Positions 1 through 64,000 of a stretch of DNA of 64,000 bases are shown here, piece by piece. The notes under the pieces are model-generated. The model did not search any database and was not told the DNA's origin. It saw only the letters and a list, made by a program, of their open reading frames with translations. The DNA is from Byssothecium circinans. Taxonomy: Eukaryota; Ascomycota; Dothideomycetes; Pleosporales; Massarinaceae. Within the stretch, counting starts at the first letter, position 1. Every line of letters starts with the position of its first letter. Location: assembly GCA_010015675.1 (NCBI GenBank), contig ML976979.1:307926-371925 (forward strand), in the 5' to 3' direction. The position numbers and the translations under genes were made by a program.

Positions 1-250
1 TCATCTCTCTTGTAGGTGGCAAGTGACGCGCTGTGAGTCCTTGTATGTATTTAACAAGCTCTGCCTCTTGTTGTGGAGTAAGCTTTTGTTGCGTTGTTGC
101 TTGAGTCGTTCGCGATGATTGGATCTGCTTATGCCGCCGCGATAGGGTAATACGGTTAACATGATAGTCTGCTGCAATTTTGGTATATGTAAAAGGTTCT
201 CCTGGCTCTAGCGCTTCGATAGCTTCAATTGCAGCCTCAATTGACCCCAT
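1..250 (-). mobile_element. Fot1/pogo-type DDE transposase, N-terminal part, cut by window edge
   Basis: Reading leftwards from an ATG at 250, the frame stays open to the window edge, giving about 83 residues. It starts MGSIEAAIEAIEALEPGEPF and continues with a helix-turn-helix segment (YTKIAADYHVNRITLSRRHK). That is the psq-type DNA-binding start typical of fungal Fot1/pogo transposases, which normally continue into a CENP-B-type HTH and a DDE catalytic domain. No stop or frameshift is seen in the visible part, so the element could be intact further left. The catalytic domain is outside the window, so activity cannot be judged. Family assignment is by recognition of this N-terminus. Confidence 0.72.
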
Positions 251-285
251 AATGATTGAGTTATGACGCGTTCAAGTTTGAGTTG

Positions 286-554
286 TTTTGGTGTTGCGCG
301 ATCGTTGCGCGAACATGATCGTTGCGTGCACGGACACGTTAGCGCCAGCTAGTGCGTCTTACTGGATTTGGCTTAACTTAACCGCGACCTCTGCCTTTCA
401 ACGAGTTTATCTCCACTACCATAACTTTGTTTCAAAAACGAAGAGCGGCATAAGAGCATAGTATATGGATTCTATCCATTTATGTAAAAGGACTACTAAC
501 CTTTTTTTCCTGACCTTATACCGTATATCGCCCCTTTATCGCGCAACACCAAAA
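286..554. repeat. Inverted repeat pair next to the Fot1/pogo transposase
   Basis: The 17-mer TTTTGGTGTTGCGCGAT at 286-302 is the exact reverse complement of 538-554. The pair lies just upstream of the transposase start, where the right end of the element is expected. Short GATCGTTGCG repeats follow the first arm (about 300-326). The outer arm may be the element's terminal repeat and the inner arm a subterminal copy, but the left end is outside the window and cannot be compared. About 2.2 turns of the repeat are unexplained by any gene. Confidence 0.6.
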
Positions 555-912
555 CATATCGACCTTTAATACCATCTATCACGAGTAATATGGGTCAATT
601 AAGGTTGCGCTTGCAGCTATGGAAAGCAGCATGCGATTGTACCGACAAGCGCGCTAGGGGATATCTAGTGCATTATGCACGTGAACTGGCCATGGACGGT
701 GCTAGACTACGCGCAGGAGAGCGACACGTGAGGCCGGGATTATTGGGCGGCAAAGCAAGCGGTGGGATACAAATCGGCTGGTAGAGGAAGATCAGAGACT
801 GGTGGAGAGGTATGTAGAGGGCGAGGACGGGGTGAGATGGTGCAGGATTGGGGTGTTGGACGAGTTTTTCGACGGACGGGAGGGGAGGGGGGGGAGGGGG
901 CGCCGGGGGGGG
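555..912. other. Intergenic, no gene seen
   Basis: Only short overlapping open frames without recognisable domains. A G-rich tract lies around 875-912. I see nothing else. Confidence 0.5.
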
Positions 913-1611
913 CTATGAAGAGGGTGTATGGCATTGAACGTTGCCTTGCGCTAAGTCACGCATGAGACCGAACAAACTGGCTTTCCAGTCCCCTTCGAGC
1001 GAACAACTTCTTGCGTTATGACGCGACTGGTCCAGGAACCGTTTCACATGGGTCGCCAGCTGCGACTCGTGTTCTGTTGTACCCATTACGTCCTCCAAAC
1101 ACTCAGCTTTCAGTATATGTCGCACCCTGCGTTCGATCTCCTGTGGGAGTTCGATCAGGTCGTCAATGAGGACTCCAGTGTAAGACATATTCTGTGTACG
1201 GTACGTTTGCGGCGACGGTCGCTTGCTAGGACTGGGCGTTCGAGAAGTACGTGTAGGACTCTTAGAGGGTCGTCTCCCACGGCTGGACGACACAGATGTG
1301 CTTCGTGGTGTTGGTGGTGCGGCCATCATGTCAGGATCGCTCTCAGCCGGGCAGTTCTCGAGCCAGCGCTGTATTGACGTCGCGCGCTTGTCTGACACGG
1401 GCTGCTGTATGTTCTCGAGCGCTTCCTCGTTGAGTGCGAATGACTGTGAGGACGCATGCGACAGCTGTGACGTTGGGTTCGATGGGTCCAGAGGGGGCGG
1501 AGATGTGCGGCGTGTCTCGGGGTTAACATGTCCCGTTTTGCGACGCTTAGAAATGCGGCCGGGACATTGTGATTGCTGCACGGCGTCGACATTGGAGACT
1601 GAGCGCTTCAT
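913..1611 (-). CDS. Truncated fungal protein resembling PD-(D/E)XK nuclease-like family N-terminus
   Basis: A 232-residue single-exon frame starting MKRSVSNVDAVQQ. It has a low-complexity Ser/Pro/Arg-rich half (residues about 10-140, including SKSPTRTSRTPSPSKRPSP), then TGVLIDDLIELPQEIERRVR and an amphipathic segment. The WLEN motif in the first half and the VLIDDLIELP block recall the N-terminal region of a large fungal family annotated as PD-(D/E)XK nuclease-like. Those proteins continue for several hundred residues into the nuclease core. Here the frame stops before any core motif, so it is probably a truncated or decayed copy beside a transposon. It could instead be an unrelated short protein. 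Confidence 0.42.
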   Translation of the reverse strand: MKRSVSNVDAVQQSQCPGRISKRRKTGHVNPETRRTSPPPLDPSNPTSQLSHASSQSFALNEEALENIQQPVSDKRATSIQRWLENCPAESDPDMMAAPPTPRSTSVSSSRGRRPSKSPTRTSRTPSPSKRPSPQTYRTQNMSYTGVLIDDLIELPQEIERRVRHILKAECLEDVMGTTEHESQLATHVKRFLDQSRHNARSCSLEGDWKASLFGLMRDLAQGNVQCHTPSS

Positions 1612-1912
1612 TACAAATGTGTTACAAAAGGCTAGAGGCTTATTAGATTGTGTAAGTGCGTCGTTAAGGGTAGCAACTCGTGGTGTTGTAGAATGTTTCG
1701 ACGATCATAACGATCGAGAAAATCTCGGGCATTGGAGGATGAACATCATTGAAGGAACGACAGGGGTGAATTTGTGCCCTTATGACTAAGCTAGTGCGCC
1801 AATCATAGCTTCCATCCCGACCGCTTTGATTCCGACCTCAACCCATCTCTCGGATCCTATTACCAAATTGCCCATTGGACTTGCACCATATTGCTAAACC
1901 GCATCGGAAACC

Positions 1913-2495
1913 TCAGACAGAGGGGTCATTGCTCGGGTTGCTCTCCGACCACACGTTGTTGATCTCATCGTCAGCATCGCCGCGAGGAGCGTTAGACGGG
2001 TTGCTCTCCGACCAGACGTTGTTAATGAGGTCATCGGCATCGGAGCGAGGCGCATTGCTGGGGTTGCTCTCCGACCAAACATTGTTGATGAGGTCGTCGG
2101 CGTCATCACGGGGAGCATTGGACGGGTTGCTCTCCGACCAGACGTTGTTGATGAGATCATCGGCATCGGAGCGAGGCGCGTTGCTGGGGTTGCTCTCGGA
2201 CCAGACGTTGTTGATCAAGTCATCAGCATCATCACGTGGAGCGTTGCTGGGGTTGCTCTCGGACCACACGTTGTTGATGAGGTCGTCGGCATCATCGCGG
2301 GGAGCGTTGCTTGGGTTGCTTTCAGACCAGACGTTATTGATCAGGTCATCGGCATCGTCACGAGAAGTGAGCCCACGTGTCGCTACACCAAGTCAGCATT
2401 GAATATGAAGGATTCCAAGATCGAGAACGCCTACGGATCTTGTACGGTAGAGCAAGCACCGTGCTCGCGAAGAGGACGACCGGAACGAGACGCAT
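1913..2495 (-). CDS. Secreted 21-residue tandem-repeat protein, candidate RiPP precursor
   Basis: Two exons: 2435-2495 and 1913-2382. The 52-bp intron (2383-2434) has donor GTAGGC, branch GCTGAC and acceptor TAG. The 176-residue product begins MRLVPVVLFASTVLA, a clear signal peptide that only splicing joins to the repeats. Residues 28-174 are exactly seven 21-residue units; residues 175-176 are the tail. Each unit has Arg, then D/S/G, then DADDLINNVWSESNPSNAP; the last unit has E for L and D for A. Established: fungal dikaritin precursors have a signal peptide and repeats, are cut by Kex2-type proteases, and are cyclised by UstYa/DUF3328 proteins. Two such genes lie 3.3-5.2 kb away. Odd: units are separated by Pro-Arg rather than the usual Lys-Arg, and Trp replaces the Tyr common in known cores. 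Alternative: a secreted repeat effector or wall protein. Confidence 0.75.
1922..2362 (-). repeat. Seven-copy 63-bp tandem repeat (coding)
   Basis: Seven head-to-tail 63-bp units, 441 bp with no partial copy. On the + strand each carries a variant of GGGTTGCT(C/T)TC(C/G)GACCA. Differences are mainly third-codon changes plus the variable codon after Arg, so the repeat keeps its reading frame and protein sequence. This suggests selection or gene conversion on the encoded peptide rather than neutral satellite drift. Confidence 0.95.
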
Positions 2496-3534
2496 TTTGG
2501 CAGAGTTTGGGCTTGAGGAGATTAAGCAAATGAAAAATTTGGGACACGAACTCAGTCAAATTGACCACGAGTATCAACGAATATCCTCACTTGGGCGACT
2601 TATATATGGTTGGAGAGTCGGCTGCTGATGTAGGGTAGGATACGCGCGCTTCCCGGCAGAACCAGGATGTGTACCCTAGCGCTGGGGACGCATACGATGC
2701 ATCATCTTCTTCCAGGGTCTGCTTCGTGCAGCTCCATTCAGTACCTAGGTAGTTCGTGGCCTGGCATGAATGGTCCGGCATCGGGCAAGCCCTGAGATCG
2801 TATCCAACGGCTATCATACGGCAGGTCGACTGAGACTTTACCATTCGATCGAGATCGGAATGTAGGGATGTATACCCAGGGCTGATCATGGGTTTGATGC
2901 CCGTTGTACACGCGCGGGGACCGTTGCTCTGGGCCCGACCGTTGAAGCCAATGACTGATCGATCACGGCGCTTTTCAGATCTTGGCTGACTTTAGCGCAG
3001 CGTCCTCTCATTACGCCGAAGCGGAGCTTGATGACCATTTCCACTGCTCAGTAGTACAAATCGGGCAGCTGGACATTTTGAATGCAAGGCAATATCGAAG
3101 CGGACTTCGACCCATGCCAGTACCTTTACTTTTCACCTCCTCTACACCTGTTACGAGATTACACGACATTCAATTTGTATTTGCCAATGCTCTACCTGAG
3201 GAATCAATCCCGAGCTCCGGTCAGTAGGCTTCAACCTCCACATCATCCAATCACGTATCTTGAAGATCAGTATGCTCTACACCGCTATGGCACAGGAAGA
3301 ACCAAGGAATTATCATTCCGACAAGGCAAATGCACTCAGTGGCCTTACAGCTCAGCTCAGCACGAATCTGCAGCGTCTCACTCCAGCATCGATCCGTACA
3401 CGAATGCATGCATACATTACAGAGGCCTCATGTTGAGGGACAAGGTCCATGCCTGTTCATCCGAACAACTCAGTGTTACCTAGTACAACCTCTTCACCGA
3501 TCATACACATAACGGGGGCGTCTATCTACCCCAA
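2496..3534. other. Intergenic upstream of the repeat protein
   Basis: About 1 kb holding the presumed promoter of the repeat-protein gene (leftwards) and the 3' region of the aldehyde dehydrogenase. A minus-strand frame at 2587-2889 has five cysteines but no recognisable domain, and I do not call it a gene. The plus-strand frames here look non-coding. Confidence 0.5.
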
Positions 3535-5146
3535 TCAGTCATCCCAGGTTACAGCCTTGGTCACTAGGAATTCCTCCATTCCCTGCTCGGCGTTGAACCT
3601 ACCCCACCCGCTGTTTTTAATACCGCCGAATGGAAGTGCAGTCTCATCATGGATGGTCATGCTGTTGATGTGGACGGCACTGTCATTGTTAGCCTGTTTT
3701 CGGACGCACACTCGGATACTTCGCTCACCCTGATTCGAGTCTCTTCGCAATCGCAAGGCCCTTGCGCAGGTCTTTGGTGAATACTGAAGCCGAGAGGCCG
3801 TATCTGGACCCGTTCGCAAGGTTCACGGCTTCTTCTTCGGACCCAACGACTGTGAGTGCTACGACAGGTCCGAATGACTCTTCATCCCAGATATCGGTCG
3901 ATTGGTCGACGCCTTCAAGTACTGTAGGAATAAGAGCTGTGCCTGGCAAGGTCTCCTTCCCACCGTCTCCGAAGACTACCGAAGCACCTTTGTCGATGGC
4001 TTGTGACAGCAGACCTTGGAGTCTGCTCTTTGATGCATTTGACACCACTCTTGGCAATGGTTGCTCTCCTGCGCCCTTGGCCAATCCTTCCTTCAAGATT
4101 TGGCTGAATTGCGCAGCGATGCTGCTCTGGACGATGATATGATCCGTTGCCATGCAGATTTGCCCGGCCTGCATATATCAATACTGAACCTCTCAGAGTA
4201 TGTATGGCACTCACGTTGATCAGGGAACCAGCAATGCATGACTGCGCGGCCAACCCTAGATCTGCATCTTCTAGCACAATTGCGCTGTTCTTGCCGCCAA
4301 GTTCCATCAAGCAAGGCTTCAGATTTTCGCCACAAGTTCGAGCCACTTTCCTGCCCACTGCTGCACTTCCAGTGAAGTTGATCTTGCGGACCGCCGGATG
4401 CTCAATGATCGTGTTCACGATTTCGGCAGCTTGCTCAGGCGGGCATGAGAGGACGTTTACAACACCCTTTGGCAGTCCAGCCTCGTGAAATGCCTTCCCA
4501 ATGGCCCAATAGCTCCTGGGAGTCAATTCTGACCCTTTCAAGATTGAAGTGTTTCCTGTTGCAATTGCGGTGGCAGCTGAACGGATAGCAAACACGAAAG
4601 GTGCGTTCCTAATTCGAAGTTAGTGAACGGCTTGGGGTCGAAGATTGCTAAAGGTCGAGTTTCCTACCATGGGCATATGCCTAGTGTAACGCCATACGGC
4701 TCTTTATACACGATACTGCTCTGGCCTTCTTGCTGAACCGTTGGGACGAATCCTGTTATGCTCAAAGACCTTCCAGCTAGGTCTTTCAACATTTGCACCG
4801 CCAAAGGAAGCACAAAGAACTGTGCCACAAAGTTCTCCGCGCCCATCTCAGTCGACATGTAGCTCGCATATTCTGCTGCATTTACTTCCAAGACCGCTGC
4901 AGTCTTGAGAAGGACTTCCGAGCGAACTGCAGGTTTAGTTTTCGACCAACTCTTGAACGCTTCTTGAGAGGTTTCCACGGCCCGAATCGCATCTTCGCGA
5001 CTCGCAGCTACTGCATTCCAGCAGATGTCGTTCGAGACTGGACTGAACACATCAAAGGTATCTTGACGCAGTTCCTCCTGTCCGTCAATCCATAGCGGTA
5101 CAGTGACGCTCGTTCCATTCTGCGCGGGCGCTGGTGAGAAGGCCAT
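3535..5146 (-). CDS. NAD(P)-dependent aldehyde dehydrogenase (salicylaldehyde/vanillin dehydrogenase-like)
   Basis: Four exons: 4668-5146, 4215-4608, 3729-4168, 3535-3679; introns 49-59 bp; 485 residues, normal for the ALDH superfamily. Start is MAFSPAPAQNGTSV. Visible motifs: MELGGKNSAIVLEDADL with the catalytic-base Glu, AGQICMATDHIIV with the catalytic Cys, and SFGPVVAL and ALPFGGIKNSGWGRF in the C-terminal half. The enzyme should oxidise an aldehyde to the acid. The sequence resembles the aromatic-aldehyde group, but the substrate cannot be fixed. It is divergent from the first UstYa gene across 675 bp and next to the repeat precursor, so it could be a tailoring enzyme of the proposed cluster (inference) or an unrelated catabolic gene. 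Confidence 0.88.
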
Positions 5147-5821
5147 TTTCCTAGCTAATGTCAAAGACAAGATTGGCGTCGGCAATAGTGGGCGTAAAAT
5201 GAGGTAAGAAATGGCGTGCGCTGGCTTCAAGCCTCCCAGCGATAACCTGGAGTAGCGAAGTCGCGCTGCTTCAGCGTTGCATGTTTCTGCGCCGCAATCT
5301 ACCAACCGTCTCACTGTGATACCCGAAATTCTAGACCCAACAGCAACCCCATTTGAACGGACGTTTCCTGCAGCCTGATCCCCGACGCCGGGACAGCCCG
5401 TGCAGCGTTTACCCGTATTTCGCACGGATCACTCATTTGGGCAAGCCATTGGAGCACGGCTCGCACGGCAATCGAACGCCACGTCCGATCTAACGGTCTA
5501 TGTCAGCTCGTAATCTGGGCTTGGAACTACCGGTCAGCCGAGATCCTCCTCTGGGAAGGTGTTTTGAGATAATCCGCTAGATAACGGTTGGACCCCAAAC
5601 GGCTAATACCTAAGCGAGCACAGCGCTAGCGCTGTACGTACGTATGGACGTGCTGGGACGCAATCGACCGATCGGTACTACGGCATACGCCGGTCTCGTT
5701 TGCTCTCATGATCGTGGCGAGAAGCTGAGAGAAGAATGTGGGAGGCGAGCATGTGAAGTGTTGGACTGTCAGGTCGCTGCCACTCGAAGGTTTCACATTT
5801 TGCAGCCCGCAAACTCACAAT
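5147..5821. promoter_or_regulatory. Shared divergent promoter region, ALDH / UstYa-A
   Basis: A 675-bp interval between the start codons of the leftward aldehyde dehydrogenase and the rightward UstYa-like gene. Divergent pairs in fungal clusters are often co-regulated from such an interval. A TACGTACGTA palindrome lies near 5635-5644. No defined factor site can be assigned. Confidence 0.4.
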
Positions 5822-6755
5822 ATGCCATCTTGGAACTACGCAAAGTTAGGCGAGGATGAAAATGGGAGCTTGCATAATACCAGGGACACTTCTGCTTCCA
5901 TTGTAAAGAAATTGAGGCTGTATCAAGTGGCTGTAGGGATACTCCTCATCCTGAATGTCGGGTTTGTGAGTGCATGGTGGAGGTCGTCTACCAACTGCGT
6001 CCGGCCTCAATTAGTGTATTGTAAGCGGTCACTTCCTTTTGCTTTAAGTCTGTATTGACGATTTGTAGCTCCGGCAAAGGGTGCCATAAAGTACGAGAAA
6101 AAGCGATTATTCCGAGATATCGATAACAACGTCTACGCGGGCAAACCACGGCCTGAACACGATGAAGCATGGGCAAAACTCATCGAACGTACGTAAACTC
6201 ATATTTTTCAATGTAAATAGTGCAAACTTACAGTGTTTAGCCATCACTATTAAGGTGTCACAGAAGGAGCTGGATATAATCGGCGAGGAATCGATCGCGC
6301 TCAAAGATGGCTCTGGCTTCATCGCTGAGACTGCCGTTTACCACGAACTTCACTGCATCGTGAGTCACTCCTCCCTTCATCAACCATCTCTTCTGATGAT
6401 GAGCTAGAAACGCATTCGTCGCCATCTCTACCTCGATCACTACTATCCGAATATGACAGAAGATGCAAGACTGCGTGAAGGGCCACACATCGGTAAGAAA
6501 CTCATACTGCTCTCAACATTCGACTCCTGTAGGCTTAATCCTTTATTAGATCATTGCCTTGAATATATGCGCGAAGCAACAATGTGCAGAGGCGACACAA
6601 CTCTTTCCTCCTTCCGATGGGCAGCACATAAACCCTTCTCGCATGTGTATAGTGACCATGAGTGCGTCAACTGGCAGAGACTGGATACATGGGCGAGGTC
6701 GAGAATGGTGGATATGTCTGACAAGTCGATCTTGGCTCCTGAACTGCCCATGTAG
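5822..6755 (+). CDS. UstYa/DUF3328 family protein A (putative RiPP cyclising oxidase)
   Basis: Five exons: 5822-6020, 6069-6188, 6241-6359, 6408-6492, 6550-6755; introns 48-57 bp; 242 residues, typical for the family. Start is MPSWNYAKLGEDENGS. One membrane segment at residues about 34-52 (YQVAVGILLILNVGFVSAW). Then comes the family block around PEHDEAWAKL and the two diagnostic HxxHC motifs, HELHC at 141-145 and HIDHC at 173-177, followed by LEYMREATMCRGD and HECVNW. Established: UstYa-family proteins catalyse oxidative ring closure or hydroxylation in ustiloxin, phomopsin, asperipin and cyclochlorotine biosynthesis, using the His/Cys motifs. It converges with a second family member whose stop lies only 85 bp away. 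Substrate by inference: the repeat peptide encoded at 1913-2495. Confidence 0.92.
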
Positions 6756-6840
6756 TAGCGCACAGCAACGAAATCAAGCATCTCGTCACACATTTCATTT
6801 TTTTATCATTGTGTACGCTAAGGCCTGCTGCTGGACCCGA

Positions 6841-7710
6841 TCACCCACCATGCCCATGTCCATGACCCTTCTTCCCTTCCTGCCCTTCGGCCGACAGTAT
6901 AGTCCATCCGTCATTATTCCGCCACCTCTCTGCCCACTCCACAACATCCCAATAATTTCTACATTGTCTCTCGACTCCCCACCCATCCGTCACTCCGCTG
7001 CCCTTCTCCGGCTTTTCGAAGTTTGTATCCGCAGCACACATCAACGCTTGCCTGACGTAATCAAAGCAATGCTGTATGTGACTAACAACCGTCCGCGCCT
7101 TTACCTCCTCGAGATATGGGTCTCTGTACGACGAATTTTTGAGGACAGCGTTGTCGTGGAGGGATATGTAGTAGGCTACGCGGATGGTATGGAGACAGTG
7201 GATCTCGTGGAATACGGAGAGTGAGGCGTTGGTCGGAGCAAGCGTGGGGTGCGTTACGAAGCCCCTCCCATCTAATGATGGATCAGCATGTACTTTGAGA
7301 GTTTGAGGGCGAGCAAACCGTACCTGGAATGATGGATTGCCATGCTGCTTCAGATTCCGGACTTGGTTTATCGGCGAATGTGTGGTTCATCTGCCATACT
7401 GACTTCGTGGTTCCTAATTGGCCTTTTGGCTTTCCGTTAGCACAAAAGACAGAAGTTCGAGGTTGATGCATCACTGACCTGGAAATCCATCGGTATCACT
7501 ATTCCAACTTATCTTCGGCATCTGTCCAACTAAGACACCCACCACGAACGCGAATACTGCTATGACGAGTCCATATACAAAATTGGTCGTCTGCTGCCTT
7601 CGCGCATGCTCTCTTCTCGCACTTCCACCCTCAACCGCAGTCTCACCATCATCACCATCTAAACTCTGATATTTCTGCGGTTGTGGAAGGAAAGCTTTCA
7701 CTTTCTCCAT
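6841..7710 (-). CDS. UstYa/DUF3328 family protein B (putative RiPP cyclising oxidase)
   Basis: Three exons: 7479-7710, 7324-7413, 6841-7271; introns 65 and 52 bp; 250 residues. Start is MEKVKAFLPQPQKYQSL. One membrane segment at about 44-63 (FVYGLVIAVFAFVVGVLVGQ), then SPESEAAWQSIIPDGRGFV and the two family motifs, HEIHC at 129-133 and HIQHC at 172-176, followed by FDYVRQALMCAAD. The tail ends in a His/Gly run (GHGHGHGG), which could bind metal. Known RiPP clusters usually carry two or more UstYa paralogues, such as UstYa and UstYb. This one differs strongly from protein A, so the two are not a recent duplication. It is convergent with protein A. Confidence 0.92.
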
Positions 7711-9175
7711 GGCTCGCTCGCTCAGCGACGTCGTGAAGCACTCCCGTCGTTCGTAGGCTGAATTCAGAAGCGCAGATCAAACGCCACTGGCAGACTCCAC
7801 ACCCGTTGCCGCAGCCACGATCGCCGTTCCGCAGCCAAAGCCGTACCCGTATCCGTATTATCTCCCGATATGAGGTCGACGTGCAGTATCCAATAGAATG
7901 ACTTCGTATTTTCAGCGGCGCACGGTCCTTGGAGTGTACGCAATGAATCCTACCACCGGTTGTACGATCACCGTTGTAACCCCACGACAGCTGACCTGCA
8001 GTGCAACCTTCGAAGCTGAACTTCCGCGCCGCACTCCAACAAGTTTTCGTAGAGATTGTATGCACACTCCAAGCCACCAAAATGCAAAGTACGCGAATTC
8101 CAACGAAAAGAAAACGTTATAATCGAACTGAGTTTTCCCCGCGAAGCATGGTGCGCTGGGCTCGGATTCATATTACCGTCCAGTATTATTATTACAAAAT
8201 CGCAGCATGCATGCTCGTCGGTTGCAGCCGTCCTACATGCTGTGTAATAATACCAAGAAAATGCATCAGCGCGCCGAGCGCCCCAACAGGAAGCTCGTTA
8301 CAATGATTGGAGGAATGAGATCTTACAGGCGCTTAACAAGTGGTTTGCCTTAAGGTTCGGTCCGATGGATGGCTTGTGAAAATCCGTATTACATGCATGT
8401 AGACCCACCTCATGCACTATGCGGGCAGTGGGCGGATTGTAGGAGGGGAAGCCCAACAGAATCAAAGGATGAGTGGACTGTTAGTGACCCCACTACAGCG
8501 TATCGTATCGTAGCATACAGCAGCTACTAGGGTGTGGTTATTATTGCTGACGAGTGGAAGAAGATGGAAGCCAGGGGTTGTAGTCCGAGACCATATGTGT
8601 AGCTGAGTTGTACGATAGCGGATTCCCGGCATACGAGCGTGGACGATAGATTGTGGGCCAATAGGTTGACCCAAGACTTTGAGGTCCGTTGTTGGGTCAC
8701 GGAACGTCAAACAACCCTCACCGTCGCATCGTGCATACTCCCTCATGGGGTGCTTATAGGGCGAGAAGGGATGTTCGAGATGAGGTGAATGGGATATTTT
8801 GGGAAGTCAACGGGTTGAAAGAAGAGAAAGGCTGGCAAGTCACCTGCTGCAACAGGTGGATGGTTTAGATACGAGACCTCCGAGGTCAGCCAAGTCAATT
8901 GAATAGGTGTGCTGGTGCGTGCCCTTCCGCTCCGTAAGGAAATTCCCGTTCAGCACTGTGAAACTTGATCTGGATTCTAAATTACAGCGGCTGCAGCCTC
9001 GCTCAGCTCATCTTTCGTCGACTCATGGCAGCATCGAACTACTCCTACGCCGCAGGTACACATCCATCGTCCCTCGCCTTTTGTTGCTTTTTGCGGTAAG
9101 CAGCCACTGGATAGCCGCTCAACGTCTATTGCGACATCGCTTGGGCTTGAGTGTATTTGACCGACTCTCTTCATC
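7711..9175. other. Intergenic, no gene recognised
   Basis: About 1.5 kb between the divergent UstYa-B and rhodopsin-domain genes. A minus-strand frame at 7652-8080 is open for 142 codons and Cys/Gly-rich, but overlaps the UstYa-B start, has no known domain and is not called. The rest holds only short frames. Confidence 0.5.
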
Positions 9176-10453
9176 ATGGGTTTCGACTATCGCACCCCCA
9201 CACAAACACCAGAGCTCCAATATGCTCTCGCCATCATCCTCACAATCGGACCGAGTATCTTCGTCGCTCTTCGATTCAGAGCGCGACACATCAAAGGCGC
9301 GAAATGGGACTGGGACGACTGGCTAATATGTATCGCACTGGTAAGTAAGCGCAAAGATCGTCGCTACCACAAGGTAGTAGGCCCTATTGTGCAATAGCTT
9401 ACCATGATTTGATAGTTCTTCACCTACGTGACGGCCGTCTTCCTCATCATAGGCACAGCAGCAGGCTATCAAGGCCGGCACATGCGCTTCACCGGACCCA
9501 ATAATGCTATCCCAGTCATCTCTGACCCAGGCTACATCATGTTCCTCAAGATGCTGTATGCCGGTCAACTCAGTCAAATCTTCGCCATTGGGCCCACCAA
9601 GATTTCGGTCCTGCTCTTCTATCGGCGCATCTTTCGGGGCAAGGCATTCAACATTGCAGTATGGGCGCTCATTGTGCTCGTCAGCGCATGGATAATTGGC
9701 TTCTTCTTTGCAAATCTGTTCGAGTGCGTGCCGATCAAGGAAGCATTTGTGAATGCGCCGGGTATGGGAGGTAACCCGAAGTGTATCGATGCGTTACCGA
9801 TGTATTTGGCGCAGGTTTATAGTGATGCCGTTTTGGATGTTTTGATCTTGGTGCTGCCAATTCCGTTGGTGTGGAAGCTCCAGTTACCGACAAGGCAAAA
9901 ATGGGCTGTTAGCGGTATCTTTCTGTTGGGTCTCATGTAAGTGAAGCGGCCTCACGCACTAGTTGGACACCGCGACTAACGCATGTAGTACCGTGCTGTC
10001 GAGTTGCGCGAAGATGATCATCTTCAACTTCGTCGGCCACGAACTCCAAAAACAAGCCGATATATCCTGTAAGTCCCTTTCATCTCTCCAATTACCCTCG
10101 TAACTCTGTCTCATGCATCCCCAGACTTCCTCTCTCCCATCGCCTACTGGCCTATCATTGAAGCCGCACTCCAAATTGTAGCCGCCTGCCTCACGATGCT
10201 CAAGCCCCTTTTCGAAGACTGGCGTTACTTCTTCGGTTCCGCAAAGACGCGTCGTTCAAAGGGTTATCTCAAGTCGACGACAGGTTACGAGAGTGGCCAT
10301 GCTACCGAGGACGGCATGATATATAAGACGAGTGATGTACAAGTCACTGTAGAACGAAATAGTAAGAGTACTCGGGAAGTGGATAGCATAGAAGAATTGG
10401 AGTTGCGTAGAATCGGAACCGGGCCGAGGCGCACCGAAACGTGGGCCGAGTAG
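9176..10453 (+). CDS. Fungal rhodopsin-domain (SAT4-like) integral membrane protein
   Basis: Four exons: 9176-9340, 9416-9936, 9989-10068, 10125-10453; 364 residues. Start is MGFDYRTPTQTPELQYALAI. Seven predicted membrane helices follow the order usual for the fungal rhodopsin/SAT4 family. Seen are WDWDDWLICIAL at the end of helix 2, PTKISVLLFYRRIF, the NPKCIDALPMY loop, SDAVLDVLILVLPIPLVWKL, and YWPIIEAALQIVAACL in the last helix. The cytosolic tail is charged (SIEELELRR). Such proteins include Pth11-like candidate receptors, but most are of unknown function and ligand. It lies 1.5 kb from UstYa-B; membership in the RiPP cluster is not shown. Confidence 0.88.
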
Positions 10454-10711
10454 GAAATGTATATAGGATTGAGCTGGGTTGAATTCTTGTATATTCTGTA
10501 TATGCTGTAAATATGTTCATGTTAATGTAGTATAGATTTCCTCTTCATATCTAGAACTATGGAACGACTGACTCACTGTGCGAAAACGCTCGACGAACAG
10601 CCCGAGATTGCAATATAGAAATAAATATCCCGTTGCCCAAGCTGAAAATTCAAAATCAAAACTTCTGGTATCATCCTTTCCGAGAGCAAAGCGAACTCGG
10701 GAATGTCAAAT

Positions 10712-11715
10712 CTACGCATCAGTCAAGTACGTCGTTCCTCCAGCCTGGCGATCAAAATCCATGCTTTCTTTCAACCCGCAGACCTCAAAAAGCTCTCTCG
10801 GGCTCCACCTCTTCCCATCCCTCTCAACACTTTCAACCTTCCCCCCATCAAACAACTGTCTCACCGCCTTCCTAACCGCTGGGTAGACAACCTCGAAGCC
10901 CAGAGCGGGATAGATCGCAATCTTGTACCCAATCTCTTTCGCCTCTTGCCATGTAAAGTCCGGAGACACGCCACCTGGAACATTGTTGAAGAGACACGGT
11001 GTTGGAGCGAGGTCTTTAATAAGTTGTACGGCTTCTTCTTTCGTATTCACACCTTCAAGGAACGCTGCATCGGCGCCGGCCTTGACAGCAGATTTAAGGC
11101 GTGAAATGGCGGAGTTGTATCCGAGACTTTGAAGTGCATCGGTGCGGGCGATTATGACAATGTCACCGCCTGATTGTTGACGTGCTAGGACTGCCGCTCG
11201 GATTCGGCTGACGTATTCGTCTTCATCGACCAACTGTTTCCCCTTCAGATGGCCGCATCGCTTCGACACGACTTGATCCTCTAAATGTAAACCAGCAACT
11301 CCGGCTCGGATATATGCAGTTACGGTCCGTCCAACCATTAATGCTCCACCATATCCAGTGTCTGCGTCTGCAATGAGCGGAGTGCTTGGAGAAATAGAGG
11401 CGATCATTGCGGCGTTGTCTCGCATGTCGTTCATGGTCGCGACGCCCATGTCAGCCATTCCGAGTTTAGCCATCGTTGTGCCGGCGCCAGTCTGTGGATA
11501 AGTCAATTAGTTTGATGTCATATGAAGGTTGGAGGGGAAAAGAAAGAAGAGAAGGTACACACCATGTATAGACAATCCGCGCCTTCTCGAAGAGCTATCC
11601 GAGCCAGATACCCATCGTAAACACCAGGACACACAACAATCTTCTCCGGATCCGACAGCATACTCCTCAGCTTTTGCACAGCTGTGACTGGTTTCGCGCC
11701 ATCAGATTGCGCCAT
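10712..11715 (-). CDS. Isocitrate lyase/PEP mutase superfamily enzyme (oxaloacetate hydrolase / dimethylmalate lyase-like)
   Basis: Two exons: 11563-11715 and 10712-11491; 71-bp intron; 310 residues. Start taken at MAQSDGAKPVTAVQ. The alpha/beta-barrel motifs are present: VCPGVYDGYLARIALREGAD, the metal-binding ADADTGYGG, HLEDQ, and the KRCGHLKGKQL loop with the catalytic Cys of the superfamily, then IARTDAL and FNNVPGGVSPDF. Family members cleave or form C-C bonds next to a carboxylate (oxaloacetate acetylhydrolase, 2,3-dimethylmalate lyase, methylisocitrate lyase). The length fits the short secondary-metabolism type rather than full isocitrate lyase. The exact substrate cannot be read from sequence. 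The intron donor GTGTGT is a slightly unusual variant. Confidence 0.87.
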
Positions 11716-12873
11716 GATTTCCACTCCTTGAGTCCCAAGCTCTTTGAAGGTTCAGTCTTCTCCAATCCCAGAAAGACCGAAAAGCCTCGGTTGTAGTAAC
11801 AACGAAAGTAAACCTTCAACGAGCATTCAAGTTCCGGAAACAGTAGCACCACCAGAAGTTCTCAAAATGCGTTCATCCAACTTTCCAGACCGGCGAGTTC
11901 GCCCATCTTAAATGACAACGACCACCTCCGTCATTATCTTCCCACCCTCGGCAACCTGATTCAAGCACAAAGGATTGAGATTCTGACATGACAGCACCAC
12001 ACACATGCATCGGTCCCAAACGACCCCACCCAGTATTCCCACTACTCATCTTTTCCTACATAGTTACAAACCCACAAAATTTTCCCATACCTACGCTACC
12101 GCTATCGATGTCCATCTAACCACCGTCGAGTGCCATCAACTACACGTACTAGGTAGTATTACAGTATCAAGCATTTCACCACAGAACTTCAAGACTTGTT
12201 CTGTTCTTCTTCAACGCGAAGTTTTTCTTGCTCTGCCGTTGAAAGACTTGATGGTTTGAAAGCTCGTATGCTGGTCAACAATGACGGCAACATGCACCCC
12301 GCATCAAGCAGATATGACCTGAGCAGCGCTTTGCCGAACTTCGCCGACCGTTTGGCCGATATCATGAAAAGGGAACGTGAAAACGGTTTCCACCACTTCT
12401 AGACAATGAAAACAATACTCGCAATTTATTGGCGTCTTCGCCGATGTTCTCCCATGCCGAGTATGGTTGTGCGTGTGGTCGGCTTAGTGCAATCTTGGCG
12501 TGGAAAGCCCAGAGCTACCATGGTAGGGCCCAAAGCTGCTCCCTTGTTTCCGTAACTCCACAACTCACCTCACAATTCTGTGCTCTAGGAGCCGGAACTT
12601 GACCTATACATTTTCGAAGGGCCACACCTCTCTAAAAAAAGATAGCTTCAGGCTGCACGCTCCTCGTGCGAGCAGCTTCCGTCCCGTACCATCAGCCAGC
12701 GCTCCTAGCCTACCAGCATCTCAAGACTCGCTCGGCGCCGCCCACTGCTTCCTGCTTGCCCGTCCTTAGAGCCAGCGTGCTCATTTTCCGCCACTCTCTG
12801 TCCTAATCGGCGCCTGTCAGCTGGCTCGGCCGGCATAACCCGCCATTATACAAGGGAATACTACAAACATTCG
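11716..12873. other. Intergenic, no gene seen
   Basis: Short frames only on both strands; none has splice signals that would join them into a longer reading frame. Confidence 0.55.
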
Positions 12874-14259
12874 CTAAGAAAAACGAGCAGAGCACTCCTC
12901 GTTATATGCCTTCAGTTGCTCCATCTTCCTGTGGGTAAATGACTCCATCTCTTCACACGCCTGATCGTCAAGCAAGGCAGAGCTGTCATTATGTAGTACA
13001 GCCCAATATATGGAATCCACCTCGAAGCCCTTCCTTGCTGCGTAATTAAACCAGAATCGCCGGGTCCGCCACGAGTCGCGCATCCGGGCGGAAAGAGGTA
13101 GCGCACTAGGTTGCTTACAAACTGATGACTCCGCTTCTACATGCTCTAAAATGTGTAGGAATTGCTCCATTCTAGGCTCGTAGAGGGCCAGGAATTCTTG
13201 TAAAGCGCAGCGATCAAGCCAAGTTTCCGGTCCAGATAATAGAAGCCACCAAGGCGAGTCGTACGCGAACTGGGCCGGCAGAGAATTTGTGAACTCAAAA
13301 TCGAACACGGCAGTAATCTGCAAGGTTTCTGGATTTACGAGCATGTTCGCAGGTCGCATATCATCGCAGAAGGGTATAAACGGACCAGTATCATCAATAC
13401 AATACTTTGGGATCAGCTGTGCGAACTGACGACGAGCAATAAATCGCTTCCGAGCGATTTCTTCGTCATCAGCAATGTTGCGCTGGGTCCAAAGGTGGTC
13501 CAGATGCTCCTTCGCGACTGACCTGAAGTAGTCGCTTGCGCGGTCGATGGGTGCAGTAGGAAATCGATCTCCAGGGCAGAATGCGACAGTCGCCAACTCG
13601 TTCATATTATACGTTAGGGGTCTTCTAATAACCCAATTTGCGTGGTCGTCCTTCGATATGGCTCCAATGCGGGGGAACCGAAGTTGAGAAATTTGAAGCA
13701 TATAATCCGCAATTTGACGATAGATCTTGTCTAATATCGTCTTGTCGATGTTTGGGTTGAGAACCATGTCCTCTTGATCCGGTTGCTTTAGGATAGTTGA
13801 TAGAAGCGTTCCCTCAACATAATCCATGATGATGAATGGTCCGAATTGGAGTAAGTTCCTCGCTGCTGTCTTTGTTGTTGGCTTCGCTGTTGTACCCCAG
13901 CTATGCACTGTGGGGAGGGGAATAGTGGTGTGTTGGCAGAGGTATTCCATGGTCTGGACCTCGTTCTCGACCTTTTCGTCCCTCAAATCTGTAGCTGTGT
14001 GTCCCGGTTTAGGGAACCGAACAAGAGCGTCCGAAAAACCTTCACTGAAACGGATTCGGAAGCTGAAGTTGAAGGAACCCTTCAGAAAACCAACATACGT
14101 CCCGGATCCGCGTCCTTCTAAGAGATGAGCAACGCAATCTGCTACCTCCGCCTTGCTGTCGAAGAGCCTATTCAACCAAGCTCTGCACTCATTATCACCG
14201 TCGGTCACGGCTATCTCGTCGAAATATGACTTGAGTGAGAATATCTCCTGTTGAGGCAT
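12874..14259 (-). CDS. APH-fold phosphotransferase family protein
   Basis: A 461-residue single-exon gene from MPQQEIFSLKSYFDEIAV. The N-lobe has a glycine loop region (GSGTYVGFLKGSFNFSFRIRF) and a hinge FIIMDYVEGTLLSTIL. The C-lobe has the Brenner-type catalytic block FCDDMRPANMLV (D and N conserved) and the metal-binding DFEFT. The His of the bacterial HxD motif is replaced by Cys, which is common in fungal members. These are kinase-like enzymes of the aminoglycoside/choline kinase clan with small-molecule substrates that are usually unknown. There is no evidence that it confers drug resistance. Neighbours give no pathway context. Confidence 0.85.
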   Translation of the reverse strand: MPQQEIFSLKSYFDEIAVTDGDNECRAWLNRLFDSKAEVADCVAHLLEGRGSGTYVGFLKGSFNFSFRIRFSEGFSDALVRFPKPGHTATDLRDEKVENEVQTMEYLCQHTTIPLPTVHSWGTTAKPTTKTAARNLLQFGPFIIMDYVEGTLLSTILKQPDQEDMVLNPNIDKTILDKIYRQIADYMLQISQLRFPRIGAISKDDHANWVIRRPLTYNMNELATVAFCPGDRFPTAPIDRASDYFRSVAKEHLDHLWTQRNIADDEEIARKRFIARRQFAQLIPKYCIDDTGPFIPFCDDMRPANMLVNPETLQITAVFDFEFTNSLPAQFAYDSPWWLLLSGPETWLDRCALQEFLALYEPRMEQFLHILEHVEAESSVCKQPSALPLSARMRDSWRTRRFWFNYAARKGFEVDSIYWAVLHNDSSALLDDQACEEMESFTHRKMEQLKAYNEECSARFS

Positions 14260-15610
14260 GTTGAGAACGGGAGGGGAAAAATCGGAGTCTCACGAGAGTC
14301 TTCCCAGGAAGATTACAGTCTCATGCTTATAGCAGGCGGGGCGCTAGTTGGCTAGCGTGCTTGGCATCCTAGGGCCATCATCTCAGCGTCTCGCTCCACC
14401 AAACCTAGTTAGATCAATACACTTCACTTCTTGTACACCTGTTGTTCTCAACCCTCCGGATATTGCAAAATCTAGCTGGCAAATCTTATGAGTCTAGCTC
14501 GATTGGCTAGCACGGGGCACAGGAATTGCAGGGGCAAATGCAGGGTACGGCGGCTCAAGCCCGGGTCACAACTGTGAATCTTAGAGTCCAGGAAGCATGA
14601 AACGAGATGGCATAGGCGGGCCTGAAAAGCATCATTGTTCCATGTAGTTCTCCGATTGTGAACAGAGCCCCGTAGATGCTACATCTGCTACCTAAAAGTA
14701 GAAATCGCAGCCTCAGGTATGGCACCAACAGCACGTGCTTGAATCCGCTCCTCGTCTGATATTTGCCCGAGTCCCGTAAGTGACAATGTGATCAAGGTAC
14801 CCATACATACCTCTTCAAATCCAAGTTCCATCGTCCACAACCTTTTCCTTCCTCCGCCACATGTAGGGAAAGCTCAAACCCCCACCGAAATCATCACCTT
14901 TTAAAACCACATCACTCCACCCGATCAATTCAGCAGGCCTCTAGAATAACTTCCTTCCATCAGGTACCAACTCAAGAATCACTCTTACGCTCCTTTGGTT
15001 TCATCGCCTCCGCCCATGCGATGATGCCATTGTGGAATCCATTCATTCCATCGTTGACACCGTAGCGACATCCGGTAATCCCACAAAACTCACTGACACG
15101 ATATTGACAGTGGCGCTCTAGTGATGATGATTCAACAGATAAATGCATTACCTTGTCGGCATCGTATTGACAGTCGGTGGCACTCCAGTCCCAACTGTCG
15201 CGAAGAAAATATAGTTCAATTCAATCGAACATAGCAGCGGCACCCGAGAAGCCGATCCACAGCGCCAGAACCGAGACTCAAGAATTTAATCCCCTCTAGA
15301 AAGAAACAAAGTGAGAAAACTCGATTCGCTGTGGCATACATTACGAACGCAGATCATACAAGACAAGACAAGAGAAGAGAAGAAGCAGCACGCAGTCAAG
15401 AGAGGAAGAAGCTACATATCCCTTCGGTTTCCGTTCTACCACAACGCGTCGCTCGAGAAGCGAGACACTCCAACATTTAGGAATACCCGGATATCTGTTC
15501 GATAAACAACCGCAGCATTGGTTTAGTACAGGAAGAGAACTGACCATCAACCACAAAATATCCTCTCTCCATCATCCTCCTCTGCTAAACTCCTTCTATC
15601 CTCCTCCAGC
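14260..15610. other. Intergenic, no gene seen
   Basis: About 1.35 kb. It contains the presumed promoter of the phosphotransferase gene and the 3' region of the Zn2Cys6 regulator. No open frame above 71 codons and no recognised element. Confidence 0.55.
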
Positions 15611-18523
15611 TCAACCAAATTGATTGTACCCCCCAGGCCCACCGCCACCCACTCCCCCCTCAATCCCCTGCATAAGCCCCCCTCCACCTCCACCTACCCC
15701 AACACCAACACCACCCCAATCCATCCCACTAGCAAAATCAAAGCTAGCCGCCCAATCATAATCGGGAAACTGATCGAGCATAGTCCTCGGTTGCATACCT
15801 CCACCACCCCCCCCTCCACTGCCATAATCCGAGCCAGTGCCATCGCCCCAGCCGCCGGTGCTGTCAAAGCTCATAGTCGCGGGATTGGGCATGGGGATGT
15901 GTCCCATGAGTGCGGGGTCGAATTTGGTGGGCATGGGGTTGGTTGTTGGGGGGACTTGTTGTTGGGTTTGCGAGGGGAGGATTTGGGTGTGTGGGGGTTG
16001 GGAGGAGAGAGGTTGGGGAAGAGGTACTTGTTGTTGTTGGGGATGGCGAGATGAATGGTGTTGCGGGTGTCGGGGATGAGGTGGTTGCTGTGAGTGGGGT
16101 TGGTTTTGGAGTTGGGTGTCTTTGGTGTCTTTGATGTAATCTGGGAGATAATGTCAGTACATCCCATTCAAAACCCTACCTCACCATCCTTGTGTCGATC
16201 CCAATACGTGCAGAAAGTGGGAAAGGAATACCCACCAGGCGTCCCCGACCTCGTCTGCGCCGTACTCTGCCCCGATCCACCCGCCTCTTCGCCATTATAC
16301 GGATTCTTCATATGTCCAAACTCCTCTCTCCAATACCAAAACATATCGAAGCTCAAACTCATGCTTAATCTCGTCCTCAGTCGCAACCCCAAGGACTCTG
16401 TAATCCAGACACCGCCGTTCTTTCCCGCTCCCGTGTTGCCGCTACCATCCCTTGCATTTCCAGCGTTTGCGGCATTCTCGGCGCTATTCTCGCCAGCTAT
16501 ATCCGTAGCAGGTGCATCGGGAGCAGGTACTTTTCTCCTGAAAATCTTCGAACTCCCCCAAAGATTCGTCATAATACTCGCACACCGACTCCCCAGATCG
16601 TTGCTCTGCATACTCGTGCTTCTCAGAAACGCGACGGCATGGAAATACGCAGTCTCTCCGGCTTGTAAATCTAAATGCGCCGCCAAAGGGCTCCGTACAA
16701 GCTTCAGAATAATAAAGCCGGCGAGGCAGATGGTGCGGTCGACGAACGATTGCGAGATGAGCGCGAAGGAGTTGCTGTGGATCATTGTGTTCGAGGTTTG
16801 GAGGGTGGATATGCAGAGGGAGTAGAGGCGCGAGAGAGATTCGGTGTCTTGGTTGGTGAAGTCGGCGAAGAAGTGGAAGGCGAGGATGTGGATACGCGCA
16901 CAGGAGAGGTGGAATGTATCTGTTACAGGCAAGATCAGCTTGACGTCTTGGTGCCCAGAGGCAATGGAAGGGAAGAATTGACGTGAATCAACTTACCGAA
17001 CTCACTCGGCGATGTAGCTGCCAGCGTGAGTAACTGCGAATCAAATATCCCAATCAAACTCCTCAACACCCCAAAATCCGCATTCGCACTCTTTAAATTC
17101 GTCCTGGCCATGGCCGCCATCGCCTTGTGCAGCACAACATGCAACTTGTGATTAAACTGCAAGTCCACCGGTAGACACGCCAACGTATCCTCCCTCTCCT
17201 TCTCATTGCCATCGAAGAATGTATCTGCAATGACCAGTGGCGGAATGCCTTCCGCACAACTCGTCCTTATACTGACAATAACGCAATACATCCACAGCCT
17301 CGCACGAAAGATTCTCTGTTCCTGGTCTTTCTTGAGCGGCATGCGAGCGAAGTCTTGGCCGACGCCGTCGACGTGGAGTCCGATTTGTGTGGCGAGATGA
17401 ACAGCCGCGCCGCACAGCATGTGCGTCATGTCTTTGTACATTGAGTTTGTTGGAAGGCGCCATGTGCAGAGGATAAGGAGGCCTTGGATTACGGGGATGG
17501 GTGTCGAGCGGAGGGCCATGGATGAAAAGGCTAGCGGTGTTATGAGTTGTGAGATGCGATCCAGGATTGTGAGGTCGTCATGGTATTGGCGGGATCCGGT
17601 TACTATTATAGTCCAGAAGAGGAAGGGGGAGAGTTCGTAGTATTCGTTGGGGGTTTGGGGGCTTATTGAGGAATCCAGGACGGGGAGTAGGGGGTGATAT
17701 TGTGAGAAAAATCTAGTCACGTGTTAGCGAAAGATACCATATAGTGGATGGTATAATTGGGGGAAAACGGGAAAGGCTTACAGTGAGAAACAATCGTCAA
17801 TCCTCTTTGAATCAACCACATAACCATCCAGCGCCCTACTCATCGTGCCTCCGTGACTCCCAGTCCCACTCCCCTTCCTCTCCAAACCATGCACACTTCC
17901 TCCTCCACTAACCCCAACACTCTCCCCATACTCCACAGGCGCCGGACTCAAACTTGCACTCGCATCCGTCCCTTCCCCACTCCTCAGCCCCGAATAATAA
18001 GCCCCCACGTCCATCGGGCTGTGAAAATTCGAACCCTGGCCATCTCCGCTTCCACCAGGCGTCGCATTCGCGCTCGCAGCACCCGATTGCCGCATATTCC
18101 ATTTCAATTCCTCTAGTTCGCGGCGCATTTCTGCTTTAGTTTGGCGCAGGTTGCGAGTTGACGTGGGCAGGATGCGGCATTCCAGGTTCATCTTTTTGCA
18201 TCTGTTGCAGGGGTCGTGGGGGGTTTTGGTTTGTTCGACATCGCAGCGTATCTGCACAAAGCTGTCAGTGTTCTGTCCATTCCATATCATCCCAGCGCTT
18301 CTGTTTTTCCATGTCCATCTCTTCCGGTGACATCTCTTTCAGTCTCTTCATCAAAACCGCATCGCGATCGCGGCTACATCCGCGCCTCCGTCCTTGACAT
18401 CCCATCTCCAACTCCACAGCTCCCGCAACTCCCATCAACCACACTCACGGAGATCGCACCTACTTTCTGCTGTCTACACTCCACACAAGCCTTCCGCCTC
18501 GGCGTCGCCATGGAATCCGGCAT
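15611..18523 (-). CDS. Zn(II)2Cys6 fungal transcription factor
   Basis: Five exons: 18464-18523, 17782-18251, 16997-17712, 16185-16919, 15611-16140; introns 44-212 bp; 836 residues. Start chosen at MPDSMATPRRKACVEC; the second Met, at 18511, is equally possible. The binuclear cluster spans the first intron: C-x2-C-x6-C-x11-C-x2-C-x6-C (KACVECRQQK, then IRC, PCNRCKKMNLEC), followed by a basic linker and coiled coil (AEMRRELEELKWNMRQ). The middle is the fungal-specific TF domain (FFSQYHPLLPVLD, LATQIGLHV, EQRIFRARLWMYC). The tail is rich in Gln/His then Gly, a likely activation region. It resembles LEU3/WAR1-type regulators in layout. Target genes are unknown; the RiPP-like cluster is 8 kb away, so a link is possible but unsupported. 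Confidence 0.9.
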
Positions 18524-20404
18524 CCCTCTCACCCCTCTCAGTTCAGTACAATGCAGTTCAATCCACCTCAGTCCCAATAATCGCAAATCTCGCAAATCTC
18601 TTCCTCATCCAACACCGGAACAATCACGCGATCATATCTCTTTCTGCTCGCCGCTATGTCGAATCGGGTACCCAAAGCCGTCGAAACCGTCGTGCCACTG
18701 CGCAGGACGACAGAATCGCAAAAAAATAGAAAAGTAGAAAATCCCAGGCTAGCTTGCGACAGAACGCGAAAGGAAACCAAGAACAGTTCTAAACTAGCAC
18801 GATTTACATATACCATACCTCATCATGGTGCATGGCGGGGAAAGGGAAAGCCAGGCGTTGGAGTCCGAGGAAGCACCGAGGGCAAAAGAATAATGCAGAA
18901 ACTATCCCGTTTCGCCTCCTCCTCTCTGCTTTTCTCAGCATCGGATTTTTGCGCAGAAAGGATATTTTCACCCCCCTGTTCTGGAGACTGTTGGCTCATG
19001 GTTTGGGACGGTTGGTGTTCGCTTCACGCCTCATTGCGCAAAGGCGGCGTGGATCCACTTCATGCATTTCTTTCCAGTTCGTTCTCCTCCATGAACCTCG
19101 TGCTTCCGATCATGGCCTTAACCCGTCCTAGTATGGCTCCGCGACCTTACATAATAGCTCCCAGACGGTTGTGGATCTTCCACGGGAGCCGGCTGGGAGT
19201 GCTGGGATGTAAAAGGATGCGACTGTTCTTTCAACAACACGCGTTATAATAACCCTCTACAACCTTCTTCTAATGAAAAAAAATACTATATCCCCTCCTA
19301 GCATGCATGCCAGCCCAGCTCTCAAAATAACTACCTATGCGGATGCTTTCGTTGCGAAGAAAAAGCAACGCAAAATGCAAGGGGCGTCATAATTCATTTT
19401 AGTGAAGGATATCCGAGAAAGAGCGGAGAAGCTAGCTCCACATCCGTCGCCTTCTAACTTCTTCAAAACACGAGACATCCCCTACCAGCCTCTGCACGGG
19501 GAAGTAATGCAAAACCCCAGTAGCAGGATTTCGTATGAAGTATTGGCCTCGGTATATTGACGCAGTCAGTCTTCGCATTTCCTGGGCTGAAAGAAAAGTA
19601 CCAACCCAAATACCTGGGACGCTCTGCACAACCTAAAATCATAGCTTGCACTGCTTTGGCTCCAAGGCAAGTAAAGCGGTCAATGTGGACACTTCTCAAA
19701 AACTCCCTGCTGAGGCGAACCTGTATATCGGAGAAGAACCCCCTTTTTATCCACTCACTCGATCAAGATGAATACAGCACCATGATCACGGGATGAGATT
19801 CAATATTCAGCCTCCGGTACGTACACAGGTGACAGATAGAGAGAAAAAAACCCTCTAATCTCCCTGGTACATACATACCAAGAGAGGAAACAATATCCAA
19901 TTCAAGATTCAAGATTCAGGATCTCAACAAACCCGCAATCGATCATTTCAATTCGCTTCGGTTGCGTCAACTCTACTCTACTCTTCTCTTCGCTCCCACC
20001 GTCTTGTCTATATGCTTGCGGGAGCGCCCTGTAACTCGGCTCAAAAATCTACAACGTCGAAACTTCTAGGATATCATAAAAGATCAAGAAAGATCACTCG
20101 CTCGCTCGCTCTCCGGGATGCTATGCTGTACACGCATCCCACATCCCCGATCCCCGTATTAACATATCCAACTACACTCCCCGTAAATGCGAAGAAATGG
20201 GGAGAGAGGGGGAAAAAAGGATAGAACACTATCCAGGGGCAAAAAAGAAGATGAAAACGAGAGACAAAGAAAATCCAATCCACCTAAGCACCACCCAAGC
20301 CGTCTACAAGGGACCCGCCCACGCAGCAGTAGCAAACTCAGAAGAGTCCAGGAAGAGTCGCAATAAAACTCCCAGACCCCAACTCTACTACCATCTGCTA
20401 CTCC
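18524..20404. other. Intergenic, no gene recognised
   Basis: About 1.9 kb between the 5' end of the regulator and the 3' end of NAD kinase. A plus-strand frame at 18656-19249 (197 codons) lacks any domain and looks fortuitous. A minus-strand frame at 19432-19629 (YRGQYFIRNPATGVLHYFPV) reads somewhat like a protein fragment, but I cannot extend it with splice sites. Confidence 0.45.
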
Positions 20405-22381
20405 CTACATAAAAGGTAAAATAACACCCTTTCGTATAGGGCTCGTCCTACCCCCGGTCGTCGACCCATCAGGCGAGTACCCAGAATCCCGATCCGCATC
20501 GTCGCTGTCAAAATCGATATCGAACCCAGCATCCTGCTCCCCTTCGTTGCCTTCGGCGTCCTCCTCACCATCCCACGCCTTCTGCGCCGCGCCACGGTTG
20601 TTCCAGCGCAGCGTGCGCGAAATGGAATCGAACCATTCTGTGGGGCGCGAGAGGACCGTGGGGAAGGGGTACTGCGATGCAGCGATGGTGACATGGTCGC
20701 CTTGACGCAGCTCAACACGGCCCTTGCCATCGAAAGCGCAGTACGCGGTTGCGCGTGAATTGCGCGGGACTTGGATGCGGAGGAGCATGCTGTCGTTCAG
20801 AAGCATAGGGCGGAAACTGAGCGTGTGTGGGCAGATGGGGGTTAGAAGGATGGCGGGGATGTCGGGGTGGACGAGAGAGCCGCCGGCGGAGAGTGAGTAG
20901 GCTGTTGATCCGGTGGGGGTGGAGAAGATGCAGCCATCGGCTTGCACGACGGTGAGCAGGCTGTTGTCGCCGTAGAGCTCGAGGTTGGAGACGTAGGGCG
21001 ATGGCCCGCGGTCGATGACGAGCTCGTTGAGCACTTCAAATTGCTCGGCTTCAATGTGCTGGGGGCCTCCGGCGGGGGCGTGCTTCTGGTACCTGTACAC
21101 TGTGCAGGTGAAGCGCATGCGCAGGTTAACACGCATGCCAGTGTCATCCATGATTTTGCTGAGCGCGGCCTGGTGTTGGTCGAATTGGAAGTTGGTCAGG
21201 AATCCAAGACTTCCTAGCGAGAAGGATAGGATCGGGGGTACAATGCGCTGGAAGAGCCATGATGTGAAGAGCACAGTACCGTCACCACCGAGAGTTAGCA
21301 CAAGGTCGAACTTTTCAGGAGACTCCCAGCAAAGATCCGGGGTCCAGTAGCGGAGCATAGTCTCAAAGCGAGCATCCTTCGCCAGGAGCGAGGGAGCATC
21401 GAAGCGTTTCGACTTGCGGAGCTTGTAGTCCACATAGACATTGACACCGACATCAGAGCCATTGCGGGGAGTGCATAGCAGCCACTCAGCCAGCTCGCGG
21501 GTGAGATAGACGAGGCTGTTGTCGCGTGCCTTGGTGACAATCATGATGTTGCGCACCGTCATCTTGATCGGGCGACGTTGAAGTTGCTTCGAAACCTCTC
21601 GCACACTCGTCGCCGTCTGCATGAGGCGCGAGTGCGAGATGGTCTCATCATCAGCTATCTCGTCGAGCACCCTCTCCAGGTTGACAGCCTTGTCGAACTT
21701 CTTGTGGAAGAAGCACGGCGACGCAAGGGCAGCCATCTTGCTCGCAGACAGCTCGCCGGAATCCAGATCCATCTCGGCAAGGGCCTGTACGAGACCGCGG
21801 TGGGGCATGGCTTCAGACGTGTGTGTCTTGGGCGGCTCGTCCGCGGTGCCCTCCATGACTACCGAATCCATGGACGCGGCGTCGTGGACCTGTGACGTAG
21901 TGGGCCGGCGCGACTGCAGCGCCTTGAGGATGGTCTGGCGGGGTATCGAGTCGATGGAATAGGCGTTCTTGCGGTGCTTGCTGTTGCGGTGCTCGCGGAA
22001 TGACTTCTGGGGGAGCACGGTGAGATTTTCAATCGACGATGCAGTGCTGAATGAGGCGTGCGTTTCGGTCCGGAGGGGGTCGTCCGAGGTGGGCGTAGGA
22101 TTGAAATCGGGGATTGAGGATGACGGCGCGGGCGCAGGGCCGCTGAAACAGGCGTCTGCTACGGGCGCGGCGCATTCATGGTTCTCTTGCGTGACCGAAG
22201 CGCCCTGTGAAGGAGACGTCGAGATGGGTTGCGGATGTTGCGGATGTTGCGGAGGTGAGTGTGGAGCGGTGAGGTTTGATAAGGTCGACTCCACGGAATT
22301 AAGGCCGGAGAAATCCTGGCGCTGTGGAGATAGCAGCGGATGGATTTTCGTCGGCGAGAATGGCTCTCCGTGGGCAGACAT
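20405..22381 (-). CDS. NAD kinase (Utr1-like)
   Basis: A 658-residue intronless gene from MSAHGEPFSPTKIHPLL. It phosphorylates NAD(H) to NADP(H) with ATP. The catalytic domain covers about 275-600: GGDGTVLFTSW at 365-375 (the GGDG ATP/NAD site), SLGSLGFLTNF at 389-398, NELVIDRGP at 452-460 (NE/D motif) and TPTGSTAYSLSAGGS at 488-502. The long N-terminal region (first 270 residues) is low-complexity Ser/Pro-rich, as in fungal cytosolic Utr1-type enzymes, and has no mitochondrial presequence, arguing against a Pos5-type role. The C-terminus is acidic (DIDFDSDDADRDSG). Housekeeping gene; it supplies NADPH for biosynthesis and redox defence. Confidence 0.95.
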   Translation of the reverse strand: MSAHGEPFSPTKIHPLLSPQRQDFSGLNSVESTLSNLTAPHSPPQHPQHPQPISTSPSQGASVTQENHECAAPVADACFSGPAPAPSSSIPDFNPTPTSDDPLRTETHASFSTASSIENLTVLPQKSFREHRNSKHRKNAYSIDSIPRQTILKALQSRRPTTSQVHDAASMDSVVMEGTADEPPKTHTSEAMPHRGLVQALAEMDLDSGELSASKMAALASPCFFHKKFDKAVNLERVLDEIADDETISHSRLMQTATSVREVSKQLQRRPIKMTVRNIMIVTKARDNSLVYLTRELAEWLLCTPRNGSDVGVNVYVDYKLRKSKRFDAPSLLAKDARFETMLRYWTPDLCWESPEKFDLVLTLGGDGTVLFTSWLFQRIVPPILSFSLGSLGFLTNFQFDQHQAALSKIMDDTGMRVNLRMRFTCTVYRYQKHAPAGGPQHIEAEQFEVLNELVIDRGPSPYVSNLELYGDNSLLTVVQADGCIFSTPTGSTAYSLSAGGSLVHPDIPAILLTPICPHTLSFRPMLLNDSMLLRIQVPRNSRATAYCAFDGKGRVELRQGDHVTIAASQYPFPTVLSRPTEWFDSISRTLRWNNRGAAQKAWDGEEDAEGNEGEQDAGFDIDFDSDDADRDSGYSPDGSTTGGRTSPIRKGVILPFM

Positions 22382-24746
22382 GATGATGATATTTGCTCTA
22401 TTAGTGCAAAACGCCGGGTCCGGCTGAACGTGGAATTAATTATCCGGTGGTGGAACCGTGGTTGTGGATGTATTATCGTAGACGTAGGCGGCTGAAGTGC
22501 CACCAATGTACTGCGCTGTAAAGATGCACTGCAAACGTGGCCAGACGTCGAGTCGAAATATGAAATGCACCGGGCAATTGAAGAGGCGAAGTATAACAGT
22601 ATACAAAGAAAGGCGGTGACAGTGGCTACTGCATGGATGAACTCGTGGTTCGGTGAATATATGGATGTCGAAGGACGGGACAGGTACCACGGCGCATGGA
22701 ACCGCTAGTGAGAGTGCTGTATCGGAGAATGTGCAGAGCCCGGCTCAAGAAAACACACAAGAATGGAAGAAAGTCTGAATGATGGACGGACACGACCACA
22801 GACCGGTACCAAGAGAAGCAAGAGCGAGGAGTAGACAGTGAGTCGTGCTGAACGGGGCACTAGCACGAAGCAGATCTGGACCCTATAACTATACACTTTT
22901 TTGACAGCTCCCGCGACGTCGAATCCCATGTACACATGCCTCAGCGCCACGAGCACCTCCACCGCTGCCCTACCAGCACGCGCCAGCCTCAAACGAAGTA
23001 TCGAAACTCCGTGGCGGCTAACCCAGCCTGGAGGAACTGACACTGAACTTGTATCACGCCCGTGGGCGGGCCTCGACAGTCAAGCTTCGGACAAGCTTCG
23101 ATTACCCTCACACACCGCAACTTGATTCCTCAGGCACTGATTCCTAGCTGTCCTTTGCTTTGTCTCATTGCCGCTCGTTCCTTCGTTGCAGACGTTGGGG
23201 TTTGCGATTGTCGATGCAGTGGTGGTAAGTGGTGGTGCAAGATAGCGCCCTCACTTAGAACTCACGTCTCATACAGAGCCAGCCTCTCTACGATTCCTCC
23301 TCACCCACAACACCATATCTTTCCTACACTCCAACCACCGCAGACTCTTGTGGATACAATAACACCCCGTGGACGCGAGCCTCAGGATCACTGCCGAGTT
23401 TGATGCCAAGCCAGCGTGCGGCTCTCGGCTGCATCGTTCCCAAGTCGAAACACGGCTAGAGTGGGCCTATGGGTCTGAGAGTCAAGTCTTCGTGTCTCGG
23501 CCTTTGCCAAAAGGTGTCCCCGTACCTCCTGCTGCTGGCTGGACCCTCCTTCGTTCCATGGGTCCTCCTTCCCACGAGTCTCGTCATTCCTCCACACTCT
23601 CGATCCCGCAATAAAGCCGTCTGCCACGTCCACCAACGCAACGCGAGCGGCCACCATGCTGTTTTAAGACCCGCCGTTTGACCCGTCTCGCGCCGACCCC
23701 GTGAAAATCACACAGCTCAGAAACACCCAAAGCTCAAACTAGCCTCAAAGGACTCTCTGCACGTGCCGCTACACCTAACGGCCAAGAGAAAGCCACGCAG
23801 CTTGGACTCGCAGAAAGTGGTCTGCTTTCTCGCCCGTTTTTCTGCATGTCTTGCGTACCTGTAATGCTGATTTCGGCAATGTGAAAGGGGACAAGGCTTT
23901 CAGACCCCCCGTTTTCCACATGCAGTCTGACAAGCCGATCATCGCCATGCAAGAGGCGCCGTGAATGTGGGATGTCCAATGTCCTGGGGTGTCCTTCCCA
24001 TAGCCACAGTTTCGAACCTCAGCTCCGTTAATGGCGCACCTCATCACATCCACAGAGTCTCTCCAAGTGGCTGTGTGTTCGCTCCCGAGGTCTTTCTCTT
24101 TCCCCGACGTAAACTGAGACGAGCGTCGCAGCTGTCCATTCGCCCACCTTAACGATCTAAACAAGCCCAATCCCTCGCATTCCTCGCTGACGACGAGGCG
24201 CGACGCGTAGATATCGCAGTGAATGCACGGCGCTTCTACGACCGTTGGGATATGCTCCACGCGGCACGCTGTGTCCCACATTGTTGGAGGTTTTGGGAAG
24301 GATTTCGAGGCGTTGTGATGCAGCAACTATCGTGCATAAATGACAGTCTTTGGAATACGATTCGTGCATCGGCGCGGCTGTCGCGCTGAAGCTGAAGGCC
24401 GAATCGGGAAGACTATTTGCAAAGACTGTGAAGCGTTGAGACGGAGCGTTGAAAGAGCACATTATTACGGTTGGTATTGAGTTGAAGTCGGAGAAGGAGA
24501 GGAGCAAAGGGATTACAGTCCATGGGACTTGAAGCATGTACTTTTGTTCCGTCTTTATGGCAAAGTGAAGCCCGCCCGCTACTCAGCGAGCTAGAAATCA
24601 TCTATAATTGCTAGGAGTTAGATAGATCACTTCATGTCAGATCGAATCCTCCCGCCAGATGTTCCGTATCCCCATGAACCCGTCGCCGTGAAAGTGTACA
24701 AGAATCATATACTCCTCAGTCATGAAACCATCTCCAACTCTCCACC
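22382..24746. other. Intergenic with unresolved minus-strand open segments
   Basis: About 2.4 kb. Two overlapping minus-strand frames, 24157-24537 and 23775-24326, might be pieces of one spliced gene. The first contains MCSFNAPSQRFTVF and SKDCHLCTIVAASQ, the second VEAPCIHCDIYASRLVVSEE, giving paired CxxC-like cysteines as in small fungal zinc-ribbon-like proteins. I could not find a convincing joint, so no CDS is called. Nothing else recognised. Confidence 0.35.
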
Positions 24747-25795
24747 TCACCTCAGAGCCTTGCGAGCAAAGGTCGGAAGAATGAAGGCCGCCTCATGGAT
24801 CTCCTTGCTGTAGTACCTGCACAACTTCTCCTCCTCCTCGAAGCTCCACGACCTGAGAGGCTTCTTGACATCGCGGTCGGCGTCCTTGCAGCAGACCATG
24901 AAGCCGATCTGACCAGACGGGTACGTCGGGATCGTAGTGTAGGCGTACTCGGCGACGGGGAAGACTTCCTTGCACGATTTCTTCAGGCTGGCGATGAGGG
25001 GCATATGCAACCATTGGTTCTCCGCTGTCTCAAAATTAATACGCTTGGTTCGATTGGCACCTGCGCGGCGCTCGAGTTTTGACTACGCATGAAGGTATGT
25101 AGGCATGTATGTGACTCGGGGAGGAAGGGGGCTTACAACCTTGAGTGGTGATGACACCACCATCCCTCAATGCGCTGTTCAGCAGCTCGAAATACGGTTT
25201 CTGGAACAGGGCCTCGGCCGGTCCTTCGGGGTCGCTCGAATCCGTAATAATGACATCGAACTCATTCTTCTTGTCTTCCATGAACTTGAAGCCATCACCG
25301 ACAATGACCTCAACTTTCGGGTGCTCGAATCCCACGCTCATGCCCGGGAGGTATTGCTTCGACAAGCGGATGACGGCTTCATCGATGTCGCAGAGAATGG
25401 CTTTCTTGACGCAGTCGTGCTTGACAACTTCGCGCAGGACGCCGCCGTCGCCACCGCCAATGACGAGCACGCGCTCTGGGTTCGGGTGCGAGTTCAGAGC
25501 GAGATGTGTGATCATTTCCTGGTATGAGAACTCGTCACGCTCGGTGCATTGGATTACATTGTCGAGGACGAGGACGGTGCCGTAGTCGGTGGATTCGAAG
25601 ATGAGGACGTCTTGGTACTTGCTCCTCTCGTGGTGGAGTACCTCCTTGACCTTGAGCGTCATGGCTTGACCAGGCCACATGTCAGAGATCTCGCGGAACC
25701 AGCCATCTGAAGGGCTTTCGGTCAGCTTCAAATGTAGGAGGTAGAGGTGGAGATGAGGTTTTACCCTTGATGGTGGGGTGCTCGATATTTGCCAT
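24747..25795 (-). CDS. Spermidine synthase
   Basis: Three exons: 25765-25795, 25137-25706, 24747-25024; introns 58 and 112 bp; 292 residues, the standard length. Transfers an aminopropyl group from decarboxylated S-adenosylmethionine to putrescine. Start [10 protein letters not shown] continues across the first intron into [16 protein letters not shown]. Motifs: the [19 protein letters not shown] strand and [11 protein letters not shown], the nucleotide-binding [22 protein letters not shown], and the catalytic-loop [16 protein letters not shown]. The second intron falls in the conserved TQGSENQWLH block. Housekeeping polyamine gene (SPE3 type), expected in the cytosol. Confidence 0.96.
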
Positions 25796-26154
25796 TTTGC
25801 GGTTAGAGTGTGTTGAAAGGTCTCTTTGGCAAAAAGTAGATATGAATTGGGGTCGGTGGATGAGAGAGAAAATGTGGAGAGATTATTTAAAAGAAAGGCT
25901 TGTGGTTGTGGAGAGAGGTAAGGCTTTTTTGACTGCTTGGGCAGCCATCTATTTTTTTTTACCTTTCGGCGCGTCACTGCCCCGCGATTGCCCGCCAAAT
26001 GCCCGCTCCACTAGTCCCTGTTGGGCCGTAAACACATGCGCTATGTTAAGCCCGGAGCTTACGGGTCATGACATATTTTGCCTACAGTAACACGAACTTT
26101 GGGCGGTGGTATTGGTATTCATCTATCATATCTCATCACTCCGTCCCCATACCT
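25796..26154. other. Intergenic promoter of spermidine synthase / 3' of epsilon-COP
   Basis: About 360 bp; carries T-rich tracts (for example 25951-25961). No gene. Confidence 0.5.
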
Positions 26155-27204
26155 TTATGCAGCGACCTCAAACTTCGGTGTGTACTTACTCGCCGCCTTC
26201 GCAAACTCGCCCTTCTTCTCCTGCCAATCGACCAACGCCCTATGCTCCTTATCAACACCCTCAAGCCTCGTCTTCAGCTTATCCGCCTCTTCCTTCTTGC
26301 CTAACAAGATGTTCAGAACAATGGAGTTTGCGAACGTGTCGGCATTGTTGTCATTCAGCGCAATGGCTTGTTCGAGCGCGGCTTCGGCTTCTGGCAGGCG
26401 GCCGAGATGCAGCTCGGATACTGCTTGGGCAACCAGTGAATGCGAGGACTGCGATTGTGCGGTTTGAGCTAGTTCTTCGAAGACATAGAAGGCTGATTGG
26501 TATTTCTCGCCGCCCTGCATTATGTTTAGTGTGCGGTTCCTTTGGTATGATGCGATGCTGGTGGAATATACCTCGCGCATGCCGACCCATGATTCTGCCA
26601 GGTTGACGAGCAGACTATCTTGTGCCCATTTCCGTGCACGTTGTGCTTCCTTTGCAGCGAGATCGGTACGGTTCTGTCGCAGATGAATCTGCACAATCAA
26701 TGCCACCCTGTCCTTATTAGCACATTTCTCTCAGGCTCTGCACGCCGGTGAGACCTACGCATCCAAGCTGCCCTCGTGTTTACTCAACACATTCAGCGCC
26801 TCTTCTGTCTCGCCCGCCCTCTCTAACACAATGCCACCCACCAGCTGCACCGTCAAGTTTTCCTGGCCCTCCTTCTCTACCAATTTCCTCACCTCACTTA
26901 GAACATTTTTGCCCAGCTCATTTTCAGCAAGTAACCGTACGGCCACTAGATCCGGGGTTGTTTCTTTGGCGAGCGAGGACGCGACGTCTTGGGCTTGGCC
27001 GAGGGCTATCTGGGATCGCAATTTGAGTATGCGAGAGGGGAGGGCATTAGAGGAGGAGAAAGATGAGATGTCGAAATCGAGGACTTGTTGGTAGGCACCG
27101 GCATGGAAGGCTGTGTGGATGTTGATGAGCTCTAGTCCGTGTTAGTAGTGGAATGTGAAGGGGGAAGTAGCCTACGCACCTCCTTCGGGTGAGTATGGAT
27201 CCAT
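26155..27204 (-). CDS. Coatomer subunit epsilon (epsilon-COP)
   Basis: Four exons: 27180-27204, 26759-27131, 26572-26707, 26155-26514; introns 48-57 bp; 297 residues, matching the family. Part of the COPI coat for retrograde Golgi-to-ER transport; it stabilises alpha-COP. Start MDPYSPEG joins to ELINIHTAFHAGAYQQVLDF. The protein is an all-helical TPR-type solenoid: RLLAENELGKNVLSEVR, NLTVQLVGGIVLERAGETEEAL, KYQSAFYVFEELAQ, LHLGRLPEAEAALEQAIALN, and the terminal VDKEHRALVDWQEKKGEF block that is strongly conserved in the family. Confidence 0.93.
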
Positions 27205-27787
27205 TGTGAGAATTTGGTGTGGAACTCAGAAGGGGATTTGGGAGAATGGCCGGATAGGAGCGCAATGGAGTGTTGTGAATGGATTTGAGCTTCGGTGTTG
27301 AAGCCACGAATTACTGTTTGGTTAACTCTTGGCGAGTTTGCTTGCGGGGAATATCAGCATCTGATTAGCTGGAGGCCGTTCCCCAAACATTCACGACGAC
27401 AGCACCGTCAAAGCATGAAATCCGATTCAAGAACATGTGTTTTTGAGATGCTCTTCTTCTTTGATAATAAATGAGCCTTGTGAATTGCCAGATGCTCTTG
27501 TAAGCAAATGCGAAGTCGCTCATTCGTCCAAACGATAAATAACGCCCGCCACCGCACTGCTTCCCCGTAATTTACGCACTCACCTACCCTCGGCGCCGAC
27601 AAATGTAACTTCGCCGCTACCATTGATAGTCGTAGCCAATAGAAAAGAACGGCTCCTATGGCCACTCCCCTTTTGGCAACTCGAAAAAAATGTAGGGAAT
27701 GTATATATAAAGCTTAAAGAGTTGAAAGGAAAGGAGAGCATCCACAATCTTCCTCACTGATCTTCTCCATCGTTCGATTCTAGAAAA
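27205..27787. other. Divergent intergenic, epsilon-COP / methyltransferase
   Basis: About 580 bp between divergent start codons. A TATATATAAA-like AT stretch at about 27703-27712 lies about 80 bp before the methyltransferase start and could be a TATA element. Confidence 0.45.
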
Positions 27788-28324
27788 ATGCAAGAGGCAG
27801 GGACAAAGCCCCCAGTATGGCTGGCAGAAGTCAAAAGCCTAACTCCAGCAGCCAAAGACTTATTTATGAACTACTCCAAGCTTCCTTCCGAAAAGATACC
27901 CTCGCACATCAAGAAGATCGTAAGCATACCTAAACATGCCTATACCTGCGTCAGTTCAGCCAGCATGCTTTAACTGACCATCTTCAGAGAGATGAAGCCT
28001 TCAAAATCGTAACCTCTCCTCTCTCTCAAACCTTCCATCCATCCATCTATTGACTCTAAAGCCCAGCACCCCTGCCCCTGCCTCGCCGCCTTCGCCTTCC
28101 TCGACCTCATGGTGACCGATTCCCCTCACTACGCCACCATCCTCCAACGTCTCAAAAGCGGCGAAACATACCTCGACCTCGGATGCTGCGTCGGACAAGA
28201 CATCCGCAAACTCGTCTACGACGGCGCACCCTCCGAGAACACATACGGTTGCGATCTCGAATCTGGATTCCTAGACATGGGCTACGATTTCTTCCTCGAC
28301 AAGACAGAGTTAAAGACCACGTTC

Positions 28325-28357
28325 ATCGCTGCCAGAGTTGCCATCAATCAATCAGGA
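28325..28357 (+). repeat. Left target-site duplication and terminal inverted repeat of hAT
   Basis: Target copy ATCGCTGC at 28325-28332, then the 25-bp terminal repeat at 28333-28357 starting CAGAGTTGCCATCAATCAAT. Confidence 0.95.
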
Positions 28358-28675
28358 GATCAATCAGGGCCCAATTTTCGTCAGATTGATCCTATCAATC
28401 AATTCAATCTTTCTCCCGTACAAATTTTGCCTCAATCAGGATTAGGGCCCTTCTCCTGATTGATCTTCCTGATCATATTGATCCTTTTTAACGTTGTTTT
28501 TAACGCTAAGACGGCTTTTTAAAGCTGTAAAATCGACGAATATAGCGATTTTTACGCGTTTTTAGTGCTTTAAGCGATTTCCTAATTGGGTAATTAGCTA
28601 GCTGTACACCTTAAATTTATCGCGTTTGCCCTCTCTATTGACGCTCTCTCGCGCCCTCCCCTCCACACTCATACA

Positions 28676-31250
28676 ATGGCCCCGGGCTTACGAAATAAGG
28701 GTAAAAAGAGCTCTTTAAGTACAGTGGCAAGGCCAGCGGTGCCTCCAGTCGTCGCGCTCGACTCACAGAGCGCCCAGGAGCTACTAGAAACTCAGAGCAG
28801 CCAGAGCTTCGAGACTGAGCTCCGGAACCTCAACGCCGCGTCGTTCGACGCAGAGGCTCTGCCCTTGATTGAGGCGACGCTCTCAGGGCCGTCAAACGCG
28901 TCGACGCCCTCTCGTGGGCCATCAGAAACTCCGACGCCGACAGCTCGAGCTGCGTTAACTCGAGCTGCCACTACTCCCTCAGCTGCCTCCTCACCTGGCT
29001 CCGACAGCCCTGGGCTCGAATTCGACGCTCGTTTTGCGGATAACTTTAACGGGATTGACTGGGCGAGGTTGCCGCTGTATACGAAGCCTCTGCGTACGCA
29101 GAGGTTTAAGAAATTAGTGCTCTACACCCATGGATATCGCGTCGCGCTCCGCGCGGACATGCGGCGTATATACTTCGTCTGCCGCTACTGCCACATACAC
29201 AGGGTGCCCGGCACCAGAGGGATACTGGAGACGACGAGCTCGATGACGGCGGCGTGGAGCCACGTAGAGCAGCGACGACCTAGCCATGGGCACCTTCGCC
29301 CAGGCAAGCAGCCAACTCAGCTGGAGTTAGGGCAGCGTACTCTCGCTGCTCTCATGAGCAGCGGCGTTAGTGTGTCGCAGGAGGTGTCCAACACCCTTGG
29401 AAACTTTAATCAACAGCGTTTTCGACTCACTATAGTTGGCTGGCTTGCTAAGAACAATCACCCACTGCGCGAGGTGGAAACGCCGTCCTTTCGAAATCTC
29501 CTGCGCGCTGCCAACCTAGAGGCCGAGCTAGCTACTTTCCACAGCCATACAAGCGTCGCTGCCTTTCTGCTAAGGTTGTACGCAAATCTCCAGCCTCAGG
29601 TGCAAAGTAAGCTCTCTTGCGCGCTTAGTAAGGTTCATATTAGCTTTGACGGCTAGTCTATAAAGGGCGGCAAGAGGGCGTTTTGTGGGCTCGTCGCTCA
29701 TTACGTCGACAGTCGCGGTAAGCTCTGCGACCTGCCCCTCGCCCTCCCTCAGCTCAGTGGCGCGCATACAGGCGAGAGAGTTGCTAAAGTTGTCATTAAA
29801 ACGCTAGAGGCCTTTGGCATTAACAGCAACTCAATCAGGTACTTCACGCTTGATAATGCGACAAATAATGATACGGCTGTTAACGCGCTGGGCAATTATT
29901 ACGGCTTTTTCCCGCAGGACCAGCGCCTCCGCTACTGTCCTCACTCGCTCAATTTGGTAGGGCAAACAGTAATATTTGGAGCCAACAAAGACGCCTTTAA
30001 CAACGACGCGTCGCAGCGTGGAGTAGAGGAGAAATACTTGCGCAAGTAGCGAGAGAAGGGCCCCATTGGAGTCCTTGTAGACGTCGTACACTCAATATTA
30101 ACGCCTCAGCAGCATGACCTTTTCAACGAATTTCAGCGGTTAACGCGCAAGGCAGGAGAGCCCGCGCGGCTCTTAGAGCCTATCAGGCCTGTCGTTACGC
30201 GCTGGAACAGCTACCTTGATTTTATAGAGAGAGCAGTCCTTCTCCACCGCCTAATTGACGCCCTCATTAATCACAGGGCGGAGAAAGCGCTGAGGGATAA
30301 GTCCTTAGCTCGTGCGCGCGGTAAGGCTCCCATTGACGCCGGAGCTCCCACCAAAGGCCTTAGCGCTACTGATTAGGCTACAATTAATTAATATATTAAA
30401 GTCCTTCAGCCCTTGAAGGAGGCTACAAAGAGACTCAAAGGCCGCGGCGACTCTGGCCGTTTTAGAGCGATTTACGAGGTATATCCTACTTTTGAGTACC
30501 TCCTCACTCAGTTTGAGTAGCTTGTTAAGGGCTTTTCAAGCGTTAATTTTAATNNNNNNNNNNNNNNNNNNNNNNNNNNNNNNNNNNNNNNNNNNNNNNN
30601 NNNNNNNNNNNNNNNNNNNNNNNNNNNNNNNNNNNNNNNNNNNNNNNNNNNNNNNNNNNNNNNNNNNNNNNNNNNNNNNNNNNNNNNNNNNNNNNNNNNN
30701 NNNNNNNNNNNNNNNNNNNNNNNNNNNNNNNNNNNNNNNNNNNNNNNNNNNNNNNNNNNNNNNNNNNNNNNNNNNNNNNNNNNNNNNNNNNNNNNNNNNN
30801 NNNNNNNNNNNNNNNNNNNNNNNNNNNNNNNNNNNNNNNNNNNNNNNNNNNNNNNNNNNNNNNNNNNNNNNNNNNNNNNNNNNNNNNNNNNNNNNNNNNN
30901 NNNNNNNNNNNNNNNNNNNNNNNNNNNNNNNNNNNNNNNNNNNNNNNNNNNNNNNNNNNNNNNNNNNNNNNNNNNNNNNNNNNNNNNNNNNNNNNNNNNN
31001 NNNNNNNNNNNNNNNNNNNNNNNNNNNNNNNNNNNNNNNNNNNNNNNNNNNNNNNNNNNNNNNNNNNNNNNNNNNNNNNNNNNNNNNNNNNNNNNNNNNN
31101 NNNNNNNNNNNNNNNNNNNNNNNNNNNNNNNNNNNNNNNNNNNNNNNNNNNNNNNNNNNNNNNNNNNNNNNNNNNNNNNNNNNAGTAGAGCTCTCAGAGC
31201 TCGAGATACAAGAGACCTATCAGGTATCGCAGTGGGATGAGCCTCTCTAG
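28676..31250 (+). pseudogene. hAT transposase with in-frame stops
   Basis: The frame begins MAPGLRNKGKKSSLSTVARP and runs 326 codons to a TAG at 29654. It then continues in the same frame through TAG 30047, TAG 30374, TAA 30389 and TAG 30518 to the assembly gap. Before the first stop are a disordered Ser/Thr/Pro stretch and a BED-like or zinc-binding segment (YFVCRYCHIHRVPGTRGI). After it come the DDE core landmarks of hAT: KGGKRAFCGLVAHYVDSRGK, FTLDNATNND, RYCPHSLNLV and VTRWNSYLDFIERAV. After the gap VELSELEIQETYQVSQWDEP ends at a stop near 31250. The first stop falls where hAT proteins have a conserved Trp (FDG-stop-S), consistent with TGG-to-TAG change. The dimerisation region is probably inside the gap. 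Confidence 0.85.
30554..31183. other. Assembly gap (630 N)
   Basis: A run of undetermined bases within the hAT transposon, probably an assembly break at a repetitive element. True length is unknown. Confidence 0.99.
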
Positions 31251-31402
31251 CTCTCTGCACACAAATATCATCTCCAAGCGATTTTTCAATCAATCAATCA
31301 ATCAATCGTCAATCAAAACGCCCCCAAAATCACCATCAATCAATCAATCAAGTTTCTGAGGTTTCTGAGTATCAATCAAATCAATCACAGCGTCAAAATT
31401 GA

Positions 31403-31435
31403 TCCTGATTGATTGATGGCAACTCTGATCGCTGC
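31403..31435 (-). repeat. Right terminal inverted repeat and target-site duplication of hAT
   Basis: Terminal repeat at 31403-31427, the exact reverse complement of the left one, then the second ATCGCTGC copy at 31428-31435. Confidence 0.95.
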
Positions 31436-31835
31436 CGATATCTTTGACCCGGAGTCCGAACTCAAGTTGTTAGATGGCAAGATGGATATCATCCACACGG
31501 CGTTGTTTTTGCACTTGTTCAGTGAGGATATGTGTGTCAAGGCTGTGAGGAGGATTCTGAAGTTGTTCAAGGATAAAGTGGGTGTGTTGTTTATTGGGAA
31601 GCAGCTCGGATGTGTGGATTCGGGCATGATTGCAAATGGTGGGTTCAGATATAATGCGGAGTCTTTCAAGGAGATGTGGGAACGGGTGAGTGCGGAGGCT
31701 GGGATGGAGTGGAAGGTTGAGTGTTGGCTGGGAGAGGAGGATTTGTATGAGATGGCGGCGAAGACCGGGATTAGGGCACATTTCTTGCTGGAGGGTTCTA
31801 GATGGTTGAGTTTTAGTGTGAGGAGGATAAAGTGA

Positions 31836-33420
31836 TTGGCAGGCTTATTATGTGCTTGAGGGGGCGGCCGTGAATGGTGGTGGTTGTTGGTAGCTTGAGG
31901 AGTAATGGTTAGCAGTCCGCTTGTCAGTTGTACTCAAGATTAGATGCACGCGAATTAGGTGTCTTATTGTTGGACTACCATTTTTATTGCTAGCTGATGC
32001 ATGTACCTGGGGTCTTGCTTCTAATTTGTATCAGCTTGTTCAACACTTCCGCAAAATAGAGAGTCGATCTAACTCGGCACCTCAAGAAGGCACTTTCCCT
32101 CCTTCTCTCTCCCTTATCACCAACGGCATATCGCCAAGCCCCTTCAAGCAAGTCTCACCACCAAGTATTTCCAAGCCTCTCTTGCAAGCCATAACACAGT
32201 GTTTCAAAACTTTACCTCAGCCTTCGATATATCAACGGCGCCCGAAGACGGCTCTACACAACTGACACATGCAAGTAATAGAACACGTTTCGATTCGGAC
32301 TTTTCTTCTCGCTAGGGTCGAGCGAAACATGTACAACTTCGATAAGCGTTTTCTGGAATCTGGGTACGATATCGAGGGTTAGGGATAAGGTTCATGCCAT
32401 GTGTAGACAGGTGATGATTTAAGGAAGTTTGGGTATTCTGTGATGTGGGATACCAATATGGAGAGTAGCGTAAAAAGTGCCAGTGTTTATAAAGTTGCTG
32501 GAACGTTGCAAGCTGAGCTGGGAGAGAGCCAAGTCAGTGGCGTCGGCGATGGTTTCAGTAACACTTGATTTGGAGGTTGGGTACCCATGCTGCCTCGTAC
32601 CTAGCCTTTGTTAACTCCACCGTAAAGTCCGCCATCACTATTCTCTCCGGGAAAACATGGTCTCCGTAAAAATCTAACCCACATTTTCTGTTGATCGGAA
32701 GAAGCACCTGATGAAAAGAAAACAAGAATGGGTTTAGCTCTGTCAGCCTTGAGACGCGAATAGCATAAACAGCGCTTGCTCGCTGCGACTCGAATTGTGT
32801 GGCGTCGGAATATGATACATCCGAGCACTTTGCACCTCAGAACTTGGTGTACGCTAATTCGCCCAGAAGCCTCCCTTTGGGCTTTCTGCTTGCTGCAAGT
32901 CTGGAATTAGGCAATGGCACGAGATCAGTGCATGGTCGGGGACTGCGGCGTTAAGATCTGTGCTCTGCCGTCATCCATTGATGGAGATTTTGCAAGAGGT
33001 CCCTGGTGCGAATTTCGTGCGGTGGTCCTCGATTCACTCCTTCCTGTCTCATTGTTGCTCGGCCGCTCATATAAATACGTGTATATAGACGTGAAGAGCT
33101 GTACGAGCGGCTATTTGTGCTTGTTTGACTCTTTCGATCTTCCCCACTTCGAGTCGCTGCATCTCTACCGAGACTGATTAGCGTCGGCCGCATCACTGCA
33201 ATAATGGTCGAACGGCGCCGGCGGTCCAGCGCTGCTGAAGACACCGCTGAAGAGGTGCAGACACCACTGTTAGAAAACATGGTCGTCGGCGTGCCTCCTG
33301 TGTTCGGGGGTTTGACGAGAGAAATCAACCAGCTGGTGGAACAGCCTCTGCTCGGTCCGAAGACGGAGTTTCCAACGCGCACGTTTCTTCGCGACAGCCG
33401 AGCAGTATAGTTGCTGACGT
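31836..33420. other. Intergenic, no confident gene
   Basis: About 1.6 kb. A plus-strand frame at 33204-33410 (MVERRRRSSAAEDTAEEVQT) directly precedes the phosphodiesterase gene and could be an upstream open frame or an unrecognised 5' exon, but I found no donor giving an in-frame joint. A plus-strand frame at 31921-32265 has a hydrophobic start but no domain. Confidence 0.4.
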
Positions 33421-34485
33421 ATGATAGCTAACTTTGCGTTTGCTCGTAAAGATGTCTCCGGCATTCGGAAACCGCAGGCTATTGCCCATCGAGGGTATAA
33501 AGCAGAGTTCCCGGAGAACACGATGGGAGCTTTCCGCGGAGCCGTGGAGGTTGGAGCAGAGGCACTTGAGACGGACATTCACCTGTCCAAAGACGGAGTG
33601 GTCGTTTTGTCCCATGTATGTATTCGGGTCTTCGTCTCGATGTAGCAGGCTGACGTTTAATAGGACGCGAACCTGAAAAGGTGCTTTGGCCGGGAGGAGA
33701 AGATCATTGACTGCGACTATGAATTTTTGAGCAAGCTGAAGACTCTCAAGGAACCACATGAGTCGATGCCGCGTCTGATAGACTTGCTGGAGTATCTTGC
33801 ACAGCCGGGATTGGAAGACATCTGGGTGCTGCTCGATATCAAGGTATGCTGCCCTTTGCGGTGACTCTTTTTATCAACTAAGAGGACATAGTTGGACAAT
33901 AACGCCGACGACGTGATGCGACTCATAGCCAGCACCATCTTTAGCGTCTCTCCTTCGCCGACCCGGCCGTGGCAGTCACGCATAGTGCTCGGATGCTGGG
34001 CGGCAAAGTATCTCTCGCTCTGCTCTCGATATCTGCCCGGCTTCTCCATCTCTCACATCGGCTTCTCAATCCTCTACGCCACGCACTTCTTCACCGTCCC
34101 CAATGTTTCCTTCAACATGCTTCAGGCTGTCCTCATGACGCCATGGGGCCGAGCCTTCACGCGCAAGGCTCAGTATGATAAGCGGCCGGTATTTGCTTGG
34201 ACGGTGAACGAGGAACGGCGCATGCGGTGGGATATCCGTCATGGGCTGGATGGAGTCATTACGGATGACCCGAAGTTGTTTCTAGAGGTACGCCGGGGCT
34301 GGCATGAGAGCACAAAGGACGGGCCTGGCTTGGGATTGCTGATGTGGCTGAACGTGTACTGGGTCAATTTCCTCGCCGTCGTCTTTGGGGTCCTGTTCCA
34401 TTTCAAGTTTGGCTGGAGCGATAGGAAGCAGCTGGTGCGATTGAAGGGTGCGGACGTGGATAGACGGTTTAGAAGCAAGCATTAG
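33421..34485 (+). CDS. Glycerophosphodiester phosphodiesterase family protein (Pgc1-like)
   Basis: Three exons: 33421-33615, 33664-33843, 33892-34485; both introns 48 bp; 322 residues. Start [19 protein letters not shown] is the most likely. The GDPD barrel motifs are present: [15 protein letters not shown] (catalytic His plus metal ligands), [19 protein letters not shown] (E-x-D and the second His), then [16 protein letters not shown] and [22 protein letters not shown]-terminal hydrophobic segment ([20 protein letters not shown]) suggests membrane anchoring, as in yeast Pgc1, a phosphatidylglycerol-specific phospholipase C of mitochondria and lipid droplets. Substrate is by analogy. Confidence 0.9.
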
Positions 34486-34678
34486 ACTGTTTTCTTAGCA
34501 TAGCAGAGAATTACCTCCAATCAACGTCTTGAGAAGAGAACTTGCTCCATGAACGATGATGGTAGGATGAAAGCTAGGGAGAAGCTGTGATATATGAGGC
34601 CACTGCGGCCCGTGCACAACCTTCAACAACGCGTCTTCCTTCCCCGCAACGCGTCTCAACCCACCAACCCACAACACC

Positions 34679-36309
34679 ATGCCACGGCAAGTCTGCTACT
34701 CCACGTGCTTTATATCCAGTCTGACATGTGGATAGAGAAATAATAACACTGCAGGCCGGCCAGTGCGGAAACAGCGGTACGTCAGTCCTTCAGTCCCACC
34801 CCACATCATTTCCCAATCGCAAAAACGGGAAATGGGAACACGCGATTCTGCGAATGAAGATAAATCAACTGACCTGCTTTAGTCGGCCAGCAGTTCTGGC
34901 AGCAGCTCTGCCAAGAACACGGCATCAACGCAGACGGTAATCTCGAAGACTTCGCGACTGAAGGCGGTGACCGCAAAGACGTATTCTTCTACCAGTCCGA
35001 CGACACTCGCTACATCCCACGAGCCATTCTCCTCGACCTAGAGCCTAGAGTACTCAACTCTATCCAGTCCAGCGCGTACAAGAACATTTACAATCCCGAG
35101 AACTTCTACATTCACAAGGATGGTACCGGCGCGGGAAATAACTGGGGAATGGGGTACAGCATGGGCGAGCAGGTCCAGGAAGAGATCATCGACATGATTG
35201 ATCGCGAGGCGGACGGATCGGATTCACTGGAGGGCTTCATGCTGCTGCATTCTATTGCAGGAGGTACTGGCTCGGGTCTGGGGTCTTTCATGCTGGAGAG
35301 ACTGAACGACAGGTTTCCAAAGAAGCTGATTCAGACGTACAGCGTGTTTCCCAATACACAGGACGGAGATATCGTAGTGCAGCCGTACAACAGCTTGCTA
35401 AGCATGAGGCGGTTGACGCAGAATGCTGACTCGGTCGTAAGTGTACCTCTCCGCCATACGAGGAACAATGTTAATGGTTCAGGTGGTCCTCGACAACGGC
35501 GCACTCTCCCGCATCGCAGCCGACAGGCTGCACGTCCAAAACCCGTCTTTCCAGCAAACTAACCAGCTCGTCTCGACCGTCATGTCCGCCAGTACAACCA
35601 CACTCCGCTACCCAAGCTACATGCACAACGACCTCGTCGGTATCGTAGCATCGCTGATCCCAACGCCTCGCTGCCACTTCTTATCCACGTCCTACACACC
35701 CTTCTCCGGCGAGAACGTCGAACAGGCAAAGACAGTCCGTAAGACGACCGTGTTGGACGTTATGAGGCGATTGCTGCAGCCTAAGAACCGGATGGTGTCT
35801 ACGAATCCAACCAAGAAGAGCTGCTACATGTCCATTCTAAACATCATCCAAGGAGAGGCGGATCCGACAGATGTACGTAATCTCATATCATGATACACCA
35901 CACATCACCTAATATACTTCAGGTCCACAAATCCCTGCTACGTATCCGGGAACGCCGTCTCGCTACGTTCATCCCCTGGGGCCCAGCCTCAATTCAAGTC
36001 GCTCTTACTCGCAAATCACCCTACGTCACATCATCACACCGCGTCTCTGGTCTCATGCTTGCCAATCATACCGGCATCGCTACCCTCTTCAAACGCATCG
36101 TGGTCCAGTACTCCGCTCTTCGTAAACGAAACGCCTTCTTGGAAAGCTACAAGCGGGAACAACCATTCAGGGATGGGCTGGGTGAATTTGACGAAGCTAA
36201 AGAGGTGGTACAGAACTTAATCGATGAGTATCAAGAGGCGGAGGATCTAGATTATTTGAGCAAAGAAGGGCCGCCGGCGGAGGAGGGAGAGGATAAACGG
36301 GTTGGTTGA
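34679..36309 (+). CDS. Gamma-tubulin
   Basis: Five exons: 34679-34686, 34736-34776, 34883-35436, 35483-35872, 35923-36309; 459 residues, normal length. Nucleates microtubules in the gamma-tubulin complex at spindle pole bodies. The first exon is 8 bp and the first intron (34687-34735) starts GCAAGT, a GC-AG intron. Only this joint gives [15 protein letters not shown], the universal start of the family. Other motifs: the tubulin signature [49 protein letters not shown], and [20 protein letters not shown] across the last intron. The tail is acidic (EEGEDKRVG). The remaining introns are canonical GT-AG. Confidence 0.97.
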
Positions 36310-36770
36310 GGGGGCAAGTGATGTTTTGTGTTTGTAGGGTTGATATTGGGTATTTAGTTGGAGTGGCGTTGAGAGGCGGCGTTTTGGACGGCGAAATGAC
36401 TAGCTGGCGGGACTTTACCAATGATACCAATTCTCCGCTACCCTTCAAAATTGGCCTTTTCATACGAGTTACTGACCTGCTGTGTGCCAATTGACACGTA
36501 CGTGTGCCAGGACGATGAGACCTTGGAAGCTCTCACAAACACACCATGCATGCAGAAACGTCTAATGAACTTCACAAGTTATTCATTTCAATATTCCACT
36601 ACGAATTGACATCCCTTCATGCCATAGAAACGCCAAATCATGCACCACATATGCCCACTGCCAATGCCAGAATAATTATACACTATCCCACCCTCTGATC
36701 ATGGTACTCGTACAAGAAGGCCATCAACCCAGTGCTTCACTCGCAAGAGCCTCGTCGAGGGACCATCCGC
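36310..36770. other. Convergent 3' region, no gene
   Basis: About 460 bp between the convergent gamma-tubulin and small mitochondrial-type genes; short frames only. Confidence 0.55.
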
Positions 36771-37017
36771 TCAAGCACCACGTCCACCCCGCTCATCCTG
36801 CATACCAATGGCCGGGTCAGGAGCCTCGGGATGTTCCTTCTTCGCCTTCGATTTCCCCCCAGCCGAGTCCTTGCCTTCTGTTGCGTGGCCGCCGGTGCCG
36901 GACGCGTGTGCACTGCTGTATGTGAATATTAGAGACCGAAAAGCAATCAGATAGACAACATGCACAGTCGCCATGGGTCGGGTGTCGGGGGTTGGCTTGT
37001 GTGCGATGAGGATAGAA

Positions 37018-37048
<31 letters not shown>

Positions 37049-37295
37049 CTTACTCCATAGCGTTCTTCGCGTTCGCGGATTGGACGTCTAGCCTATCTTC
37101 CTTCTTGGACGCGGATTCTTGATCTTTCGCTTTCGTGTCTTCGTTTGCTGCTGCGAGGGCGCGGGACGAGAGCGTGAAGTGGCGTATTGAGGAACGAGGG
37201 AGGCGCGTGGGGGTATTTGTGGAGGCGCGGAGGAGTTGGCTGGATATTGAGGCGCTGCGGCGGTAGAAGGTGAGGAATTCTGAGGGGGAGGACAT
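36771..37295 (-). CDS. Small conserved fungal protein, probably mitochondrial
   Basis: Two exons: 37054-37295 and 36771-36915; 138-bp intron; 128 residues. Start MSSPSEFLTFYRRSASISSQ. The N-terminal about 50 residues are rich in Arg, Ser and Ala without acidic residues apart from an early Glu, a good mitochondrial targeting sequence (LLRASTNTPTRLPRSSIRHF). The rest is hydrophilic and Lys/Glu/Gly-rich, ending in the block HPEAPDPAIGMQDERGG, which I recognise as conserved in uncharacterised fungal proteins. No enzymatic domain. The intron contains a CG/AG microsatellite immediately after the donor. Confidence 0.72.
37019..37048. repeat. Compound microsatellite (CG)7(AG)8
   Basis: Seven CG units followed by eight AG units, located inside the intron of the small mitochondrial-type gene, five bases from its donor. 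Likely length-variable between strains. Confidence 0.97.
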
Positions 37296-37729
37296 TGTGG
37301 ATTGGTGGTTCTCGTTCTTTGCTCTTCGGGTATGTGGGATGGATTGTAGAGTGGTTTGGGGAATTGATGGAATGGATGGAGAGCAGATGTTCTCGGAGGG
37401 AGTCTTTGAATTGGAATAGGGGAGTGTGAAGGGGAAAGTGGAGGTTTGTGTCGCATCATATGAGAGCGGGAGATATGGATGACATGTGGAACGCATAATG
37501 ACGACATGCGTTAACTGGTTGATGGAGCTTGAGCGGGTACCTACCCTAGCCGGAAGGGGATGCGGGGGCGGGGTACGAAGCCGCGGGTCGTATGTACGTA
37601 CCTTAGATTTTTTGATCATCGCCGCACATCGATCACGGCCGCGGCTTTCATGATCTGCCGACACACATCGCCGGATCGTTCTGCTATATGAGAAACGTGT
37701 GTTCGGCGGTGGTAGACGCAGTCGCAGCT
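37296..37729. promoter_or_regulatory. Divergent promoter region
   Basis: A 434-bp interval between the start codons of the leftward mitochondrial-type gene and the rightward Pcc1 gene; presumed shared promoter. No specific sites assigned. Confidence 0.4.
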
Positions 37730-38171
37730 ATGCCAGACCAAACTCAACCCCAATCCCAAACCGCACAAGAAGAAGATAAATTCCCTTGTAAACTGTACGC
37801 CTCCAACCCTCCCGTCCACTTCCCTCTAAAAGTACAAATGGCACTGACACCCGTAAAGCACAATCAATATTCCCTTCCCTACCGCACACCTCGCACAAAC
37901 AGCTCTCCGCGCCCTCGCCGTCGACGTAGAACCCTCGCCGCTCGTCAAGCGCTCCTTCGCCCTTACGACTCCGCCCGAAACAGATGAGAAAAAAGTTCTC
38001 CGGGTTGATTATGCGGCGGATACGAATCGGATGCTTAGAGTTGCCGTAAATGGGTTCTTTGAGAGTGTTGGCGTTGTCGTGGGGGTTATGAGGGAGTTGG
38101 ATGTTGATGTTTTTGAGGGTGAGGTTGAGGGGGGGTTGGAAGGCGTACAAGGGTTGGAGATTAAGGGGTAA
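37730..38171 (+). CDS. pcc1: KEOPS/EKC complex subunit Pcc1
   Basis: Two exons: 37730-37794 and 37859-38171; 64-bp intron with branch CACTGAC; 125 residues. Pcc1 is the small dimerising subunit of the KEOPS complex, which makes the t6A modification of tRNA and affects telomeres and transcription. The splice joint gives KFPCKLTINIPFPTAHLAQ, the first beta strand. Then come ALRALAVDVEPSPLVKRSF and the signature ADTNRMLRVAVNGFFESVGV, followed by VMRELDVDVF. The N-terminal 20 residues are Gln-rich. Length and motif order fit LAGE3/Pcc1 proteins. No other KEOPS gene is in the window. Confidence 0.92.
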
Positions 38172-39012
38172 AGTTTGCGGTTCTAAGAGGGTGAATTAAT
38201 AGTGTTCATGGACACGGGACAGGGTTGGGAGCATAAGAGATGGGGATAGGTAGGGTTCATATGAGGGGAAAAGCTGTGGCTTGGAGAGAATTTTCTCGCA
38301 GGAAGAACGGACAAAAGTGCAGTTGACCAAGCAGCTGAGAATGCAGCATTGTGCTTGTGAAGGCTAAGAGAGGACAATAATCAAGTTGGCGGAACTTCAT
38401 TCAGTGGATGTAGTCCTCGGGAATTGGTGCAATAGGGTGTAGAAGAAGTCAAGGAAGCCCCAGGATGTGAGTGCCGATGAGAACCAAAAAAGGGAAGAAA
38501 TAGGGAGAATCGAACCCACGCTCTTCTGAGAAGCAAAATTTCGCAAAATAAAGCACCCACATACCAAGTTTACACCAGTTAGAAGGCTGAGACACAGTCA
38601 ACCAACTGAACCAGAATCCGAACAAAGGTAGATGTAACACGCCTTCGAAGTCCTGATATGCCGCACTTTATTAAGAATTAGAGGTTATTATTAAATATAT
38701 ATACCACACTTTTTTGAGAGTTTACTAGAATTTGAAATACTGTGTGCACGTATACCTTGATAGCGGGGTGCAAACGCGCGTAGAAGCCATCTTGCAAGCA
38801 GATGCATATAGCACTATCAAGCCGTTGCTTTTTCCTCACAACCACATGCAAGATCTTTAGATCAAAGTTACAACCACATATCTTACTCATCACATTCGAA
38901 CCGATCACAGCCAGCCAATCAGATTCAGGCCTACGATGACGCGATTTCTAGCTTGAAAGTTTGCGTTTCGAAGTCCTACAAACCAACACTGCGGAAGAAT
39001 TTCCCTGAAATC
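38172..39012. other. Intergenic, tRNA-like relic only
   Basis: About 840 bp. On the minus strand near 38490-38600 there is a B-box-like GGTTCGATTCTC, an A-box-like TGGTTCAGTTGG and a T6 tract, but no acceptor stem forms. It is AT-rich from about 38660 to 38720. No protein gene seen. Confidence 0.45.
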
Positions 39013-39882
39013 ATGGTAAGGTGGAAGTTTATAGTCTTCTAGAGAAGGAGTAGGCTAACATGATTGGTGAGTGCCTAGGTCCATGCCGATGCGTCCAGCT
39101 TTGCCGAGGGCTTGAGCAAGAAGGAGGTGTATGCTCAGGTACTTGAACAGGCAAAGACTCTGTTTGAGGGGCAGAGGAATTGGGTGGGTTGCTCTGTTCA
39201 TTACCTCTGGGGTTATACTGACATTTGTGTAGGTCTGGTACGCTTGCATTTTACCTCTCATACCATACCACCACATCTGCGCTCCAACACTATACGCAAC
39301 GCTAAACTCATTACCAAAATACATAACCCCTCTAACAAAACTCCCACAGCAACTTCTCAAACACAGCCTCCCTCCTCTGGCACGCCTACCACTCGCTCCC
39401 CTCCCCCTCCTCCGCCGTCAACTGGTCAGGCTTCTACTTCGTCGATCCTCTCAACCCTTCTCAACTCATTCTCGGTCCCTTTTTCGGCCAGGTGGCTTGC
39501 CAGACCATTGCGTTTGGACGAGGTGTCTGTGGCGCCGCGGCGAAGGAGGCGAAGACGCAGTTGGTGAGGGATGTAGAGGCGTTTCCGGGGCATATTGCTT
39601 GTGATGGGGCGAGTCGGAGTGAGATTGTTGTGCCCATTGTTAAGGGTGGGAAGGTATGTGCTATGTTTCGCTTAAGTTAAGGCGGTTTGGATGGAGGGGG
39701 GAAGGGGGGGGCGAGAAGAGGAGTGGATGGAAGGCAAAGACATGCGTGAGGAGTCGCTGACGTTGGTGTAGGTTGTGGCAATCATTGATGTTGACTGTGC
39801 GGAGTTGAATGGGTTTACGGAAGAGGATCAGGCTGCATTGGAAGAATTAGCTGAATTGCTGGCACAGTCCTGCGACTTTTAA
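39013..39882 (+). CDS. Free methionine-(R)-sulfoxide reductase (GAF domain)
   Basis: Five exons: 39013-39015, 39079-39183, 39233-39237, 39350-39653, 39772-39882; 175 residues. The first exon is the ATG alone and the third is only 5 bp. The joints give M-VHADASSFAEGLSKKEVY, then FEGQRNW-V-CNFSNTASLLW, matching the family start. GAF-fold landmarks are NWSGFYFVDP, GPFFGQVACQTIAFGRGVCG and HIACDGASRSEIVVPI. These contain the three cysteines of the fRMsr catalytic/resolving set, followed by VVAIIDVDC. The enzyme reduces free Met-R-SO with thioredoxin and protects against oxidative damage. Full length for the family. Confidence 0.92.
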
Positions 39883-40076
39883 GGCTACTGTGATCATGGA
39901 AGCTCAGGAAGGAAGGACCGAAATGATAGCAACCAGCTACTGTCATTGCTGTTTGAGAGATCCGACGAACCATGTTTACACGTACGCTCAATGCCTTCAG
40001 ACGTTATAATGTTTAGCTAAACTTTCAACATCCATTTGTACATACATCATCCCTCGCACACATACTCCTCTCCCTT

Positions 40077-40824
40077 TCACCGCCCCTGCCGCAAAATTTC
40101 CACCCCGAAACCCTCATTCCTCTCCTTACCGCACCGAACCACCAACCACCAACTATCCATCCCTTTAAAATGCCTAGCAAGTTTCAAGAACACCGATTTG
40201 TCTTCCACTGTCGAGTGACCAGACCAATTATGCACAACGTGCTTAACTGCTGGTCCTGATCCATCACCTATGCCGCCCTCGAGTTGTCTGAGCAGCCTTC
40301 CAATAAATAGTGTGATTTTGCCCTTGTCTGAGTGACTCCGACCGTTCTGTGGCAGGCCGAGACAGTGCATGTATCCAGGGGATAAGGCGTCGAGTTTGCG
40401 AAGGAAGGACATGGCGTGCATGGGGGGTGGGGGGAGAGGTATCAGATGGTGTGAATCTTGGGAGCTGGATCGTGAGGCTGCTCAAATGCATGTATAGTAA
40501 TGCTATGAATGGATCGTCCCTTGCGTAAATCGCCCCAGGTCCACTGTCCCGCTCGACTCTTAGATTCAAAACATCGCCCAACTTATGCGGGGTGTCAAAA
40601 GTGATGTTTGCGTACGACGACTTGGACGTGCGGTCCTGTACCGAACGTAGAAAGGCGAACATAAGTTTGATAATCTCGGGCTCGAGCTCGCTGCGTATGT
40701 ATTTGCAGGAGTAGAGGAGCCCGGTGAACTGGGTGGCGGGTGAGGAGAGCGGGATGTTGGGGATGAGGTAGAAGTAGATGCGGAGACGGAGTTCGGGGGG
40801 TAGACTGAGGAGGTGGGGAGACAT
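40077..40824 (-). pseudogene. F-box-like fungal protein gene with frameshift at a poly-C tract
   Basis: The first part starts MSPHLLSLPPELRLRIYFYL, the F-box-like opening found in many fungal proteins of unknown role, and reads well to about 40430 (SSLTIQLPRFTPSDT). The coding signal then moves to another frame (MSFLRKLDALSPGYMHCLGL to EGFGVEILRQGR, stop at 40077). The switch coincides with a C6AC6 tract near 40420-40434 on the minus strand. No intron with usable splice sites fits there. Either a homopolymer sequencing error or a true frameshift; if an error, the protein would be about 248 residues. Role unknown; F-box proteins can link substrates to SCF ubiquitin ligases. Confidence 0.62.
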
Positions 40825-41161
40825 TGTAGATATTCAGAGGGTTTGGATGGTGGATCGGAAAGATATGAGTTCGAGTTAGAGGGAGTGTTGGTGATATGTG
40901 CATACTTTCGTGCAGTGTGTGAGCCAGATTAAGGCAGCCACAATTCTACAGAACCCCCGCCATTCGTATCACCACAACCTTATCCAATCTCATTTGCTCT
41001 CCTCTCAACTTTGGGCATCATCGCAGTCTTGGGCGTTCATTGAAGCCCGTCCAGATCAGGCAAACAACACCTTCGTCACGTGCGCGCTCGCCGCCTGCGG
41101 GCCCAACATCGAATCGCAACTCTGGTTCGAACGTTCGTCCACAACATCGCGCAACCCCACC
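40825..41161. promoter_or_regulatory. Divergent promoter region, F-box-like / FAM32A
   Basis: A 337-bp interval between divergent starts. The plus-strand frame is open from 40898, but its first 88 codons look like untranslated leader rather than protein. Confidence 0.4.
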
Positions 41162-41584
41162 ATGCCATCCTCCGACTACACAACCGGCGGCGGCGGTGCC
41201 CTAAAACTAAAGGGCACCCCTGGCATCGACAAAAAGAAAAAGAAAAAGCGGCCGAAACCGTCCACCGAAGCCTCCACCTCCGCGTCCACCACCGCCGCCA
41301 CCGAGCCCTCGGACTCCAAATCACCCTCACATACACCGTGTCGCGCCATCTCACCCGACGCCGCCGAGCGCGAAATCAGGGAAGCTAGTAGAGATCAAGG
41401 GCGAGGGGGAGAAAGGCAGAAAACGGAAGCGGAGAAACGGCACGATGAGATGCGCAGGAAACGGTTGGAAGAGCGGTTGAGGAGGGAGGGTGTTAAGACG
41501 CATAAGGAGAAGGTGGAAGAGTTGAATAAGTATTTGAGCGGGTTGAGCGAGCATCACGACATGCCGAAGATTGGACCTGGATAA
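41162..41584 (+). CDS. FAM32A/DUF1754 family nuclear protein
   Basis: A 140-residue single-exon gene. Start chosen at MPSSDYTTGGGGALKLKGTP because FAM32A proteins begin within a few residues of the LKLKG motif; an in-frame upstream ATG at 40898 would add an unsupported leader. After LKLKG comes a lysine tract (DKKKKKKRPK), then a Ser/Thr-rich linker and the conserved C-terminal helix EKRHDEMRRKRLEERLRREG. The family hallmark THKEKVEELNKYLSGLSEHH ends in DMPKIGPG. FAM32A associates with the catalytic spliceosome in other eukaryotes and stabilises 3' splice-site choice; the role here is by homology. Confidence 0.9.
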   Translation: MPSSDYTTGGGGALKLKGTPGIDKKKKKKRPKPSTEASTSASTTAATEPSDSKSPSHTPCRAISPDAAEREIREASRDQGRGGERQKTEAEKRHDEMRRKRLEERLRREGVKTHKEKVEELNKYLSGLSEHHDMPKIGPG

Positions 41585-44500
41585 GAGCGGAGGGTTGAAG
41601 TTGGGGTGGAATGGTCGATGGCGCGCCTGGAGTGGGGAGACGATGGCGGATTTCTGGAGAGCGTGTATAAATATATTGCGGGATTGTTATATGGTGGTAG
41701 AAGATGGGAGGGGGCGACTCTGATTGCCGGCATGATCATGGAGTTGGTGGTCGGGCAGACCGCTCATAGGAGAAACCCCCTATGGCAGAGAAGTGGCGCA
41801 GGGTTGGGAGCTCAGCGGTAACTATGAATGAGTAGCACCTATCCCGTAAAGGCAAGCGCTCCAACATGGCATATTAATGCGTCATGAATCAAGACATTCC
41901 CAAACATTTCCAATTTACCCATCATGGCTCGGTTCGATCACTCCTATAATGGGTCGTTTCTTACTCTCGCATTGTTGAAAAAGCGCCCAGTAGCAATTCT
42001 GCCTTCAGCTCTCTATTGCAACTCTAGTAGAGCTTTACAAACTGTTAAAGTGTTAGTAGTATCTGGGTGATAGTAGCTTCCTTAACGCTAGCTCTCGCTG
42101 CCTCACGAGAGTCTAGATTCCTCAACGACCGCATACTGCCCACGTCAACCCTCATCTACTCGCTTTCAACTTCCGGGTTCGACAGAGCATGCTGATATAA
42201 GAGGAAAATAGCATCAGGGACCTTCTGTACCTAATGGAACAGCCTACTCATGACATGTACTTCTACCTTAGTAGCTACCAATCTCAGGGAAGCCGGTAGC
42301 TTTCTAAAACATATGGCCGCCAGATCTTCCCTGAAACACTTGCGAGCTTGGAGCCATACCTCACGTTGGAAGGTTAATCTTCAGATCAATAAGTCAAAAT
42401 GCCGCAGCCAAGGAGCAGATTGGAAATTCAAGGTCGTCCAACCAACTTTAGACACTGGACTACCTTCTATTGCAGTTTCAAGGATTAGTGAAGATGTCCT
42501 GTGGATTCTCGCTCCTACTGCCTTAAAGCCATTGAGCAGATATTTCATATATGCAGTTCTCTGTGGAAGGTAGTTATCCAATCCCCTCGAATAAGCCACT
42601 GTGGAGTTTGGCATGGAGCTAATTTGGTAGTCGATATTTCCGTTCTAAGTACTGTGATACCATTACTGCAGAGGAACTTGGAATCGTCCAGTTCTCTGTA
42701 TTTGCATCCCCATGCATTCAACGCTCTGCGGGCGCCAAAAAGAAGCTCCTTGGCAACTTCATCAACTCCGGCATCCTTTCTAGATCTAAATTGTATATGA
42801 CATCCTCACATGTGTTTTCCCTCTCGGAAGAAGTTTTGGACTTCTCTGGTTGCGGCATTGAACAATCGGCTATATGCTACTCAGCTTCATACGCGCGTTC
42901 CATACTAACACTGCTGCTCTGCTCTGGAGAAGACACATAGGGAGTGCCGCACTGTCCTGCGACTTTCGCTGTCCTGGCTGTTCCGGCACATTCACATGTT
43001 GTTTTTGTAGGCGAACGTAAATGTGAGCGGCAATCGTAGGTTTACGGGAACTGCTCTTCCCCCTGGGGGGAAGTGTCTATGGGATGGTAAATGTGGTACT
43101 AGAGAATCATGCATTGCACTGATATCCGCCTCAGTTGCCACGCGCTCCAAGCCAGTGAGGAAAGTATTTCTACGACGAATGGCGTTCTCAATACGATGGC
43201 AATTACTCAGTGGGCTGTGACTATTGTTCAACCCCCGATCATGCAGTGTCCTCTTCTTGTACGTGCCGCTGAAGTACAACACTATCGTTACTGAGCCGCC
43301 ACGTTCGCTCGGAGCTTGCTAGCAGGTCTCTTAAAGGTTTGTTTGTATTCCTACCTGTTTATGCGTTTGGCAATTCATCTGACGGGCGGATTTTGCAAGG
43401 TCGATAGTCGCCTAAACTCTTTCTATATAAAGTCGGATATTCTTTCTTCTACTGCTTTAGTAATACTTATATGCTTTTTTCGGGAACTACTTTCTAGCAG
43501 GGCGAAATGCCTCTCTAGATCTCTAAGTGCGGCTTGATCTTCCTCGTCTTCACTGATTGCCTGACGTTCTACTTCGGATATTGTGAGGGGTGCAGCGTTC
43601 CTCCGGCCGAGGAAAATCCCAGAAGTACAAAGCCATTGGTACTCAAGTATCCAAATTTGAATCTATTTGCATCGAGAGTACTGGCGCTTAGAGCTGCAAC
43701 GCCCAAGAGGTACAAATTCAGCAACGCCTTTCCGAGGGGATGCTAGTGCGCCACTGTCTTGGATATAAAAGGCTGAAGTCTTGCGGGAGTCTAGTGAACC
43801 TTATGCGCGCGGCGAAGTGATTGCACAACATTCACATACGTGGTATATATAATTAAAGGTCGGTTAAACACGTTCACTGCAGGCACGTACCCGCCAGTCA
43901 CAGAGTCGTCGGCGTCAGCGCATCTAAGCGCTACAATCATATGCCGCCATCTCTCGTGACAGCGAGAAATTTTGGACTGTTCACTCAACCGGGCGTGGAT
44001 GCGATTACGAATCCTTTTGTGAGGTCTGACAATGTCGTACGACCATGCGCTCGCCATGGCCATGTTGGGAGAAAAGGTAACAGCTGCAGGCTCCCATTCC
44101 CGGTAAGAAGGTTGTTGCAACGTCCAAGAATGGTAAATGTACTTACCTCTGTAAGACTGCCTGTCTGAATCATTGGAAGAGTTCTTTTGTGCTCCGTCGA
44201 ACGCACTGAAAGTTTACCTTTGGAGAGCATATCGTGTGGAGAGCCTGAACCACAGAATGATTTCCGTCAAATAAGTTGCCGGCGCTGTACCCCCGCATAG
44301 AGTATCGTATACGAGGCCTTGGTTGCAGCCAATCACATCAATGACACTCTTCAAACTCCCCAAGCCGCCAACCAAGTCCCAAGACTCAAATAGAGTTGCA
44401 CCCGTTGCAGCGGCGAGCTTCTGCGGTGAGCTTGTCAGAACTCGCCGTTGGCCCTGCAATGGACGCATCGCACCGCACCGTCCCTCGCCGACGATCCGTG

Positions 44501-46212
44501 AAGAGCCAGTCGGAGACCACGCAGGCTTGCGCTTTCCATCGGCGCTGAAGGTAAGAAACGGTACAGGATGACCATACTTTAGGCGTTAGACTACCAATTG
44601 TTACAAGCAGATGACGCCCCAGTGGTTCGTGGGAACGACGGGAGGCGAAGAAGTGATTATGTCTTCGTGTTCGGTCAATGGGATGGATGACAGGTTGTTG
44701 GTCACTGGAGCGCTGGCGAGTATCTGAAAATCCTGGCTGTAAATGATTGTTGTGCAGCTGACAGAACGCCTTTCGGAAGCCCATGTGGTACGGAATGTGA
44801 GCCTTAGATGATGTTCAGGACATGGGCTCTTGTTGTTAAAGCGCCCGACGGGCTTATTTGCTGCATGCAGCAGCGTGGGTGTAATGTTGCTACAATTAAT
44901 GCATGATGAATAAATACCCTATTACACTATGAGTGGCGTAAGATTTGCAGAGAATCACGACCAGCGCGTAAAGTCAATCGTGGGCATCTCTTCTGGGAAG
45001 GTGGGTTCTCCAAACACGAGGTAGAGGTAGGTGGGTCCGGTCAGCATGGCTGGGCCGAGTGTCGATCACCCGTAAAAACAAAACACTGCCTCGTAATCAA
45101 CCTCACCACCAGCTAGCATCGCACACGAGTAATTGCTCTCTTTGTGTAAGTATGGATTCGAAGGTTGACCTGATGCAGCAAGGATTGCCGTCCCTTATCT
45201 ATCGGAGTCGTAAGAACGGCGAGAATCCGTATATCAGTCTTTCTAAATGACCGATGAGAGGTCCGGGTGCTGAAAGACGGCAGAGGCAAGGCGCAAGATA
45301 GCTTGCCAAGTTGCCGCATGAACACTAGAAAGCATTCCAGAAGGCTACCTAAAAGTAGGTCGCATGCCGCAGTATCGACCAACGAGATCGAGTTTATTTA
45401 CTGTCCACCAACTTAGCCAAGGTCATATCAACATAGGTCGATTCGCCGAGCAGCGCCGCCGTGCTGCTATGAGGCTTGAACACGATGCCAAATTCCACCG
45501 CCGCCGTCAGACACCAAACGCTTGACGTGTACCAATGGCGCGCGTTTGTAACTGATAGAGGTGACAGGCCGAGTCCGTTTACTTATGTTGTGAATGTCAA
45601 CCTTGTGAACTACCACATACCGGGGACACGAAGCGTTTCAGCGTCTGTGGAGTGCTCGCGATCCCCCACGCCCAAAGGCAGGCTCGTTAACAGGATGCCT
45701 GTTCATAGTTCGTGTGTCGTTTGTCACCATCGTGAGATCGGATTGGTTGTTTCCTGTCATTCTGCCCCGGATGTTTGAGGCGGTCGGCCAAATTGCGAGA
45801 GCTAATGGTAGAAATTCTGGCAATTAGCCGCATTGAGATGCTATCAGGGCCATCCAGACCGCAGACGACATGGATATGGTTCCGACCTTCAAAGTCCGCC
45901 CCTAGGCGTCGCCGACCCTAGACGTTACACTCATTTTAGCTTCAGATACGCAGACCGGCACGTCCAAGCGTTTCCCAGGCAAACGGCAAAGGTCTCCAGC
46001 CTGGCCAAATAAATACCCTCCCTTGTGCCCCTTCTTCCAAGCTCTGAGCGACACAGGCATTTCCCCCCTCAGATAAATTAAGGCCCTGCGCTCATAGTGG
46101 TGTCCTCGTGTTCATCTCGTATCTCGGGTTGCGCACGCCTTCCCCTCTTCCCTATACCCCTTCATCCCCCACCGTCCCAAGACGGTCAGTCTTTGGGCGA
46201 CTTTCATTCAAG
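41585..46212. other. Gene-poor region, probably decayed repeats
   Basis: A 4.6-kb stretch without a convincing gene. All open frames are short, and neighbouring frames cannot be joined by good splice sites. The plus strand around 42250-43750 and the minus strand around 43791-44784 have scattered protein-like fragments (for example KLAAATGATLFESWDLVGG at about 44417 downwards) with no recognisable domain. Base composition is more AT-rich than the flanking genes around 42000-43500. It may be an old transposon or degraded gene remnant. Confidence 0.45.
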
Positions 46213-48276
46213 ATGGCTTCTGAAATCGACCGCGAGAAGGATCAGTACACTGTCGGTGCTGGCAGCCACGAGGGTAGCGACAATGCCGTTGCGAACATCG
46301 TGAGGGACAAGGGCATTGCTACTGGCGAGGCGGCCGATGTGTATGGAGGTAAGTCTCGAGCTCGAGTACTCAGACTCATGCATCCCTCAATTTATGACTT
46401 GCGATCTCATGACGCTCTCCTCGGGTTGTTTTTGTTGTAAACCGATGATTCTAGTGCGACATGCACCAGCTCGTGCGGTAGCCAAACCATACTACAAAAC
46501 CCATCCAAGGGGATTCGGTATCCGGTACTCGACCTAAACTTCAAGTTATGATAGCGCCGCCATGTTCGACAGCTTATTTCCTGAGAGACTCTAACTGACA
46601 TCGCGTGCAGACATCCAGACAGCAGAGGAGTACGGTTACGTCGCGCGAGGCCTCAAGTCGCGACACATCCAATTCATCGCTCTTGGAGGTACGATCGGTA
46701 CAGGTCTATTCCTCGGTATTGGAAGTGCTTTCGCCCAAGCCGGTCCGGTCTCTGTTCTCCTCGGTTACACAGTCACTGGCGTTGGTATCTTCGGTATGAT
46801 GCAGTGTCTGGGTGAGATGGCTACATGGCTTCCTCTCCCCGGTGCCATCCCACAGTATGCTGCACGTTATGTAGATCCTGCGCTCGGCTTCGCAGTGGGC
46901 TGGAACAACTGTGAGTACACTCCTCTCCTCTCAAAGTGCGTTGCTGACTTTGAAGGGTACCAATGCTCCATCACTCTCTGCGCCGAAATCTCCGCCGCCG
47001 CCGTCCTCGTCAACTTCTGGGATACCGAGAACAAGATCAATTCGGCCGTATGGATTTCTATTATCATCGTCCTCATCGTCGTCCTGAACATTTTCGCGGT
47101 GTCCATCTATGGTGAAGCGGAATTTATTTTTGCGGCCATCAAAATCATCACTATCTGCGGCCTCCTCATAGTCGGCTTCGTCATCTTCTTGGGTGGCGCG
47201 CCCGATCGCGACAGGCGTGGTTTCCGTTACTGGAAAGAGGGTGCGATGAAAGAGTACGTTGGACACGGTAGCTCTGGTCGTTTTGCTGGACTATGGTCGA
47301 CACTCGTCAACGCTGCATTCTCCTATGGAGGCGTTGAAATGGTGGCAGTAGCCGCTGGAGAGGCCGAAAACCCAAGGAAGAACATTCCCAAGGCCGTTCG
47401 CCGTGTCTTCTGGCGTATCCTCTTCTTCTATGTCTTGGGCTCCTTCTTCATCGGTGTCTGCATCAGCTCCAACGACCCTCAGTTGACCGATGATAACGCT
47501 AGTGGTGCTCAGAAGTCCCCCTGGGTCATCGCCTGCAAGAACGCTTTGATCCCGGTGCTCCCCCACATTATCAATGCTGTCATTCTGACTTCGGCCTCAT
47601 CATCTGGAAACGCCTTCCTGTACACTGGCTCTCGTTACCTCTTCGGTGTCGCTCAGAACGGCCAGGCTCCCAGGTTTCTCTTGAAGTGCTCCAAGAAGGG
47701 TGTTCCATACTATTGCGTTGCCATCACTGCCTCCATCTCACTCATTACCTACATGAGCGTTTCGGCCGGTGCCAGCAATGTCTTCGATTGGTTCCAGCGG
47801 TTAACCACAATTGCGCAACTCTTCACGTGGTGCACCGTTTGCGTGTCGTACATCCAGTTCCGTAAAGCTCTGCTCGCCCAGGGTGTCGACCGTAATACCT
47901 TGGTTTTTAAGTCGCCTTTCCAGCCGTACACTGCCTGGATCACGTTGACCTACTTTGCTCTCATCATCATCTTCAACGGATTTGCTGGTAAGTCGTCTCG
48001 CGGATCTGTTGTGTTGTTGAGCTTCAGCTAACTTGAATATTAGTCTTCGCAGTAAAACCCTGGGGGCCCAAGCAACTCACCAACTTCTTTACTGCATACA
48101 TCGGGATTCCCATTTATTTCCTGCTGTACGCTTTCTGGAAGATTTTCAAGAGAACCAAGGTCGTCGACCCAGCATCTGCCGATATCTGGAGCGGCAAAGC
48201 TGCTCTCGATGCTCAGCAATGGCCGGACCAGATTCCTAAGAATATCATCGAGAAGTTTTGGTTCTGGCTGTGCTAA
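46213..48276 (+). CDS. Amino-acid permease, Dip5-like (AAP/YAT family)
   Basis: Four exons: 46213-46348, 46611-46910, 46956-47987, 48044-48276; 566 residues with 12 predicted membrane helices. Start is MASEIDREKDQYTVGAGS, with a hydrophilic cytosolic N-terminus. Family signatures: RHIQFIALGGTIGTGLFLG in helix 1, GEMATWLPLPGAIPQYAARY, GWNNWYQCSITLCAEISAA across intron 2, the NAAFSYGGVEMVAVAAGEAENPR stretch (47311-47379) and SASSSGNAFLYTGSRYLFG. The wording of these blocks is closest to yeast Dip5, which takes up glutamate and aspartate, but specificity is not proven. The first intron is long (262 bp). Plasma-membrane location is expected. Confidence 0.94.
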
Positions 48277-49681
48277 ATTGGCGGACTCTGGGGCTGTTTT
48301 AGATAATGTTGAGTTTGTGCTTTTGGTACTAGCCTGGTTTTGGAAATACCCTGATCCAGATACCATCATTAATATTTCCTCTCTTATTGGAAAGACTTGC
48401 TTGATAATCATACGTTTGATCCATTTCTTTTGCTTTCAAGTGTCTCGTAGACTTTCTATATGGTGGCATCCCTTCTATAACAAAGTAATATCTCTTTTTT
48501 GCAAACGCAAAACTGATAGGCCACCGTTGTTCGAACATGTCGTGGTCGCGGTTAAGGTGTGACTTTGTCGATGAGATTCTTGTCATTTTATTGTGGTGCT
48601 CCCGTGGTGAAGTTGATTATGCCGAATGGTTTGTGGATAACGAATGCGGGGAAAGGACGGATGTTATGAACCTTCAGACGTAGCGTCTTGAGCTCACAAG
48701 ACGCCTTTCCATTCATGATGCAATGTCCAGACCCACTTCTAGTCCGAGGCACGAGTCTTACTCACCCTTCTCGGATGCATTTTGAGAATGAGTTAGCTGT
48801 ATAATTCTTGCCATAAACACATTCATTCGTCGCACATGTGTAATGTATCATCCGCGCCCTCGCAGGGAATTTGTGATCATAATACGCGAGGTTTGCCGTC
48901 GGGAAACACCTGTAAGGAATCAGAAGGGCCCGATTCGGTGGTTTTGGAAGCTAATCGTTTGCACACTGTCCAGGCGAGGACGGATATTGATGAGAGAGGA
49001 GTTCAGATTGCGGGACTGCGTATCGGGGTTTAACATACGTCTTATGATTAACTATATCTGTAAAGTAAGTAACATTGTTGCGATTTGAAAAAGAATGAGA
49101 GAGGAAAGGCGTAAGTGGTGTCTGGTTTGACTTGTTTGGAGCTAACCGCATTTGATCTCGCTACCGTGAAGGTAAAATACAATTTTCCACACATGTCTCA
49201 TCCTCTTACAGCAGTCCAGGTCGTGCACCTGCACCCGCATGAGCTACCAGCTCTGAGTACCTCTCGTTGAAACTTTTCGATCTCGCGAGGTGACCCACGA
49301 TCAGGGCCGACCTTTTCGGCCCTACTGTACGATAGTGACGTTTTACTCCACACGTTTTACTCCACAAGCTCCACACGATAGTATTGAGAGCCCGAAGGCA
49401 AAGGAATTCGGATTGCAAGTTTGTGTTCATCAGACTCGATAACCATCCATGACTAGTACCTCATGCTGGGCGTGGAAGCAATCATGCCATGGCAGGCATG
49501 CAAAAGTCAAGATACAAGGGATTTTATTGTTTCCAGACAACAACACTCAACTAGCCGAGGTGCTTGCAAAAGATGAAGACAAATACTGAAGCCCGACTTG
49601 ACGTCCTGGTAAAATGCTTGGAAACGAAAAGAAGGTATCAAATTACAACTCGACTTGTTCCACGAACGACTCTCGTGCCCC
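48277..49681. other. Intergenic, no gene seen
   Basis: About 1.4 kb of short frames. An imperfect direct repeat ACGTTTTACTCCACA occurs near 49340-49370. Nothing else. Confidence 0.55.
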
Positions 49682-50939
49682 CTAGCACATGGGATTCCTC
49701 CAACACGGCCTACCATAATACCGATGTACATGGTACTTACATTCCTCGACTAGGGGCTCCTCGAAAGAAACCTTCCTGCCGATTCCTTTCTGTCTAGAGC
49801 TCTTGGGCTTTGCCTCGACCTCAGCGATATATAATTCGGACAGAAACCCTACCGGATACTTTATAGTATCGACAAAGTCCTTAGCGTCAGCCTCCGTACG
49901 ATACCGCGCAATGACATCTACAACGAACTTTTGGAAAGGTTCGGAGTTGTTCGTATCCCAGATGTTCCGGATCAATTGACTTGACTTCAGAGTCTTGAGA
50001 AGTGCCGTTCCAGTAGTCTCGTTTCCGGGCTCCCGCAACCGGCTCATGAGGTTACTGATGACCCTGTCCTGGAATATCTCATCCTCGAGCTGCTGGCCAA
50101 ATCTCCAGCAGGCGATCAAGTCGTCACATTCCCATTGTGAGAGACCTTCTTTGGACGACCACCTACCCTTCATCTGGGACAGTGGGGCGATCTTGTTCTC
50201 AGTCAAGTAGTGGTGGTACATGTCCATAGGATACAGTGGTCCAACAATTTCCGCTACAAGTAACGGGTATTCAGGGTTGTTGGAGGGTGACATTTGTCTC
50301 CTCAGGACGGCCGAGGTCTGGATGCGTGAGGCCTCGACAGGTGTGCACCACTGCACGTCGCTATTGCGGATGCATAGGGATACTATGTTGGGCATCCTGA
50401 GTTCCATTAGTTCCTTCATCTTCTGGATATGATTGGGAATCCGCTTTGACTTACCGAGAAGGCTTGGAGAGGCGCGGTGCGGTAGGCATTGGTGCACCAG
50501 TCTGCCGATCATTGGAAGGGCCACCGCTTCTTGGTGGTGCTTTAGGAGTTGAAGTAACAGTAGGCCAAGCATTGGAGATTGAACCGCGTCCAGGCCGTAC
50601 CACAGGCGTTGAAGCACTAGCCGGGCGAGCATGGGACGGAAGACCACGTGTTGGCACCGAAGGAGACCTGCAATAAGATGCATATGTCGGTCCAGGAGGA
50701 GTGCTAACGTTTGACGGATTGTTATAATACCGGGAGGAGCTCGAACTCGTCCTCGCATTAGGAGGGTAGGCCTGAGTGTAGCTCTCCCTGCGTACCCATG
50801 GAGAGGTTGTCGAAGGCTCTAAATATGGCGCATGAGACGACGGTGCAGCCCACACCCTAATATATGAATGGTCACGATTCCTAGTACTTGAGGAATATCT
50901 ACGTGACTCGCGAGAGCCACTCGACGCCCTTCTCGTCAT
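49682..50939 (-). CDS. Fungal protein with BTB-like C-terminal half
   Basis: Two exons: 50455-50939 and 49682-50396; 58-bp intron (donor GTAAGT, branch CTAAT, acceptor CAG); 399 residues. Start at MTRRASSGSRESRRYSSST, the first ATG in frame. The first 160 residues are disordered, rich in Ser, Pro and Arg. The rest resembles small fungal BTB/POZ-like proteins: MPNIVSLCIRN, YPLLVAEIVGPLYPMDMYHH, then the post-BTB helices WRFGQQLEDEIFQDRVISNL, FQKFVVDVIARYRTEADAKD and IKYPVGFLSELYIAEVEA. Function unknown. A further GTAAGT near the 3' end (EEC|K) could start a third intron with exit at GTGCTAG, replacing the last about 15 residues, so the C-terminus is uncertain. Confidence 0.66.
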
Positions 50940-52344
50940 GCTATCGCGCAACACGCGTTCGCAGTCAGGGACTGGTCCCCTCAATATCGGCGAGGCCGTT
51001 GGAGGTGGCGTATACCTAGACGATGTTTCCGTTCCTACGTACCTGTTACGTTAATGAATGGAGGAAAAGGGACTTCCGACACCCTTAGGGACTCCAGGAA
51101 GAGTTGCAGAGTGGTTTGTGCGGGTTGACTCAGATAAAGGGAGCGTATTGCGGGTTGTGCTTGCGGAGGTTGTGCGTCGGTGTGTTCACGTCAAGGGTAA
51201 AGGTGGAAAGAGTATATAATGGGGAGTAGAGGTACTTATACACACAGCTGCCACAACGGTCACGTGATTCACTCTCTTTCCAGGGCTATGGGTTGAGCAT
51301 ATGCACAGCAGGGTTAGGCAGCTGGATGCACAGACAGCGGCTTCGTAATGGCAGTTTGTTTGTCTGTTGAGGTGCCTTTCACTGACACTGAACTCCACGG
51401 ACAGGGGCGCCTTTCTCTGAAAGTGAGTTGCGTGGAGGTGCCTTTCACTGCTTGGTGTTGTGCTCAGTTTTTGGCATATCGAGGCAATTGAGGGCCGACA
51501 TTCTAGAGAAGTATACAAAAAAACAGTGTTCAATCAGCCATAACGTTATTAATGTTTCCTGAAGCTGCTGTGTAGAGTCGAGTTCGTTGTGGGTGATACG
51601 TGTTACAGGGCAGATTGACCCTTCTCTAATATTATGTGCTCGCGAAGGTGAAAACAAGAGAACCAAGCAGTTGGGTTTCCCTCGAAAGATCACATAGCCG
51701 ATTGCTTATACAAGCATACGAATGGGCTATGCACATTGAAGGCTGGGAAGCCATGCATCGATTAATTTGAACATTTGGAGAGAAGTGATCTCGGGCTTTC
51801 GTGAGCTAGACTGTTGAAAATAGTACCCTTGTGGCATCCACCCATCTCACAGAAATGATACACTGGTCAATTCCAGCTCATCTCCGAGGTCTGTAGTCAT
51901 TAGTCACTACATCTGAAGTCGTAGATTAAATGTGAAGAACCCTTAGAGGGATCCTGCCTTCTCAGAACAATTCATTAACAGCTATTTCTCAATTTAAACC
52001 TATCCACAGCTCGTTGACTGCTTGTTTGTAAGAGGTACACGTGGAGGAATTGAGCTTAAGGGAGGAACGACTCATTAACTGTGTTTTTTGAGAAGGCACG
52101 ATCCCCGTAAGGACCACGAAGGGCACGTGATGAGGCCCCAGGTGAAAAGGATAGGGCGACCAGGGTGCGAAGCTAGCACCTACGGCGCGCCACTAACACC
52201 ACAAGCGAACGCGCAACGTCAACGTCAAGCGTTTCAGCTCCACCACGACACTCGACACGCAAACACCGTCTAAAGCTTTCAAGCCACGCAGGGCAACCAC
52301 TCGCTGATCCCTATCTTATTCGCTAATCCTCAAGCGCTGCCATC
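50940..52344. other. Intergenic, no gene seen
   Basis: About 1.4 kb. Repeated GAGGTGCCTTTCACTG occurs at about 51369 and 51436. The open frame of the BTB-like gene continues some distance upstream of its first ATG without another ATG, and a possible acceptor AACGTAACAG lies near 51045-51055, so an upstream exon is possible but none was found. Confidence 0.45.
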
Positions 52345-53278
52345 ATGACAACCCGTGGGCAGTTCAATACCAAGAACCCCACCATAAAGCGCATTCGTAC
52401 GCTCTCCCTTGCCTGTTCTGCTATCGCTTTCGTGTGTTAACTGTCGCGCAGTCAAAGAGGCTTCGGAACTCGCGTCGCAGCCGTCGCCAGATTACCATGC
52501 CGAACCCCTAGAAGACAACCTCTTCGAATGGCACTTCACACTCCGCGGTCCTCCTGCACCCTCACCTTACGCCAATGGAATCTACCACGGGCGCATCGTC
52601 CTACCGCCACAATACCCGCTTCGCCCTCCCTCCTTCCGCTTCCTCACGCCAACCGGCCGCTTCGAAGTAAACCGCGAGATCTGTCTCAGTATAAGCGGCC
52701 ATCATGAGGAGACGTGGCAGCCAGCGTGGGGGATACGAACTGCGTTGGTCGCGATGAGGAGTTTCATGGACACAGATGCCAAGGGGCAGCTGGGCGGTTT
52801 GGAATGCGGGAAAGAGGTCAGGGAGAGGTTGGCAAATGAGGGTGGGGCATGGAAGTGTGGGGTTTGTGGGAGGTCGAACAGAGAGATTTTGAAGGAGCGA
52901 GAGGAGATGTGCGAGGGTGCGGAGAAGAAGGAGGAAGTTGTGCCGGATGAACTGAGGTTGGCGTACCGGGATGAACTGGGTGCAAAGAAAGGGGAGGGGA
53001 CGGAGAAGATGGATAAAGGGAAAGCGAAAGTAGAGGATGTACCGACTTCTTCGGCACCTGCGCCTGCATCGATACCGGCTACGAGTGCGCCATCTACGGC
53101 TGCGCTAGGTACGAGCGCGCCTACGTCCCGTCCGGCACCTACCATGACGGTACCAGCGCCGCGAGTTCAGCAGCTTGTGCAGCAGAGCCCCGACCAGTCG
53201 TTGGCTTGGATTGACACTTGCATATACGGCGTGGTTGCTGCGCTGGTGTTCATGGTGTTACGAAAGATGTACCTGTAA
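52345..53278 (+). CDS. Ubiquitin-conjugating enzyme E2, Ubc6/UBE2J type, tail-anchored
   Basis: Two exons: 52345-52396 and 52452-53278; 55-bp intron; 292 residues. Start MTTRGQFNTKNPTIKRI joins to LKEASELASQP. The UBC fold covers about 8-160: NLFEWHFTLRGPPAPSPYAN, GIYHGRIVLPPQYPLRPPSF and the active-site cysteine in FEVNREICLSISGHHEETW with WQPAWGIRTALVAMRSF. The catalytic HPN triad of ordinary E2s is replaced, as in UBE2J. A middle linker has a WKCGVCGRS motif and Ser/Pro/Ala repeats. The C-terminus has one membrane helix (WIDTCIYGVVAALVFMVLRK), indicating insertion in the ER membrane. Expected role: ER-associated degradation. Confidence 0.94.
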
Positions 53279-54159
53279 GGCCGCTGGTCCCACTTTTCAC
53301 TATTCATTCTCCCTAGAATTCCCTTGCGGTGTGTTTCATTGTTTGTAGATAGGGTCTTTTCACATGGCGGCGGCGTTGGCTAAATGGATATGGTTTCAGT
53401 GCATGTGTGCTTAGGTTTGTCGCACATCGTGCATCTTTACTGGAAACATGAGCATTTCCCACATCAAATGCTATCAATTCACTCAATCAGCCTCTACCAC
53501 GTCACTCTCTTTCTATATCTCCTCCTTTACTTGCTTTCTTGGTACGTTTGGACAATGAAGACTTGCATATCCCTCTAACCCTCGATTTTACTTCCGCATA
53601 ACAGTCTCTCCTTTGTCCGTGTCGTACGGTATGTATATGAGATTCTTACATTCTGAGCATAATAAAGGAATAGAAGAGAGTGATTCTTTTCTTGAGAAAG
53701 ATGCTGTTGATCGACTTTGTCGTACAAAGGCGATAACAAGAAACGGTGGAAGCAGTCCTGCTATCAACGTGAGCTTCGGAGCCAAATGCCAGAGGTACTT
53801 GATTCAACAAGACTCGTCCTGAGTTCGCTGCTCTCGACCGCCACTCCACTTGGAAAGGGCCTCAATACACCAAGTGCACGAACCACCTGCACCGTTTGTA
53901 TTTTCATATCAGCTTTCACCGCTAGCGAAGCGCTAAAACTTTGCGTTCCTTCAAGCATTTTCCCTCGCCCCCGGCCTCGTACTTTCGATACAGACAGACA
54001 GCAACCCCTACACACAAAAGAACAACCAACAACCAGCGTAACCCGTGAGCAGGACCGCGCCAAGAAGGGGTTTCTTTACAGTCAGCGTAGCAACGCTGGA
54101 TACAGTCTCAACTTTCATCTCCTCTAACCTTTTTCTACCTTTTGTCCAGATCGGGCACA
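53279..54159. other. Intergenic, no gene seen
   Basis: About 880 bp, probably the 5' leader and promoter of the next gene. The plus-strand frame at 53717-54127 has no domain. Confidence 0.5.
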
Positions 54160-56457
54160 ATGGTACCTTTCCCCCTTCCCAGCCTCGGCGGCAACGGCTA
54201 CAAACCTGTCTCCTGGGACGCCCTCCCCGTTTCTTCCGTGGTCACCGCCCAAGACCCCTTCAACCGTACCGCGTCTGCGTCTGTGATCAACGCGAACAAT
54301 AACAAGAGCAGCAATGCGACCCAAAAGGCCGGTTTCACGCGCTTCTTTACCATTGCGAACCCGTTCAACGGCAGCAGTAAGGATGGAGTGAAGAAGGTCA
54401 AGGCCACTTGTGACAATGGGCTAGGCCATAGGCTGGCTACCCGTGACTCTGGCTATGCGTCCCGTAGCCTATCCCAAGAGCTACATCCTCCTCCTGTGAC
54501 TGGAGAAGAGGTTATACCCTTATATAATCTTGGCAAGGCGGCTGAAGATGTCAATGCCGTCGAGGAGCAGGGGGATGGAAAATGCTCGCGTTGTGTGAGC
54601 TATCGTGTGCAGCAGTGGGTCGACGCCGTCGCTACCGCCACTGAGTCTGAGTCCCCGCTCGCCGACGAGACCTCAGAGCCGCAGTCTGCTGATGACACCG
54701 AGCAGCAGTACATCGAAGAGGACGCTGCCTCTGGCAAGCCTGATCATTCTACCCCCAAGAAGATCCTCAGCCCTCAGCCCGCGGATAATGTCACTACCGC
54801 CAACAAGCGCATCTCCAAAACCCCAATGCCTATTCAGAACCCTAGGACTCGCCCCGCTGGACAGTCTCGTGTTATCGTCTCTGCTCTGCGCTCTCCACTC
54901 GCTCGATCTCGAACTTTCCGTATTACCGATCCTACTTAGGTACGCGAGCTCATGCGAAATTACGCCTACTATGCGGTATACCATCACTGTCCCACCGCCT
55001 GGGAGACGGTTGACCGCGTCCAGTACCTCATTGACGTTGAAAAGCTCAACGATGGCGCAGCCCGCGACGCTTTAGTATTCTTCGGCGACAAGTCGGTCTT
55101 CTTCAGCCAGCTGGGCGAGGCAGCATATGACTGGACAGCGCGCGTCGCCGCCGCCGCACTGGTCCAACGCCTTGCCGAAGATAGGGTAGTGCAGTTCCAT
55201 TCTGACGACGCCGATCTTGTCAAGCTTCAGCTGCTTCCTCAGAACGTGAATGAAATCCGCAACAGCGTGAACTTCAAGCAGCTGCTCAACACTTGGGAGA
55301 AGGAGGGTTGCCTTAGCTGTCGCCAAGCTAGGGCATCTGGAACCTCACTGTGACTGTCGAGGAATATAAGAACGGTATCCTCGAGCGAGTCCCGAAGCTA
55401 ACCCCTGCGCCATTCTCGACCATGTTCTCTGCGCTTCCTTTGCTCAAGGATATGCCTCGACTTCATGCCTTGAAGGAGCTGGCTCATGCCATGGCGTACG
55501 AGGTCAACAAGGTCCACGGCGGTGTCTGGCACGACACGTGGTATCCCGATCCCCTCACGTCCTTTCAGGACTATTACCAGGCGTACAAGTTCACAGTCAA
55601 CAACCCTAGTAAGCCTCTCCTTACTGGTCTACGCCAGTACGCGCGCGTCTGGGACTTCGTCGAGACCCGCGTTCTCGAGCGCGGCGCCATCGTCCTTGAT
55701 CTCCTAGAGCGTTTCAACGCCGGCGAGATCAACGACTTCAGTATGATCTCTGTCATTCGCGGCAGCTACTTCCCCATGACCTTGCAGCCTGGCTTTGACA
55801 AGCGTAGCCATCTCAGCAAGGACTTGTACAGACAGGTCTTGGGCAGTGGGATCTCGCTGAAGGAGATCCCAGGTATCGTTATGCTGCTCCCATGCTATGA
55901 CAGCAAGTTCTTGCATGATACCGAGAAGGTGCGACGCGTCGGTGAGAAGGTCGTCAATGAGCTTCAAGCCTTTCACACTCTCGAGGACCAACGCCAAAAA
56001 GCTATCGAGCAGGCGAAGAAGGAACTCAAGGCTACCATCAAGGCCAACCGGATTGGCAGTCTTGCTCGCTGGGAAGCTGCCCTCAATGCGCAGGACGAAG
56101 TTGAGGCATGCTTTGAGGATAGGACGCAGCCGTCGCCGGAGTTATGTCGGAAGGCTCTGCTTGTACCTGGTAAGTTTAAACATTCACCTCACGATCTTGA
56201 GTATGTGGCTGATATTGAAACAGAATCAAAGCTGCAATGTGGTATGCGCAAGATTATAAAGCTCATCAACAAGGTCCGCAAGAAGGCTCCTGTTGAGTCT
56301 AAACCCTTTGATCCTTTCAGCTTCCGTAAGTCCCTCAGATATGAGATATTGAGCATTGTATTAACTGCTTTTTCTAGCGCCCCTTGACCGAGAATATGCA
56401 GAGTCAATCGCTGTGCCGTGTAAGAGCCCTTCGGAACACGCTCTTTCAACAGCATAA
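54160..56457 (+). CDS. Unrecognised fungal gene; frame interrupted by a stop and a frame change
   Basis: I do not recognise a family. Three coding-like parts: 54160-54936 (from MVPFPLPSLGGNGYKPVSW; Ser/Thr-rich, 259 codons), 54940-55350 in the same frame after a single TAG at 54937 (VRELMRNYAYYAVYHHC to WEKEGCLSC), then from about 55335 a different frame (NLTVTVEEYKNGILERVPKL) to the end. The last intron is clear (56326-56377) and leads to a stop at 56455; a 54-bp intron in frame at 56168-56221 is likely. The third part has a long helical, charged segment (EDQRQKAIEQAKKELKATIK). The first two joints have only introns of 20-25 bp available, too short to be credible. So the gene is broken, misassembled, or has joints I missed. 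Confidence 0.5.
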
Positions 56458-58035
56458 TCTGCTTACACAGCAACGACGATGACGACTCTCCCTCTCTTTT
56501 CATTCTTCACATTCTTTCTATGCACCTTGAGGATCCGGTGCGAAATCCATCACTGGGCATTTCTATCTTCGTTATCAACATTGTCAACAGTCGTTATTTT
56601 GAAATGGTAGATATCACTCCTTAGTCCACCACTCATGAGTTCTCGCCAGTAAAAGCGCAGGTCTAATTCTCGCCCTCACCATCCTTTGCAGTTCGCTAAC
56701 ACTGCCAATAGTGCACAACAACTCCTTTTTAGCCAAAACGCCATCGTCCCTTCCCTATTTCGAATGTGCGAACCAGAAAACGAGCGAACTAACGAGGCAC
56801 TCTTGCTATGGTGAGTTCGTCTTGATCGTCCACTTGGGTTTATGATTGTACCCTAATCCATCCAGCTTCAACGCCTTTCAATCCGTTTCTCGCGCCGTTT
56901 TATTCCATTAAAGTTCTCAACGACAATGATGGAAGTTGGTACTTCACTGTTGCCGTCCGACCGTTCCCGGGTGCAGTAGGGAACTTTCTCAATGGACCCC
57001 TCTTCCATTCCATGACAGAGCTCGCGATGGTGCAAACCTACCAACCGAAAGACCGACCGACCAAACCAACGAACAAGTAACAAGCAAAGAAGACATCGCC
57101 ACTATTGCAGTTCGACCATTCCCGGGCGCCGCGCAGAACTCACGCAATCAACGACTCTCTTTTCTTTCCTTGACTTTCGGTCACGACGACGAGTTCGGTC
57201 TTCCGCAAATCATTTACAATCTTTCCTTACACTCCTTTTATTTAACTCTTTACCCCTGTACCTGTGCGACGACACAAACGACGATGACGGCAAGGAACGC
57301 ATCCCCACGACTGGCGATTCTTCCTCGGATACCCTTGCACCTTTCTCCTTCCCTTTTATTTCTTCTTCCAGTGCTGTGTTTACGTGAGAGGGAGAGATTT
57401 TATTTCGATGCACATGGTTGGTTATATAAACGGATGGTTGCATGAATGCGCGGTTGCATGGCATGATACCCCTAGCCTTTTTGTTTGCGTTCACGATACC
57501 CAATTGCGATCTTTTGTTTGCCTGTTTACGGTCCGGATGGATGGTTGGATGAGCGGCCGGCCCTCGAGGTATTGATATTCCGTGGTCCGGGTGGTTGGAA
57601 GGCATCATACCCCTTTTCTTTGCTTTCGTGATACCTAATTGCGATAGTTTGTTAGGGCTGTTTATGGCCCGCATGGATAGTTTGATGAGTGGTCAGTCCT
57701 CGAGGTATGTGCTGCATGGCCCGGATGGTTAGTTCGTAGTGGTCCTGTATGTAGCAATACCGAGAACGTATCTTCGATTGTGATTGTCATGGTGTGCTAT
57801 GATATAAAGTGATTTGAGACACGGTGAACATAGGGGTTTAGAACTACATTGCGCTTCTGTTGTCAGCACACCAGCTTTCAGTGTGTAGTAAAGTACCAAA
57901 CCAAACGCAATATACATATTGAATAACATAGAGCTATATACGAAGCCAAACTCGAAGTCAAAAAGTAATTATCGAAGAGAAAACTCCATACGCATGCATC
58001 AACAACCAACACCCATCACCTCCCTCGGCCCATTT
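56458..58035. other. Intergenic with tandem duplication
   Basis: About 1.6 kb without a gene. GTCCGACCGTTCCCGGG near 56957 is echoed by GTTCGACCATTCCCGGG near 57111. A larger duplication at 57461-57732 is listed separately. Confidence 0.5.
57461..57732 (+). repeat. Imperfect tandem duplication, about 141-bp unit
   Basis: Unit 1 begins GCATGATACCCCTAGCC at 57461; unit 2 begins GCATCATACCCCTTTTC at 57602. Shared landmarks in order: ATACC(C/T)AATTGCGAT, TTTGTT, TGTTTA(C/T)GG, GGATGGTT-like blocks and CCTCGAGGTAT. Divergence is roughly a fifth by eye, so it is an old duplication. Confidence 0.75.
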
Positions 58036-58881
58036 CTAGACAGTGATAGTACCCCTAACAACCCTGCTCTTAGCCTTGGCCCCAATCTTCTTAACAAGCT
58101 TATCCCCAATAGTAGCCAGACTAGCCTCAAACTCCTTCGCCGTCTTAGCCCCCCAAGCCGCACTCTTCGCCACAGCCTCACTCCCCGGGAAAGCCAAATA
58201 CAGCACATCATGCTGCGTATGCCCATTATCCCCACTCAACCCCTCATTCGGAAAGCACATCTTCGCCAAACTCAAGCTCGACTCGCCCGTAACCTTCCCG
58301 CCATTAATATCGCCATAAACGCCATAGACCAACTTATCCCCGCACACGACGGCGACGACGGAGAGGGGCTCGATGCCGCCGTCCTTGGTGGCGTCGAATT
58401 TCTTGCCTCCGTCGCCTTCGGACTTGGAGTTATCGTTGCCGAGGACGACGAAGGTGTGGATGTGCGTGTTGAGGTCCTTGACGGCGCCGTTGGAGAACGA
58501 CTTTACCTTGTCTTGGAAGGCGGTTTGGCCTTGCCAAGACCCGTCGTTTTCGCACGTGGCGGCCCCGTCGCAGTCGATGTCGATGTCGGCGTAGCCGTTG
58601 CTGGTGTCTTTGAGGTAGATGGCGCCTGAGGCGGTGTCTTTGCAGTAGTTTGTGTCGGCGTTCTTTTGGCCCGAGGAGTAGGCGATTGAGATTGAGTTTG
58701 TGCATTTGCCGTTCTGGGGATTGGGTTAGTGGGAGGGATGGGTGGTGGAGGTGGTGGAGGTGTTGGAGGTGTTGGAGGGACTGACCTTGTGGGCATCGTA
58801 GAAGGTCTTTAGGTTCGCGGGGACGTCGCGGGCTACGGCCACGCTGGCGAGGAGGAGAGCGATAGAAGATGAAGCACGCAT
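58036..58881 (-). CDS. Secreted chitosanase, glycoside hydrolase family 75
   Basis: Two exons: 58786-58881 and 58036-58713; 72-bp intron; 257 residues. Hydrolyses chitosan (partly deacetylated chitin) outside the cell. The signal peptide is MRASSSIALLLASVAVA; the mature protein begins near RDVPANLKTFYDAHKNGKC. GH75 landmarks: SGAIYLKDTSNGYADIDIDC, GQTAFQDKVKSF, THIHTFVVLGND, and the catalytic region GGIEPLSVVAVVCGDKLVYG with its acidic residues, then YGDINGGKVTGESSLSLAKM, CFPNEGLSGDNGHTQHDVLY and a C-terminal GDKLVKKIG helix. Length matches the family. Likely roles: cell-wall remodelling or nutrition. Confidence 0.94.
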
Positions 58882-61199
58882 TTTGATGTTGTTGAATGAA
58901 TGATGAGTAGATAGAAAAAAGATATGGGAGGTACACGAAAATATTTCGGATCGAAGGATAGACAAAAAAAGAAGGAATGTAGGAGTTTGAATGCAATGAT
59001 ACTCATCACGCTGAAAAGCCACACGCCGTCCTTTATACCATACCCAACAATTCTCTCTTCCCTCAGCCTCGTCCTCACTCTTTACCCCACTCGCGTTTAA
59101 CAATATCCTACCTCGTCCGAATCCTCGCATCTCCAACCTACGAACCTTGCGTCGAACGACATTGTCATTGCGTTGCATCAGCAGATCCCAGCAACACTCT
59201 GAAAAGTACACCCTGCATAGTCCGTTTCCTCTCGTAAAACGCCCGTCTTCCAATGAGAAGGGGACGTTTCTCGTGTCCTCGAACAAATGAATGGATAGAA
59301 TGTCCGTAGTGTCTATAGCATTGGCTGAGTAACATCAGACTTAGCACAGGTTTATTGGGTGTATTTTGAAACGGGGCGGGGGCTGCACGGAGCTCTCGGA
59401 AAGGAGGCGTGAGGGACGATGAATCAGCAAAGGCTGAGACTGAGATTCATTGGCGGGTCGCACTACGTCACACATTGAAGGGGGGAAGAGAGGAGAGAGA
59501 TGCGATTGCGTGGTATTGATGAGTTGCGCGATAGCTGAATTGACGAGGGGAAGTGGAATGGGATGGGAAAGGATTGGCGTGATACAATGTCACTGCTGTG
59601 GATTGCTGTATGGAGGACTATCCTTCGCTTACTCTGATCCATTACTCTATCACGAGATGATGGTCTGTACCTCTACTCTGCTTCGGTGCACGAGTTGGGA
59701 ACCATGGCTTGAGATATTCTTCTATATTGATGCGCGCATTGGTCATTGTGCATCCGCATCCGAATATCGGAGAATATTAAGTATGACTGGCGATGCAAGT
59801 AAGCTGCTGATGGCGGATGTCCATTCGCGTTTCAGGGGCTGGCAAATTATTCCACGAAATATATTAACGTTGTGAACACAAGAGGTTGGCGTGTGTTGGG
59901 TAATTGAGCCTCTAGCAATCCAGGGCGTATTTAACATCCATTCAACGTGCGACCTGACAATTGGTACAGATTCTTCTATTCCCTCAAATTATACGGCAAC
60001 TTCTCCCTCTCTAAACTTTCAAAGCCCGCTAGCTCGCTACTATCCGGTTCCAATTTTCCAGGTCTTGCAGTTCTGCACTGACCTGGGGCCTTCTTTTGCT
60101 GGACTCCAATCAAGCTCTCCCCCTTCGATGGCTTAGTGATCTTTCTAGCCGGTCTCTGCCCAGTTGAACCCTTTCTCGTCTTCGCAGAAGCGGTATTGGT
60201 TCGCTAGATATACGCAGGAAGAGGAGGTTCTCTTGTGAATAAAAAGAGTAATGTAGCCATGGGCAAGGTGCAAAATGGGGCTACGATTTCGAGACTAATG
60301 CCTTTGCCAACATGTCCCGCCAAACCATGCTTCGACGCAAGACGCATCGCATCAACTTCGGGACGCGAATACTCGAGTTTCATGTTACCTATCGAAGCCG
60401 GATATCTCAGGCGGGATTTCAATTGCTATGTTCGCCTGTTCACTGAGCTCCTTAGAGGCATGTCGTGGGAAATCGGCGGGTTGACCTAACCTTGGAAATA
60501 TAAGACTGGATGTGGGTCAAGTCAACAGCCCGAACTTTGGGGCTATTAAGGAACGAGCTGTCAATGATGTGTGTAGTTTTTCATAGTCGTCGATCCTTTC
60601 ATGGTGTGTGTCCTGTCTGGTGGATTCCTCGAGGTATGTTTTTGCTTTGCAAGGCGAAGGCGTGCAGAAGAGCTCACCTGCGCCGCCAACGCTCTGTCTC
60701 TTTCATACTTCAATAATTGCCTGCCGCATGCATCGCACTGCACAGGCATCCGTCACTTCCGTAGCCGCGAGCTTGACAGGCGCCAATTCAATCTGGGCGT
60801 CCTCATTCGCGCGTATCCTGGTATCCGCTTTGCACCCGCCAGATCGATTGATCCGCCGGCAGTTGATGTCACGTGCGCCCATAGCCACAAAGACCGCACA
60901 TAGCGCACAGAGCGTGCATCTCCTCTTCGCCTTCTTCGAGTTGTCACGTCTTGAGCACCCCGAATAGTGAGCGAATGTGCGAATGCTGAGAGGCGTTGCG
61001 CACGGGCCTCTATAAGGCTGTCGGCGCGTCTCAGCGCCTCAGCGGGTCGACGTCCCAAGAAATTCAGGGAGCCATCATCGGACTGGCGACGGCCATGAAC
61101 ACCCCTCCAGCACCACCTCACCCTCCCCAATCCGCACCCCTCCCGACCCTATAGTGCGTCCTGCCCTGGACTGGACACCCTCTGCGTGTCCGCGCCGCC
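58882..61199. other. Intergenic, no gene recognised
   Basis: About 2.3 kb. The longest frame (59450-59875, 141 codons) lacks domain motifs and has an atypical composition. Other frames around 60500-61130 look fortuitous. The 5' leader of the following glycosyltransferase probably starts within the last few hundred bases. Confidence 0.5.
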
Positions 61200-62660
61200 A
61201 TGGCAATCCTCAAGACGCTGCCGATGCGCCTATCGCGACGGCCCATCCGCGTCCTGCTCGCCGGCCTCCTTTTCGTCTTCTGCATCCTCACATTGACACG
61301 CCAACGGCGGACAGGCGGCCGCGGCCTGCCCTCGCAGTACTATTCGAAAAATACGAAGAGCTTCTTCCCGCCGCTCAAGAACAAGGCCGGCGCCGACCCC
61401 GACTTCTGCCAAAATTTCCCGAGCGAGCTTCTGCAAGACATCCAGGTGGTGCTGAAGACGGGCATGGGAGACAAGCCCAAGAATGTAAAAGCGCATCTAA
61501 ACACGATCACGTCATGTATCTCCAACCTGCTCATCGTGTCGGACCATGCCGAGCAGATGGGCGACCGCCAGGTCATCGACATCCTCGCTGAACTGCCCAC
61601 CTCGTATACGATCAACAACACAGACTTCCAGGCCTACGCCGACCACAAAAAGGCCCTCGCCGAGGGCGACAAAGTAAAGCACTCGGCGGCAGGCTGGCGC
61701 TTAGACCGCTTCAAATTCCTGCCCATGGTAGATAAGGCGTACACGATGAACCCGAAGGCCAAGTGGTACGTCTTCCTCGAATCCGACGTTTACTTTTTCT
61801 GGGACACGCTGTTCCGCCTGCTCGACCAGCTCGACTCCTCAGAACCGCACTACCTGGGCTCGCCGCGCAGGGGCTCCAACGACCGATATTATGCATACGG
61901 GGGCGCTGGAATTGTGCTCTCGCAGGGCCTGATGAAGAAGTTGATCCCGCCCAAAACGGCGCCGGGAGATGGCTTCGAGAACAAGCTGGCTGTCCGCTAC
62001 GAGGACTGGGTCAAGCCCGACTGTTGCGGAGACGCTGTGCTCGGCTATGCCATCCAGAATGCCACGGGCGTGAAACTAGAGGGCCTATATCCGACTTTTT
62101 CGACCGACGAGCTCAAGGAAATTACTGTAGATCGTGATCGATGGTGCATTCCGCTGCTCTCTATCCACAAAATGTCTTCCGATCAGATGGAATCATTATG
62201 GAAGTGGGAGCGAACACGACCCTACAATCTGGTACTTTCATCTATCCTTCCCCACATCTAATATGCTAACCATTCAATCCAGAAACCCTTTGTATACTCC
62301 TCCATCCTCGCCTACACACACTCGCACCTCCGTGAAGGCCCCTCCCGCGAATGGTGGGACAACCGCTCCGAAGCCCCCGTCCCCAACGACCGCCCCGCAC
62401 ACCGCAATGCCGCCTCCTGCGGCTCCGAATGCGCCGCCAACCCCAAATGCCTTCAATGGTCGTACTCGCAAACCGTCTGCCGCTACGCAAATTATATCAA
62501 GCTCGGCAACCCCGTGGAAAAGGATAACGGCGGCCAGGGCGAGTTCACGAGCGGCTGGGACACGAAGAAGATGAGTGACATGGGATTCAGGACGGACGAT
62601 GAAGGCGATATTAATGACACTTGCATGGAGGCCACGTGGTTAACACCGAAGATACGGTGA
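61200..62660 (+). CDS. GT31-like glycosyltransferase, type II membrane protein with PAN-like tail
   Basis: Two exons: 61200-62231 and 62283-62660; 51-bp intron with branch GCTAAC; 469 residues. Start MAILKTLPMRLSRRPIRVLL leads into one signal-anchor helix (about 16-33), so Golgi lumenal orientation is expected. Catalytic landmarks: KAKWYVFLESDVYFFWDTLF with the DxD-like LESD metal site, PHYLGSPRRGSNDRYYAYGG, GAGIVLSQGLMKKL, and DCCGDAVLGYAIQ followed by GLYPTFSTDELKEI. This order fits fungal GT31/DUF604 proteins. The second exon adds a Cys-rich segment (SCGSECAANPKCLQWSY, then CRY) like a PAN/apple carbohydrate-binding fold. Sugar donor and acceptor unknown. Confidence 0.88.
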
Positions 62661-63659
62661 TGTACAAGAGGTTACGACCTTTGCGTGAAAACAACGACAT
62701 GGGAGGCGGGCGTTTCGCTGGGGTTCATTTTCGATCTCACTTTTGCAGCACAAGAGAGGAAGGAAGACCATCTTTTTCCGCGCATGATGGCGTTATTTGG
62801 CATAGTCACTCCTCACAGTCACAGAGTCACATTTTTTTGGACTGCGTTTTTACCCCCTTCCTCCCCAATTCCTTATCCTAGGACCTCTTTTTTTTTGCCT
62901 TTCTTGGATCAGGGATGGGAACTTGAATATTGTATGTTGGTTGCATATATCTTCCGACGTGTCTATAGCCTCTAGGAATCATTGTTTGGACATAGAAAGC
63001 ATGGGCATATATTACATACTGCGCGCGCATCATGTTGTCAGCGTAGCGTACGTACGTACAGTGAGTGGGCTTTGGGAATAATATCCTGGATTATACTATG
63101 TAACTTTAATATTTACGCTGTTCTATCTTGGTGGTTGGTAGGCTTCTCTAGTATAGGAACTTATTTCACCTTTTATCTTGGTGAACGATTATGAGGTAGC
63201 ATGCAATGTTCCGGGGAACGTGCGTTTGGAGCTTGCATATGATAATGGAAGACGAGAAGGGCGCGCGATGCATTCGGTAGTGTAGGGAAGACGGGAGAGT
63301 AGTTGGCGATACGATTACGCGTCATCAGTCGTATGGAGTAACTAACGACTTGGAAGCTGCAGTAGGAGTGCGCCACATGTAGCTATTTTACCTACCCCAC
63401 GGCTCTCTTTCTTTTTCTCTCATTTTAGTGGACCTTTTGATGTCGGGAACACGTTTTTTTAGGGTCGCAGAAATACTAGTACTTCATTCCACGGCACATC
63501 CAGACATTTTATACCATACCCTTCACTACCCAAATGCATTCGCAATCTCATTCCCTCTCTTCTATCAATTGCACTGGAAAAACCACATATATACAAAAAC
63601 AAACTTCTCTTGCCTCTCAACATCCGTGCTTCATTCTCTCTAACTGAACGTAGCCTAGT
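62661..63659. other. Convergent 3' intergenic region, no gene
   Basis: About 1 kb between two convergent genes; short frames only. A TACGTACGTAC tract lies near 63048-63058. Confidence 0.55.
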
Positions 63660-64000
63660 TTACAGAGAAACACATCCATTAGCGCTATCCTCAAGGAACA
63701 CACCGCCGTAGATCTGCCCCTCGTTCAAATTCGACTCCTGGTACCCGCCATTCACGACATCAGAAGTGCCCGTCGGCTTCTTCAAGATACCGAGCTGGAA
63801 CTGGCCGCCACCCGAGAGCGTCGCCGAAGCCGGGCCCGCAACTGATTTAAGCGCTGCGTCGCCAACAGAGTAGTATATCTGAACCTGACTGTGCACGAAT
63901 ACAAATCAACACGCCATCCTTATTCTCTCCGACCCCGATAAACAGAAAGAAAGAAAGAAAGGAAGGGAAGTCAAGAACTCACTTCTTCGTATAATCCAGC
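63660..64000 (-). CDS. 3' end of a probable secreted protein, cut by window edge
   Basis: Last exon 63660-63888; a 94-bp intron (63889-63982, donor GTGAGT, acceptor CAG); part of the preceding exon at 63983-64000. The joint reads DYTKN-QVQIYYSVGDAALK. The visible C-terminus (VAGPASATLSGGGQFQLGIL, KKPTG, NEGQIYGGVFLEDSANGCVS) is rich in Gly, Ser and beta-strand pattern, with a single Cys near the end that could close a disulphide. It recalls the last strands of secreted jelly-roll polysaccharide lyases, but I am not sure, and the catalytic part lies outside the window. Confidence 0.55.

What the first reader, a model, noticed from the sequence alone, without database searches (positions are those of the whole stretch)
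1913..7710. Candidate dikaritin-type RiPP cluster: repeat precursor plus two UstYa/DUF3328 proteins
Within 5.8 kb there is a secreted seven-repeat peptide precursor, two distinct UstYa-family proteins each with both HxxHC motifs, and an aldehyde dehydrogenase. Established: UstYa proteins cyclise peptides cut from signal-peptide repeat precursors in ustiloxin, phomopsin and asperipin biosynthesis. Seen: all genes are intact once spliced. Inference: the INNVWSESNPSN-type repeat is the core of an undescribed modified peptide. I do not recognise this repeat from known dikaritins.
Basis: partly seen in the sequence, partly recalled or inferred. Interest (0 to 1): 0.9.

Follow-up and report, generated by a model that had tools for sequence, protein, structure and literature searches.

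The report
Fungal repeat-peptide cluster, unusual cleavage sites
A plant-associated fungus carries an apparently unannotated gene for a secreted protein made of seven copies of one peptide, beside two copper-enzyme genes of a kind known to modify such peptides; it looks like a new fungal peptide pathway whose precursor has unusual cut sites that published searches would miss.

Summary
On the minus strand, 2495-1913 encodes a spliced 176-aa protein with a signal-peptide-like start and seven near-identical 21-aa units ([D/S/G]DADDLINNVWSESNPSNAPR). Two intact UstYa/DUF3328 genes (5822-6755 +, 7710-6841 -) and an intact aldehyde dehydrogenase (5146-3535 -) follow. The units differ almost only at third codon positions (171 synonymous, 32 non-synonymous codon differences), so the peptide looks selected. 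Both UstYa proteins keep the family's copper-binding motif pair. In the same genome (Byssothecium circinans), 8 of 35 UstYa places examined hold a secreted repeat precursor.

The reading needs correcting in three ways. (1) The precursor has no dibasic Kex2 site, only Pro-Arg between units, so it fails the published definition of a Kex2-processed repeat protein; the seven other precursors found in this genome have dibasic sites. (2) The unit has no Tyr; Trp is its only aromatic residue. (3) The ALDH may be there by chance. Most likely it works like a dikaritin: cleavage at monobasic Arg, then copper-dependent oxidation by the UstYa pair. Product, chemistry and function are untested. It is a new variant of a known kind.

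The parts
1913..2495 (-). Repeat precursor gene: exon 1 2495-2435, intron 2434-2383, exon 2 2382-1913 (stop included); 176 aa; N-terminus MRLVPVVLFASTVLALP reads as a signal peptide
   Evidence: Of the splice options listed only this one (52 nt) and a 46-nt neighbour keep both the signal-like start and all seven units; no transcript evidence. Signal peptide judged by eye, no SignalP tool.
1916..2359 (-). Seven tandem units; units 1-6 (21 aa) [D/S]DADDLINNVWSESNPSNAPR, unit 7 (22 aa) GDADDEINNVWSESNPSNDPSV, then stop
   Evidence: TRF score 508; codon table and third-position bias. No two adjacent basic residues anywhere in the protein; one Pro-Arg per junction between units.
2599..2606 (-). TATATAAG, 104 bp upstream of the precursor ATG: possible TATA box
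   Evidence: Sequence printed; motif match by eye only.
3535..5146 (-). Aldehyde dehydrogenase: exons 5146-4668, 4608-4215, 4168-3729, 3679-3535; 485 aa; membership in the pathway uncertain
   Evidence: PF00171, 429 bits; generic, below the cut-off in all 25 NCBIfam rows shown of 45; closest paralogue found, on C43, is 52-66% identical per matched stretch.
5822..6755 (+). UstYa-1: exons 5822-6020, 6069-6188, 6241-6359, 6408-6492, 6550-6755; 242 aa; hydrophobic helix, VYSPA, W101, HELHC 141, HIDHC 173, C187, C213
   Evidence: exons 1-3 and most of exon 4 agree with NCBI partial protein P0002.
6841..7710 (-). UstYa-2: exons 7710-7479, 7422-7324, 7271-6841; 253 aa; hydrophobic helix, W105, HEIHC 132, HIQHC 175, C189, C214; lacks VYSPA
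   Evidence: NCBI partial protein P0091 is 100% identical over 150 aa.

Best explanation
This is a small biosynthetic locus for a ribosomal peptide that works like a dikaritin pathway but with a non-canonical precursor. Proposed steps: (1) the precursor enters the secretory pathway through its signal peptide (inferred from sequence); (2) a kexin (one kexin-type P domain was found in the genome) or a yapsin-type protease cuts after the Pro-Arg that ends each of units 1-6 and after the Ser-Arg before unit 1, releasing up to seven 20-22-residue peptides, and Kex1-type trimming may remove the Arg (inferred); (3) UstYa-1 and UstYa-2, anchored in a secretory membrane and each carrying the full HxxHC pair, act together as UstYa/UstYb do and oxidise the peptide, most plausibly at the invariant Ile-Asn-Asn-Val-Trp stretch, as a Trp-to-aliphatic cross-link or as desaturation or hydroxylation (inferred); (4) the acidic DADD stretch is spacer or recognition sequence rather than product (inferred). 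Shown here: gene structure, selection on the repeat, intact motif residues, relatives of both UstYa genes on shared contigs in two other fungi, and frequent pairing of UstYa genes with repeat precursors in this genome.
For: Repeat is coding and conserved as peptide. Both UstYa proteins are over the Pfam cut-off, and four His, four Cys and a Trp line up in all 10 proteins aligned, both window proteins included; PMC12435403 (parts 1-2 of 3 read) ties the HxxHC(x)nHxxHC motif to a dinuclear copper site. UstYa-1 and UstYa-2 relatives share a contig length in Delitschia (23,460) and in Lophium (2,251,244). UstYa-1 groups with Delitschia (93) in a clade of five with Mytilinidion, Lophium and Hymenoscyphus (98) (quick tree). 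A secreted repeat precursor lies at 8 of 35 UstYa places examined and none was seen elsewhere in the window or in L011. One kexin-type P domain found in the genome. Products that appear to end after a single Arg, 'possibly' by KEX2, came from fungal repeat proteins expressed in Pichia (PMC9769878 section 6), and monobasic sites are stated as confirmed in K1 and K28 toxins (PMC13211469 passages). UstYa proteins also desaturate (PMC10512285 passages).
Against: No dibasic site in the precursor, unlike the seven other precursors found in this genome. No Tyr in the unit, whereas 65.6% of DUF3328-linked repeats contain Tyr (PMC7329392 section 7). The protein search returned no relative of the precursor except one aphid protein and the genome search no paralogue, so conservation of the precursor between species is not shown. 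No peptidase, tyrosinase, methyltransferase or transporter among the 10 proteins scanned with Pfam; the rest of the window was only looked at by eye. No expression or mass data.
Confidence: 0.68

Rival explanations
1. The precursor is cut into linear secreted peptides (signal or pheromone-like) and the UstYa pair acts on something else; proximity is coincidental or only regulatory.
For: 6,120 of 7,878 repeat proteins of this kind have no DUF3328 neighbour (PMC7329392 section 7); UstYa proteins also act on non-ribosomal peptides and polyketides (PMC12048977 section 22); the unit has no Tyr.
Against: Pairing of UstYa genes and repeat precursors is frequent in this genome (8 of 35 places). With a published average of 5.25 such proteins per Ascomycota strain a chance neighbour within a few kb looks unlikely (inference). 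No XA/XP dipeptide follows the Arg.
Confidence: 0.15
2. The repeat protein is not processed: it is a secreted repeat protein, structural or an effector, with no small peptide product.
For: No dibasic sites; tandem-repeat secreted proteins without processing exist in fungi (general knowledge).
Against: An Arg preceded by Pro recurs at every one of the six unit junctions, and every Lys or Arg of the repeat region sits there; neighbouring UstYa pair; in L015 of the same genome two of eight units are followed by no dibasic pair while the others are, as if one Arg sufficed.
Confidence: 0.12
3. The repeat is a chance open frame or belongs to an antisense reading, and there is no precursor gene.
For: No annotated counterpart was returned; two antisense frames are free of stops and one is 0.84 identical between units.
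Against: The coding frame has the highest unit-to-unit identity (0.944), third-position variation, AGC/TCC serine switches that keep Ser, a signal-peptide-like exon with a GT-AG intron, and a stop directly after the last unit.
Confidence: 0.03

Closest known systems
Dikaritins (ustiloxins, phomopsins, asperipin-2a, victorin)
   Same: Signal peptide, tandem repeated units, one or more UstYa/DUF3328 genes close by; two UstYa genes as in the ustiloxin cluster; four-gene scale as in the asperipin-2a cluster (PMC6514808 passages).
   Different: Junctions are Pro-Arg only, no dibasic site; no Tyr, Trp the only aromatic residue of the unit; an ALDH of unsure membership where others have a tyrosinase, reductase or transporter; product unknown.
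Kex2-processed repeat proteins (KEPs), surveys of Le Marquer 2019 and Umemura 2020
   Same: Secreted, seven near-identical units, basic residue at each junction, DUF3328 neighbours as in 22% of KEPs.
   Different: Both surveys start from annotated proteins and require dibasic sites between units (PMC6339444 section 24; PMC7329392 section 13), so this protein could not have been listed even if annotated.
Cyclochlorotine DUF3328 enzymes (CctR)
   Same: Membrane helix and HxxHC(x)nHxxHC. A Talaromyces islandicus protein labelled cyclochlorotine biosynthesis (P0085) aligns with both window proteins at the motif, a Trp and two further Cys. The paper names a Trp and inter-chain Cys in CctR; I did not map its numbering onto these.
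   Different: CctR hydroxylates a non-ribosomal cyclic peptide; P0085 is only 32% identical to UstYa-1, and which Cct protein it is was not checked.
Delitschia confertaspora and Lophium mytilinum UstYa pairs
   Different: Not known whether a repeat precursor or ALDH accompanies them; their genomes could not be read here.

Membership tests
Dikaritin RiPP | Precursor with N-terminal signal peptide | tested here: inconclusive
   MRLVPVVLFASTVLALP fits the pattern by eye; no SignalP tool available.
Dikaritin RiPP | Multiple near-identical core repeats | tested here: met
   Seven units.
Dikaritin RiPP | Units separated by dibasic Kex2 sites | tested here: not met
   No adjacent basic residues in 176 aa; each junction is PR followed by D, S or G.
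Dikaritin RiPP | UstYa/DUF3328 gene(s) near the precursor | tested here: met
   Two, about 3.3 and 4.3 kb from the precursor ATG.
Dikaritin RiPP | Core peptide oxidised or cyclised by UstYa | not testable with these tools
   Needs mass spectrometry.
Kex2-processed repeat protein (KEP) | At least 3 repeats of 8 aa or more between KR, KK, RK or RR | tested here: not met
   Repeats yes, dibasic sites none (definition).
UstYa (PF11807) family | Profile match above curated cut-off | tested here: met
   170.8 and 76.7 bits against a cut-off of 25.
UstYa (PF11807) family | HxxHC(x)nHxxHC motif and membrane helix | tested here: met
   Motif in both proteins; a hydrophobic stretch of 17 or more residues in both; helix 31-53 in the model of the Lophium relative P0005.
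Ascomycete alpha-type pheromone precursor | Kex2 site followed by STE13 dipeptides XA/XP before each peptide | tested here: not met
   Units begin DD, SD or GD after Arg.

The most novel reading that the evidence does not exclude
The locus represents a class of dikaritin-like pathways whose precursors are cut at Pro-Arg alone and whose peptides are cross-linked at Trp rather than Tyr by a UstYa heteropair. Because the two published surveys seen here demand dibasic sites and annotated proteins, such pathways would be hidden from both and could be numerous.
Probability: 0.27. Interest if true: 0.68.

Novelty: new variant of a known kind. Interest (0 to 1): 0.5.

Why it matters
If right, it shows that UstYa-linked peptide precursors need not carry dibasic sites, so counts of fungal ribosomal peptide pathways are too low, and it offers a two-enzyme copper system with a Tyr-free, Trp-centred substrate: a direct test of what the UstYa family can do to peptides beyond Tyr ether formation. 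The prediction is cheap to check by transcript and mass data.

Tried and rejected
Relatives of the precursor: the protein search returned one aphid protein only (P0001, E 7e-6, NNVWSES-like repeats). I treat it as chance or convergence because both proteins are repetitive; not followed further. Paralogues in the genome: only the gene itself. The Pfam TPR_ZFYVE26 hit of the precursor is below its cut-off (26.2 against 27 bits, no stretch passing on its own) and dropped. The window frames 913-1704 and 1-207 matched no Pfam family.

Repeat scan: what counts as a precursor was judged by eye. Rows I dropped were low-complexity or odd frames in L002/L013, L016 and L025, and the other-frame readings of true arrays; so the bare scan also rings at 3 UstYa places (L013, L016, L025) without a precursor. 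I counted 8 of 35 places; two of the 37 UstYa places (on C89 and C94) were not fetched, 15 of the 35 were read over only 4.5-5.5 kb, five fetched loci hold stretches of N and frames with N were skipped, so precursors may have been missed.

Tree: the UstYa-2 clade (support 100) is largely by construction, as I put in only 3 of the 9 UstYa-2 hits with 75 of the 89 UstYa-1 hits (those of at least 220 aa) and the two window proteins; branching inside it is unresolved.

Solved structures: no relative of UstYa-1 by sequence (best E 0.86). The model of the Lophium relative (mean pLDDT 76, pTM 0.63) gave no match at E 0.001 or better in the PDB, so the fold adds nothing beyond the membrane helix. ALDH subfamily: only generic matches below cut-offs. 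Paper searches: six repeat strings, one of them (NNVWSE) from this precursor, 0 papers; Byssothecium circinans, 18 papers, none on peptides by title; three relatives by name together with RiPP words, none of the 10 listed of 733 papers names them.

Considered and rejected: alpha-pheromone precursor (no STE13 dipeptides); transposon or tandem-repeat artefact (third-position bias).
Full report
Source. The window lies in a 48.4-Mb, 109-contig fungal genome, C3:307926-371925. Two NCBI partial proteins identical to parts of the UstYa genes name it as Byssothecium circinans (P0002, 169 aa; P0091, 150 aa), Dothideomycetes, Pleosporales, Massarinaceae.

Gene structure. The precursor gene reads 2495-1913 on the minus strand with one 52-nt intron and gives 176 aa. 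Of the splice options listed, only this one and a 46-nt neighbour with the same acceptor keep both the signal-peptide-like start and all seven units; the neighbour would add an RR before the repeats, not between them. I chose the 52-nt one for its donor; a branch-like GCTGAC precedes the acceptor of both. A TATATAAG lies 104 bp upstream of the ATG. The ALDH (5146-3535, minus), UstYa-1 (5822-6755, plus) and UstYa-2 (7710-6841, minus) are open over all exons and score 429, 171 and 77 bits against Aldedh and UstYa in Pfam.

Is the repeat real? The seven units share DADD, INNVWSESNPSN and a Pro in 7 of 7; position 1 varies (D, S, G) and unit 7 differs at three further places. Among pairwise comparisons 171 codon differences are synonymous and 32 are not; 18 of 21 third positions vary against 4 and 5 of 21 at first and second. 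Neighbouring units are 0.944 identical in the coding frame, 0.52-0.54 in four other frames and 0.84 in one antisense frame; that frame and one more antisense frame have no stops. This is a point against, but I saw no signal-like start in the antisense frames and their identity is lower. Serine at position 17 switches between AGC and TCC/TCT, which needs at least two changes and keeps the amino acid.

What the junctions look like. The protein has no adjacent basic residues; Arg in the repeat region occurs only as the Pro-Arg ending units 1-6, preceded by Thr-Arg and Ser-Arg before unit 1. Published KEP surveys require KR, RR, KK (and RK) between units (PMC6339444 section 24; PMC7329392 section 13), and dikaritin precursors are described as separated by dibasic residues (PMC9769878 passages). 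So the formal definition is not met. [quoted passage not shown] One kexin-type P domain was found in this genome (C61).

Comparators in the same genome. PF11807 gives 56 exon-level matches, which I grouped by hand into 37 places; 35 were examined. Secreted repeat precursors were found at 8: this window, L014, L015, L023, L026, L032, L033 and L037 (none at the last seven places). Signal-peptide-like starts are visible in or upstream of the repeat frames of the seven others. All seven carry dibasic sites, but not at every junction: in L015 two of eight units are followed by no dibasic pair, and in L014 the first unit ends KER. The window's precursor is the only one with none. Acidic residues next to an aromatic core recur (for example DQDDGWKIS in L023), which suggests that DADD is spacer. 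The non-UstYa control was about 64 kb with 0 rows, too small to give a rate on its own; the published average is 5.25 KEPs per Ascomycota strain (PMC7329392 abstract).

The enzymes. A quick tree of 80 proteins places UstYa-1 with Delitschia (support 93) in a clade of five with Mytilinidion, Lophium and Hymenoscyphus (98). UstYa-2 and three of its relatives form a clade (100), but this is largely by construction and its inner order is unresolved. UstYa-1 gave 89 hits, UstYa-2 only 9, its own annotated piece included. In Delitschia relatives of both lie on a contig of 23,460 bases and in Lophium on one of 2,251,244; I infer linkage from the equal contig lengths, as positions are not given. In Mytilinidion only a UstYa-1 relative was returned. 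Both window proteins keep the two HxxHC motifs, a Trp and two further Cys that line up in all 10 proteins aligned. For CctR of this family, copper dependence, a 2:1 copper to monomer ratio, loss of activity on mutating the motif, and dimerisation through the membrane helix, a coiled coil and disulphides have been reported (PMC12435403 parts 1-2 of 3). A 2025 paper titled as showing side-chain macrocyclisation by a copper-dependent DUF3328 enzyme was seen only as a reference (PMC12186524 passages; not held). UstYa proteins also install dehydroamino acids in phomopsins (PMC10512285 passages) and act outside RiPPs (PMC12048977 section 22).

The ALDH. It is an ordinary ALDH with a 52-66% identical paralogue elsewhere. 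Of about 22 ALDH genes listed (hand count, where only the best candidates are scored), no other lies within 100 kb of a UstYa place. With 22 genes, 37 places and 10 kb each in 48.4 Mb, about 0.17 such neighbours are expected by chance (hand estimate), so I leave its membership open.

Boundaries. To the left, fragments that look transposon-like to me continue into L011; no Pfam family matched the piece scanned (window 1-207), so this is an impression. To the right lie a fungal rhodopsin-domain gene, a PEP mutase/isocitrate lyase-like gene, an APH-domain gene and a fungal transcription-factor gene, then genes that look like housekeeping ones by eye. None is clearly part of the pathway.

Mechanism and its limits. 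Shown: gene structure, selection on the peptide, intact motifs, shared contigs of UstYa relatives in two fungi, frequent pairing of UstYa genes with repeat precursors in this genome. Inferred: signal peptide function, cleavage after Pro-Arg, modification of the peptide by the UstYa pair, a Trp-centred reaction, the role of DADD. In the DUF3328-linked repeats of the survey 65.6% contain Tyr and 20.5% Trp (PMC7329392 section 7), so a Tyr-free, Trp-containing unit is a minority type but probably not without company.

Novelty. The string NNVWSE occurs in none of the 5.39 million papers searched, and the protein search returned no annotated relative apart from the aphid protein. A dikaritin-like locus as such is a known kind; an exclusively Pro-Arg precursor with a Tyr-free unit is a variant that no title or abstract start listed (30 of 5,011; 30 of 2,696; 35 of 35; 15 of 419; 10 of 11; 12 of 315) describes. 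Absence is limited by those listings, by a library that lacks most subscription journals, and by supplements that could not be opened.

Noticed in passing
L014:6358-6720 +, L015:6679-7356 +, L023:5712-6389 +, L026:2310-2585 -, L033:3-461 -, L037:3689-4276 +: Six further secreted repeat precursors with dibasic sites beside UstYa genes elsewhere in this genome, with units around GINYNGLK, VPDADTSYERFQDDVN, DDGWKIS, YYAYDF, DPHHKGKKAGKKNNK and AVYQAWYRATNIIPATDEE.
   Followed up: partly
L032:4339-4545 +: A seventh precursor (AYPESYKRDAEV units) whose array runs into stop codons after about four units, beside UstYa genes.
   Followed up: no
L015:6679-7356 +: Within one array the basic pair at the junction varies: most units are followed by RR or RK, two by a single R before H or P, as if one Arg sufficed.
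   Followed up: partly
P0001 (no window position): A pea aphid protein of 139 aa has three repeats like NNVWSESSSSN, the only database match to the precursor; probably chance between two repetitive proteins.
   Followed up: no
window 5822-7710: The NCBI proteins matching both UstYa genes are labelled partial, and no annotated precursor was returned; short repeat genes with an early intron are easily missed.
   Followed up: partly
window 9161-10453, 10712-11751, 12874-14289, 16168-18338: Fungal rhodopsin-domain membrane protein, PEP mutase/isocitrate lyase-like enzyme, APH-domain protein and a fungal transcription-factor gene to the right of the cluster (extents by eye); whether any belongs to it is unknown.
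   Followed up: no
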